DNA of 64,000 bases from Onchidella celtica (Eukaryota > Mollusca > Gastropoda > Systellommatophora > Onchidiidae), in assembly GCA_963931925.1 (NCBI GenBank), contig OZ007570.1, positions 26,897,804-26,961,803 of the forward strand, written 5' to 3'. A program made the position numbers and the translations under genes. Under the pieces are notes generated by a model. The model made no database searches. It saw only the letters and a program-made list of their open reading frames with translations, and was not told the DNA's origin. Position 1 is the first letter of the stretch; each line of letters opens with the position of its first letter. This document shows, one piece after another, positions 1-64,000 of the stretch.

Positions 1-1
1 G

Positions 2-527
2 TGTAGCGTCCCACTAGTTGAACGATCGATATTTTTCTTCCCCCTGCATGACGCGTCTCACTCGGCGACCTTCCTTCCCCCCCCCCTCTCGCCAGCAAGG
101 CCGGTATTTCCCTTTGATGTCGCTGTGTGGCTTGTTTGTCTCACTGTAGAAAATCCAGAAGCGTCTGGAAGATACTGCAGTGTCCGAGATTACGCTAGGT
201 CGACCTTGAGTGATGTAATGCTGTGACGTGTCTGTGTACGATTGGGTGGCCTGTATGTGTCCCGAACGATCTAGGTCTGTCTCGTGCTTATGGGGCGGTA
301 AAGCCGCTTCCTGAACGTTCCTGGACAGAATATATATAAGGAGGGCCAGGCGAGTAGGATGGGGTGTGCAAACCATGGATGCAGGTCGTAGGTGTAAATC
401 TAGTCGTGGTCAGATATATTATAGTGCCTTCCCTGCTAGGTGTAAGTAACTTGTGGATATCAGCTTGTGTTTACAGTTATTAAAGTTAGTATTAATTGTT
501 CATCGGATCCTGTTATTTATTTCTACA
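2..527 (+). mobile_element. Possible solo or terminal LTR of an LTR retrotransposon
   Basis: The stretch begins TGTAG at base 2 and ends CTACA at 523-527, which gives short inverted termini of the TG...CA type. Inside are a TATA-like TATATATAAG at 331-340 and an ATTAAA about 150 bases later at 479-484, the order expected for U3, R and U5. No primer binding site was recognised after base 527, and no retrotransposon polyprotein or second copy is in the window. The left flank is outside the window, so a target duplication cannot be checked. It could equally be a chance arrangement of unique DNA. Confidence 0.35.
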
Positions 528-843
528 ACAGTTCGAGACAGTTTCGTTTTTTTAAGGGGTAGACGATCAGTTCATCTGACTCTCCCCATCATAACGTGCT
601 GAAATTTGCATCAACTGTTACACACAACCACACAAGAAAAGTATCAAATAACTAGAGCGTATATCTATGTCAGGCCGGTCAGGCCATCTTATTATTTAAA
701 TATTAATAAACAAAACAAAAGACAATAGAGGTATATTCAAAGCAATAAATTCTAATTACTAACTTAATCTATGATATTCATGTAACTATGGTTCCTTATT
801 GGATGTACTGCAATCAATAGCAAATGGGTATATTATACGAAAC
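528..843. other. Unannotated AT-rich stretch before the first LINE
   Basis: No gene, repeat or convincing ORF is visible. It is plain AT-rich sequence up to the target duplication of the RTE-like element. Confidence 0.6.
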
Positions 844-855
844 TAGATATCAATC
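844..855. repeat. Left target site duplication of the RTE-like LINE
   Basis: The 12 bases TAGATATCAATC occur here and again, identically, at 4468-4479, bracketing the LINE. An exact direct repeat of this length is typical of target-primed reverse transcription. Confidence 0.85.
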
Positions 856-3800
856 AAAGCACCATCTCTTAAAAATAGCCCAGGCAAGGCAGCAAAACGA
901 GGAGGCGTTTGCTCGGGCTTGGCAAGCGTCTGTCTCTCCTCTATAAGCCCACCCATTTCCGATTTGGAGAGGACACTCCAGCCATACGTTACGGATGGGC
1001 ACAACACGGGAGGTGGCAGTTACCGGTGATAAGCTCAATCCATTTGGCGTACGGATGAGCGCCAGGGGTCCCCTCTGTCGGTGGGAGCGGCTTTTCAGCT
1101 GCATTGATCAACTACCGCCCGCCGTAACCTGGGCAGCCCCCAGGCAGTTGGGTGTTGTTCCGCCACGTCAGCCTGCTTCATAAGGTGGTTGGAGCTAGAC
1201 CAAAAGTCAAAAAGCTGACGTAAAGTGTGCACCTGGCAAAAACACAAAAATACTAAAACTTGGTACCTGGAACGTCAGAACAATGCGCCCAGGCTTGCAA
1301 CAGCAAGATCTCACTAATATTGACTCCATCAGGAAATCCCAAATTATTGATCGAGAACTTCAGCTACTAAACATCGACATCGCTGCCCTTCAAGAAACTC
1401 GACTTCCCGACTCCGGGTCAGTCAAAGAAGAAAACTACACCTTCTTCTGGCAGGGCCTTAGCAGCGAACAGCCGAGAATCCACGGCGTGGGCTTCGCCGT
1501 AAAAAACTCCCTTATCAATTCGATCGCAACTCCAATTGGAGTGTCAGAACGCATCATGACACTCAGACTGAACACCCGGTCTGGTTTTACCAACATTATC
1601 TGTGTCTATGCCCCAACACTTACCTCCTCTGACGAAACCAAAGACATTTTCTACGAGGCATTGCAGAGGACTCTCCACAACATCCCTCTCACCGAAGGCC
1701 TGCTAATTCTGGGTGACTTTAACGCTCGAGTGGGAGCAGATCACTCCGCATGGCCAAAGTGCATTGGGCACTTCGGCATTGGCAACATCAACGAAAACGG
1801 GCAGCGCCTTCTGGAGCTATGCTCCGTAAACTCATTATGTGTTACAAACACGTACTTTGACCTTAAGAGATGCCAAAGAACATCATGGCGCCATCCCAGG
1901 TCTGGCCATTGGCATCAATTAGATCTTATTCTCTCAAGGAGGAAGAGTTTGGGCTGTATAAAAATAACTCGTTCCCTCCACAGTGCTGACTGTGACACCG
2001 ACCATGCACTGGTAGTCAGCAAAATCAAAATTTCGGCCAAGAAAATATACAGATCAAAAGCCCCTTCAATCCCTAAGATCAATGTAACAGCAATCAGAGA
2101 TGAATCAAATAGAAAGTCATTTGAAAAGTTATTTGCTGAAAGCATGGATAATGTCACCCAATGTGACTCGGTAGATGAAACATGGAACACTCTCAGTTCA
2201 AAAATTCATGACTGTGCCATCAAGTCTTTTGGACAGCATAAAGTTTCAAACAACGACTGGGTAGCCCAGAACAGCAAAATTCTCCTACCTCTCATTGAGC
2301 AAAAGAAATCTGCTTTCAATGAGTATAACAAAAATTGCAATCAGAGTACAAAAACTTGTTTGAAAAATGCAAAAGCTAAACTTCAGCTGGAGGTAAGACG
2401 TTGCGCCAACAAATACTGGACAGACTTGTGTAACAGCATACAAGAGGCAAATGAAAAGGGAGATATGAAAACCGCCTTTAGTCAGATGAAAGTAGCTCTT
2501 GGGCCAATCATCACCAAAAGCGCCCCACTTAAGTCTGTAAATGGTGAACCCATCACAGATAAAAATGAACAACTGAATAGGTGGGTAGAGCATTACTCTC
2601 TGTTGTATTCAACTGAGAAAAATATTCCACCAGATTTTGAGGAACACCTCCAAAAACTGCCAATAATGGGCGAACTTGACGCTGAACCTTCCTTAGTCGA
2701 GCTTTCCAATGCAATCGACCACCTGTCTGCTGGAAAAGCCACAGGAAGTGACAACATTCCTGCAGAGGTATTAAAAGACCTAAAAGGCCCATTATTACCA
2801 CACCTGTATAATCTGTTACTGCAGTGTTGGAAAGAAGGCGTGATACCACATGATATGAGAGACGCCAAAATTGTCACACTTTACAAGAACAAAGGAGACA
2901 AAGGCGACTGCAACAACTATCGAGGCATATCCCTCCTCAGCATTACTGGAAAGGCTTTTGCTCGCGTCATCCTCTGCCGCCTTCAACAACTGGCGGAAAA
3001 AGTCTTACCAGAAACACAATGTGGCTTTCGAAGCAAACGATCAACTATTGACATGATATTTGCACTTCGGCAAATCCAAGAAAAATGTAAAGAACAAAAC
3101 AGGCCGCTTATAACATGCTTTGTGGACCTAACAAAGGCTTTCGACACCGTAAGCCGATCTGGCCTGTATGCAGTCCTTAAATCCATAGGCTGTCCACCAA
3201 CATTGCTAAAACTTATTGCATCCTTCCACACTGACATGAGGGCATGTGTCAACTTTGAGGGCTGCACATCCAATTCATTTGCTGTAAACAGCGGTGTGAA
3301 GCAGGGATGTGTTCTTGCTCCTACCTTATTTGGTATATATTTTGCAGCCCTACTCAAGAATGCCTTTGGTCAATGTTCAGGTGGAGTACTTATTAACACC
3401 AGAGTGGACGGCTCCATTTTTAATGTTGCCAGACTAAAAGCAAAATCTCGTACAGAGCATATTATGTTACAAGAGCTCCTCTTCGCAGATGATGCTGCAA
3501 TCGTGGCCCACGATGAAACCACGCTCCAGGCTCTCATCAATAGCCTTGCCAAAGCCTGTGACAAATTCATGCTAAAGATCAGTGTCTCAAAAACTGTAGT
3601 TTTGACACAAGGCTTGAGAAACCCCAACCCAATCATGCTGAATGGCTCTCCTCTGGAGCAAGTGGGAAAATTCTGCTACCTAGGCTCAACCATCAGTGGT
3701 AGCACAGACATAACAACTGAAATAAATGCCAGAATAGGAAAGGCGGCCACAGCTTTTGGCAAACTCTCAAAAAGGGTGTGGAACAATAGCAAGCTGACCA

Positions 3801-4467
3801 TCAAAACAAAGGTACTCGTGTACCAAACTTGCGTCCTAAGCACCCTGCTGTATGGCTCAGAGACATGGACCACCTACTCCAAACATGAAAGATCCCTCAA
3901 CTCCTTCCACCTGCGCTGCCTACGCAAAATTCTCAAGATCAAGTGGCAAGACAGGATCTCAAATATCGAAGTTCTGAGCCGAGCCAACATTCCATCAACT
4001 CAGGCTCTCCTAGGCAAAAAAAGACTGCGGTGGCTTGGACATCTCCACCGTATGGAAAATGATCGCATCCCCAGACAAATTCTCTACGGGGAACTTGCTA
4101 CTGGCAACCGACCCAGAGGTAGGCCACATCTGCGATTCAAAGACACTTGCAAGGTCACGATGAAAGCATTCAACATCGACCCCAATGAATGGGAGAACCT
4201 TGCAAATGATCGAAGCAGATGGAGACAAAAATTGCGCAGTGGCACGCTCGCAATAGACTTCAAGGCAAAAGAAACATACCTGACAAAACGACAGAGGCGG
4301 AATGAAAACACTCGCCAAAGTGAACCCAAAAGACTGACCTGCAATCACTGCCATCGCACTCTCGGGTCAAACATTGGTAGAATAAGCCACGAGAGAAGCT
4401 GTCAGTCAAAGTGAAAGTGAATATTCTAGCTGCTAAGACCGTCTGTAAAGACGCTAAAGGCCATATA
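856..4467 (+). mobile_element. Full-length RTE-like non-LTR retrotransposon (about 3.6 kb)
   Basis: The element is bounded by the exact 12-bp duplication TAGATATCAATC. It holds a 5' leader of about 340-430 bases, one long ORF coding for an AP endonuclease and reverse transcriptase, and a very short 3' tail of about 50 bases after the stop. It ends in an AT-rich run rather than poly(A). A compact single-ORF body and a very short 3' UTR fit the RTE superfamily. The uninterrupted ORF and perfect duplication suggest recent insertion. Clade assignment below RTE-like was not attempted. Confidence 0.88.
1283..4414 (+). CDS. RTE-like LINE ORF2: AP endonuclease plus reverse transcriptase, intact
   Basis: This 1043-residue protein nicks target DNA and copies the element RNA into it (known role of the family). 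From the N-terminus there is an AP-type endonuclease (about residues 1-245) with QETR (E38), LGDFN (143-147), a HQLDLIL segment (211-217) and the catalytic-type DTDH (238-241). A linker follows, then a reverse transcriptase with NNYRGISLLS (544-553), FVDLTKAFD (613-621), VKQGCVLAP (672-680) and FADD (734-737), the last holding the two catalytic aspartates. The C-terminus carries C1020-x2-C1023-x12-H1036-x3-C1040, a probable zinc finger. The first ATG is at 1283, but the reading frame is open from 1199, and the residues just before the methionine read GTWNVRT. That segment contains the conserved endonuclease asparagine, so real translation probably starts upstream at a non-AUG codon. No frameshift or stop is present. 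Confidence 0.9.
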   Translation: MRPGLQQQDLTNIDSIRKSQIIDRELQLLNIDIAALQETRLPDSGSVKEENYTFFWQGLSSEQPRIHGVGFAVKNSLINSIATPIGVSERIMTLRLNTRSGFTNIICVYAPTLTSSDETKDIFYEALQRTLHNIPLTEGLLILGDFNARVGADHSAWPKCIGHFGIGNINENGQRLLELCSVNSLCVTNTYFDLKRCQRTSWRHPRSGHWHQLDLILSRRKSLGCIKITRSLHSADCDTDHALVVSKIKISAKKIYRSKAPSIPKINVTAIRDESNRKSFEKLFAESMDNVTQCDSVDETWNTLSSKIHDCAIKSFGQHKVSNNDWVAQNSKILLPLIEQKKSAFNEYNKNCNQSTKTCLKNAKAKLQLEVRRCANKYWTDLCNSIQEANEKGDMKTAFSQMKVALGPIITKSAPLKSVNGEPITDKNEQLNRWVEHYSLLYSTEKNIPPDFEEHLQKLPIMGELDAEPSLVELSNAIDHLSAGKATGSDNIPAEVLKDLKGPLLPHLYNLLLQCWKEGVIPHDMRDAKIVTLYKNKGDKGDCNNYRGISLLSITGKAFARVILCRLQQLAEKVLPETQCGFRSKRSTIDMIFALRQIQEKCKEQNRPLITCFVDLTKAFDTVSRSGLYAVLKSIGCPPTLLKLIASFHTDMRACVNFEGCTSNSFAVNSGVKQGCVLAPTLFGIYFAALLKNAFGQCSGGVLINTRVDGSIFNVARLKAKSRTEHIMLQELLFADDAAIVAHDETTLQALINSLAKACDKFMLKISVSKTVVLTQGLRNPNPIMLNGSPLEQVGKFCYLGSTISGSTDITTEINARIGKAATAFGKLSKRVWNNSKLTIKTKVLVYQTCVLSTLLYGSETWTTYSKHERSLNSFHLRCLRKILKIKWQDRISNIEVLSRANIPSTQALLGKKRLRWLGHLHRMENDRIPRQILYGELATGNRPRGRPHLRFKDTCKVTMKAFNIDPNEWENLANDRSRWRQKLRSGTLAIDFKAKETYLTKRQRRNENTRQSEPKRLTCNHCHRTLGSNIGRISHERSCQSK

Positions 4468-4479
4468 TAGATATCAATC
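4468..4479. repeat. Right target site duplication of the RTE-like LINE
   Basis: An identical copy of the 12-mer at 844-855, directly after the AT-rich 3' end of the element. Confidence 0.85.
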
Positions 4480-7320
4480 TAAAGTGACAGTTGAGTCGCC
4501 ACTGGCCAGTCGCCAGGCAAACTCTCCCAAAATCATATGGGCTTGAATGTTAGGAGAGCCCAGTACGTTCAAAGCCTACAGAAGCACACTTCGGCTTGTA
4601 GGTAATTAAGCAGTTGCAAAAGACTATATATATATATATGCACAATCACTATTCAATTCATCAACAATGTGCTATATTACTTCAATCATACTATGGAGAT
4701 AGATCTATAATACGGGCCACTCGTTCGTCGAGTGCCAGCTGGGGTTTCCTTAGACTTCCTATGAGGCTGTGGTTCTCTCTCTATCCCTGAATTCTATTAT
4801 GCTTAGACAAATAAGATGTGTTACCGTTGGTCACGCCTACTGGTAGGCGCGAACATCAAAAGAGCGCAGCGTGGGCTTTTAAAGGTCAGCCCACTCAGAC
4901 CTTTCTTTCTAGAGCTCAGTCAGTCCGATTAGCAAGGACTTCTAGTCTTCAAATCACACAGTTCAGGTACTGGCCAACCGGAGATACTTCACGACACGAT
5001 GCTTCTGCTCGTCTGTATTCAATGAATCTGAACGTTACACGATGTTTTATACTATCCAACTACCCAGCAGTGCTAGTCCGCTGGCCCAATTAGTTCAGCA
5101 ATCTCATTGGCCGAAACCTCCCACCATTTTAATTGTAGTAATACGTCTGCACTATTCTACCAGCCAGTTAACGTGCAAAAACTTGTCTAGTCATACTTAA
5201 CAATGTCAACTATCCCCACCTTGTTTCACCCCTACTCCATTACTTATTAATCACGAACATTAAAACCGACAAGCGTGAATCTAACAGTTTAACTTTACAT
5301 TTATTTACTCACCAACTATAATTCGCGAGGACCGTTCAAGGCCACCAGCCAATTTCTCATGGCCCTGGTAAAAAAACCACTCACGCTCTGCGTGAGATCT
5401 AACAACATCCGAATCATGACAAACAGAAACGCGTTTAATTATCTAAATTCACAAAGCTCTGTGAAGAGATAATACAGTATAGATGGATGAAACTTAAAAG
5501 TGTATATTGTGTAATGTTCTGTGTGTATATGAAGGGGTATGAACTGACTTCCGGTTTACGACTCGTCAGCATGATGCAGCGTTGATAAGCAAATAGGAAA
5601 ACATGTGTTTACATTTAAGACGGTGTACATTGATGTGAATATGTAATACATAATAAGGAACTGTGGGAAAACCGGACTGAATTCTCGCACGAGGACACCA
5701 GTCCTGCACCGGATTGTCCTTCCGTTACACACGAATGCCCGAATCCGTGGCTCAGATGATCCGGATCATCCGGTCTGTAATAAGCAGGTAGACCGCACGC
5801 AAGGTCATGGCGTGAGGCGTCAGCCTGATATATCCACTCTTACAAGACGTTTCGTCAGAATGGCACTGACAACCCAGCTGGGGTATTATATCCAGTGGAG
5901 TTTATTACAGTTTATCATAGTTATTATTTGGATTTATCTGTGATCATGCGAAGGGTATACGCTGGCGTACAAGACAAATTCAGAACTGTGTAGGCCCCTA
6001 TCCAGAATCCTACAGGGCATTCAGTGTCTTTTCATAAATGTCCAATCGAAAAATCTTAAGCTGTTTTCCAACCCCAGTATTATGTGAGATAAACAAATAT
6101 ATAGATTTTCATTCTCGTTCTGTAGTGATCTGGAAATGATATGTTTCGCCTCATTTCGTTTCCAGGGATCTAGGTCAAATCTGGAGGTCTTTACACTTGT
6201 TTGTTGCTGTTGCCTCGTTTTCTTTCATTCAAACGCACTTTAGAATTCATCGAGAACTCTTCATTTATCAAGGCAAGTTTACGACTGCGAACTCAGAATT
6301 TTCTCAGTGTGAAGGTACCGGTAACTAAGCCACAGTGGAAGCCAGAATCATGATAACAAGGCCACATTGGAAGTATAGATGAAAGATCCAGCTTACAATC
6401 AAAGCTAATGTTAAGATGACAAGATTGTGCATGAAAAATAAAACCCTAAGCATAATTCTCATAACACAAAGGCGCTGAACTCTATACGAAAACATCACAT
6501 AACATTGTGTTACATAAAAACATCGCATTTCACTATCATTCGAGCTTCCTCATTCATCTGTGTAAGATTTAACTAGATATCTATTTCTTCAGTGAAAGTA
6601 TGTGCTCTCTGAATTCCCTGTTCAAAGCAATGAAAAACTACCACCAGCTACCACAACTGCTGTGTCCCCTACGAGATACCACCATCAATCCGCGGCACAT
6701 TAAAACAAAAATAAGTAAGCCACCGTCAATGAAATATCTGACGCACAAAAAAAAGGGAACTTTGTTAGGGCCCGAAAATCTTTCTTGTTGCCAGTTTCAA
6801 CGTGTTCAAACAAGAACACATCACACTACATGCGACTTAAACCATGAGGGGTAAAAATGGGTTGTTCAGATCCCATCATTGTGAAAGGCTCAAGTTACGT
6901 AGATGGTTCACTGAATTTGTCTGAGTGTAGATAATGTCACGGAAGAATGCTGAGCGAGTGAAGTCTTTCCCTTTTAACACAGTGTTATACAAACTGTAAC
7001 TCAATTTCCATATTATTTTTAATAAACTGTAATACGATATTACAGAGTTAAGGTTATCCAAATCAAGGTACTCGTTTTTCAACTTCGTGAGCTTATATGC
7101 TTTGCAGGAGTGTGGGGTCATTTGCGACCTCTGACAGACGAAGGTGGGATGGGCCTAAATTCACTCACCACTTCCAGTTCTGAGCATTAGATTTAGTGGG
7201 TCTTGAACTGACAGAGATCACTGTAAATATTTGTGAACCCCAAATTCAAAGTCACTGTGGCCATAAGAAGAATACAATTATGTTGAAGCCAAAAAAATAC
7301 GCACAATGGATGAATCATGT
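4480..7320. other. Intergenic DNA without a supported gene
   Basis: No ORF here has a recognisable domain or codon character. A short (TA)n run lies near 4627-4640. Nothing else repeats or folds in a way that could be defended. Confidence 0.5.
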
Positions 7321-7426
7321 ATTTAATCATAATATTATTCATCCACTTGGTCATTTTTAAGCATTTCTTGTCTAACAAAGGCGTATTGTGTCCTTTCACT
7401 TGGTGCATCAACAGACAGTTTACAAG
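7321..7426 (+). repeat. Left arm of an imperfect long inverted repeat
   Basis: This arm pairs with 8086-8181. The best matching block is CTAACAAAGGCGTATTGTG, read here on plus and at the other end on minus. The arms differ by scattered substitutions and a few short indels. The spacer is about 660 bases with no recognised coding sequence. It may be a non-autonomous DNA transposon with long terminal repeats or a foldback element. Confidence 0.7.
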
Positions 7427-8085
7427 CCGGACATTGTACAGCTATGGTGACGGTCGTGCCTGGTATTTTTCAACCAACGAAAACATATGTTTGTATAACA
7501 TGCTTGCAGGACAGAAATTATTCGTTAGATACACAAATTAAGCGACAAAAATGGAATAATCATGGGGGCGTAGGTGGCAAAGCGATGTTAGTTGTACTTT
7601 TCCTTCATTATGTTGTATTATTATTATTAACTTTATTATAGTTTACATTGTAGAGTAATTTATAATCATTACCACATACTTAGCTCCCACAGACTTACCA
7701 GACTTCTAGCCGATGTGATAATGGATGATTACATTACCAGAGACTGCATTTAAATTACACATTAATTTGTCCTAGTTATTGCTTGGTTTATCATGCGAGT
7801 TGCCGTACAATTTGCTGAGAAATGTGTCAGAAAGTGAGAGAGGCGAAGCAAGTCGACTATATTCATAAAAATCGGGTCGTCTTGTCAATGCCTTTTTTTT
7901 TTAAAACTAAAAATCATAAAGAAAGAGTAGTGGCACCTACAACATCGCAACACCAACATGGGATAGTAGATTACACTGAACATGTTTTTGACCACAATAT
8001 AATACACAGCAGAAGAAAGTTGAAATGCCTTTTAAAATCGTCTGTCTGTGCTTAGTTAATAGACAAAAATAATGCCGCGCTTCAT

Positions 8086-8181
8086 CTTGTAAACCGTCTA
8101 TTGATGCAGTAAGTGAAAGAACACAATACGCCTTTGTTAGAGTAGAAAAGTGGATGAATAATATGCCTATTATGATTAAAT
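8086..8181 (-). repeat. Right arm of the imperfect long inverted repeat
   Basis: Reverse complement partner of 7321-7426, running from CTTGTAAAC to ATGATTAAAT. No target duplication could be recognised outside the arms. Confidence 0.7.
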
Positions 8182-9859
8182 AATTATATATCTTGTTTTC
8201 AATAGCCCGGGAATGTCTGTAAGAACTTTTTGTCGTTTTGTGAAAAGGAATGCATATAACTGCAAAACATACATGTATTATCTTATCTGACGAGATAATT
8301 ATGAATATCCTGTTTAAAGTATAAGCTGCGTCACTGCGCACGCTAAAAGAAAAAATCTTCTGTCCTTTATGTCTTTATGTTTTGTTTTCAAGCTACTGGT
8401 CCATAAAAGCGGTGATATATTTCTATATTAATAACTTGTTTAACATGTTAAATTGTTTAAATACGTAATGTTTTAATATAAAGCACCAGGGTGTGTATCA
8501 CCGCTCTGACATGCGCATTTGTTGAAAGCATGGTTGAAAGCAACCTTTTACGGGGCCTGAAATTACTCGCTTACTGAAAAGAGTGTACCCGTCGTTAAAA
8601 AAAAGAAAACAACCTCAAGTATTTTATATTTGATGTCATGAATAATGTCTATTGAACAAGTTAGACATCATGAAAAAACGGGTGGGGTGAATCTGTTCTA
8701 AAGTGAGCATTTCACCCGGATTTCTACACATAGACACTCGTCCACCAAGTACTGAATTATTCTACCTCGTTTTTTTTTTTTTTTTTACAGAAATCGAGAT
8801 AGGGCCACAACATGAAACTGCAAAGTGTATTCAATCTTTCTTACGAAAATCGTTGGGATTTCTCGGCTCTGGAGGTAGGCCTTAGAGTGTTGAAAAGTTC
8901 ATATAATGCTTTTGTAAAGTTTAACTATAAAACTTTGAAAGCGATTTTCCTGAAATGCGTTGATGTGGTAGGCTTGGAACAAGGCAGTACTATAGCGACG
9001 ATATGCCCTTCGCGTGGTTCTGTTTTTTACTGATACTGAAAGAACAACAATAAAAACAACTACCTGGTTTCGTGTAGAGAAACTGCTACCCTGAGTTCTT
9101 CTAATTCAAAACAATTTTATCAGTCCTCAAGCCGTACATTCATCTTTCGTTTTCGCTTTCTCTGTCTCTTCATTCCTTCATCGGCCTTCACATCTTGGCG
9201 TTCTCTGCCATGCGCTTTCCTCGGCTGCTTTCTCAACACCCTATAGTCGTTCTTACTTTCCGCCGTCTACATTGTCATTTCCACCATCAACGCTTTCATT
9301 ATAATCCCATCCACACCCAGTGGAAATCCGGGGTCTTTGATTCACACTTCATGTCCACGAATGTATGAGAAGCTTCATGAAAACAAAGAGAATCTGCGAG
9401 ACCGTCAACTCCACAGAATATCTTCAACACCCACGACCATTTGTGTTTGCCATGAAGGTAGATCTACGTCTTTTACACAAGAATGCCGTGTAAACAGCCA
9501 GCAAGTACGCATAGGTATGGTGAACTTCACTACAATAATGCGAGATGTATGGCTGATAGTTGGTATTGATTAAACGGAGAGACTGCGGAGTTGTTTGCAG
9601 GATGAGGTAGATCGGTATTTGATTGGTTGGTGTACAGGTTTTGCAAGATATTCTCCCAGAGGTTAACGTTTCATGAAATATGACAGGTTAAATATTATGT
9701 GAGAGCTGAGCTTTGAAAAGAAAAATGAAACAGATGATCAAAGGCGAATCCATTCCACAAGTTAGGAACCCAAGTGCAGGAATAACGCTAACGCATAACG
9801 GGATTATTTTGATGTTCAACGAAGTTTTCTTGGGAATTCACGCTCTTTTTCAGTACAAT
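8182..9859. other. Intergenic DNA, nothing recognised
   Basis: Only a poly(T) run near 8771-8786 and short ORFs without domain similarity are visible. Confidence 0.5.
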
Positions 9860-10030
9860 CAGGCTGCATTCAGAGGCCAGGCGTAAGACTCTCTCGGGCT
9901 GCCTATGGGCGAATGCCTTAGAACAAACGGAGAAACTCAATGAGCAGGATCACGCCCCGAGTAGAAGTTGAACCTAAGCCTTCTCCTACCACGATGGAAC
10001 GCTCTAACCACTGCGCCGCTGCGCGAACCC
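9860..10030 (-). mobile_element. tRNA-derived SINE, minus strand
   Basis: Read on the minus strand there is a pol III A box, GGCGCAGTGGTTAGAGCG, at 10017-10000 and a degenerate B box, AGGTTCAACTTC, near 9975-9964. The spacing of 25 bases between them suits a tRNA-like head. The B box departs from consensus (GGTTCAA in place of GGTTCGA) and no clover leaf with paired acceptor ends is evident. It is therefore a decayed SINE rather than a tRNA gene. The left boundary of the tail is uncertain. Confidence 0.6.
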
Positions 10031-10164
10031 ATCATAGGATTTCATAGTATAAGAACAGTACTTCTTATGTGTCTGAGACTTGTACACTGATTTTCGTCAT
10101 GGAACGGGTCAGGCAGTGCTCAAGTATGAAAACCAGAATAAAAAGAAAACAAATGCTATGAACA

Positions 10165-10449
<285 letters not shown>

Positions 10450-10877
10450 GCAGATTGTCCTGACACCCTTGTCAAATCAGCTGAATAAATTGAGACAGCA
10501 AACAAAAAGGGCTTAATTTGAAGTGCACAGCGTGTCGGCTTAACACTTGAGTGTTCTATGCCATCAATGTTTCGAGTGGGTCCAAAATTGGCCGGGATCT
10601 AACACTCCCCCTCCCCCACCCCCGAGAGGGTTAAGATGGCATGTGACAAAAGTAGCAAATGAGACGATCCACATCTCATGGCTATCATGCCGAACACCAA
10701 TTATGGATCACTGAAGATATTGTCTGCGTGTCAGATCCAAATATTACCAAACTCTAGCCATGACATAATAACATTTTTCCAGTTGTCAAAAATCAGGTTG
10801 TACAGCTGGTGGCGTGGAAGTGATCTGCTTCACAGTCTCCTTCTATGGAACTCTCGTACACGCCTAGCTTTTAACAC

Positions 10878-10921
10878 GAGAGAGAGACAGACAGGCAGAG
10901 AGAGAGAGGGAGAGAGTGAGA
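10878..10921. repeat. GA-rich simple repeat flanking the L2-like LINE (left part)
   Basis: An imperfect (GA)n tract abuts the (ATA)n 3' tail of the L2-like element. A matching GA tract lies at the other end of the element (14536-14627). Confidence 0.8.
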
Positions 10922-10956
10922 CTATAATAATAATAATAATATATTGCATTTATATA

Positions 10957-10990
10957 GCGCCCAACCCCGTCGATGACAAGCTCTGGGCGC
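10957..10990 (-). other. 3' terminal stem-loop of the L2-like LINE
   Basis: GCGCCCA (10957-10963) and TGGGCGC (10984-10990) form a perfect 7-bp stem with a 20-base loop, just before the terminal repeat tail. In related LINEs such a 3' structure is the reverse transcriptase recognition site; the role here is inferred. Confidence 0.65.
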
Positions 10991-11080
10991 TTTAACAAAC
11001 TCTTACACACACACACACACACGCATACACAAAAGAAATTCAAAAATATTTACTATTGTTGCTGCCGAAAAACACCTAGC

Positions 11081-12790
11081 CTAGTTTGTCTGAAAGAAAT
11101 GGGTCTTCAGATGGCGTTTGAAAGAACCAATGTCATTAATTTCCCTGGTTGTCTTTGGAAGAGTGTTCCAGATGGTAGGGCCAAGAAATGAAAAGGACTT
11201 TTCTCCTACAGTGGACAGATTCATTTTAGGTACTTTCAATTTTGTAGTGTCAGATGATGATCTTAGTTGACGAGATGGAACATAGTAATCAGTTAAATCA
11301 ACTAGGTACGATGGAGCAGTATTATTGACACATTTGTGACAAACGGATGACAATTTGTACATTATTCTTTTCTCGACTGGCAGCCAGTGCAAACTCTGCA
11401 GAAGTGGCAGTGCTGAATCTCTTTTCTTTTTCTTCAAAACAAGTCTCGCTGCATTGTTTTGAGCAATTTGGAGTTTTCTAATATTTTTTTGTGAAATTCC
11501 AGCCAAAAGGGAGTTGCAATAGTCAAGCTTTGAAAGTACAAAAGAATTTACTAAAACAGCCGCAGTTTCAGTTGAAATAAGATGTCTGATTTTACCAATT
11601 TTCCAGATTTCCATGTATAGAATACGAATGAGGTGACTAACCTGAGACGACATAGAAAGATTTGAATCAATGTAAACCCCTAGGTTTTTTACTTTTTTTG
11701 AAATTTCTATTGAATTAGTGCCAATTATCATCTCAGTTCTGTCCACTTCTTGCAGAACCCGCTCACGGCCTAATAAAATAACCTCAGTTTTATCCTCATT
11801 TAGTGCCAGTTTGTTTTGGTTCATCCAGCTTTTAATTTCTGTTATACAGTTTCCAGCCTGCTGCAGAAGGCTGTCAACATCGCATGGCAAGGCAGAACTG
11901 TAGAGCTGGGTATCATCAGCATAGAAATGATATTGTAAATTAAATTTCTTTATTTCATGTACAAGTGGAATAGTATAGATAGTAAACAAAATAGGACCAA
12001 GCACTGAGCCTTGTGGTACGCCATACTGAAGCGCATAAGAAAAAGATCTTATTTTGTTGGTTACAACAAATTGGTGGCGATTTGACAGGTAAGATTCGAC
12101 CCATTTAAGGGCGACCCCTCTGATTCCAAACGATGTTTCTAGCCTTCTGAGCAGGATTTCGTGATCGATGGTGTCGAACGCTGCTGATAGATCCAACAAA
12201 TTTAGCAGAGTAATATTTCCAGAATCTGCCTTTACTAATATGTCATTCATGATTCTTAATAGTGCAGTTTCAGTACTGTGGTTACTTCTGTAAGCAGATT
12301 GAAATGGTTCCAACAGGTCATTATTTCTCAAATGACACATTAGTTGTTGTAATATCACCTTTTCAAGGATTTTTGAAAGAAAAGGAAGGTTTGAGACGGG
12401 TCTATAATTTTTCAACATATTTTGATCAAGAGTCGTTTTTTTCAAAAGTGGTGTTACCCAGGCTGTTTTAAAATAATCAGGGACAGACCCACTTAAAATA
12501 GAGTTGTTTATTATTTTTGTAATAGTTGGAACCAGTTCATCAATACAAGATCTAACCAAAAATGTAGGAATAGGATCGAGGTCACAACATTTTGATGGCG
12601 ATGCCATGATGATAGATTTTACAGATTCATTCGACACAACACCAAAAGTGTCTATAGGATTTCCCTGAAACTCATCAAAATGATCAATGGCATCAAAACT
12701 GTCAAGATTTTCTCGGATAGTTGTAACTTTTTTATCAAAATAATCAGCAAAAACATTGGAAATTGTTCTCGTAAATTGTGGGTAGAGGTG
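11081..12790 (-). pseudogene. L2-like LINE reverse transcriptase (3' part of a frameshifted ORF2)
   Basis: The frame is open from 12901 to the stop at 11081, but meaningful homology starts near 12790 with residues like ISNVFADYFDKKV. The reverse transcriptase motifs are clear: [62 protein letters not shown] and YADDTQLY with the catalytic aspartate pair. The C-terminal GPTIWNTLPKTTR...FKRHLKTHFF is the usual end of CR1/L2 group proteins. The preceding endonuclease frame is offset by one base, so this piece would not be translated with it. Catalytic residues remain intact. Confidence 0.85.
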
Positions 12791-14363
12791 TTTCCTTTCT
12801 TTTCCCTGTGAGTTCATCACAAATACTAAAAAGTTCCTTACAAGATGTAGAATTTTGAAGTTTAGTGACATAGAAGTCTTTTTTTGCAAGTTTAATAACA
12901 CATTTCCATTTGTTCTTCTGGTGTTTGAAAATGTCCTTGTGGACTGTAAGACCTGTCTTTAACCATTTCCTTTCTGCTTTGCGACATTCTGCTTTGGCTG
13001 CTTTGACATCTAGGGTGTACCATGGAGCGAACGGTCTGTTGGAGATTGACCTGGTCTTGATAGGTGCATGTCGCTGTAGTAGATCTTGCTGGATGTTATT
13101 ATAAGATGTGATGTCGCCTTCAAAGTTCTCGAGAGCATTGGCCATTTCCGTCTTGAAGGCATTGATGTCGATACCTTTTATGTCTCTGGACGACACAACT
13201 TTTTTGATGATATTTGGCTTTGCGAAATCAATATCGAGTACGATGGTTTTATGATCCGAAATGAGTTTTTCTAGGACGGCGGTGTTGGTGAAGGTGCTCA
13301 AGGTTTGTTTGATGATCACTAAATCTAAGATGTGACCAGCTCGATGAGTTGGACATTTGATTATCTGAGACATGTTGCATTGGTCGATAAGTTCTTTAAG
13401 TCGTTTTACTTCAGATGATGTTTCAGAATCAAAATGAAAATTAAGATCACCCAAAAGAACAGGGTATCCTTTCTCGCAGGTTAAGCGTGGTAGGAGAACT
13501 TCAAGTTCACTCAGAAAATTGGTTTTACTGCCTGACGCTCGATAAATGCAGACAAAATGAAAGACTTTGGTGCCAAGATCTAATGATAGCTCCATAATCT
13601 CAAATGTTTCAGGTTGGTAGCTAGTTTCCGGTTTAATAACAATTTTTGGTTCAAGTGATTTTCTGAAAATTACAGCGATCCCGCCTCCAAGACGATTTTT
13701 CCGAGGAAAAGATTTAATTTTGAAATTAGGAGGTGTCAGTTCATCTTCAATAATAGCATCACGCTCTTTCACTAACCATGTTTCAACGATAAACAGTAAA
13801 TCTAGATTCTTTTCGTGAATGAGGTCCACAATGTCTTCAGTTTTATTTCTAGATGACTGAGCATTTAAATAACCAACTCTGATGTTACTGCACTGGTCAC
13901 GTTCTACATCATCAGTGTCCACTTTGATTAAATTTGCTTTGCATACTTGTCTATATCCAGGGAGACAACCATGTCTACTGGTGATGTTTACTTTAATTCT
14001 CTGTTTGCCTCCCCTTCTTGAGCGTTTGGTTGCTGGTATTAAGTTAATTTTGTTGTTTCTTAATCTATGCATTACACTAGGTGGTACAATTGCTGTGTTC
14101 AAGGGTCTTAAAGCACACAGCTGGTCTCTTGAATAGGCCATTGTGGGATTACACAGTTGTTGACTGAAGGTGTTCATATTCACTTCATCAAGCACATCAG
14201 TGTGCACACCGGTCTCAGTGTGTAAGTGTTCACTTGTCAAAACAATGTTACCTGTACTAGCCATGAGTAGTGACAGGCCAAGAATAACACAAGCACAATG
14301 GTGGAAATTATTCCAACTTGAAGATCTTAAAATTGATCTGAGAATTTCTGACTTCAATTTCAT
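12744..14363 (-). pseudogene. L2-like LINE AP endonuclease (5' part of the frameshifted ORF2)
   Basis: A 539-codon frame starts at ATG 14363; an in-frame TGA lies upstream, which supports this start. The N-terminal 150 or so residues are basic and include an RSRRGGKQRIK stretch. The endonuclease follows: VGYLNAQSSRNKTE, DLLFIVETWL with the catalytic glutamate, GGGIAVIFRK, LLGDLNFHFD, HILDLVI and ISDHKTIVLDI with the catalytic aspartate-histidine pair. The frame then leaves homology after GKRKETPLP and stops at 12744. The reverse transcriptase continues in the next frame, so one inserted base (or two lost) between about 12770 and 12795 explains the break. Confidence 0.85.
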
Positions 14364-14535
14364 AATTTTCACAATATTTTTTCACACATGAATTCACTGA
14401 AACCTAATAAACATGCTGGTATAAAAATCCAAAAGAAAGCCGATGTTGATCAGGAACAACAAGTAATAAAATGCAGAGCACAAAAAGGCTGCCAACCGGC
14501 GCACTGTGTCATACACATACACAGACTAAGACACA

Positions 14536-14627
14536 CAGAGAGGAAGAGAGAGTGAGTGAGAGAGAGAGTGTGTGCCTGTGAGAGAGTGAGAGAGAGAGAG
14601 AGAAGAGAGAGGGAGAGAGAGAGAAAG
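14536..14627. repeat. GA-rich simple repeat flanking the L2-like LINE (right part)
   Basis: Imperfect (GA)n with GT interruptions. It is the counterpart of the tract at 10878-10921 on the other side of the LINE. Confidence 0.85.
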
Positions 14628-14639
14628 ACCCCTGCTACT

Positions 14640-15529
14640 GCTAGTCAAACATTTCCAAACTTTGCGATAAAGCGAGAAGTTGCGAAGGAAAACGGCAATG
14701 TGTCAGCAAAGGACAATAACTTTTTATTACCAGCAGTAAAAAATTAAGTAAACACCGCCTTACATACAAAGTAAACACTGAGCGTTTTTTCCCCACCAGC
14801 AAGGTTTCTCGAGCCTTCCGTGAATGATGTCAGCATGACGTCATTTATTCAAAAACTCTGAAGTTACACAAGCAGGGCATAAGCATCGTCTTTCACATAC
14901 TTTTTTCTACAAGGGGAGGGTTGCAGGCAAATAATGACATCTTCCAGAGTGGGCTTTTTTTTTATAAACTTTGTTGGAAGGAGGGCAGGTACGGGATGGA
15001 AGTAGCCTTACATAATAGGAATAACTGTCACTTCCGAAGCGGAAATAAGCGGTACATAGACAGGATATTTACCCTGATTTGAGATGGAAATGTACACGTT
15101 CTAGTAGAGGTCATACCTGTTGTCGCGTGAAATGTTGAAGAAATGCTATAGTCTTTGAAATACTATCATTTCTAAACGTAGGAGCTGAAGGTTAGTCCTT
15201 GTACGGAGAGTAGTATCAATGATCGATTTTTAAAAATATTTTTTTTTGGTGATCAATCTTTCAATAACTTTTTATACATGCTGTTTGAATATTATGACGG
15301 TTTCCATTTTAACGACAAAAAGTCTACGTTTTTAAAAGTAATGCCATTGTAATGTACGACTGTTACGTTAGGTACGTGGACAATACTGGCACTGTTTAGA
15401 TCCTCATGATAAATGTTTCTGATATGAGCGGTCTCAAAACCAAACTGAGCAGTTGATTACAACCAGTAAATTATGAATATACACCCGCCTTTTCCTTATC
15501 ACTGCCATATCACAACCTAGAGACTAAGA
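14640..15529. other. Spacer between the two L2-like LINEs
   Basis: AT-rich sequence without a supported gene or repeat. The longest ORFs are short and featureless. Confidence 0.5.
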
Positions 15530-15560
15530 TAATAATAATAATATATACATGATTTATATA

Positions 15561-15594
15561 GCGCCAGGACTAAAACATTAAAAGCTCTAGGCGC
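15561..15594 (-). other. 3' terminal stem-loop of the truncated L2-like LINE
   Basis: GCGCC (15561-15565) pairs with GGCGC (15590-15594), next to TATATAAATC and the (ATT)n tail. Position and shape match the hairpin at 10957-10990 although the loop sequence differs. Confidence 0.6.
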
Positions 15595-15661
15595 TGTACA
15601 CAGTAAAAAATCATAAAAGCACATTCAAATAAACTTACACACACATAGCAAGCTATAAAAT

Positions 15662-17215
15662 TCAGTTTTTAAAAAGAAATGTTTTTAACCTGTTTTTAAA
15701 TATGTTTAGAGAGGCAGAATTTCGAACCTCTTGTGGTAAAGAATTCCACACACAGGGACCAAAACAACTAAAAGCTCTATCTCCATAATTTGATGTTTTA
15801 CACCTGGGAACAACCAGTTTGTTTTCTGTAGTAGATCTTAAAAATCTATCAGACTCATGTTTTTTCAAAAGTTCCGAAAGATAGGAGGGAGCTGAACCTT
15901 CAAGACATTTGTAAACCAAAACTGCAGCTTTAAATTTTATTCTGTTTTCAACAGTAAGCCAGTGAAGTTGGTCAATAAGGCTTGAGGCAGATTCTCTTTT
16001 TGATTTTCTAAAAATCAGTCTAGCTGCATTATTCTGAATTATCTGAAGGCGTTTTATTTTGTTGCTCGGAATTCCAAAGAGCAGAGAGTTACAATAATCA
16101 AGCTTTGAAAACATAAGTGAAGTGATAAGTATTCGAGTTGCCTCTTGGGATATGAATGGACGAATAGAGCTGATGTTTTTTAATTGAAACATTAATGATC
16201 GACATAATGAACTTATTTGATTTTCCATGCTGAGATCTGATTCTAAAATTGTGCCTAAGTTTTTAACTTTATTCACGTTTGCTACAGTGCTTTCACCAAG
16301 ATTTAATTTTACATTTTTAATTGCAGTAATTTGTCTTTTCTTTCCAATAATCATAACTTCTATTTTGTCTTCATTTAGCTTTAGTTTGTTTTGGTTCATC
16401 CATTCTTTTGTGTCCATAATACACTTTTCACTATCTTTTATAACATTGTCAACATGACCTAAAGTCGTACCAGGGTGATATAGTTGGACATCATCAGCAT
16501 ACTGATGGTAATAAAAACCATGATCTTTAAAAATATTAGACAGGGGCCCAATGTACATAATAAAGAGAGTAGGACCTAAAACTGAGCCTTGTGGAACACC
16601 ATATGGCAGTATGTATTCTTTTGATTTTATGTTATCTGTTACAACAATTTGTTTTCGGTCACATAGATAGGACCTGAACCATTTCAGAGCTATACCAGAG
16701 ATCCCATAGGTTGCTTCTAATCTGCAAAGAATAATTTCATGATCTATGGTGTCGAAGGCAGCTGATAGATCAAGAATGTTTAAACACGAAACCAAGCCCT
16801 TGTCCAGTAATCCAAACAAATCATTAACAATCTTCAATAAAGCAGTTTCAGTGCTACAATTTGCACGATATGCTGACTGGAATGATTCACAGAGAGCGTT
16901 ATTGTTTAGATGACCAAGTAGTTGTTTTAAAATTACTTTCTCTAAAATCTTTGATAAAAATTGAAGATTAGATACTGGTCTATAGTTTTTCAAGTTTTCA
17001 GAGTCAAGATTAACTTTCTTAAGCAAAGGTTTAACGAGTGCAACTTTATAGGTCTCTGGCACAGCACCTGTACATAAAGAAGTGTTAATAATTTTTGTGA
17101 TGGATGGTAAAAGATCAGGTAAGCATTTTTTTAACAAGTCTGTGGGCATGGGATCTAGTTCACATTGCTTAAGATGTGTAATTTTTACCAGGATATGCAC
17201 AGCAGCCAAATGCAT
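15662..17215 (-). pseudogene. Truncated L2-like reverse transcriptase, open frame
   Basis: This 517-codon frame is open from its fortuitous ATG to the stop near the element 3' end. It carries [82 protein letters not shown] and the terminal [14 protein letters not shown]...[10 protein letters not shown]. The endonuclease domain is absent, so it cannot retrotranspose by itself. No internal stop or frameshift is present, which implies a fairly recent insertion. The start codon lies at or beyond the truncation point and is not the original start. Confidence 0.85.
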
Positions 17216-17219
17216 ACAA

Positions 17220-20200
17220 TATCATTATCAAATTAAACATAGGCCTAAATAGAATTATACACGACTCTGGTAGCAAACCCATTTTGGTTCTATGGATATA
17301 TTTTTGGGGGGTCATTGGTTTTACTATCTTTGTTAAATTAGAATGACACAGCTCATACGATTTTGATTACTTTAGTCTGTAAACGGATTAAATCCGAACA
17401 TATGTCTAAAGTGCCACAGATTTAGATTAACACTTTTGCTATACGTTTTCAGCGGTTGCAATAAGCAGACCGCACAAAAGCCTGCGTTTCCTTAGAAAAC
17501 AACAACAACAACAAACAAACTTTTAATGGAATATAAACGATAGAAAAGGTGACTTTTTCCTCTTTGTTTCAATCAACCATCCACTTAACCCGCTAATGCA
17601 CGAGTCAGTCACATAAATTGTCACCAAAACCTAAATAGATAAATGTAATTATAATGTTTACAAGAGAATGCTGATATGTACAGCAGGTCAACAGCTGTTG
17701 GAGTATCAATTTAAAAAATTGGCACAAATTAAGCCTGTGTCGAAGTACGACAGAATAGAAGAAAAAACTGGATGTATTTGTAAATTCAGTTATTATTATT
17801 ATTATTACTATTATTATAATTATTATGTTTATTTCATCTCGGAGAAAGCGTAAGAAACTTTGCCTTCTCTTTGGATTGCTGGAGATTTAAAGTGATATTC
17901 AGTTTTCTTGATATTTGTCAATCGCTATAAAACTTCTCAAAAATAGATCAACACCTTTTTCTGGTATCGCTTTCCAGTTTGTTTTTGTTTTTTTTTGTTA
18001 CTTTTATTTCCAGCGTCCATTATTCGCGCTGATTTGTCAAAAACGGTGATTTTTTCCTCGGCTCATCCTCTCGACTTCCCTCCCTCCCCCAATCTCCCAT
18101 CATGGACTTCTAGTGTGAATGTAAGCAGGCGTGTCAGGTAACCAGTAACAACACCTGGTGAAGTAAGCCCTTATTTGCTTGATGTATACACTCTGTCAGC
18201 CAAGCTTCATTGCTAATTCAATAAGTCGCCTTTTTTCAAAATGGTATCAAATGTGTAAACATCGCAGAGAGGGTGTTTTATATAACATTATGATAATATT
18301 ATCGTTGTCTTCAACATTATTACCAACAAAAACAGATAGAGTATGCACCCTGATTTAATACGGTGGATTTCACCAGAAAAATGGTCAAGTGGCACAGTTG
18401 TACAGAGCATTCAAGACTGAAAAATGAGAGAATGATATATTATCTCTCAAATGTTTGTGAAATGTATGTAAAAGCCTCTGAAAATGTCATTACATAGTGC
18501 TTACAGAAATTTAGTATTCTTAGACATAAACTTCTGGTTCATCTTTTATTTGTCTTCCAATCTGCAGTCTGCCAACTCCAAAAATGTTCAGTATCTTTTT
18601 ATTACATACTTTTCAGTGGATATTTAAATCAAACTATAATGATAGTAGTTGTAGGAGTAGTAGTACATGTAGTAGTAATAGTTGTGGTAGCAGTTATACT
18701 ATTTGGAAGTTAAACCTATAAAGTCACATCTATGTTTGTTTCATAAGATGAGAATGGTGAAAATGCAGAGAATTTGATGTCACAATGTTTTACATTAATT
18801 CATATTACAAACATTAGGTAAACGAGTTAGCTTCAGTGTGGGCAAGCGCAGAGTGATTGGTAATCATACAACTCTCAACGGTAACAAATTGCTGGGTAGT
18901 GGAGCTCGTTAAGACAGTTTTTAAAAAACATGTATTCTTTATCACTCCGTAAAAATGCCGTATTACACTACGGCAACTCACGACATTAATCAGCAAGATC
19001 GTGGCCACAATGATGTTCTTTTAACGTCTGCTGAATATTTCGTAGGATCCTTGAACACTCTGTGTTGGGAAGTCGTTGGGTAGGGGTGAGCAGCGTGGAA
19101 TTTAGAGGGTTTAACAAAGGAATTCACAGCCAAACACTGAATATATCCTGTCCATTTTTATTTCAGCAGTATCCGGTTTGTTTTGTCCTGAGGTTTATTC
19201 TAGTCATAGTGATGACAGCGGGTGTATGATTTCTTTCTTCTCTTTTTTTTCTAAAAGACGATTGAAGATGGAAAAACAAAAAAAGTAAACAGTGCCAGGT
19301 CAGGAAATGCGAATTTACAAAACAAACAAATGACAGGACGTGAAAGAAAAGGATTGTCACTACGCAGGATCCCTTTTCAGACAAGGGCCAATTTAAGGAT
19401 TTTAAATGCCTTGGGGGTTAAGGCTAGTGCCATGGGCAAAATTAATGCCCTCGGTCAGAGGTTACAGAATCGGATGGTGTAGGTGTATGATGGATGGCTG
19501 AGTATCAGATGACCATGAATATTCGCCCCCTTTCTGTTTTTATTTAGATCATTTTTTAATGGTTGTGGGCGTAAAAGATCATGCCCCGAGGTTAGGAAGA
19601 GTTGTGAAAGCCTTGATAATAGCCGTCTCACGATTTTATATCAGACGAAAACATCAACGCCTGCATCGCGCAGTGTGACATTGGCACGTTTAAGGAATTA
19701 CAGAGATCTATCATGACCGCCCTCTGACAATTTGGCGTCTTTGTAAGGGTTTATACCTTTTATATTCTCTGTCAGTATTCTACATTTATAAAAGGGAAAA
19801 TGTTGCCATAATGAAAGATACTCATAATAGAGACTAAATTAAAATGAAGTCGTGTTTCAGTGGCTTTACAGAAAGTTTTGTGAGACTTGCATTTTATCCA
19901 CGGGGCGCTGTTAAAGCCCCCCCCCCCCTCCCCCGCGGCAAAAAGAGGGGGGTGGGCGGTCGATCAAAGAGCATCAAGAGCAAATCTGATGTATAAGTTC
20001 ATTCAACTGTGAAATCATCATCATCATCTGTGAAATACTGAAAGCAAAAGACCAAACCCTTTTCAACACCGAAGACGGGGATCAAAAGATGTAACAGTAT
20101 CTTCAAATCTCTGTTCCCCCATCTTCTGGTACATGCCTTCCCTGTCATTTTTGCCTTTCCCAACTCCAGCTATCAATGAATAGCAAAATGCATAAATATC

Positions 20201-22080
20201 ACTAATAGTGTCTCTAAAAAGACTGGAGAACAAAAAAATTTAACTGAAAAAAAAAAAAACGTCATAGATCTATATTATGCCTCAGTGATTTCGTTAGTTT
20301 CTTTCACGTATCGGTACAATGTAATGACGTTATAACTATTGTGAAAGAATAATTCAAAGTAAACCTTTGATTGAATGCACTTAGGCTTTCAGCTGACTTC
20401 ATAACGGATTAAAGTTCACTTCCAAAATTGTTAATTTACTTTCTTCTGTTTGACTGACAAATTATATGATTTAATTTAATTTATTGCCAGACAGCAAACG
20501 CAAGAGGAGAAGACCTGGGATGCAGACATGATTCAAAAGGCTAAAATGTCCTCCTCACTGCCCAACCATAGCGAACAGGTGTGTCATGATGTATTTTATA
20601 GTTATGCCTATGTGTCACCTCTTCCTAAATCCAGCCAAACAATGAATAGACATGCACTACCAGTATGACGGACAAGGACGCTGTATCTTAGACCATCTTG
20701 ATCAAGTGCGTTTTACGCGGATACTCATTATCATCAGTCGAGCACAGGCATACACAAGCCATAACTGCAAACTTAAATAGAATGTTCAATGTAAAAGTAG
20801 TAAATAGAGAGAACTTTTATCGAATCTCCCCTCCCTCTCCCCCTGCCCCCCCCCTTTTTTTCCCCAAGGGTGTGTCTGTCATCCCCTTTCTCCCTTTCAA
20901 GCATCCATCCATCCATCCATCTAATCTAACTAATCTATCTAATCTATCCATCTCTCTACATGTATCTTACCTTACAATACTCTCTCAAATTCCATGTAAC
21001 AGATGTAGTATTACTGATATGAACCAATTCAAATGTCAGCTTTGATTTCACAAATTAAACACAGTACTGGAGGCCAGACAAAGGAGAATCATCTTATATC
21101 TCCAACTATATGACTCACGCGCCCTAACCTAACAACACAGCTGCTGTGCACCGCACTAAATGTAGACCAAATATCCACCCCCACCCGCGAACACAGACCT
21201 ATGAAAAACATGTACATACGTAATGTCACAAATCTCAAAACATATGGGGAAAACCAGCATTGCCGAACAACCAAAGCTTTCAAACTTGCCCCTAGACTTC
21301 ATAGTACATTTAATCTTGTGTCATTTTGATACTGAATATTTATTATTACTGTGCTTAGATTTTATCACCAGAACAAAAATATCTTCTTTTTCTTGAAGCA
21401 CCGGGTAACTGGCACAAAATTAATGGGTGTTGTACTGAACATTCTGAGTGACATCTTCCTACAGGACAAAGTGGTCATATAATATCTACAATAAATCTAA
21501 TAAAATGGTTTATGTCACTAAATCTATCCCTCAACGATCTAAATTCTGAATCCTATCTCTGATACGCCCCCCCCCCCCGTCCCCTTTTTTCCAAAAAACC
21601 CTGGTTTTTTATGACTTACACGATACCAAACCAATTTAAGAACGTCCCTCTCATATACGTCTATCATGTCAATCTGCTTTCAGCTTGTTTCTACTGCGAG
21701 GTCAGCAGTATTAATAGCACTGCATCACCTTTTGTAGGAGATACGTGAAATGCATCTCATGCACCAGTGGGTAAATATTGTACATACATTAATATTACGT
21801 TTCTATCTTCAGCCACTTTTGTTCAGGGTTCAGACAAACAAATCAGTTTATACTTAACCCTTACGAACTCAAGGTGCAGCATTCTGACATGTTATATCCG
21901 TTGAATCCTGAGTTGAGGCCCACCTTGTCAAAAGTCAAATCTCTACACAATATCACTTTTATATGTGCCGTGTCAAAGGAAAGACACGTGACACGCCAAT
22001 CTAGGTCAAATTCAATTTTTATCATCATTTTATAGAATGAAATGAGCCAGATCTTTCTACCCGGATTATACTTTTTGTGC
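17220..22080. other. Repeat-poor intergenic DNA, no gene recognised
   Basis: Nearly 5 kb without a supported exon. Small simple repeats are present: TTA-type at 17789-17827, TAG-type at 18640-18705, and a C run with a facing G run at 19918-19957. The ORFs are short and lack recognisable motifs. Confidence 0.5.
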
Positions 22081-22235
22081 GGCTAGTGGTTTATTTTGGT
22101 TATCAAGCACACACACAAAAAAAAAGGGGGGGCGGGGGCATTGATTGAAGAATAAAGCGAGGCGCAACGCCATACACGCCCCCTCTCCCAGTTTCTCTGT
22201 CTCCCGTCCCCCGGCCTCTCTCCCTGCACCTCTCT

Positions 22236-22293
22236 GTCTTTCTTTTTCTCTCTCTCTATCTCTATCTCTCTAGCACACACACACACACACACA

Positions 22294-22346
<53 letters not shown>
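22236..22346. repeat. CT and CA microsatellite
   Basis: CT/TATC-type repeats, then (CA)n near 22274-22296, then (CT)n to 22346. ORFs across it are artefacts. Confidence 0.95.
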
Positions 22347-22348
<2 letters not shown>

Positions 22349-22452
22349 GTAACATTTTGTTCTTGAAGTTTTTGTCACAAAACAGCTGACAGTGACTTGC
22401 ATGCGTCACGCACCTCTGCCCATAATGTAGTGACATCGCTATCCCATCTACA

Positions 22453-23090
22453 TCAATTTACACAAAGTAACACATACATACAAAGACAAGATGCTTCGGG
22501 AAAAAGTGACCCTGCAAGATAATAGAAAGTTAACTCTATGAACAAGAAGACACTCACAGGTGATTTAAATTGGTTTTCAGCGACTGAGCACATACTTTTG
22601 GCAATATGACACTCCAGATTTTTTCTGTCAATTATTTTTCCGAATAATATCAGCGTTTCTGCCCTATCTCCCTTTGGAAGAAAACTTAAATTTTGGCTGA
22701 TAGATTCTGTGCGACAAGCAACAGCATCTCGCGTACCGTCGGGTATTTTCCTCCATATTGCTTTACGCATGTGCATTGATTTTTTTTTGTGCCTTTTCCA
22801 GAAAATGAAGATTGAAATCAATGAAAATTTGAAGAGTTGTTTCAAAACATGGGTTTGTTCAATACGCTTCAAAATCGAAATTTGCACAAGAACGCCTATG
22901 AAAAATACACCCGCATGACACAACAACATACTAAATAAGAAGTGAGAGAACCACTTTCATGACAAAACTTCAAAATCGTCAAAATATCGCATACAACAAT
23001 GTGGGAAATACCCCCTCGATATATTTCCCGTTTCTGTAAAAACTCCTTAATTCTCCCCTGTTTGAAACACAACCATTTAATAAAATACAC
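22453..23090. other. Intergenic DNA between microsatellites
   Basis: A 158-codon minus-strand ORF crosses this stretch but shows no domain, no family motif and irregular composition. No function is assigned. Confidence 0.4.
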
Positions 23091-23513
23091 AGCATGTTAG
23101 GGCATGTTTCGGACAGACGTGACTCGGACGGGGTGGTGATGGTGGTGGAGTGGGGAGGAAGAAGGAGGTGGAAGATTTTTTTTTCCTTTGAAAAAGGGGG
23201 AGGGGGTAATTTCCTCAATCTCTTCTCAAATCCACATTCAGCCTCTTTTGTAGTTTCACCTTCGTTTGCTATAACTGTGTCTGTGCAACCTCTCCTCCCC
23301 TTCCCCACATTGATGAAGCACGTCCCACGCAGCCCCCTGTGTCCACACGTGTAATCAGCTGGGTGAGCAAACAGGCTTCGTCGTTAAGTCATTAAACCCC
23401 AAGTGTTTGTCTTTACTCGTGACTCGACAGGCAATCCAAGAGTTCAGTCTGATCTATGTCATTGACAAATTGAGCGCTGTTTATCTCCTTCTGGTTGCAT
23501 GCCGTTTCTTGTA

Positions 23514-23517
<4 letters not shown>

Positions 23518-23547
<30 letters not shown>

Positions 23548-23675
23548 CTCTCTTATCCCTCTCTGTCTCTTCCTCTCTCTCTTTTCTCTCTGTCGCTTTG
23601 TCTCACTTTCTCTCTCTCTCTCTTTCTGTCTGTCTGTCTCTCTCTCCTTCTCTCTCTCTCCGTTCTGTCACTCAA
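23518..23675. repeat. CT-rich microsatellite
   Basis: (CT)n with interspersed TTTT, GTCT and CCTT variants. Confidence 0.95.
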
Positions 23676-24072
23676 TCTTGGTCTCTTCTTTCTCCTCCTA
23701 TTGTTCCATTCTTTAGCCTTCTTATCTTATCCACATTCTTTCTCGGTTCTATCTGTTTGTTCACTTTGCCTCCCTTTACTGTCTTCTCCCGTGCATCCTG
23801 ATACTAGTAGCGATCTAACTCTATGTCTTTAGTTCATCTGTCTAGAAGTAACACTTAATATCATTATGTCTCCTTCTCCCCATCCTCTTCTCTCCTACCC
23901 GTCGACATCAATTTTTTTCTGTTGTTTACAGGAAAGTTCTTTTCCGCCCGTCTCTAACACCCTACCTCTAAACCTTAAGGCTGAATGTATTTGGATTACT
24001 TAGAGAAGAAAAGTAGGATGCGTTTCGCTGAAAGTTGCCTACCGTACTTTAGTTACATCTAGCTTCACTACT

Positions 24073-24318
24073 TTAGTTACATTCAGTCCAACCCCCTAAA
24101 AGTCAATGCAACCTAAAATTGCAGCAAAAATGAATCGTATCATTAAAGTAAACAATGAATCTCGTATATTACAAGCATACATTACTTTAGATGCAAATTT
24201 TGCCTTCTTTGGTTGCATTTGGCCAAACTCTCAAAAAGTTCATGCAAAAAAAGTATCATCAAGATAAACAATAAAACTTGGATATTACAACATTGGTAAA
24301 CATTAGTTCAGATGCAAA
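24073..24318 (+). repeat. Diverged tandem duplication, units of about 110-125 bp
   Basis: Unit 1 (24073-24197) and unit 2 (24208-24318) share collinear blocks. Examples are TTAGTTACATT against TTGGTTGCATT, GTATCATTAAAGTAAACAAT against GTATCATCAAGATAAACAAT, and a shared ATGCAAA at the end. Many substitutions and indels show that the duplication is old. No coding potential is seen. Confidence 0.6.
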
Positions 24319-27035
24319 TCAGTGATACATCTGAGAGGTCCTTACCAGGCCTGCGTCCGACGGAAACAGCTGAATTAGCAACATTCTATGCTAATTAATT
24401 AATAAACAAGTATTTCTCAAATGTAATGTTTCATAAAAACCGTGAATGTCTCGTGAGTTATGTAATAATTTATTATTCATTACAATGTAATACTCATAAC
24501 AATACTGGACGCAGTAAACTCTCTAAGTGCCACCTCACGAGAATACGCGAGTTGTCCACTCCCACCGTTGCTATGTTGGGACAGAACAAGAAAAGCCGTA
24601 TCTCCTAAGTGATTGTTTACCAATGGCCGATTAAGACTGAACCCAGTGTTTACTGAGAACACGTAAATTAATGGTTCCCACGTGTGGTGATAGCCTCATT
24701 CTGTTGCAGAACTCCTGCGGGGAGGGGAGAGAGAGAGAGAGATGGGGGAGGGGGGGATTTGATTGGGATCCTGATTATGAAATAGTCTCACTCATCGAAA
24801 TGAAACTCCCACGGAACCAAATCACCCGATAAACTCTGTGATATCGACTTTGTGATATGAAGGTCATGGGTGGCATGGAAAAATCAAATATGACTCACTT
24901 CAACTCTTTCTTTACAGCTCTGAAACTGCCAAAATCGAACCGAAGCAAATTTCGCCTTCTTGGCATTGTGCATTTGGTCGTCCACAGCTGAAAACGGCCC
25001 AGCGACCTTTTAAAAATTGTAATTGAATTAATGACGCTATGCAACATCCTTGTGATGAGGTTTCGTACGACCGAACGAGAAAAATGTAGGCCTACAACAG
25101 CTTTTCTGTATAATATGACTAAAGACGTGTTATAAAAGACGATTTTCTGCACACAAGGGGAGCGATTCTTGATTTGTTTTGCCGAGCTGAGATAATTTGT
25201 AGAGCCCCAAACGTCAAATGTGATGGCGGTAGGTGCATTCATGAAATACCATATTTTTATAATCTACACAGATAGTTATCGGTGTCTATTGTGGACATGC
25301 AACATCGAAGTGAAAATGACGTTACCTTAACGTCCATGAATTTTGAGAGTCGTACATTTGGATACCGACTTTGCCGACGTACACTAAGGGCAGCATTTTA
25401 TACTCTTTTGCCTTGTTATGACACAGTCGGTAAAGAAAAACGTCAAGATTCGCCGAAGATAATTGTCACCCAAAATTCAACCAGTGAAAATACTGTTGTC
25501 TCTGCTGGCGCATTTCTCCTAGAGGTCAGCAAAATAAACTAAGGAAAAACTGCTGCGCCAAGACATTTTACGCTTGAATTCACTGCCTAAGGCTAAACTA
25601 GATCTACATACATGGAAATCAACACAGTCGCATTACCCTCGATCTTTGGTTTCTCCTTCAGTGTCAGATGAACAATGGCCAGTCCGCTAACAGATTGCAG
25701 TTCCCTTTGAATGCCATCAACCTCACCGTAGCAGAAAAACCCGAAGACAGAAGAAAGTGTTTGCTTGCCTAAAGCAGCTGCCCCATGACAGAAACTGAGA
25801 AAAGATCGGCTTACGACAGGCGCCTGAGAACGGCGCCACCCTGCAAAAGCATCATTCATCTGTGTGCAGGACCTTCAGACACTTTTCAGCAGTCCTTAGC
25901 AACGAGTACCTCTGACGCCACGGCTGAAAAACGCGAACGTGAGGGATTTTTGAAATGGGAGTTATACTGCATAAAAAAACCTCTGTGAATGTGATCTCAG
26001 ACTCCCTTGAAGCTCGCACTCTGGATGGGAACTATCACAGTAATAAGAAGGATTACGTGTTGTACGTTTATAGATACTGATGTATGTGTTTGCATGAATG
26101 TCAACAGGCCAGCCGCAGAAGAGTATGCCCTCTAAATTATGAAAGACAGCCGGAAATCTCGGAGCAGTTCCGTACCATATGTAAAATCATTCTTCGCCGG
26201 TAAACATATAGACAATGTGAACTTATAATTGGCACATAATCTAAAAAAAAAATTCGAAGTTTTATTTTAAAAGATGATATAGCCTATCAATTAATTCTAA
26301 TACAATTCACATTACCCGAAAAGACCCCAATACACAGCATTTTTTTACACAATATCTCTCGGCCAAAAGTTGGAAATTTTCATTTTTGGCACCCGTTACT
26401 GGTGTGACAAAATACAAATCCCTTCTCCAACTTTTTCGCAACTAGCCAAAAATGCAAGCCCAGACTGACTGCCACTATACGTTTTATGTTGTCACAAGTA
26501 CATCAGTCTACAGGGACGATAGTGTGTTAATACAACCTGACAGCGAAAATACAACAGTGCACAACAGTTGGGCCTGGTCATGTTGTTTCAACTGCCTTTT
26601 TCACATTGCTATCGTCCCTGGACACTTCGTTAATCCTAGCCCGAGCCCCATGTTCTTTCTGAGATCTCCTGGCCACTATCCGTGAAGATCTTTGCCTCAT
26701 TGGCTGAGCCTCAGTCCAAAAAGGTCAACAGATCTGTTTGTCATTGTATTTACGCTAGGTTGGATCAAGTGTTTTTCTCTGAGTCAGTATGAATGAAGGC
26801 ATGCAGTTTGACAAATCTTGAACTACTAAATTATGTGTTCGAAATTTAGCCATATTATGCAGGCAAAATATTCATAGGCTAATTTTTTTTTTTTTGCTGC
26901 GCAGAATTATTTCTACATTTATACTGGCCTTAACTTCTGAACTCGCAGCAGATAAGCTTTACTAATGAATAAGTTTCATTTCGTTTTTCTCATTTATTTA
27001 TGTTAAAATACCGAATTCAAAAACACTCAAGTAAT
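24319..27035. other. Intergenic DNA, no gene recognised
   Basis: Several ORFs of 60-115 codons occur on both strands, for example 24895-25242 minus and 25282-25542 plus. None shows a recognised motif or splice context. Confidence 0.45.
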
Positions 27036-27039
27036 TGTT

Positions 27040-27165
27040 TGTTAACCACAACAATAACAACAATAAATCTACTTTGTCTCAGATTGGAACTTCATAACAA
27101 CAGGAACTGTAACAGAATAATGACAACAAGGACAGCAGCAACGACAACAACAACAAACAACAAGT
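27040..27165. repeat. AAC-rich low-complexity tract
   Basis: Interrupted ACA/AAC repeats in two clusters, 27047-27065 and 27121-27165. Confidence 0.7.
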
Positions 27166-28057
27166 ACACTAATAACAACATCTGGCGGAGTCCAATGTTC
27201 AGTAATAATAGGAAATACTAAATATATATTAATAATTTAACAGGTGAACATGTGCTCATGTAGACTGAGGAAAACTACCTGCAAGTGGACACATACGCAC
27301 AAAGAAAGGAAATATTCATTTCCAAGAAATAAACATTGACCGCAAGCTAAGCTTAATATGCTCTAAAGGCTGGAATGGTTTATTTTATTCTGAGATCGAT
27401 CTAAATTCTCTGCTTTCTAGCGTTCTAGGGCTGCTGGCTATGTCTTATAGGACCTAGATCAGCAACCCTAGAAATGGAAGAAGGTCACCCTTACCCTGCA
27501 CCCGTAACATGGCCCCGTCAATCATGCGAGATAATCATAATGATGAGGATAAAAGACGAAGGTTTAACGGACACATTTATTGCGATTGTCTAGCGGAAAT
27601 GACCACTACCCGACCACTGTGGATACGGATCTCAAAAACTGTCATTACGTTTCTTATCACATGACAAGATCTGGATAGGCTGTGTTCAAGCAAATACAAT
27701 ATCCCGTGGTGGCTACTACGCTTTAGATAGGCAGGAGCCTTCCACAAAGTTAACCATAACCCTCCCCACAAATATATAAACGTGCAGGCTGCTTCATGCA
27801 TTCACTCATCGACGTTAATTCATTAAACCTATTTTCCTTATCCAAGTTGCTCTCTGTCTCTCTTTTTTGCGTTTTAAATGATAAGTTATTTCCCATTCAC
27901 ACCCAGCCTGTACTGAAAATATGACATTAAACATTTACATCCCAATGGAATAAGCTTGGAAGGCTTGGTATTGCAGTATCGAAAGCATTAATTGTTACAG
28001 GCCTCATGACGCGCGTGCTTTGGTGACGAAAGTCAAATTTATATTTTTCCGGTCTGC

Positions 28058-28145
28058 ATTTATTTATTCATTTATTTATTTATTTATTTATTTGTTTATT
28101 CAGCAATGCATTCATTCTTTCGTTCATCCATTCATTTATTTGATT
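28058..28145. repeat. (TTTA)n and (ATTC)n tetranucleotide repeat
   Basis: About eight TTTA units followed by imperfect CATT-type units. Confidence 0.9.
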
Positions 28146-28149
28146 CCAC

Positions 28150-30076
28150 CTTAAATTTGCATTCGGCTCCAGTTTATACATTTAGACACGATTTCCCAGG
28201 AACGTTTGCTATGCCGTAGCGTAGCCCCAAACTTGTAAAAAGAAAGAAAAACCACCCTAGTGTGATGTTGGGCTTTATCCCTGTATAATGACTAGACGAG
28301 AGGAGATCTGTAACCACCGCGTTGACAAATGAAAACATGGCGGAAAAAAAAAAGGTCAACAATTTTTGGGAGGAATTCTACAGGTAGGAATTGGTCATTT
28401 TCCGGTCAGGTGATCCCTGGGTGTCAAGGCAAGGTCGCGCCACTGTCAACGTCACTTGTGATTGACAGGAAGATTCACCGCACAGACTGGCTAGACAGGA
28501 AAGTGCTACAATCTGGCAGTACAATGTTAGTCTTCAAGTAATCAAGACAACAAAATGGGGGGGGGGGGGGAGGGGGTTGCGCAAAAAATTCCACAATGAT
28601 TTCTACTACCTTTCACGTCCCAAATTTCATACCAAGATACAAAATACATACCAACTTTATAAACTGCAAAACCGATAAGCAGGGTCGAGAGTTTTTTTTC
28701 AGAAATGATAAGGATTATCGGCCAGGTGAGGAATTTCTGATGTATAACCCATCAGTTCGTACATCTGTCCCCATTTCATTGCCAGGACAATAGTCCTATC
28801 GACGCTGACGCCTTGTTTCCTGATAGGTTGAAGGAGCAGGGTTAGTGTTAGGTTTGTGGCTACACATGATCAGAAAATGCCCTGTGATGCTTAATTTCAA
28901 TGAAAAGCATGCTATCAGTCAACCACCCATGTACAGAGCAACAGTCTTTTGGGATCAGAATAGCTATTATGTCGGAATAACCGTTTTTGTTTTTTAAAAT
29001 ATCGTAGCATTGGTGAGGAGAGAAATTCATAAACGGGACACTCCTAACTTTATTTTAAAACGTTGTTTACATCGTCTTATATTAGTTATAGGCCAGAATC
29101 CTTGTGACAGAGTTCCTCCGAAACTGCCCACTTTTGATCAAACAAATGATATCTCAGCGTACGTAGATAACCCGACAGCAAGTCTCCTAGACAACAGTGT
29201 CTATTGACCCCACTCCCCTATGATACAAAGAGAGTGTCCATCAACTCTAAGTTTACACAGACATTCTGGAAAAGTCTCCCTGCCCTCTGTTCTAGCGAGT
29301 ACAGAGAAGTATCGTATCATTAAACCTGTTTTTCATTGTAAATAGTGACTCATCTCAAGTTCTCCTGGTCTTCAAGAAAATTATTCAAAGGATAGGAACG
29401 TGGAGATCAAAAAGGCTCAGGCATTTCTTAGCCTGTATTAGACAGGCTTGAGACCCTCCAAGCCCAGAGTCAACAACACAAAAAGGTGTATACAGAGAAG
29501 GGAGATTTCGCTGACAAACGTATAAGAGCATGAAAGGGAGCTGTAGTAGATGGTCCATTTAGACATCGGCTATCTGGACTAGCCTAAGTCCAGTGCTGTT
29601 GCATTCCGCAGTCGTAAATCTCATCTTTTAGAAGAAATAACGAATTTCAAATAAACTTAACAAACACGTCTGTAATTAGTGTAAATCATAATTATTGAAA
29701 TCGTAACTCATTACAAATCAGAATCTCCATACAGACAGTATTACCAACAAGCTAGGTTTGAGTGAGTTCTACAATACATCAGCGTGATAACTGGTATAGC
29801 ACCATGGGCGATTTACTGATCTTATCATTAAAATATAGAAGGTGCAAAATAGCCTACAACAGGGTCATGTGAATTAAAATCCGGTTTTAAAAAGCCGGAG
29901 AAGAAGTCCCCAAAGAAACTTCTGTTCGGCACAGATCAAATTAGATACGACTGTCTTGAAACCACTTTTGTTTTTTTTTTCGTGCTCTTAAGACAAAACA
30001 ATGCAACCACTTTGTAGGAATCACTTCTCAATGAACAAGGTCATGATCCTGAATTCTCTTTCGTCTCTCACATATT
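28150..30076. other. Intergenic DNA before the TIR transposon
   Basis: A G run lies at 28557-28580. No exon or repeat with defined ends was recognised. Confidence 0.45.
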
Positions 30077-30080
30077 AAAC
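30077..30080. repeat. Left 4-bp target duplication (AAAC)
   Basis: AAAC immediately outside the left terminal inverted repeat. The same four bases follow the right terminal repeat at 34005-34008. Confidence 0.6.
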
Positions 30081-30110
30081 CGCGGGTGGTATTGATTAGG
30101 GACGTAAGTC
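30081..30110 (+). repeat. Left terminal inverted repeat of the transposon
   Basis: Thirty bases, identical to the reverse complement of 33975-34004. Similarity fades immediately inside. Confidence 0.88.
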
Positions 30111-31004
30111 CAAATTTGGGCTTTCCCGGGTTTTTTCATATTCTTGAAGACCAGGTTTTCCCGCATTTTTTAAGCTGGTAGCGGTACCTCTAGGCCTTTT
30201 ATTTGCGAAGTTATTTCAGTTTACTCAATGGACGTATGTTTATATGCTTTAAGATATTCTTTGATTACAGTCGTATGAGTACTTACGGCTTTGATTAATT
30301 GCTTTTCTCTCGAAGCACAACCAGAATAGGCATTCATACAGTCGTATGGTTGCTTACGATACTAATCAAAAACCTTCTAGTGCCGCAAAGTACACCATCC
30401 CTTCATACAGTGAGTGTCACGTACGTCCATGCTCAAATGAAGATCAAGGCTGGAGGATGGCTGGTCGCCTTAAAATGTGTCCCAGAGGTATCACATTTTC
30501 GAGAAAAGCCCCCAAACGTCCATGGTTTATTATCTGTATTAGTATGATGCACTTGAGATTTTATCAGCGCTTTATTTTTTACGTTACGATGATGGCGATT
30601 TCTAATGAAAGATTAGTTTGTTAACTATTTTGTGTGTCTACAATTCACATGCAAAATATGAGCAAGATTTCTGTTGTACTCTTTGATTGCTCTGCGTTTG
30701 GTAGGAACTAGTTCCAGCTTAACATTATGAAAAATTTAAGAGTTGGATAGGTAAACGATACGCAGGGTATCTACCGCCAACTGTGGTCAAACTGCCTTTA
30801 CCTGCCTACGGCATTTGGATGAAGGGGAGGGGTGTTCTAAAGAGAGACAGAGAGAGAGAGCCAGAAGGAGAGAGTGAGGAACACACACACACTGACAGGG
30901 AGAGAAAGTGAAAAAAAGATGGGGGCAGAGAATACTAGAGAAGTTTCAGTGGAAAATTAATCCAGCAGTGCCTATCATGTTATTTAGGTCCTTGATCTTT
31001 GGAG

Positions 31005-31290
31005 GCAGTGTAGGCGAGTGGCTGGTGAGCTGCTCTCATGAGGCAAACGCCTGTTTCATTGAAGGGCGCATGAAGGTTCATTTCATCAGTAGGCCGTGTG
31101 CACCATTAGGTCCTTGATGAGAAAGACACTGTATTCTCGGTGTCCCTACTGGACTCAGATGCAAAAGGCGGCGATGTGGGGTATTGTCCAATGTTAGTGT
31201 TCAGAGCCTTGTATGCTCCCTGGGGAGCCAAGATTATGATAAAGTGATTATGCCTGCTGAGGTAAAAATGTGGGGGCATTTAGAATTTTA
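31005..31290 (+). mobile_element. SINE-like insertion inside the transposon
   Basis: A box-like TAGGCGAGTGGCTGGTGAGC at 31011-31030 and a weak B box AAGGTTCATTTC at 31073-31084. The 42-base spacing would allow a Ser/Leu-type long variable arm. The downstream part (GGTCCTTGATGAGAAAGACA onwards) resembles the tRNA-unrelated body of known SINEs. The B box is degenerate, so this is only moderately supported. Boundaries are approximate. Confidence 0.45.
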
Positions 31291-31411
31291 TATGAGGAGA
31301 TGAGCACAACGTAAATGTACTCCATGTAAGAATTATTTAATTTGCCATGAATGGTTTCGTGCTGCACCAGACAGTTCCTGTCACGAACTAGAATACAGAA
31401 TGATGTTCTAA

Positions 31412-32247
31412 ACAAAAATTCTAAAGAACAGAGACTGGATATGTGCTAATTCTTGCATCACCGGAAACTACCCATTAGTTACTGATCTAGCGAAACCATT
31501 TTGGGCAGAAGGTGAACAGTGCGAAGTGGAGATTTTGGATTCTTTTTATGGATTGACGTCAACAGCTGCGGCTCCTTTCATTTCTTTGTTAGAAGCCATT
31601 AGAAACTGTGACAAGTTCAGTATTGTAACCATCGGCTCCAGCACACCTGCCTACTCATGTGGGCTAATAAAGACTGAAGACAGAAATACGTCTTTGATTC
31701 TCATGCCGAGATGGGAATGTCAACAGCCGATGGGAAGGCAACATTGTCTGTGAATTCCTACAACGGCCTCGAGTTGTTCTCTAAGGTAGTGGACCTCACT
31801 TCCTACAGGTGACGGCGACCTGTTCGAGTTAACACTGGTGAATATTAGGTGCCCTTCACAAGCTGACACAGGTCCATTCCATGAAGTTAACCATGAAGGC
31901 GAGAGTCTGCCAAGAATTGCACCTTGCTGACTGATTGTGAAAAATTCCTCTCAGACATTTGAAAAAAGGATCAAGTGGAAGAGCAACGTAACAGACAACA
32001 GCAAGAGCAAAGACAAGTAAAGGAGCAAGGCCTGAGAGCCTCAGAGGAGACTCCTGTGCAACGAGGCAGCAAACATAGAGCAAAGAGGAGTCTGGAAGAA
32101 TTCCTCTTGATGGAAGACGACAGCTATTTCCTCCCTACTCCAAAGAAAAAACATGTCGGAAAAAGGGTTCCACCTTTGGTTCTTTCCTCCACCCCACTTC
32201 CAGACAACCAGTTCAGCAGAATACCTTGTCAGTCCATTATTGCATAA
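31412..32247 (+). pseudogene. Decayed transposon ORF with a protease-like Asp-x-His segment
   Basis: Three frames each carry plausible protein. Frame one (31412-31700) reads ...YPLVTDLAKPFWAEGEQC..., then ...SIVTIGSSTPAYSCGL. A second frame continues with YVFDSHAEMGMSTADGKA and LELFSKVVDLTS to about 31809. A third reads GDGDLFELTLVNIRC and FHEVNHEGESLPRI to about 31925. A glutamine-rich, basic tail follows from 31975 (EEQRNRQQQEQRQ..., PTPKKKHVGKR, a possible nuclear localisation signal) to the stop at 32247. The FDSH...G pattern after a strand-like SIVTIGSST recalls cysteine protease folds seen in transposon and viral proteins, but this is only a resemblance. At least two frameshifts and an in-frame TGA at 31960 make it non-functional. 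Confidence 0.4.
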
Positions 32248-32436
32248 TAGACAAGAGCCTGTGCCTTGCGACTTTAATGATCCAGGTCCTGTTCGAAGAA
32301 GGCAACTGCGTCTTTAATATAATCAAGCGAAAGAGGAATCGCGGAGAGGAGTATATTTCAAGAAGTGGAAACACTGTTAAGGCAAGAGAGACGAAGGCAT
32401 GATGTGAGCGATTTAGGTACAGATGCAAACGCAATG

Positions 32437-32651
32437 TAAGTGGAAGTCAGAGGGAAGAGATTTTCCATGGTTCTGACAGCTGGCTTGCAATGTGACTTCA
32501 TCAGTCGTTCAGAAGTGTGTAAAAATCGAGTGAAGGCCGCCGGAGATTCACGTAGGAAGCGTACATTAAAATGGAAATTCGAGGTACATTCAGTGGATGT
32601 TGAGGTCTGCAAAAAATGTTCCCTGCTATCAGGAAGGACGGCAGCGTTTTG
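32437..32651 (+). pseudogene. Decayed ORF fragment with a Lys/Arg-rich VCKK motif
   Basis: A short open frame with GLQCDFISRSEVCKNRVK, RRKRTLKWKF and VEVCKKC. The order of a basic RKRxL segment followed about 15 residues later by VCK resembles a recurrent segment in uncharacterised invertebrate transposon proteins that I recall only loosely. It lies within the TIR element downstream of the other decayed ORF and may be the C-terminal part of the same gene. Too little remains to assign a function. Confidence 0.3.
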
Positions 32652-33371
32652 AAAATATTATTATGTTTCTGATTTAAACATCTGCACACCATTCCTACTT
32701 TGTATCTGTGCATAAATTTAGCCTCCTGCCAATCTGCTTGGGTTAAACAATGGCGTAACGTTTCCACCACACCAGTTAAGTACACTTAAATGCTGTAGGG
32801 GCGGATAGGAAGAATCCTCATACTACAAGTAGATACCCTTTGGATGTTCGTATGTTATATGATAAAAAGTAAATACTGAATGGGGCCAGTTGGCAGTGGT
32901 GTTGTGACACATTCATGCAGTTTCGTCAAATATACATGAAACTAAAGTTCGTATTAAAACTTGAAATGTTATAATGTAAATAATAGTTATTACGTATTGT
33001 GAAAGTGTGTCCCCAGGCGTCAGTTGTAGCTTCTGCTCTTTAGGGAGACTGAGAGGGTGGATGACGGCGTCATGTCCTGCATGTGAATGAATGTGTGAAT
33101 GATAATACAAATTGGAGGGAAGAGCGAATAGAGTCTGACAGCTCCCCCCAATTTGTTACTTACATTATATTGTTTGCTAATATGTCACTACCACTTGATA
33201 TTGTTACTGCGTTGATTAGTTTCACTATATCCCTCCAACAATCACCATGGGCCTTGTGGTGCGGTCTCAAAGTTGCGTCATCATCGAACTTGACAGACAG
33301 CATTTGAATCCGGATAGCACGTAGAAGAGCATGAAAGCGAATGCCAACGCAGCCCCTTTCCCTTTCAAATG

Positions 33372-33600
33372 CCGGCTGGGTAGCCCGATGCGTGGAGGTG
33401 CCCCCCCCCCCCCCGTGGATGCAAAGGGTCTGAGGTTCGATTGTCAGTTGGGCTCAGATTTTTCTGAGGTGCCTCTGGCCCTGCCAACCAGTGACGGTAC
33501 GCCCGCGGAAGGGCCAAGTCTTTTCTCCAATGTAACCGTTATGGTGATTAAGTGGGACGTACGACCCAAACCCAATCCCTTTCAAATTGAAAAATCAAAG
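33372..33600 (+). mobile_element. tRNA-derived SINE inside the transposon
   Basis: A box TAGCCCGATGCGTGGAGGTG (33381-33400), a C run, then B box GAGGTTCGATTGTC (33432-33445). The head is followed by an unrelated body ending around AAGTGGGACGTACGACCC and AAACCCAATCCC. The C run in the anticodon region and the lack of an acceptor stem exclude a working tRNA. Confidence 0.55.
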
Positions 33601-33974
33601 ACGAATGAAACCACAAAGGTGTCTTGTTATAGTCAAATAAATAGTAGAGTTGTACTTTAGTTGCATGTCCTCGAAAGGACACCAAAGCCGATTAAATATG
33701 GCAATGCAACAGACGTAATTTACGTCTCTGAGAAATGACTAACTTCGGGTATAACTGGGTCGTAAGTAAACTTACACCTGTAATCAAAAACTCTTTTCTA
33801 ATTTGCAAGTGACATAAGTCCTCGCTGTGGAGAACAGGTGGTTCCAGCATAAAACGAGCAAGCTGCAGTGTCACGCAACACTAATTGTCACATTCACACA
33901 AAAGTTGGAAGCGATTAAATAGAAAATGAGTAAATGCGGAAGTTTTTTTCGCTTCCTGAAAAATGGCCAAAAGT

Positions 33975-34004
33975 GACTTACGTCCCTAATCAATACCACC
34001 CGCG
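33975..34004 (-). repeat. Right terminal inverted repeat of the transposon
   Basis: Exact reverse complement of 30081-30110, followed by AAAC. Confidence 0.88.
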
Positions 34005-34008
34005 AAAC
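34005..34008. repeat. Right 4-bp target duplication (AAAC)
   Basis: Matches 30077-30080 outside the left terminal repeat. Confidence 0.6.
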
Positions 34009-37000
34009 TGTGCTGTGGTAGTAACACACTGAATATGAATCAGAAACAAAATATCTGACAACCGAGTTCAGATAGTTTCCGTTGTACATTTGGCCCATCC
34101 AAAGGCTCGACTATTACATTAAGTTACAGTCTGAAGTGCAGCAATCTTGCTGATAATATCAGTGGGCTGAGATCACAGAGGGCGGGCTAGTGTTAAAAGG
34201 CGGACCTCTTCAACTAACAAACTAGATGGCAAGCGATGTCTCCATAGGGCGTGGTCACTGTCATTATCTCTTGCAATGTCACTTAAATAATCATCATTTA
34301 CCCGATAGAACTAAAGAGATACTTACAATACGCACAAACTAACTTTGCCTTGCGGATATGAAATTGCTAAATTTATCTCGAATTACACTTCAGGTAACAA
34401 AACGGGCGAAGATAACCATGCAGCTGAATGCGTGCAGGAAATCCTGAAAACAAGAGGCCCATCCCAGACAGACGTGGAGGTTCGATAACTTTGAATACCA
34501 TTACAGTTTTGGGTCATGTACGTCATATTATAAGCGCTTTGACATAGGTTTCTGATATTTACTCTTATATACGATCACAGAAGAACTTGATATAGTTTGT
34601 TGGTTTCTTTTTGCTTTTGAGTACCGAAAGTATGCCATTGCAAGTGAGTATAATTATTCTTTCAGATCAAAATAATGTAATACGGCTCAACACCCTGTCG
34701 GCAAAATTTAATAGAGTGGATAAGTGCTATTTAATTTTTGTCATGACAAGCTGTTCAGTAGAACAATATTATATTCTCTTTTCAGTTTATTCCATTAATG
34801 TTTCTTTTACCTTGCGAACCAAACTCTGGACTCTAGACTGGTGTAATCTTAAATCCAAGTTGTCAGTGAGGTTATTTCTTAGAAGATTTTGTCTATGTAA
34901 TGGGGCAGATACTTGGCGTGTTTAGTAAGGGCCCTTCATGTCTGTACGCCCATTCCACATCGGGCCATTCTGTCAGATTGTTTCTATCTTATGACGGCAA
35001 GCCCAGCTGGGGTGGTGAACACACAATTGGTTGCCCTGAGTAATGGCACATATACATCAGAAACAGAGATTAAGGGATGACAAGAGATCCACTTTACTGT
35101 AGATAAACATCCCTCTTCGTATGTTTTCGATGACTGGCTATTGCCAAGCATTTAGAAAACTTTGCTTGCTATCCGAGACAGGTCCAGTGAGCTCGTGGTA
35201 TCAAAATGTGAAAATTGTCGTTCACAATGCATTCAAATTTACCGAGAGGAAATAATAAGGTGAAGCAATAAGATCAAGTCTTTTCTCTGCTTTAGGCCTA
35301 GGAGATTGTTCGAGTCGATTTACGGATTTAATATCTACAGGATATTTCAAATGTATGAAGCGGGAACCGAAGGCTTAAATGTTTGAAACTGAGTATTCTG
35401 TAAAGTGTTGACTAAAATAGAAAGCCGGTATAGCAGGCTCATACCAGAGACTGAACCATTTGATGTCTGTAAGGTACTTGAAATCAGTGAAGCTGAGGGG
35501 ATTTTTCGGAGAACTAACACTGAAACGTGCAGGTTTCAGGCTGAAAATGTGATAAACGCAAAGTTGTTTAAATAATTCTGTTAAAATAATGCCTGTGTCT
35601 AAATCCATAATTATGCTACGAGACATTTTCGCTGTCCTAATGTGGGCCATTAATCTCTGTATAGCCCTGCCATTAACAGCATTCACTGCCCAGAGGAAAC
35701 CATGCCACAAGCAGTATTCTTTAGAGGATATTATTTAGATCATACTAGCTCTTACGCACCAGTACGAGACTCCAACTACCTAGAAAAAAAATAGACATAT
35801 GGGTTAACCGGTTATGTAGTCACCATGGCCCCTACAGATCGTTCTAAACAAGTTGCCACAACATAACTACGCATTAATTCCAGATCCAACGTGTTCAATT
35901 TACGTTCTCCACTTTAAGCTACATTATTAAAATGTCATGGTTGCTTGACGGTCTCAGATTTTGCATTTTATTACCTTGACCTGGTTAAATGTGCCAAACA
36001 CCGCCGTCCTTCTTTACGCCTCCACAGGGATCTCGTCACGACAGTGTTAACGATTATGCCGAGAATGCTGCGACCCCCCTCAATACTTAGAAATAGCGAA
36101 TTTCTGGTGAATCACAGACACGTTTTATTAACAAATAGATGAATGAGAAGATGTTGGGAAGTATTTCATAAAATAATGTCTTTTTTCGACTAACTCTCCT
36201 TGTTAAATTCATGTCACTGTTGTTTAAAAAAAAAAAAAGAATTATTGTTGACAGTATAAATGGTAGTGGAATTCAAAATGATTCTTCAAGCAAATATCTA
36301 CCTTCAACCTCAATGGTTAGATGTAAACGAGATCGCAGGACAATTATGACTTCATTCAAATACGAAAATGGTTTGCTTTCGAGTAAAACCTGCCACCAGA
36401 TCAAATTCCTTTTATTTGAAAAGCCCGATACAATCCTGAGGTCTGTTCTATAAAGTGAACCGGCAAGTGGCGTGATAGATCTAGGTCATTTGCATAGCAA
36501 TAACCAACAAGATTTCTACACAAATCTCGTGCAATTCTTTGATACTAGGGGATGTCTCAAAACCGAACTGAAAACCACGTCGACAAGGACACGGCAGTCT
36601 CGTGTCAAGTGGCAGCGTGTATTTTCATCGAAATCAGTGAAAATATCACCACTAAAGCACTGGGTTGCCTGAGGGATTATGTTACCCGATTAAACTATGA
36701 AGGTGCGCGTGTTTGTTGCCTGGATATCATAATATATTTTCCTCCTATTGACATAAAAACTGCATTACTACATTTTATGTATGAAGTAGTAAAAGGCGTC
36801 CTACCTCGCCGCCACCCTCAAAATGTGACGCAAACTGTCTTCAGTGCCATATTCCCTCTGTCCTTGGAGAAGTGCTTCCTTTTATGTTCTGTCCCAGGGA
36901 GATCACTTTGTCATTAAAATTTCATGCAAATAGTTGTGTTAATTCCCAAAGCATAGAGGCAAATGGTGACAATATTCATGTTGTATTATACGACATAAGA

Positions 37001-40000
37001 AAAAAATGGTACATGGTTTTAGAATCATGAAACTTGTTTAATGTCTTTCGGACGTCAGATTTATATTTTTTATCCAGTGCGGGCTCAGAGTAATAAATTT
37101 CGCTCGGCGATATGGGAAGATTGACGTAATTATGTAAGTATTGCCAAAGTACCCGCAAAATTGTCTCCTCTGTTTGCGTCATTCTAACCGTATCGTTTGT
37201 TGGGTACCGTCATAGATATACATTACTAAACTGGTACCGTATACTGGTACTCCGTCATGCTGACAAGAAGTTTCGAATAAAAGGTGGTGAATAATCCCCC
37301 ACCCTCTTCCTCATTCCCCTCTGGTATACCTTGGGTACCAAGTACCCCTTTGGACAGTAATTGAGGCTTAAGTGTGTCGGGAGAGTTCTTCCGTTACCAC
37401 AGAAATGACGCTCCGCACACTTTTCGTTGATATCACATTAACATGAGATGACACACACCAATGACTGAAATGACGAGAAACCAGTTAAAAAAAAAAAAAG
37501 ACTGAGATGTCCAGCCAATCTTCGAAAAGAAAATGTAAGCTTTTTTTATTTCTGATTTCTGATTTTATTTCTTTTTATTTCTTAGAAATGATGTAGGTCT
37601 GCTTTCAGAGGGACAAACCACTAAAAATGTATTATCTATCTTTACTCGCCAAGACATCTCAGCGGCTGTGATAAGCTTACTCGGACCTCTCGAAAGAAAA
37701 CTAAGATCCCCTGTTATCCCCAAAATACATGACAAAATTGATATTTATAAGATGGAACCGCTGGTGTAATAGGCAAACTTATGTCAGGGCTGCTACAGAG
37801 AACTTTCATCCGCTCCTTCAGCTCACTGATGTGGAGTCCTGGACCGTGATAAACATTATTAAATCATTCCATGAGCACTAGAGACATTTGCATCCTTGGT
37901 TTCCATTGTTACACACAGTGTTTTACCCGGAAGTCCAAAGATTTACAAGAACAGACTATTGTTCACATACAGGCCCATTTTAGGCAGCCAATACTGTAAA
38001 AAAAAAAAAAAAAAGCCAAACTTATTCGGTTATGTCGAATATACCTTGCCCTCCAGCAGGGTTACTCTAAATGTCATATAAAAAATATTACGGCTAGGTG
38101 ATTTCAAAACACTACTGTCTCCGACTTCAACTAACACAACATCGTCTGAGAGTGACGTCAAACTCGTGACGGAGATTACGGATTAGTGAAAAAAAAGACG
38201 CGAAGAAACGTCACGCTTTGTATGTTGTGGAGTCTTTTAAGACAAGCTCGAGCACAAACAGACGTAAGACTTGTATAGACAGCGTGTAACATTACAAATC
38301 ACAGTATCATTTGGTGACAGTTTGAGAGTCAGGTGTTGTTTCGTGATCAGGATTACTTCAGATGACAAAGACACAAGATCTCAGACGTGCGTGGACGGAG
38401 ACTTTTATTGTGGCTGAAGTAAACTTGTGGACAAGGCTGTAAGAATACACAGTAGAGACAAAAACAAACAAACTGGGTTTTGAAACGGGAAAAAATGGGG
38501 GAGGGGGGGGGGTGAAGTGGACAGATGAAAATAAAAACAAATTAATTGAAAAAAAAAAGTCACATGAAAATGATGCCAAGAAAGCAAACAAGAGAAGGGG
38601 ATCTTTTGAATTGCTCTGTAAATGACTAAAACCCACAATGCAAGAAAAGCCTAAAAAATGTTGATGTTCACAACTTTGTGCTTCTTGTAAAAATATCCAA
38701 AGTGATGAAGATTCTGTGAGGAAGAGCAATCCATTGTATACAAATGCATGTTGTTGTTGTTTTTTAGGATACTACATCAGATTCCTTGGCACTGCATTTA
38801 ATGGAGGGACTAAGTTCAGATTATAAAGAATAGTAAAATTACATCTGAAATTTTTACCAAACCTAACGAGCAAATCAAATAAATTTGTAAATATTCCCAT
38901 TTAAGAATGGGAGTTCGTCTTCCAACTTGTTACTTCAGTGAAATTCGCTTTTCTTTTCGACGCCAGAAAAACTGGCACTTCCCATAAATACATCTAGAAT
39001 TACAAGTTTAGAAGGGGAAAAAACAAAAACCAAAGTGTCAGTGAACTTGTCAGGTTGGCTATAAATTTTCTCACTAAGGCGGGAGGACGCCATGGCACAA
39101 AGCTGTTATTAAAAACTGTAAACCTTGATAATGGGGATGTTAAAGGCTAGAATTTCTGCACTGGAGGAAGTGTTTGATATATGATACACAGGTCTTATTA
39201 TCACACCGACGCCATGAGAAAACCTAAATGTTCAGGATCTGTCAGTGGACTTTTCTTGGCTCAATGTAGTCGGGGAAAAGAAAACTCCAGACTTTTGGTT
39301 TTATCAAGTCAAAAAGCATGAAAATTATAACATCCTTTATTTGTTGACCTACTTCTCTGTATGTGTGTGTGTGTGTATTCTCTTCTGTACGTAATAGGAG
39401 CTATATAAAGCAACCACTTGCAGTGCTGTTCCTGCACTTTGAAATTTTTAAGCAGAATATCCAATGGCAATCAGATCTGAGTAGCTAATGTTGAATTAGT
39501 CACAGGGCTATCCCTAAGAAGAAATTATATACAATAAAGATATCATCAGCATTGTGACATACAGCGGTATGTGATAATTCATGAAAGGTGCCACAAGGAC
39601 AAAATAGTGGCCTAAATTACCGTATAACATTTCACATTCAAGCACCACTGAACTGGTGAACGCCGGTTCCTGCAGAAATTTCTTATTCATATTACAGGTT
39701 TAGAGTACACATATAAGATTCAAAATTGCAGTCACGATGTTTTGTTTTTTTTAACATCATCTCCCTTCATCCAGCAAATCAAAGCGGATCTTGTTACACG
39801 TCACTTTATTATGCTATATAATGCTACTGTGTAGCTCCCCACAAAATATAATGTCACCATATCTCTCACCAATCTTATTACCCTTATTCCTCCAAAAAAA
39901 AAAAAAAACAACAATAAACATTATGCTCTTCGAATATTATCTTAAATGTACGTCTCCAAACAAGCCATAAAAGAGAGGCCGCGCAGTCTACAACATTTTA

Positions 40001-40348
40001 ATACCTAAAGAGCGCCCTCTTACTGGATCAGAGATACTGCCATGCAATTGCAAGAAGACATCAATCAAATTCTGCAGAAAACTGTGATAGCTTGTAAAGC
40101 CTTCTCTTTGAAATACTCGTGTTCTTCACGTTTATATCGTATTTATGTATGATATTGAGACAAAATATGTGGATTCAACCATGCAAAGGCACTTCAATTT
40201 TTTGTGTTCATAATATAATTATGTGATTCATTCTAGAGTTCTAGGTCGAAGAGACCCGTACAGTAATTATAATAATAATTTTTAAAAAGTTTTGAAATCT
40301 TATTGTAAGGGCAGGACGGGATTTATATTTTCTGAGACAAGACTACTG
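34009..40348. other. Six kilobases with no recognised gene
   Basis: ORFs of up to about 120 codons (for example 36552-36917 plus and 38358-38729 minus) lack domains or splice support. Repeated GGTACC-type motifs lie near 37203-37345. On the minus strand an AATAAA near 38410 lies in a stretch with low repeat content that could be an orphan 3' UTR; this is speculative. Confidence 0.4.
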
Positions 40349-40360
40349 TTAGTGGATGAT
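40349..40360. repeat. Left target duplication of the truncated RTE copy
   Basis: TTAGTGGATGAT, repeated exactly at 42405-42416 on the other side of the element. Confidence 0.85.
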
Positions 40361-42404
40361 CATCATCATCATCATTGCCTTTCTCACCCTGGATCAGGGT
40401 ATAGGCCACCAACAAACACTTTCCATCCCTCTCTATCATGGGCCAGCCTCTTTACATTATTCCAAGTCTTTCCGCTTCGTTGCACATCATTTTCTCTGGC
40501 TCTTCTCCACGTTCCGCGCGGCCTTCCTCTTGATCTCCTGCCCTGGGGATTCCAATCCAATACCTTCTTCGTGATGCTGTTTCCTGGCCTCCTGAGAGTG
40601 TGGCCGATCCATCTCCATCGCCTCCTACCAATTTACTCTCTGACTGGGCTCTGTCTTGTTCTTTTCCATACAATTTCATTGCTGACCTTGTCTGTCCATC
40701 TGATCTTAAGTAGCTTCCTCAAACATCTGTTGATGAAAACTTGGATTCTCTTTATGCAGGCCTGAGACGCATTCCAAGTCTCACACCCATACAACAGGAC
40801 TGACTTCACGTTCGAGTTGAATATCCTCAGCTTTGTTTTTAGAGATATATCCTTGGTTCTCCAAATCTTGCTCAAGGACGTGAAAGCTGCCTGTGCCTTT
40901 CCAATTCGTGCTTTGACTTCTGCCTCTGTTCCTCCCTTATTGTCAATGATACTACCAAGATAGCAGAAGGACTCTACATCTTCCAGTGGTTGATCTCCTA
41001 CTCGGACTTGTGCGCTTGGGGGTGCAACAATTTTTAGGACCTTCGACTTTGCAGGATGTATCCTCAATCCAATAGATTCTGAAATTTTGTTTAGAGCTGT
41101 AGTCTTTGCTTGCATCTGGTCGTGTGTGTGTGACAATAGTGCCAAGTCATCTGCAAAATCTAGATCGTCCAGCTGTGTCCATGGGGTCCATTGTATGCCA
41201 TTTCTTCCTCCACTGGTGGTTTCTTTCATAAGCCAATCAATCACCAGGACAAACAGAAATGGGGACAGCAAACAACCCTGCCTAACACCAGTCTTGATAT
41301 CAAAGCTGTCAGTAAGCTCGCCATCGTGTACGACTCTGCAACTTGTCCCCTCGTACATGCTCTTGATAAGGTTCACCATCTTCTCTGGGATTCCATAATG
41401 TCTCAATATTCTCCACAGTGTTTCTCTATCGATGCTATCAAAGGCCTTCTCGTAGTCAAGGAAGTTCACTATCAGTTGGGAGTTCCACTCTAGCGACTGC
41501 TCTACTATGATTCTCAGCGTGGCGATCTGGTCGGTGGTTGATCGATTACTCCTGAAACCAGCTTGCTCCTCACGAAGTTTTGGGTCTGTTGCATTCTGTA
41601 TTCGCTTGAGAATAATCCGATTGAAAACCTTTCCTGGGATGGAGAGAAGTGTGATTCCTCTGTAGTTACTACAATTGCTGAGGTCCCCTTTTTTTGGAAG
41701 CTTCACGAGGTGTCCTTCCTTCCAGTCCTTTGGAAACTTGCCTCCGATCCAAATCCTCGAGAATAGTGAGTGCAGACCCTCTGCAGCCCCAGCAGCATCT
41801 GCCTTCAGCGCCTCTGGTGGGATCTGATCTGGTCCAGCTGCCTTGCCTCGATTTAACTGCTTTATGGCATCATTAATCTCTGCTTTAGTCGGAGGGTCGC
41901 AACTGATCGGTAAATCATTTCTTGCGGGTAGAATGTCGGGTGGGTTGCTTGGTGGAGGTCTGTTCAAGAGGCTGTTAAAATGTTCTATCCATCTTTTTGC
42001 CTGAGCTTCCTTTCCAAAAATAGCCTTCCTGTTGTAATCCTTGACAGGAACTTCAGGTTTTCCATATTTTCCAGCAAGAGTCTTTGTAGTCTGGTAGAGG
42101 ATCCTCATGTGTCCTCCTGTTGCTGCCTTCTCTGCTTTCTCTGCTAACATTCCTATGAACTCCTCTTTGTCTTTTTTAATTGATTTTTTGACCTCTTTAG
42201 CTGATGCTCGGTACTCTTCCTGGTTACCAACTCTTGAGCTTCTTGTACGACTTGCATTTACCTGTTCTTTTAGGTCTCTTCTTATCCTTATCAAGTCCAG
42301 TGATTTTTGACTGATCCATTCCTTGTGTTCCACTTTCTTTTCCCCAAGAACATCCTGACATGTCGATGTAAGTACTCCTTTTACCTTAGCCCAGTGAGTC
42401 TCCA
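40361..42404 (-). mobile_element. 5'-truncated RTE-like LINE, minus strand
   Basis: A 2.0-kb insertion flanked by a perfect 12-bp duplication. On the minus strand it begins inside the endonuclease-to-reverse-transcriptase linker, runs through the full reverse transcriptase and C-terminal region, and ends soon after the stop in a (GAT)n tail at about 40361-40375. A short microsatellite tail in place of poly(A) is typical of RTE elements. The protein is clearly different from the RTE-like element at 856-4467. Confidence 0.88.
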
Positions 42405-42405
42405 T
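40384..42405 (-). pseudogene. RTE-like reverse transcriptase, 5'-truncated with one in-frame stop
   Basis: From 42405 the frame reads about 590 residues to a TAA at about 40633. It then continues for about 80 more conserved residues (IGRRRWRWIGHTLRR..., NPQGRRSRGRPRGTWRR, ...LAHDREGWKVFVGGLYPDPG) to the natural stop at 40384-40386. Reverse transcriptase motifs are SNYRGITLLSIPGKVFNRI, QAGFRSNRSTTDQI, FLDYEKAFDSIDRETLW, GVRQGCLLSPFLF, DFADDLALLSH with the catalytic aspartates, and FCYLGSIID. The endonuclease is missing through truncation. The ATG at 42405 sits on the insertion junction and is not the native start. One nonsense change is the only coding lesion seen. Confidence 0.85.
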
Positions 42406-42416
42406 TAGTGGATGAT
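42405..42416. repeat. Right target duplication of the truncated RTE copy
   Basis: Exact copy of 40349-40360. Confidence 0.85.
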
Positions 42417-43600
42417 CGATTGTACTAAAAAAAAAAAAAAAACGTCAGCAGAAAGTAATTCGTTAGAGCACAATAGCCAAACTTTCGTAGACAATGTCAC
42501 CGTAACTTCAGTTGTGGGCGCACTTGCATTTTAATAATACCGGAAACTGTTCAGACTATCATTGTGGTAACAGGTTGTGGAAACGCTAGGGAACAAAGTG
42601 GAGCTTTGTAATGCTAGCAGTTTCCTACGTGTAGAATGTCGCGGCCTGAATAGGACATTTTTTTTAAATTGATGATTCGGGAAAGGAGGTCCCAAAAGAA
42701 AAGAATCCAAAAAAAAACCAAACTTAGCGAATTATTTTGTTCTGTAAACTGACTACGTTTTCCGCAGTTTGGTTTTGAACTGCGGTTCTTTCTCCACTAA
42801 TGGTTCAGGAACGGAATCCAGATGATTTTTGTTTTTTTTTCCCCTCTCATGCAAGTTGGTAAAGTCAAGGCCGGTTTGTTTTTACGCGGCCCAAACACAT
42901 TTCAAACTGGTCTGAACAAAACAGTTTACAGTGTATGACTCGGGTCAGTCTGCAGGCCTTGCATGGGACACGCGACGCATGACTTAAAACATTGACATTT
43001 CCCACTGCACAAACAGGTGCATCTTAGTTTAACAAAAACTTATGCGAAATACTTGTGGGTCTAATGATAAAACTGGATGTTACGCATGCCCAAACATTTG
43101 CATAATGTTAAATCCCAGTCAATACCAATTACGATGCGTGTCCGTGTTTAAATATTGTGTGAATGTATGTTTGTGCCCATCCAAGCGTCCATTCGTATGT
43201 GCAATTACATTTATTACACAAATCGTTTGTGCCACTAACAAAATATTAATTATGTTGTTTTATTCATTTTCTGTGTGAAGTTATCCAAATGACAATGATG
43301 TGTGTTGTACATGTAATTTATATAAAACACTGAAGTTATGGACTCTCAGCTGTTGTAGATGGTTTCTTACAGCACTTAAATACAAAACACTATACACTGC
43401 CTGTCGTCATGCTCGCGGTCACGGTCAATGAATGGGTCTGGTTACACACATTAAACTAACCCTTAAGATTTCCAGCGAACTGGCAGGATATTAAAACATG
43501 AATAAAAGTAACTGGAATGAATGTAACCGTGCATGCTTGAATTTCATATCTAGCGTACTTTACTGTTTGACTCTTCTCTGGTGCAGGTGTTAGTTTTCTT
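42417..43600. other. Intergenic DNA, nothing recognised
   Basis: Poly(A) run at 42427-42441 and AT-rich sequence. A 78-codon ORF at 43042-43278 shows no motif. Confidence 0.45.
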
Positions 43601-43608
43601 TCCAAATC

Positions 43609-43636
43609 TCTCTCTCTCTCTCTCTCTCTCTGTGTC

Positions 43637-43667
<31 letters not shown>

Positions 43668-43742
43668 CCCCTCTCTCTCTCTCTCTCTCTCGCTCTGTGT
43701 CTCTGTCTCGTCTCTCTCAGTCTCTCTCTCTCTCTCTCTCTC
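43609..43742. repeat. CT and TGTC microsatellite
   Basis: (TC)n, then (TGTC)n at about 43630-43667, then (CT)n with CG and GT interruptions. Confidence 0.95.
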
Positions 43743-43744
43743 AT

Positions 43745-46283
43745 TATCATATTTCCGACTTGGACTTAACGATCGATGATTTTTACCCTCATTAATCACA
43801 TTAACAAGACTTGATCGAACACCGCAAAAAACCACACTCAACCCAAATTACCTACAAATCACAGATCACAGAAAGCCAGTATACTCATGTGCACACTTTT
43901 CCTCGTAGATACACTACCCTTATTCAACAACAGATTGTATCTTTCTGAAGACAGACATACCCCTTGGTGTTATCATCTTGCATAAGGAGCATAACTTCCT
44001 TCTCTGTATGTGTATAATATTGAATAACGCTGTCTTTACGCCCTGCACCTTAAGCAAATACTATGGTTGTCTTTATAGGCAAAATGGTTTGAATGAATTA
44101 CAGACACAAAAAAAAGGGGGGGGGGGGTGGTGGAGTGAAGATTTGAGTAAATTAACAAGAAACAAAGGATCTGAAACGGCCAACGAAATGAGTTAAGCAT
44201 AATTCAAGAACTTTATCAAAAATCAATTTAAACTCAATTTTTTAAGAGCTAACCACGAAATGATGAGAGAAACAGCAATGGACAAAAAAAAGGTTGCATT
44301 CCCAAGCATTTGCTGATATGGCTGACATTTGCTAAACCAATATGACAACAACATTTTAACAAGAACTGTTGTAAAAAAAAAATACCCAAAACACTTATAT
44401 ACAAATGACAAGTAATAACTTATATATTTAATTAATGTTATTGTGTACAACAGCCTGACACAAATAAAAATGTTATTGATATTAAGAAGCGTGGGCGTCA
44501 GTAGAAGGAAGTTTATTAAAATGTTCGATACCGTTTCCAAAACACACAGTCTACATACATAATATACACATACATGTATAGGCCTACGCATTTATAACTC
44601 GAACTAGATCTATTCCTCTTCACACTGTTAACAGACATACGGGAAAGGCGGAGGAAAGAAACATTAATTTTGATCTGACTTGTCTCGTGAATGTTATCGT
44701 CACGATCGACTCATTCCTACCCAATGTGTTAAGATATCTCTTGTTTATAGTTTTCTTTTTTCCTTCACATCATTCTGTCTGCCGGTCTTTCTGTCTGCCA
44801 TATCTCTTGATCTCCACAGATTCACAGACTGACAAAGATAATTCTGTAATTTTACGAATAATTTCGACTAAATGGCCAGTTTTGACAGTTAAAATGATTA
44901 TTTTTTCTCTTGTGCAAACCTTTCACGGCTAGAAATGTTTTCAAACAAACCATAACACAAAACACAAACCGTCGACACGTTTTTCATGGATTAAACTAAC
45001 AAACCAAACATCTACAGAAGTTAAAATCAGTATTAACCTATGATGACCTCGATTTGAATGCCACTTAATATCACACGAAGAATATATGTTTCCTTATTAA
45101 TTTCCTGACCTCCGTATTATGTCGTGAAAGTTACATACAAATGAAAGAAAAAATGGGTATTCGAAAACGCTGGAAAAGACAAAATTTAAGCATTAAAAGT
45201 TCAAGAAAAGTAATTCGCTTACCTCCTGGGGAGAATCACAAAGTCATGTACTTCCTCTCACAGAAACGGAAATATGGATATAGATCTAATTGAGAAATCC
45301 CGCTGCTGATGGCAAATCTTTGAAACATATAAAACATCTGCACACTCACTATAATCTAGTTCCTTTCACATTCAGGATAAAAACCAAGAATAAAAACCCC
45401 GCCAGTAGCTTGTTGTTCAATTGAAAAGCAGCCAAGCCCCCCCTTGGTTCAAGCTGAAATACCGGTATTTTATTTGCGTTTCGTCATACGACAAACTTCA
45501 CGTCCTGTCTACCGTACTCGAACGTAAATATTGTCAGCGAGTTCGAGTGAAGTCTATATTTCTTTTTCTTCTCCTTTAGCTAAGAAGGGCCCATACGTAT
45601 GTCTTAATATAGAGTCTTACGGACTGCTCGGCAGATTTACGCCGTCTCGCGAGGTGAACTGTCGGATACATTGAGACGTTTTGGACACGAACGTCAAAAC
45701 GGAGGTGAAACACCGAGAGAGGGAGACACGCGGGGCAGGGATTCTAAATATCCTGTAACGGACCCATCTTGGTATTTAGTACAGGTTGGTCTCAAACAGA
45801 TTTTCTAGTAATATTACACCACTCTCAGAAATTCTTCAGTGTACCAGTCGTTTTTCTGTGTAGTTTTATGGCCATCTATATATCACATCGAAGACACTCG
45901 TTTATGCAGTTTTAGAACCGTTGATATGAAGGGTGCAATGTCACAAACCGGTATTGGGTTTTGCCTTGCGAGTGCGCGGGTGGAGATTAATGGAGGTTTT
46001 GGTACGAGTTTGATGGGCGTGGGTTAAGTGACGCGCACAATTATATCTGCGGGGTGAAAAATCATTTCATATTCTTTTGCGTGGGATTGGTTCAAATTTA
46101 ATATTTTAAAATTTTATAAATACATCTGTGCGAGCGCCAGTCAGGGGATGACTCACTAGGCTAAACAAAAACAGTGTTTATATGGACTTCATAGTGTATT
46201 TCAATATCATGTTCACGGCAGATGGGAACAATGGGTTCAGGGCCATCTGGTTTTAACTGAATTCCAGATATTTGTATTATGTA
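43745..46283. other. Intergenic DNA with a CpG-richer patch
   Basis: No supported exon. A patch at about 45590-45760 has more CpG than its surroundings and lies 360 bases above a donor-like AG/GTAAGCG on the minus strand at 45228. A promoter and first exon are possible but no coding sequence confirms this. Confidence 0.3.
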
Positions 46284-46360
46284 TACTCCAATAGCTCAAC
46301 TGATAAGAGATTCCATTCGATATTCGGAAGCCACAGGTTCGATCCCTCAATGTTGTAGTA
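46284..46360 (+). mobile_element. tRNA-like SINE head or tRNA pseudogene
   Basis: A box TAGCTCAACTGATAAGAG (46292-46309) and a perfect B box GGTTCGATCCC (46336-46346) are correctly spaced. The sequence before the A box and after the B box does not pair into a 7-bp acceptor stem, and the anticodon stem is short. It is most likely the head of a tRNA-derived SINE whose body follows to about 46400. Confidence 0.55.
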
Positions 46361-46765
46361 GTTATTCCATTTCTCATTCTTATTTTCTTCTTGTCTTCAC
46401 CGTACGTGTAAAATTATTTCCACAGATGATTTCAGAGAATCTCTACCACTGACTGCCATTCATAGATGGGAAAGGACAATATAAAAAAAAAAAAAAGTGA
46501 TGACGACCTTTAAACTATCATTGCGGTTTGCCAGCTTACCAGACCTCCCTTTGGTGATTCTGTATCCTTCGCCCCGACCCCTCCCCCCCCCCCCCCTTTT
46601 TTTTTAAAATGCTAGCCTGCGATTATTATTCGGACAAGAGAAGATTATTATCTGAGGCAGTTTCTCCGTTACAAATTTGGGGTCAGGCCGGGGTCAGGGA
46701 CTCGTCATGCTTTCTTCTGCCCCTCGCCCCCCCCCACCCCCTTGTGAAATTGACTCCCTGGCCAG

Positions 46766-46769
<4 letters not shown>

Positions 46770-46801
<32 letters not shown>
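46770..46801. repeat. (CA)n microsatellite
   Basis: About 15 AC units following a GCGC run. Confidence 0.95.
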
Positions 46802-46804
<3 letters not shown>

Positions 46805-47299
46805 CTATATACGTACACACCTACAGTCGCTGTCAAGCCAAGTCGGTCACGGTGACGGCCTTTCTAAGATCTTTATTTATAATAACCTTGAGACATGATC
46901 ATCTCGTGGGAGGCAAAACCTCAGTTCCTTGGAAGTCTGTTGGGAAATTCTTAAGCCTAAGTGAAATCTGGCACCTTAGTTTATACATGTCTTCAAAGGA
47001 AATGTATTAAATGATACGAAATTCTCCCAAGTAGATTTTGTACATTTGCCCGTTTTGTAACATGTGATTCTATTACATGACTACCAGTTGGGCATAGAGT
47101 GGCTTTAAAAATGGAGAATAGCCATGGGGGGAAACATGTAAGATCTATTGGTTATGTTTGTTATTATTTATACAATAGTGGTGAGTCTTGGATTTACTAT
47201 CTTAACCTTCATCAGAAGGTGTTGAAACTGCAGAGCAAGATCTCGGACCTCGTTCTTTGGTAACGGTTAAGAATGACAGTCTTTTTGGTTCATACTTAC

Positions 47300-47354
47300 C
47301 TGCAAGACAATCAACGATCAGAACTACGCGACCAGTATTATTTTCGGCCACCTT
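47300..47354 (-). other. Exon-like segment of unknown gene, minus strand
   Basis: Bounded by a pyrimidine-containing acceptor ending in TTTTGCAG and a strong donor GCAG/GTAAGTATG. One frame is open through its 55 bases and reads KVAENNTGRVVLIVDCLA. A second donor-like site, TTAG/GTGAGTG, lies at 47580 on the same strand. I do not recognise the peptide. No in-frame neighbour could be joined, so this may be a chance arrangement. Confidence 0.22.
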
Positions 47355-47806
47355 CTGCAAAATGATTTAAGTTTGTAGCATTTCTTACTTCGATGACCAA
47401 ATCCCCATTCCCGTCCATCCCCTCCAAAAGAAAAAAAAAAGTCCCAAAGAGTACAAATTTCATAGGGACTACGATATTACATCTGCTGTCGATGTAGACA
47501 ATGCTACATAACAGAGCCCCCCCCCCCCCCACACACACAAACACACAATAAAACAAATTTCTTAAAATTGTTCACTCACCTAACTGGAAAAGTCCTGTCA
47601 GCTGAGCTCTATCATATGGTCACAGTAACATGGCACAATATAATAGTCAAACAGAAGTTATGACGCTGTTGTGAACTGAATAATGTAAAAAATCAGGAAA
47701 GAAAAAATCTCATTAAGCTACTGCAGTAATTTGTCTAAGAATGCCATATCGTTGTTCAAATTACGAAAAAAAAAAAACAGGAAAAAATTCATGGGGTCGC
47801 AGCCTA

Positions 47807-47863
47807 GCAGGGCTTAGCACGAAGTGAAACTGGCCTTTACAAAAGTGTTATGCAAAGCCCTGC
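47807..47863. other. Short perfect-looking hairpin
   Basis: GCAGGGCTTAGCA (47807-47819) and TGCAAAGCCCTGC (47851-47863) pair over 13 bases with one mismatch, enclosing 31 bases. It could be the remnant of a small MITE or chance. Confidence 0.5.
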
Positions 47864-49340
47864 GTTTAATACAAACAATGATAAGAAAACTGTGCAATAA
47901 ATCCTACAAGAATGAAAGGTGAAGTTGAGTGTGCAGGTGCCTGGTACTGCCATTATAAAATGGTCTCAGACAGCACAATTAAGATTCTTCAGATGGGCTG
48001 GGTCGAAGACGAAGCCATGTAGGTACAGAATTGTCCCCGTCCCCAGAACTTAAATTATTTTCTACTCATTTCAAAAGCAGCCATCAAACATGAAGCTGGA
48101 ATGATTTCTTTCTCCTCCTCACCCCTTCCCCCATTTTCTATTTTCCCCAACATCTGAGCAAATCCTTCAACAAATTCCAGACCAACATTCTCGTGAACGA
48201 TACCCCATGACAAATTGGGCAGAGGAACCACAGTTCTAGAATTTCGGTGACCTAGAATTATAATAAATCAGTACTGTCAGTGCTTCGAGGGGAAATAAAA
48301 ACAGAGAGACAAGATATGGGCGGTATTGTAGCAATAAAAATGGCAATAGCAATGCTAGAAAACTAACAATCCACTCGAGTTGGACATGTAAACAGTTTTA
48401 GGTAAGCAAGTTGTAATTTCTTCCCACGTTACATAAACCACACAAACTGATGACCTCAATATAAGTTTATTTATATTGTTATTATTTTTATTGTTTACTG
48501 ACTTATTACATAACACCCACAGAGCATAAATCTTTCCTGCTGATAGGAGCTGTGTAGGAATTAGATCATGCTTATCAGATAACACTATTTAAATATTTCA
48601 GTATGTTTTCTGGTAATTAAGAATAGATCAGAAATAGTTCAACAATGTAAATGAATTGTGGACCATAATTGTCGCTCCACCTGGAGAAGAGATGTGCATA
48701 CGTAATGTAGTTCTATGATGACGCTTGAAAGTTCACAGTACCAATGTCCTTCGTCTATGGTATTCTTTCTGTCCTCTTTGTGGAGCATTTCAACCACACC
48801 AGGCATTTTGCCCACTATTTTGGGTTTCCCCTTTTAGTACACTAGAAATCGAAATTTTACAACGTGTAGAGCTGATAGGTCTCCGTGCACTTGCATCTCT
48901 TTCTCCAGTATTTTTTGTTCGTCAAAGACATTACCAGAACTGCCAATATCTGTAGAACCCTACATACTCTCACTTTCGCCAGTACAATAATAAGTCTTCA
49001 ACATTTGCACCACCAATAAGAATAGATTATATTATTGCTTTCCAGCCTATGAAGGCGCTACATGACATTGGATATTATCAACTTGACTGTTGAAAATCGA
49101 GCTATTTAATGGTCGTCTGTAGTTCCTTCACATTCCTCGGCCTGGTATCTTTCCGTATCAGAAGTACCATATCGTTTTCCCCTAATGTCCTATGCGGGTG
49201 GGTCAGTATAAAACCGTGACAGACAAGCGTAAAAAGTCAGTGACCGACCTTTTTTTGGGTAAAACGATAAGTTTATTTTTGTTTGGTAAAAAAAATATAA
49301 TAGTGTTTGGGGGAGGGTGGGGGGGGGCTGGGCAGAGGGA
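47864..49340. other. Intergenic DNA, nothing recognised
   Basis: AT-rich sequence with short ORFs only. Confidence 0.45.
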
Positions 49341-49347
49341 GAGACAG

Positions 49348-49450
49348 ATTTAGAAAGAGAGAGAGAGAGAGAAAATGAGGGAAAAGAGAGAGAGAGAGAG
49401 AGAAAGAAAGGGATGAGAGAAAGAAAGAGAAGAGAAGAGAGAGAGAGAGA
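49348..49450. repeat. GA-rich microsatellite
   Basis: Interrupted (GA)n and GAAA repeats following a G run at 49310-49328. Confidence 0.95.
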
Positions 49451-49454
49451 TCGG

Positions 49455-52400
49455 ATCCGTAATTTTTTTTTCTTTGTTGTTTGGTTTTGGCCAAAGGCCT
49501 CATCTCAGACACCTATGAAATAAAACCTATTTTTCTATGTTTAATTAGCATTAGCACCTTCTTCAGAATAATCTGATTTGTACATTCTTTCTTTTTTTTT
49601 TTTTTAAATTCTTTCTAGTTTTTTTTAAGGTCAGCACTCCTTGCACCCCGGGTAAATGACATGACCATTTATCTTATAACTGTGAATGACTCAAACTCCA
49701 ACTTATTAACAAAAGCAAAAGGAAATCCAGATACTGATATTTCGATACATAATCATTGCCTTAAAAAAAAAAGACTGAATAAAAAATATAAATTGGCGCA
49801 TGGGATTAATACTCCGCTGTTACTTATTGAATTGTCAAAGTATTTTTTAAAACAAATTTGGAGATTCGTATGGAATCATTTTATTTCTTTCTTTTTTTTT
49901 TATCTTAACTCGATTTCCATTGCCATTTTTCTTCTTCCGCTCCCCACCCCCATTTTTTACCTCCGTGTAACCGCCATTTTTTTTATATCTGTGATATTTC
50001 TTTCGCATTTTGTCAGAGTTTGAAGCTTTGCAGCAAACAAGGATAGGGTGTTAAATAATAATAATAATAATAATAAAACAGCGAAAACTATTTCATATTA
50101 TGAGACAGAACAAACGGAATTTCAAAGACTCCAGAAGTAATTTCTTAAAATTAAGAACATGTGTCAATACATTAGCTGGTTGTTGAACTGCGGTTATCGG
50201 CCCCGTAGGTACTGAACTATTGACCGGAATTGTAAACTTATCTGTGACCCATTTAAAGTTTGTTTGGTTAGTTGGAATTTCCAAATATGTTATCAAATAC
50301 CGAGTTGGCGGTGTATGATATAGGTTAACGTGTGTAAATGTTCACATGTGAACCTGTGTGGTGGTATATGTGTGTTATAGAACTCGACTGGAATACAGTA
50401 TTAACCCTCTGGTGCATGCTTAGACAGGTTTTGAGTTTGAATTTTACGGCACGTCGGCACGATAATGGCCCCTTTGCGCCCCTCACGGTCTTTCCTGGGC
50501 ACTCTAAAAAATTTACGAAAGGTATCCAGAGTCTCATGAGTTTCAAATTTCAAAAGTTAAGTAAATAGTTCTATTAGAACATTATTACGCTGGTAAAGTT
50601 CTCAAAAATTGTTTTGTTTAGATTTGAAAAGAATTTTGTAAATGTTAAATAATCACACACAAAAACGAAAACGCAAAAACTGCTGTCACAATATCTGAAA
50701 ACAATAATTATTATAAGAACTTCAGAAAATAGAGCGCCTATTGAGACTACACTGGTATATAACATGATAAGTCTCGCAATGCCCCTGAATTGCACACTGT
50801 AAAGACTACTCTCCCTCCTCTTCTTAACCCTCTCTTTTTTTTCTCCACGAAACAGTGGAATAGCCCATTGGTGTCCCCTACGGCTGTCTTCTCTGGCAAG
50901 ATGAATGACCGACTGGACAAGTGCGGCTTACGACTATGACAGTAAATAAATGGGAAGCATGGGAGATCCTTCATAAACGTGAATGACATATTGTTACAAA
51001 TGTACCGGTATACGCGAATCTTCGTGTCAAGGCACAAAGTAAACTTTGGTACTAAGTCTTATTTTAAAGTTTTTTTGTTTTTTTTTAAGTGAATAAAAAT
51101 GTAGAGAAAGAAAATGTAAAATTACAAAATTCATGAGCTAGAATAAAGAGGGAACTATAAAAAGTGAATATGTTGACCTAGATTTGTGACAAGGTAGGAA
51201 ATTATACAAGTTTTTCACTAAAAAGTGAATTCATCTGTGACAATTGGTTTTGAAAAAAAATTCTGTGAGTAAGCAGTTATTATTCGAGTCCAAAGGCAAT
51301 CGGCTATATTCCCTTAAAGGCTGGAGTCTCGTCAAGATACTGACGTAATATTCACGCCGAACGATCTTTGTGTTTGAGGAAACAAAACAACAACAATAAC
51401 AAACAAAAAAAAGAACTGGTTGCACTTGCATTATTATCCCTTCGCCCCCCACTGCAAATTTAAGAGCGTCTTGACAGAGAATAAGGTCTGAAAATGGTCT
51501 TAAAAACCACAATGTCTATTACAGATTTTGCTCTTCCGTCAGCGAGAGTACCTTCAGATATCGGAATAAAAATCAAAATTGTTTGTTGCCAGTTTCTGGA
51601 GACGCCAGCTTCCGAAGTTATCGAAGTCAACTAGTCAAATAAATCCTAACCCTAATCCATTTTATTCTAAAACGCCACGAATCGAAGACTTCACTGTGCA
51701 GATAAGGTCCCCTTGGTCACAAGGCCCAAAGTCATGGTCAGGTTTTTTTTTTTTTTTTATCTTTCTTTTCGCTATCACGTGTCCTACAGCAAGTACTTCG
51801 TGTCATGGACGCTTTTCTCTCGAGTTTCAGACTGACCATTCACGGCTGTGGTCTTAATTTCATAAGCCCTGTCACCCCACCCGTTTTTGGTTGGTCACCT
51901 CTGAATAGTTAATCACCTGTTCAATTCAAAAGCATGGGCTCAAAACATCTCCACGTTGTTATTAAACTTAGATAAGAAACTCGATTAGACGTCAGATTAC
52001 CGATGTCTGGATGTACTTTTTTGGACATGGCACCAACAGGTATGTCTTTTGAATTCAGGGCTCTGTCGTAAATTGAATGCCTACGCGTTTTCTCGCGAGA
52101 CTGTTTTGGTCACTAAACGGGGTAATTAAATGTAAATCTATTTCATCGTGACTTGGTGCTTAATCGTTTAGTCTTTCGCATCCAAGGAAACAATGTATTA
52201 TTATTTCTATTTTAAGACATCTAATTGGCACGTTGTCGTTCTTTACAGAGAAACTACTACGTCAAGATCCAAAGATAACTTACCCCGGTTGACGTCTGTG
52301 GACTCGGTATACGATTATTTTACTAATATGTATAAATATGATACCAGTAAAAATGCAAAAAAAAAAAAAGGCATGAAGTGGCCGTTATCATGCCGAAATG

Positions 52401-53100
52401 CCATTAAACCCAAACTCACATTCAGTCTCATTCTCTCAGCGTGCATTGCATGAATGAGTAAAATTTTCCTTTGTGTGAGAAAGGCTGTGAATGGCAGAAT
52501 CAGCTGTGCGCTTTCACTAACTTTCAGCCACAGTATAACATCAGCTCGATTTTTGGCAGGGAAATGATGAAATTAATTATTTTTTTAAAAATTAATATCG
52601 CATCGGCATTTAATTTACATCTATAGACATACGGTTTGTCGTCTCATATAATACGTCCCAATCGTATATCACGGACTAGTACCATCAGCTTCCATAGGGT
52701 CGAGAGGAACGGACTGTATCTCTAGATACGAACTTTATCAAATAGTAAAAGCCATGACTGAGCACCGTGAGGTCATTTTGTATTTATAGTGCCTTCTTTT
52801 TATGAACTTGAAGAAAGGAGGGTAAAATTAAGTACCGGGTAGTCAAGATCCAGAGATACCTTCCACTTGGTACAGTTACATTGTGTACCTTACCAATATG
52901 TATACATTTATATGACACCAGCAAAATGTAAAATTGGCCAATAATCAATTTCTTTCTTGCTTGAGGTTCGTTGGTTAATAGTTAAAACTGCTGTATTATT
53001 TAACTCTCTGAGCATAAGAGAAGCTCATGTCCATTGATTTCATTTGCCAGTTGCACCCTACGTCCATTGGCACAAACCATCTCAGCTTTGCCTTAATAAA
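49455..53100. other. Intergenic DNA, no gene recognised
   Basis: Poly(T) runs at 49590-49604 and 51743-51758 and an (AAT)n tract at 50056-50078. The ORFs are short and featureless. Confidence 0.45.
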
Positions 53101-53103
53101 TTT

Positions 53104-53646
53104 AAGTGAGTGTGCATGAAAAAACCCACAATATGTCGAAAACATGACATTTTGAGTTCTGTACATATAATCAAAGACAAGACACTCCTGATAAATTGAA
53201 GTAAGTGACACCCCTAAAACAAAATTTTGAGAAAACGGCATTTAATCCTAAAAGTGGCAATAGCTAATTGACCCATTAATATTGGAGTGATTGTTGTTAG
53301 GAGACCGTAGTCCAATAACTAAGCCGGTATAGAGATCATAGTGAGTAGTGTTCACTGCTCATCTACAGTTTACCCTGTAACATGCCACGGTCCCCTAAAT
53401 AACAGCCAAGTCGGAAGTTTTTGGATCTTGTTAGGAGACCGTAGTCTAATTACAAAGCCTTCATAGAGATCATAGTGAGTAGTGTTCACTGCTCGTCTAC
53501 AGTTTACCCTGTAACATGCCACGGTCCCCTAAACAACAGCCAAGTTGGAAGTTTGTTTCTGACCCATATTTTCACTTCAAAGCCGTTTTTCTCAAAATCA
53601 GCTCTTTCGACATATTGTGGGTTTTCTCATGCACACTCACTTATTA
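53104..53646. mobile_element. Composite palindrome: foldback arms around a duplicated 102-bp hairpin
   Basis: The left arm (53104-53155 plus 53225-53243) is the reverse complement of the right arm (53578-53646). The shared blocks read AAGTGAGTGTGCATGA, AACCCACAATATGTCGAAA and TTTTGAGAAAA-CGGC. The left arm carries a 69-base insert between the last two blocks. Between the arms sits a direct duplication of a 134-bp unit (53294-53427 and 53428-53555). Inside each unit a 102-bp hairpin is bounded by TTAGGAGACCGT and ACGGTCCCCTAA. The structure looks like a non-autonomous DNA transposon with long inverted ends whose centre was duplicated. Confidence 0.65.
53294..53555 (+). repeat. Tandem duplication of a 134-bp unit
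   Basis: The two copies differ at only a few positions, such as CCAATAACTAAGCCGGT against CTAATTACAAAGCCTTC and TCGGAAG against TTGGAAG. They are therefore young relative to the flanking repeats. Confidence 0.9.
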
Positions 53647-53744
53647 TAGAACACACAATAAATTGTAATGTGGAGGAATCGATTTTTCTCACGTTGTCAG
53701 CAAATTTATCCCCATTTTCTATTCTGACTTCTATGATGAATACT

Positions 53745-53765
53745 AGCTCAGTGATTCTCAAACCT
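53745..53765 (+). other. hAT-type terminus without a partner
   Basis: CAGTGATTCTCAAACCTCC resembles the common hAT end CAGTGGTTCTCAA. No inverted mate was found nearby, so it may be a solitary relic. Confidence 0.3.
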
Positions 53766-53849
53766 CCCCCCCCCCCACCCCTCTGTCTTCTAATACCCGC
53801 AATCCACCCGGCGTCCGTCGACACCACAATGTAAATACTACGTAGTTGT

Positions 53850-54900
53850 TGCAAGTAATTAAATTAAGGACTTGGATATGTTTAACTACATGTGATTTAG
53901 GACTCGGGTAATCATTTTAAAATAAACAAATGAATAAACAAATAAAGATGAAACATAAATGTGTTTTATTGGAAATTAATGCAATTGAAATATTATACAA
54001 ACCACAGAAAATCTGTGAGGTCGCACCAACGCTTGAAGCCAATGGACGAAAGCTTTGCGTAAGAAATAACACAGAAACGGCAAAGGTAAACCTACCGAAA
54101 GCTTGGTGTATCTTCCCTTTTCCTTTTATAGTATTGTTTCTGTAGTATTTCTTCCTCAAGGCTTTGCTACACAGAGCTTTTTTTTTTTTTGCCATAATTT
54201 TGTTAACGCAATTGAAATATTATAGCACGTCCACGCTTTGAGGAACACTTATCAATCAGACTTATGAGATAGATTCCATCTCTCCTGTGCCATATTGTCT
54301 GAACCTTCTGTCGAGTGCGTGGATCACCCTCAACAATTAATGCGTTACGCTGACCGTGTATTTGTGTTAAGATGGAAGAGTCCGATTAAACTGCTATTGG
54401 AAGAAGATCAAGTGTGTAGGATAAGACATTAAAGTGCCTTTATAGCAAACAGATCAAATGAATGAGTTATTTATCGCTGTGTGCATAGGTTTATATAGCC
54501 TGTGCAAAAGATATTGGCCGCGGGAAAGTAAGGTTGGAAGGAAAAAAAGTGTTATGCTCCAAATCGTTACTGCTTTACGGCATAAGTCATTATTTGACAC
54601 TTTTGAGATATTAAAATAAAATAAAAAAGTATTTTCTGTCATTTTGGTGATTTATGCCGTTATGATTCTGTTGGATTATTACATTTTCCTATCGGTGCAT
54701 TTCTTTTTCTATAAATTATAATGACTATAATCTGATAGCCCTCATGCTCAGGAATGCAATGAACCGTCGGCTGCTTTTGGGCACAAGTCTGACATTTTTT
54801 TGTTTTTGTTTGCGTGAACTCTGTATACTTCTTTAATCCCATTTGGGAAATTTGCATTAGCAGTATTGCAGACACGTCGTCGCCACAGTGCATCGCCGGT
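53850..54900. other. Intergenic AT-rich DNA
   Basis: Nothing recognised apart from a poly(T) run at 54179-54190. Confidence 0.45.
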
Positions 54901-54905
54901 CGGCG

Positions 54906-55190
54906 TTTTTTTTTTTAGGGGGGGAGGGGGTGGTAGGGACAAATTTCATTTAAATTTGCCTGGACAGTGGCTTGTTCTTCTCGATTTCCAACTGCCAGGG
55001 TTCTTTAATGTGCACACGGGCTCTCCGAGTTTTTCGTCCTTATCCGAGAAGACCAGGCGCTCGATCCTAACTACCATAGGAAAATATGAGAAAAATCCTA
55101 AATTTCCAAGATGCCTTCATCGACAGGGATTCGAACCCGGTACCTTCAGCATGAGAAACGAACACCTTGTCACTAGACCATCATGTCACA
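54906..55190 (-). mobile_element. tRNA-Glu-like SINE with an extended body, minus strand
   Basis: On the minus strand the head carries A box TGGTCTAGTGACAAGGTG (55180-55163) and B box GGTTCGAATCC (55137-55127). GGTCTAGTG is the D-arm sequence typical of tRNA-Glu and tRNA-Asp, and the presumed anticodon loop contains CTC (Glu). Downstream are an unrelated body with CCGTGTGCACATTAAAGAAC, a C-rich tail, and an A run at 54915-54906. This is the full SINE order of head, body and A-rich end. The acceptor stem is decayed. Confidence 0.75.
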
Positions 55191-55854
55191 TAATTATGCC
55201 ATTATCTCAGAGCAGTGACGAAATACACCGTCAACCCTTACCGCCGGCTCCCAAAACCCCACCCGTCTACACAAACTTCCTTTCTTGAGAAAGCTTAAAA
55301 TTGTGTGTACCTATTAAATGCTTGTCTTGTTTTACCGAAACTCCACGACTTACGTGGGTGGGCTGGTTTGTCAAACTGCAGCAATCGTGGAGTCTACATG
55401 GCTTCACTGAAGTGGAATATTAGCAATGTGGTCATCTGCTTATCTATTTAATGACCTCACTCCTGGTAAGAAGCGTCATACATGTATTTCTTCTTCAACT
55501 CAGTCGACATGCCTGTAGCTAGGCAGGCAGGCAGGCAGATGAACATCTACTACTAGTTAGTAAAGGGGGTGGTTGACAGGCAAGTAGACAGATAGAGGGA
55601 TTTTGGTGGGATTGTAGATAGGCAGACAGGCCGACACACGTACTGAGGCAACTGGCTGGCAACCTATATGACTTTTAGTGTCAACGAGTAATCTGGTAGG
55701 TTAGCTGAGCTTTTCGCTGGAAATGCTCGACAGAGACTCAGTATAGTTAAATTCTTTGTAATATTCTAAGACATTATGAAACAATTTGACTTGTAAGGCT
55801 GTGGGCGATCTCTTCGTCACTGGCTATTTTCACCGCTAAATTACAAGTGCTTAA
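55191..55854. other. Intergenic DNA, nothing recognised
   Basis: Contains a short GCAG/GGCA repeat at 55524-55539 and no supported ORF. Confidence 0.45.
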
Positions 55855-55862
55855 GATTCAAC
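55855..55862. repeat. Left 8-bp target duplication of the hAT MITE
   Basis: GATTCAAC, identical to 56237-56244. Eight bases is the hAT duplication length. Confidence 0.8.
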
Positions 55863-56236
55863 TGGGGCTGGATTAACCATTATGCAAAGTAAATACGTGC
55901 TCAAGGCATCAGGGGAAGGCGGGGCACCATAGAAATTTTTCTTTGCCCCATTTACCATGAACCATATAGTACAAAAATGCAAATGGTGCAGCTGAGCTAG
56001 GATCCACAAACAAGAGGCCCCCGCAATAAATGGCAAAATTAAAGTATAAATCCTGGCGTTTAAGACTTGCTTTTTAAAAAATATTTGGATGTATCCAAAA
56101 TTTGTCCTGCGTCTAATGCGGCCCTATGCATTCAATAGAGAAGGCTTCAGCGTTTGCATTACACGCACAGGGTATGGGAGCACCAATTTTTTAAAGTACT
56201 TACGACCCCTAAGCTAAAGGTTTTAATCTGGCCCTG
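55863..56236. mobile_element. Non-autonomous hAT element (MITE), 374 bp
   Basis: The left end TGGGGCTGGATTAACC and right end GGTTTTAATCTGGCCCTG are imperfect inverted repeats of the widespread (C/T)AGGGCCGGATTAA type of hAT termini. A perfect 8-bp duplication flanks them. There is no coding sequence, so movement would need a hAT transposase supplied elsewhere. Confidence 0.82.
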
Positions 56237-56244
56237 GATTCAAC
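56237..56244. repeat. Right 8-bp target duplication of the hAT MITE
   Basis: GATTCAAC, matching 55855-55862. Confidence 0.8.
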
Positions 56245-56599
56245 ACAGAAATCTGTATTATCTGAATACGACATGCACTCCAGTATACCACAGTAGTAAC
56301 ATTGTTCTGCCGTTCCTACAGTTATCTGTTCTGGCGTATAGCTTAAAGGCAAATGCTGCTTTTTTCTTTTCTTTTTTTTTCGTTTGTTTGTTTTGAAACA
56401 ACACGTTCTTGAGACTGATTCATTGATTAATACATGTACATGTATGTACAATGTGAACTCAAGAGCCCACCTGTGCAGTCTGGTTTCTCGATTCGGATGT
56501 GATCTAAGGGCCAAATATAAAATATAAAATTCACAGTTACATCCCCTGAAATGGAGACTATTCAAGCTAATCTCAGTCACTCACAACACAAAATTAATT

Positions 56600-58690
56600 A
56601 TTATGCTATATTTCAGCTGTACAACAAGTTCTTTATTTACATCAAACACGAGCTTGGTAGAAAATAACTTGAATTGCAAACAAAATTGAAATCAAATACT
56701 TATAAGCTATGACAACAAACATAGGGCTAACAATTAAATAATACAATGTACATGACAACAGAACACAAATTACTTATCACATTTGATTCATTTCTTACAG
56801 AACTGAGTCAGCTTTTTGATCTTTTCATTCAAATTCAACTATGCAACAACCACAATCACAAAACATGCAACAACAATAACATTACAAACAACATTAAACT
56901 CTCCTAAAATAATTATAATCTCCTTATGCTGGCTGTCTTGCCGTAACTAATTACCAACATGAGACAATCGTAATTTTGAAAGCTAAATTATTATAAATAT
57001 TAGAACAGAATTCACAAGAATCTAAACTGCATCCAATTATGAAAACTATGCAGATGAAAAAGTAAGATTATACAACATCAAAATCCACAACTTTTGGTGA
57101 GTCAGAAAAAAATTAAAGAAGTCCAAGAAAATTAACTACCACAACTCCACCTCTACAAACCAGACCTATCTAACAGCACATCTTTCTACCTCCCATACGC
57201 ATGTAACTGTGATCACATCTTGAAAAAGGAAAACAAAATCAGACAGCAAATAACTTCTATGAGCAGTTAGATCATGTTGCGCAGAAGAGCAGTGCAAATT
57301 GTCGAAGTAACCTGGAATCAATGATATCACTGGCCACCATGTAAAGCAGTTTACAGAAGTGAAAGATACAGATGAAACCACTTTGCAGACCCATCAAAAA
57401 AATACAGACAAATAAACAAAACAATTGAAATGGTTTAGAATGATGGTAAGTATCATTATACATTTGTATCATAAGGCAGTTCACTGGAAAGGCAAAAAAA
57501 TTACTAAAAATGATTAACTGCAACTTTATTGTAAAATTAAATTGAAATCAGATTTTAAAAGCAGTACGATAACAAAACATAATCAAACTTGAAACAATTT
57601 CTTTGACTTGACAGATTAATAAATAAAGCTCTTCTTCGGAAAAATACAGATCTGCAAATCAAATGACTCAGACAAAAAAAGATAAAGTATGCATTTTGGG
57701 TGAACTCTATAAACGACACACTCAAATTAAATCTGGTTTCAAATGAGTAATTAAATAATGTCAAATGATTCCGTCTGACAGTTTTGTCTGAACAAGATGG
57801 ATATGAGCTGAGAGATACATCAAATACAGAATATTATGATGAGAATACAATAATCTCTCTCTCAGATGTATGATAAGAATTCATGTAATATGTGTGGAAA
57901 CAAGGAAATGAAGAAATGAGAATATTTTATATTATACTGGCTTGCAGCAGCTATACTTGTACATCTTATTTTCTGCTCTTTTTTTTTGCTAGGTAATTTA
58001 CGAACATTACAAAAATTTCAGCATGGAAAGTTAAACAAACCTCCAAATATGAAGCATACACTGCAAACTATCCTTCAATAATGATTTACCAAACTTCTGA
58101 ATGCTTAATTTTGATAATTATGTAATGTATGGATCCGTACATTCAAACAAGATTACATTACATTTCATGCTATAAAGTCAAAGTTTTTAGACTGCCCAGT
58201 CCTGTGTAATACATGTAAAAGCAACTTGACTGAGTTGTGTACTGTTTCTGACATTCTACTGTTGATGGAGGCAATTTGATCCATTAAAGCACTGTCAATC
58301 TTATAATAACCAAGAACTGGCAATCCTCATGCAAAGTTGGCAGCAAAAATTTGAACAGTTTGCCATGTAAGAGCCCGTGGTTTATTACTGGAAATCTCTT
58401 CTGGTCTGCACTCTAGATAAATAATAATAACATAGAATTGTATAGAAGGTTCAGCATAACTGTAAAGAAATGGAATAAAAATTATTGAATTTTTCAAACG
58501 AAGCACTGATTTCATGTACAATTTTTGGCTGATCATTTTTCCAGCCAATCTTTAAGTAGGCACCCTGGACATTGCAGAAATATCACACAATGGAAATATT
58601 CAACCTTTTTGAATAAAAAAAATGCAGTAAAATTGCAGATTCATGTAGTTATGTTTAGAAAAGCATAGGTGTCAAAAGAAACACTCTAGT
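56600..58690 (-). other. Strand-asymmetric AT-rich DNA, possible distal 3' UTR of VTA1
   Basis: The plus strand here is rich in A and poor in T and G, so a minus-strand transcript would be U-rich as many 3' UTRs are. Simple repeats are scarce compared with regions to the left. A minus-strand AATAAA signal lies at about 56630, close to where the composition changes. No coding ORF is present. Linking it to VTA1, whose stop codon is nearly 3 kb further upstream in the transcript direction, is inference only. Confidence 0.25.
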
Positions 58691-58964
58691 CCAGTGGTTC
58701 TCAACATGGCCAATGATGCTCCCTGGCGCGGAGGGCGATTTTGATTTCCAGAGGGACGAAAACGAGGAAAAGGGTGACGAGGGGCGAAAACAATAAAAGG
58801 GGGCGGTAGGCGAAAACAGTCTGGAATGGGGGACGATGTGAGAGCAATTACAGGGGACAACCATTGACATGTTCAACAACATGCCTGGATGGGTTTATGA
58901 ACAAAAAAGCCTACTTTTTTTGTTTTAATGCATTTGATAAAGAATTCTTTTTGTTTTATAATGA

Positions 58965-59686
58965 ACTAGCTGAGTTCCCGGCCCTGCCCGGGATAAATCG
59001 ATTTAGTTTCAGTTCTGGGTGATTATTATGGACCTGCTTCATTTTGCCTGTTCCTTTAGCTTTATTTTATTTTTGTTTGTTTGTTTGTTTTTAGATACAT
59101 TTTACTGCTCTCCTTTTGCGCGTTGACGTCCTGCGCGTCTCGCTAGCATCCGTCAAATGGCTACGATTTGCACGCGGGTTAGTTTGTTTCCACATCGCAG
59201 GAAGTGATAAAGTCATGTGTTAATGGAAAACAAATATTATAATATTTTCCTAGGCATATTGAAAACACAAACCTGTACTTTTGGCCCTGCAGCGTCAATC
59301 TCCCAATTCCAGACCCTTTCTTTTTCCTGGTCTAGGCACATTGAGAACCACACAAAGTTTCATACTTGATAGTCTAACTCAATCTCATCATTCAAACCAG
59401 TCCTAACCGGAAGTTGTTTGTTATGAGTGTGATACAGATACCGGAACCAACCTCAATTACGTACATTTGCCAAAAAAATAGATCGAACACCAATGTGTCA
59501 CAACCTAGAAACTAATACAAACGTTCTGCGAGTTATTAATTATTTTTTTATTTTCTGTGCCGGGGACACGGCGACAGTCTATACTAAGTGCTGTATAAAA
59601 TCTGAGGGCCACCGAATCAGCATTAACAGAGGAGTAGCGAAAAGCGCGCTGCAATTGTCGTAAGGTTTCACTTTTATTAGTATAGA
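58965..59686 (-). mobile_element. Non-autonomous Helitron (Lep1-like), 722 bp, minus strand
   Basis: On the minus strand the element starts TCTATACTAATAAAA after a host A and ends CAGCTAGT before a host T. This is the A^T insertion and TC...CTAGT termini of Helitrons. A hairpin CCCGG/CCGGG with a six-base loop (58977-58992) lies 7 bases before CTAGT, as expected for the Helitron terminator. Both termini resemble the Lep1 group known from insects (from memory). There is no Rep/helicase ORF, so it is non-autonomous. It has no target duplication, which is normal for Helitrons. Confidence 0.78.
58977..58992 (-). other. Helitron 3' terminal hairpin
   Basis: Stem CCCGG (58977-58981) with CCGGG (58988-58992), loop of six bases, 7 bases before the CTAGT end. 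Confidence 0.75.
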
Positions 59687-59852
59687 TAATCAACATGCCT
59701 ATTGTGACTGATAAGGCTTTGAAAATCTTAACATCATAATCTGTGTGTAGTTTGCCTTCTTATGAAATGTGTCTGTTGGGTTGTGTGTGTGTGTGTGTGT
59801 GGGGAGGAGGGGGGGGGAGTCCAACTGCCCTGAAAGAGGTTGAGAACTGCTG

Positions 59853-61540
59853 TTCATACTGTTTATTCTTACACAACAGGGAAAGGTCAAGTGCAGGTAT
59901 GTGAGGCAACCAGCAGAAGCCCGTGTCATGTACAAAATACACCAGAATAGCTCATAACAAAGTTGAGCCTGATTATGACTTTAATTATGCCCCAGCATAG
60001 TGGCTTGTAACTTCCTCATCAGCACTATTGACAAGCAATGTGGCTGAAATATGTAACAATCAATGGACCACAACGGCCGTTTTATTTCGAATTAATCTGA
60101 CAACCTATCTAAGATCTATCAATATGACACAATGAAACATGACTGGCCTGGTTTTCCTTGTGCAGAGTGCTAGGGAAAGCAGTGATACAACTAGGTGCCC
60201 AGCTATTTTACCACATCCTTGAAACAAATTTCTCAAAACAGCAAAAAATAAGGAAGTAGTAGGAGAATTTTCAATTAGTTATGATGTTCATTACATAAAG
60301 AATGAAATTTGAGGCTTTAGTTGTTGAAGTTGCAGGGCAATTTCAAAGCGTATTTTACTCTGCTACAGCTGAATAGTAGCTCTACAGTTCACTGTGGTCA
60401 AACTTCTGTGCCAAATCAGAAGAATATTTCAGTCATTTTTATTATAATAAATAATGCTTTCAAGATGTGTAAGGCAGATGATAATTACATGTAAAAGAAA
60501 CTTGGTTAAGCTACATTTGATAACATGCTAGATTCAGTTCGACACTGAAAGATTAGTGAAATATTCTAAAGATGTATGATAAAATGAACAGGTCTTCTGG
60601 TAATTAAATAAGTCTCATCATAAAAAGAATCAGTGTCTCCAATATTAATTTCCCATGATATCATGATGTGAATTCAGACAATCTGATATTTCACAAACAT
60701 GCACAACTTCTGAGATGGACATCAATTCTTCATCAACTTGTATACATTTACAATCTTAATTCTGCAATAATAAATTCTTCTTCAAATTAGCAGGTTCTCT
60801 TTCTTTCTTTTTTCAAAATTATGTATGCATTTTAAATACAACCAAACTGCTTGCATCCCAAAACCTAATATGCAAGGCAGTATCTCTTGACAGTTTAAAA
60901 CCTTTTTTCATTTGGCTTTGAAAAATTTCTTTCACTTGTCAACTGCAGAAGTTGTTTCACTATAGCATTCAAACTCACAATAAAAAGGAACTTCCTCTAT
61001 CTGTACAAGGCAGTATATAGTGATGGTGAATGCAGTAAAGAGATTGTATCACATTTTGCTTTCTCTGAGTCTTAGCAAGACCTGTTAAAATCAAGTATTA
61101 GCTTTCAGTAATTTCAGACATGCACTCATAACACATAATAGATTATGGAACATAATTTCAGAACATAACAGCTCAGTTAAGCACAACCCTTCCACACTAC
61201 TGACAAATACAGAAGTCATGTGTGTCATACTCTATAGAATATAAACAACTTCATGATAGCAGAGGCATAATGTTGCACATGTTTACAAGGATATTACGAA
61301 AACACTCCCTTATTCTGCCTTTTAAAACCAAGCATGGAGAAATTTGGTTAGCGGTCTCCAACTTCCGCTGTTTCTCTAAATTTTAAAATGTGGATGCACC
61401 AGATGTTTTTCAAAAATACATATAATTCACACTTTTGGTAATTTAATCGTTTTCTTTGCCCTTATTACAACTTCCTATAAGATGTACCTCTTGGCCTGTT
61501 ATCATGGGATAGTAAAATTCTTTTAACAGATAAGCAGTCA
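59853..61540 (-). other. Probable proximal 3' UTR of VTA1 and flank
   Basis: This AT-rich, repeat-poor stretch lies directly after the VTA1 stop codon in transcript direction and has no supported ORF. Minus-strand AATAAA-type signals occur, for example at about 60437-60442. The actual cleavage site cannot be read from sequence. Confidence 0.4.
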
Positions 61541-61692
61541 TCACTTTGAATCCACCCCTGTTGTCAGCAGCTTGAGAGCTTTGGTGAGATTGTCTATCGC
61601 TGTCTTAGAATCCTCATACTGCATTGCCGAGCTAGCATATTTACAGTACTTGATGCCTCTCTGATACTGCTCAGCTGACAATTTCACTCCAG
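61541..61692 (-). CDS. VTA1: VTA1 last exon: VSL domain and stop
   Basis: Acceptor TGTTTCACAG. The codon split across the intron completes as Thr, then GVKLSAEQYQRGIKYCKYASSAMQYEDSKTAIDNLTKALKLLTTG and a short VDSK tail to the TGA at 61541-61543. The two amphipathic helices match the Vps4-binding VSL domain (Vta1-SBP1-Lip5). Confidence 0.95.
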
Positions 61693-63870
61693 CTGTGAAA
61701 CACAAAGTAAAGCAAAGACTTTAATTTTGCTTGAAATCATGATAATGCATTACTCACAATGTTTGACAAAGACTTATTATGAACGACTTTCACTGCTATG
61801 GTGGTATTTTCATCTTTGGTGTTGGAAAACTTTCTTTGCTATGGTATTATTTTGGTGTTAACATTCTTGGTTGCTGATGATACTGGCTGACTCTCTACAG
61901 CGGAATGCCACGGAAAGAGTACTTAAAACTTATCTCCGTCACCAACTTATCAGCACAGATAATCGTAACTGCTTGACCTGGACGCACACCATCCATCATC
62001 AGATTTAAAAATAGACTCAAAACTGAATTGTTTAGGACTGTTTTCCTTGAAAGTGAATGATGCCCCTTTTGGTCCCTTCAGTTTGAGGATGAGAGTAGAT
62101 TAAGTTTTGTTAACGTGTGTGAGTGGGAGAACAATGAATTGATCTTACGTAAATCCTGTTTCTAGTTTTAGTTCAGCTCCTTAGAGCACACCATTTTTTT
62201 TGTAGATTTGTGTTATATGAGCTAGTTATTATTTACTTTTACCCCCTACTAGAACCATGTATCCTGTGCATTCAAGCACTTTAACAAATTTTTTTCAGCA
62301 TATCTATGGCAGGGGAAAAACATGTACCAGAAAAGGAGCCAATTACAACCATTTCCAGCGCACAACGTGTCACTGACAAAAATGTAAAGAGAAAAGACAA
62401 TTAAGCACTGTACTCACTCGGGTTAGGCGGAGGTGTCCAATCTGTGGCAGGGAATGATGCTGCTGCTGGTTGCTGTGGTGATGGTACAGCCCTGGGCTTA
62501 GGCTGTGGACTTCTCTGGGGGCTTGGTTGATATGAAGAGGAGGGAGCTGGGGAGTAGTCATTGCGGGGTGGATCCTGAGGGGTACTGGGTGGAGCATGTG
62601 CCCCAGGTGCAGGATACAGGCCACTGTCTGAACTGATGGTCATGTGACTAGGTGGAACTGAGGGACCAGCTATATTTTCAAAGCCAAGACCTGGATTAGG
62701 AGCCCCTTCATCCCCTTCACCACCTGCCAAATCATAATGAAAGCATAATATGTTGCCATCTTTTCTTCCAACAACATGCATTGAAAAGGACCCATCATGC
62801 TGAATAAATTAACTGCTTTTTATTTACATGGCCTGATGATCTGAAAGTCAATGTGAAAAATGATTTTGATGCCCTGTGACAAACGGTTCAAGTCTAAAAA
62901 ACAGGCATAGTTTATTATAGCAGGAAGAAAAAAGTGATTAAAGATGAAAAGTGCAAAGTGAGATAGACAGTTTAATCACAAGGTTATTATATTGTCTTTC
63001 TATTGTCTTCTGTGGTAAGATATTTTCACACACTGTATAAAATGAGATCCTCTTCTATTTCACCCAAACAGTTCTAGTCAAAATACCCAAAATTTTGGAG
63101 TTTGGCTGTTTAAATCTAAATCTTTTGACATGGTTAGAACCAAGGAGAGATATGGATATGAGGGCTGATTGCTACTAGCCACACAACATGATCCTCACCT
63201 TCTCCCTCTTCAGGCAATGGGCCAGCCATAGGTGTTTCCCCATTCTGAAGACATTTATTGATGTACAGTGCTTTCCACTTGCCATATTTCCTATTTTTCT
63301 CAATCTGTGTGACCAAAACATAACATACATAGATGAATACCCAAACATATACATGCTCTGAGAAGATGGCTTCCATGGTTGCCTGAGTTAGAGAAAGCAT
63401 CTTTGGTAGCAGGCCTAAGCACATTCCATATGTGATCTGATCTTTTAGACATTACAACTATCAGAAATAACAAATTTACCAATTAAAATTTTTAAACTTT
63501 ATTTTCAAAACCTTGCTCAAATGGCACAGGCAACCAAAAGCACCAGCCTGAGATTTTGCTGAGCTCCTTTTTGTTTTTAACAAGCATCCTTTAACTTTAA
63601 CTCACTCTGTTAAAATCTACGTTGGAGATGTCTTTTACAGTAGATAAGACATCACTGAAAAAAAGAGTAAACTATGGAAAAGACAACTGGGAGCAATACA
63701 TGTAGACAATCGCTAAAGTGACGAACGTTGGCAAATCATGTCTATAGGTTTTTTTTGCTGTTTTTTTTCAAAGCTTATACATCTGTGTACTCACATCTTC
63801 ACCGACCTCTCCAAAAACAGTCAGGACATCCATCAACAAACTTGATGTCAGAAAAGCTTTAATAACATTC
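61541..63870 (-). CDS. VTA1: VTA1 (LIP5), vesicle trafficking 1 homolog: 3' half of the gene, four exons
   Basis: VTA1 binds and activates the AAA ATPase Vps4, which recycles ESCRT-III during multivesicular body sorting, cytokinesis and membrane repair (family knowledge). Four minus-strand exons join in frame: 63870-63795, 63304-63199, 62723-62418 and 61692-61541. They encode about 212 residues. The order is the end of the second N-terminal MIT module (NVIKAFLTSSLLMDVLTVFGE), then RKYGKWKALYINKCLQNGETPMAGP, a proline-rich linker of about 100 residues, and the C-terminal VSL (Vps4-binding) helices (LSAEQYQRGIKYCKYASSAM to LTKALKLLTTG). All junctions are GT-AG with matching phases. The first roughly 110 residues of a typical homolog would lie beyond base 64000. 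The closest alternative, another MIT-domain protein, does not fit the C-terminus. Confidence 0.95.
61890..62065 (+). pseudogene. Relic of a LINE reverse transcriptase C-terminus in the last VTA1 intron
   Basis: On the plus strand, bases around 62005-62060 read RFKNRLKTELFRTVFLESE followed by a stop. This is the FKNRLKTxLF end common to CR1/L2 group proteins. Upstream, remnants of the WNxLP segment are out of frame. It is short, decayed and antisense to VTA1. Confidence 0.45.
62418..62723 (-). CDS. VTA1: VTA1 exon: proline-rich linker
   Basis: Acceptor TTTGGCAG, donor CCGA/GTGAGT. It encodes about 102 residues rich in Pro, Ser, Gln and Ala, including SDSGLYPAPGAHAPPSTPQDPP. The PPGAHAP-like segment is shared with animal VTA1 proteins; the rest is variable. 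The linker is presumably disordered and separates the MIT modules from the Vps4-binding end. Confidence 0.92.
63199..63304 (-). CDS. VTA1: VTA1 exon: conserved RKYGKWKALYI region
   Basis: Acceptor TCACACAG, donor GAAG/GTGAGG. It starts in phase 0 with IEKNRKYGKWK and encodes CLQNGETPMAGPLPEEGEG, leaving one base of a split glycine codon. This is the best conserved block of the family outside the two end domains. Confidence 0.95.
63606..63654 (-). other. Possible cassette (poison) exon in VTA1
   Basis: This 49-base segment follows a strong polypyrimidine acceptor (CTTTTTTTCAG) and precedes a consensus donor GTGAGT. If spliced in after the 63795 exon, its first codon would be TGA. It is not needed to join the flanking exons and its length would shift the frame. 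It may be a regulated stop-introducing exon or a decoy. Confidence 0.25.
63795..63870 (-). CDS. VTA1: VTA1 exon: end of second MIT region
   Basis: Acceptor TTTAATAG, donor GAT/GTGAGT. The exon begins with the last base of a split codon and encodes NVIKAFLTSSLLMDVLTVFGEVGED, ending in phase 0. The preceding exon is outside the window. Confidence 0.93.
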
Positions 63871-64000
63871 CTATTAAAGAGATGAAAGCATATGATATTT
63901 TAATTAACTGAGCCTGATTAAGTACCATTTATTTACAAGGCAACTGAATGCAAGCCTAGAACTTTTGTTTCCTTTGCAATAGCTGTAAATAAATTTCCAA

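Follow-up and report, generated by a model that had tools for sequence, protein, structure and literature searches.

Within the 64,000-nucleotide stretch of Onchidella celtica DNA that was analyzed (the window), we delimited a nonautonomous DNA transposon, W, located on contig 4 (genome 1.14 Gb, 43 contigs). Its terminal inverted repeats (TIRs) are 30 nt long, 100% complementary and separated by 3,864 nt, and, together with the AAAC flanks, they confirm the ends originally predicted (Table 1). In agreement with the earlier view that such ends were very unlikely to be accidental, chance alone would yield about 8e-12 arm pairs of this kind over the length of the window. CGTAA/TTACG motifs numbered seven in the outer 700 bp (both ends) versus a middle density of 0.65 per 350 bp, and we infer the subterminal ones to be candidate transposase-binding sites; L037 and L044 lacked the TTACG repeats of W at their left ends. 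Neither Rfam searches of W and the whole window nor a tRNA search gave a match, and a Pfam scan of W alone, in eight pieces, returned nothing over cut-off. Pfam hits to zn-ribbon_14 (E 0.022) and PH_FAN (E 0.079) in these pieces were far below cut-off and were rejected.

Table 1. Features of W and its immediate flanks, in window coordinates
Feature	Position	Strand	Remarks
W, nonautonomous DNA transposon, 3,924 bp	30081..34004	+	ends common to 21/21 copies read
Left 30-bp TIR, CGCGGGTGGTATTGATTAGGGACGTAAGTC	30081..30110	+	
Right 30-bp TIR	33975..34004	-	perfect complement of left TIR
Left target-site duplication, AAAC	30077..30080	.	
Right target-site duplication, AAAC	34005..34008	.	
Left subterminal region	30103..30358	.	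three CGTAA/TTACG motifs
Break	31354..31366	+	about 240 bp of L035 (1268-1507) gone, including protease Cys codon
Decayed deubiquitinase-like domain	31415..31681	+	residues 70-158 of P0001, 41.6% identity
Decayed deubiquitinase-like domain, other frame	31687..31749	+	residues 161-183, including Asp-Ser-His
Gln-rich, basic linker remnant	31963..32244	+	
Decayed Cys-rich, basic middle region	32295..32691	+	residues 407-548 of P0001, 40-55% identity
Large-deletion junction	32624..32629	+	about 1,530 bp of L035 gone, including whole DUF7869 region
Family segment of ~350 bp without counterpart in L035	33218..33569	+	

A search with a 24-base TIR sequence, allowing up to three mismatches, recovered 69 genome sites compared with 0 for the reversed control; 60 of these formed 30 pairs spanning 3.8-5.4 kb, while nine were unpaired at that mismatch limit. 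Both TIRs and identical 4-bp flanks were present in 21/21 copies read, W included. These data bear out the prediction of a DNA transposon family whose further copies share the TIR and 4-bp duplications and, together with the expectation given above, leave virtually no probability that W is a chance inverted-repeat pair in old repetitive DNA rather than a transposon. An empty counterpart of copy L011 was present in L015 (169/179 identical, 94%, no gaps). For the empty site of W itself, the genome search returned just the two flanks of W. A second similar stretch in L015 contained a 9-base gap near the site. Mean pairwise difference among 14 copies was 1.1%, and no copy retained a frame longer than 208 aa. 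Since the large-deletion junction stretch and broken frames were found in all 21, the family appears to have spread without a transposase of its own.

Relative to L035, a fuller relative of 5,432 bp with one in-frame stop, W was colinear (81-87%) except for two missing stretches. At the first, the alignment ended at L035 base 1267 in 21/21 copies and restarted at 1507-1517 in 20/21; the protease Cys codon (L035 1486) falls within the lost segment, leaving W without a Cys nucleophile. The decayed interior with a Gln-rich, basic stretch that had been noted at the outset was recovered, and the proposed Asp-x-His protease-like segment proved right: it reads FDSH (31693-31704) and belongs to the decayed deubiquitinase-like domain. 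The claim that W contains no obvious DDE transposase stood for W as it is now, but not by nature: the DUF7869 part was deleted, and in intact relatives DUF7869 and the protease share one reading frame. Positions 33427-33560 of W have further copies elsewhere and are, in our reading, SINE-like.

Intact frames were found in L030 (973 aa), L031 (964 aa), L036 (922 aa), and L044 (1014 aa), the last of these lacking stops in 14/14 places listed for that frame. In these relatives, a single protein comprises an N-terminal Herpes_teg_N domain (PF04843, cut-off 25 bits), that is, a viral tegument-like deubiquitinase (VTD), and a C-terminal DUF7869 region (PF25273) scoring above its curated cut-off. Herpes_teg_N scores were modest overall, lying over the cut-off in L030 (29.3 bits), L031 (29.3), L036 (25.4), and L044 (38.6) and just below it in L037 (24.6) and L035 (23.6). 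A Pfam scan of five members identified Herpes_teg_N in 5/5 and DUF7869 in 4/5; the fifth ends before the DUF7869 region, and DUF7869 was found in another piece of L035. Among 33 Herpes_teg_N places listed, DUF7869 lay 2.1-2.3 kb downstream in 27, and six had no DUF7869 match nearby. A PDB search with the VTD profile matched the Helitron VTD 8ADD (best) and herpesvirus tegument proteases. The search also yielded two hits whose E exceeded 0.4, including one to an unrelated GTPase, and these were rejected. PMC9741609 gives a Cys nucleophile plus an invariant Asp-x-His as the VTD motif rule, and GRQC and FD[PS]H were both kept in L030, L035, L036, and L044. Hence, the intact relatives encode a VTD-type deubiquitinase domain, a putative enzyme, which gives substance to the unusual accessory protein originally suspected.

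This domain is improbable as an accidental, functionless capture. Gln-Cys and Asp-x-His were kept by four family representatives at 37-53% overall identity, and the pairing of VTD with DUF7869 in most listed places likewise speaks against such an origin. Between families, identity was 40-54% in the VTD and 37-64% in the middle region, compared with 21-36% in the linker, where the intact proteins are least conserved. Synonymous change exceeded nonsynonymous change within the VTD across three family pairs (pS 0.70-0.87 vs. pN 0.26-0.34), again at odds with a functionless passenger. What favors capture is that L029, one of three 5.1-kb copies, has FDPN instead of FDPH, its frame being broken, and that, in a DUF7869 family of 841 aa, the 316 N-terminal residues that were read matched no Pfam family and hence showed no VTD, so that the VTD may be dispensable for some DUF7869 elements.

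Conserved FDL, SD-x-CGGQNRN, and GHS-x-NE-x-D-x-x-H motifs and acidic residues occur in and before DUF7869, the sole transposon-like family over cut-off in a Pfam search of the 973-aa protein. From these motifs, we infer that the region is a DDE/D RNase-H-like transposase, and the Cys-rich, basic middle region is probably DNA-binding. NCBIfam and PDB sequence searches with the 973-aa protein gave no match. In a PDB search with the DUF7869-region profile, the best hits (E 0.068) were unrelated dehydrogenases and were rejected. No relatives of the region were confirmed in viral contigs or bacterial and archaeal genomes, and a literature search for DUF7869 retrieved no relevant paper. While the C-terminal region of the relatives resembles PF25273 proteins closely enough to score above the curated cut-off, PF25273 is named as a domain of unknown function, and here it resides inside intact, TIR-bounded mobile elements.

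Bounded elements of four families carried 4-bp duplications in 32/32 cases, with C|ANNT|G as the preferred target, TIRs between 30 and about 45 bp long, and ends reading CGCGGG or CGAGGG. Ginger1 is a comparable system in being cut-and-paste, generating a 4-bp duplication, and fusing its transposase to a ubiquitin/SUMO-type cysteine protease. However, Ginger1 has a Gypsy-integrase core, TGTNR ends, CCGG/CCGT targets, and a C-terminal OTU or Ulp1 protease (PMC2836005), whereas in the relatives of W the protease is N-terminal, the ends and targets differ, and 0/32 duplications fit CCGG/CCGT. With Pfam matches admitted up to an E of 10, the 973-aa protein hit no integrase family, hence no Gypsy-type core. 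The comparison with Ginger recommended in the original prediction thus excluded Ginger1.

The Helitron and herpesvirus tegument VTDs belong to the same protease domain by Pfam and PDB profile, with Gln-Cys and Asp-x-His kept, and most nonviral VTD domains sit in Helitrons (PMC9741609). W could on this basis be viewed as a Helitron or Helentron remnant, all the more as the Helitron VTD was the best PDB match. This is very improbable given the TIRs and the 4-bp duplications in 32/32 elements; moreover, the Helitron VTD accompanies a Rep-helicase in a rolling-circle element, whereas here it is N-terminal to DUF7869. The 973-aa protein had no helicase or Rep match at E up to 10, a range in which HMMER filters drop most matches above 0.1.

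From these comparisons, Ginger1 and Helitron are excluded as the superfamily of W, and Sola is possible. Sola transposases are DDD enzymes, and we give slightly less than an even chance to the intact relatives being Sola members with an extra N-terminal domain, to which novelty would then be limited. Sola1-3 share the 4-bp duplications, found here in 32/32, and an element length near 5 kb; PMC3627910 describes Sola2 of two amoebozoans with an 888-aa transposase and duplications of 4 bp that are AT-rich, and the mean length of bivalve Sola1 elements is 5,445 bp (PMC10294476). In contrast, only 5/32 duplications fit the AWWT targets of Sola2 given in PMC3627910, against a preference for C|ANNT|G here, which is weak evidence, the comparison covering the target pattern. 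A bolder and rather unlikely proposal is that the VTD-DUF7869 elements, with their CGMGGG ends and C|ANNT|G targets, are a cut-and-paste transposon lineage not described before, perhaps even a superfamily, whose transposase brings its own herpesvirus-type deubiquitinase to protect the transpososome from removal by the ubiquitin system.

Taken together, W is very probably an internally deleted cut-and-paste transposon, derived from an ancestor with a VTD-DUF7869 protein and amplified in trans. The ancestor would have encoded one protein, consisting of the VTD, a variable linker, the Cys-rich basic middle, and a C-terminal DUF7869; in the W lineage, the protease end bearing the Cys and the entire DUF7869 region were deleted. 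Afterwards, the transposase of a related intact element would have recognized the TIRs and subterminal repeats of W in trans, excised W, and integrated it into 4-bp targets of the C|ANNT|G type, and recent amplification of W is proposed to have occurred because that transposase acted in trans. None of the elements found combined the ends of W with an unbroken frame; the left TIR of the L030/L031 family matches that of W in, at best, 24 of the outer 27 bases. The deubiquitinase may protect the transposase, or one of its partners, against ubiquitin-dependent removal. Roles of transposon-borne proteases are no more than proposals in PMC2836005 and PMC9741609.

Ubiquitin/SUMO-cutting proteases recur in unrelated transposons, with OTU or Ulp1 in Ginger1, Ulp1 in Mutator, and OTU in Helitrons (PMC2836005), besides the VTD in Helitrons (PMC9741609). 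Our literature search, in which PMC9741609 was the one relevant paper, found no TIR transposon with such a deubiquitinase domain and no description of a VTD paired with a transposase-like region in one TIR-element protein. Here, one genome holds several intact families with a herpes-type deubiquitinase fused to a putative transposase, and DUF7869, a domain of unknown function, gains a setting in TIR-bounded elements. Set beside the related family that showed no VTD in the part read, the VTD families form a natural plus/minus pair, on which what the protease does during transposition can be tested directly. The herpesvirus tegument deubiquitinase also gains further possible donors: if the proposal is true, TIR transposons, besides Helitrons, would be a candidate reservoir of this enzyme for herpesviruses and other genomes.

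W, a 3,924-bp element, is a real transposon. As the original prediction claimed, its 30-base ends are perfectly complementary, with AAAC outside both; chance alone would yield ~8e-12 such pairs in a sequence the size of the window. The arms lie 3,864 bases apart on contig 4 of a 1.14-Gb genome (43 contigs). Using the left 231 bases of W as the query, at least 40 matches were found in the host genome (40 of 52 candidates scored), and the 24-base end, allowing up to three mismatches, matched 69 sites versus none for the reversed control. Sixty of these sites form 30 paired elements, 27 spanning 3,784 to 4,303 bp and three 5.2 to 5.4 kb, while nine had no partner at this stringency. All 21 copies read (W and 20 others) carry both termini flanked by identical 4-bp sequences, drawn from many different tetranucleotides, confirming the predicted family of copies with differing flanks. 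The flanks of the L011 copy, joined minus one AGCT, match a continuous stretch at locus L015 (169/179 bases, no gap), identifying it as an empty site. Another L015 stretch resembling these flanks shows a gap of 9 bases close to the insertion point. No empty counterpart of the W insertion site was found in the host genome.

Coordinates of the W termini and of the 841-aa family
Feature	Location	Strand	Basis
W left TIR, 30 bases	window 30081-30110	+	perfect complement of right arm
W right TIR, 30 bases	window 33975-34004	-	perfect complement of left arm
841-aa family member (L045 covers its first part)	C12:15698553-15701075		

On its own, W is an unremarkable non-autonomous derivative. Mean pairwise difference was 1.1% among 14 copies including W and 1.5% within a second group of six, with the remaining copy, L020, diverging from these groups by 3.5% and 5.2%, respectively. 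The longest reading frame among the 21 copies was 208 aa; the family therefore amplified after coding capacity was gone, and transposase would have been supplied in trans. On C14, two TIR sites (32512832 and 32532609) and their adjoining family segments share an equal spacing of 19,777 bp, suggesting that a copy was duplicated locally together with its surroundings. The L028 copy is split at element position ~460-1720 by ~1,260 bp absent from other copies, probably a nested insertion, and a 593-bp pair of related ends (C5:6497739-6498331) may be a MITE belonging to this group. Elsewhere in the window, two 50-base stretches (11976-12025 and 16554-16603) that are 80% alike and 4.6 kb apart look like dispersed-repeat pieces.

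When the query was shortened to the outer 18 bases of the W end, 118 sites were matched versus 20 for the control, and these pointed to three ~5.1-kb pairs (L029-L031) with 4-bp duplications and 98.6 to 99.7% mutual identity. L030 and L031 each encode a single open frame (973 and 964 aa); that of L029 is broken and has FDPN in place of the FDPH of the other two. Downstream of the large frame, all three copies have another open frame, 129 aa long (L030 ~269-655, minus strand). W retains residues 70-183 and 407-548 of the 973-aa protein at 40 to 57% identity, with no match in W to its other parts. More closely related to W is L035 (5,432 bp, TGAT duplication), whose ends match the W TIR at 30/30 and 28/30 bases. 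It is colinear with W at 81 to 87% identity and has a frame interrupted by one internal stop. W lacks ~240 bp (1268-1507) and ~1,530 bp (2892-4422) of L035; the small deletion removes the protease Cys codon and the large one the DUF7869-region motifs. When all 21 copies were aligned to L035 with a 300-base filter on aligned pieces, the first break fell at base 1267 in every copy, with resumption at 1507-1517 in 20 and later in L020. The second began at 2891 in all 21, with resumption at 4420-4423 in 15; the other six had only pieces below the filter there, and the large-deletion junction stretch was found in all 21. W also carries ~350 bp more than L035 near its right end. Within this family-specific segment, window 33427-33560 is matched over its full length by five copies that do not belong to the family (76 to 81% identity) and looks like a tRNA-derived SINE captured before the family spread, although ARAGORN and Rfam found nothing in support.

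In the L030 protein, Pfam matched Herpes_teg_N, a viral-tegument-like deubiquitinase (VTD) domain, at residues 29-170 (29.3 bits, cut-off 25) and DUF7869, a putative transposase region, at 745-872 (42.8 bits, cut-off 26). Herpes_teg_N was matched in 5/5 members scanned and DUF7869 in 4/5, the exception being L035, scanned only up to its stop and bearing DUF7869 in its other piece. Taken singly, Herpes_teg_N scores ran from 23.6 to 38.6 bits, with L035 and L037 just below cut-off. A profile of the N-terminal domain matched the Helitron deubiquitinase 8ADD (E 7.5e-4), a herpesvirus large tegument deneddylase (E 2.2e-3) and M48USP (E 0.029) in the PDB. GRQC and FD[PS]H are conserved in representatives of all four families. 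The original prediction was right about an Asp-x-His protease-like segment in the decayed interior. An invariant Asp-x-His motif features in the definition of the VTD family by Erven et al., which occurs in Helitrons, herpesviruses and others (PMC9741609). In the portions seen, that paper mentions cnidarian VTDs fused to transposon-associated domains without detail, and its main text uses 'transposase' once, in describing Helitrons as without a classical one.

Between families, identity was 40 to 54% for the VTD domain (five pairs), 37 to 64% for the Cys-rich middle, 40 to 65% for the core, 44 to 62% for DUF7869 (three pairs) and 21 to 36% for the linker joining the VTD to the middle region. 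With pS of 0.70-0.87 and pN of 0.26-0.34 for the VTD (three pairs computed) and linker pN of 0.48-0.51, substitution patterns show constraint on the VTD domain; synonymous sites are too near saturation for a reliable pN/pS ratio.

The third family (L036-L041; 4.9 kb, TIR ~45 bp, starting CGCGGGCGGTATTGCAT) has frames of 922 aa (L036) and 917 aa (L037 and L038), those of L039-L041 being broken. The fourth, L044 (5,253 bp, imperfect TIR ~42 bp, starting CGAGGGCCGCC), has a 1014-aa frame, and no stop interrupts this frame at any of the 14 places listed. The duplication was 4 bp in 32/32 bounded elements, and the symmetrised target favours C before the duplication (38/64) and A at its first base (39/64), giving a preference for C|ANNT|G. 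Genome-wide, Herpes_teg_N (E ≤0.001) was found at 33 places or more, a lower bound because it misses L035 and the L036 family, and DUF7869 at 150 or more (150 scored of 306 candidates); neither occurred in 14 control genomes. DUF7869 follows on the same strand, 2.08 to 2.30 kb downstream, at 27 of these 33 places, whereas the remaining six lack such a match nearby. Two of the Herpes_teg_N matches (C5:67529785 and C15:32948701), which contain internal stops and have no DUF7869 nearby, may belong to other transposons, e.g. Helitrons.

For W and its relatives, Helitron was rejected. Of the superfamilies suggested in the original prediction, Ginger1 was excluded (no integrase match, different ends and different targets). 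Sola enzymes are DDD transposases. Sola shares the 4-bp duplication; however, compared by description rather than transposase sequence, only 5/32 duplications fit AWWT, a pattern of some Sola2 elements (PMC3627910). The C-terminal region, with conserved FDL, SD-x-CGGQNRN and GHS-x-NE-x-D-x-x-H motifs, is a putative DDE/D catalytic core, and the Cys-rich middle region is predicted to bind the TIR and subterminal CGTAA/TTACG repeats. Seven of these repeats lie in the outer 700 bp of W versus 0.65 per 350 bp in its middle; L037 and L044 have none at their left ends. By analogy, the VTD domain may deubiquitinate the transposase or one of its partners, as proposed for Helitron VTDs (PMC9741609) and, in more general form, for the OTU/Ulp1 domains of Ginger1 (PMC2836005).

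Among open-licence papers, we found no published description of a VTD-DUF7869 pairing in a TIR element. One DUF7869 relative, the 841-aa family (seven places of 840-841 aa), had no Pfam domain in the 316 N-terminal residues scanned. The protease thus seems to be an optional module within a larger group, and this family offers a natural no-protease comparison for those bearing a VTD. The family is noteworthy for its cut-and-paste transposon protein, which bears a herpesvirus-type deubiquitinase and is still intact in several of this genome's families.
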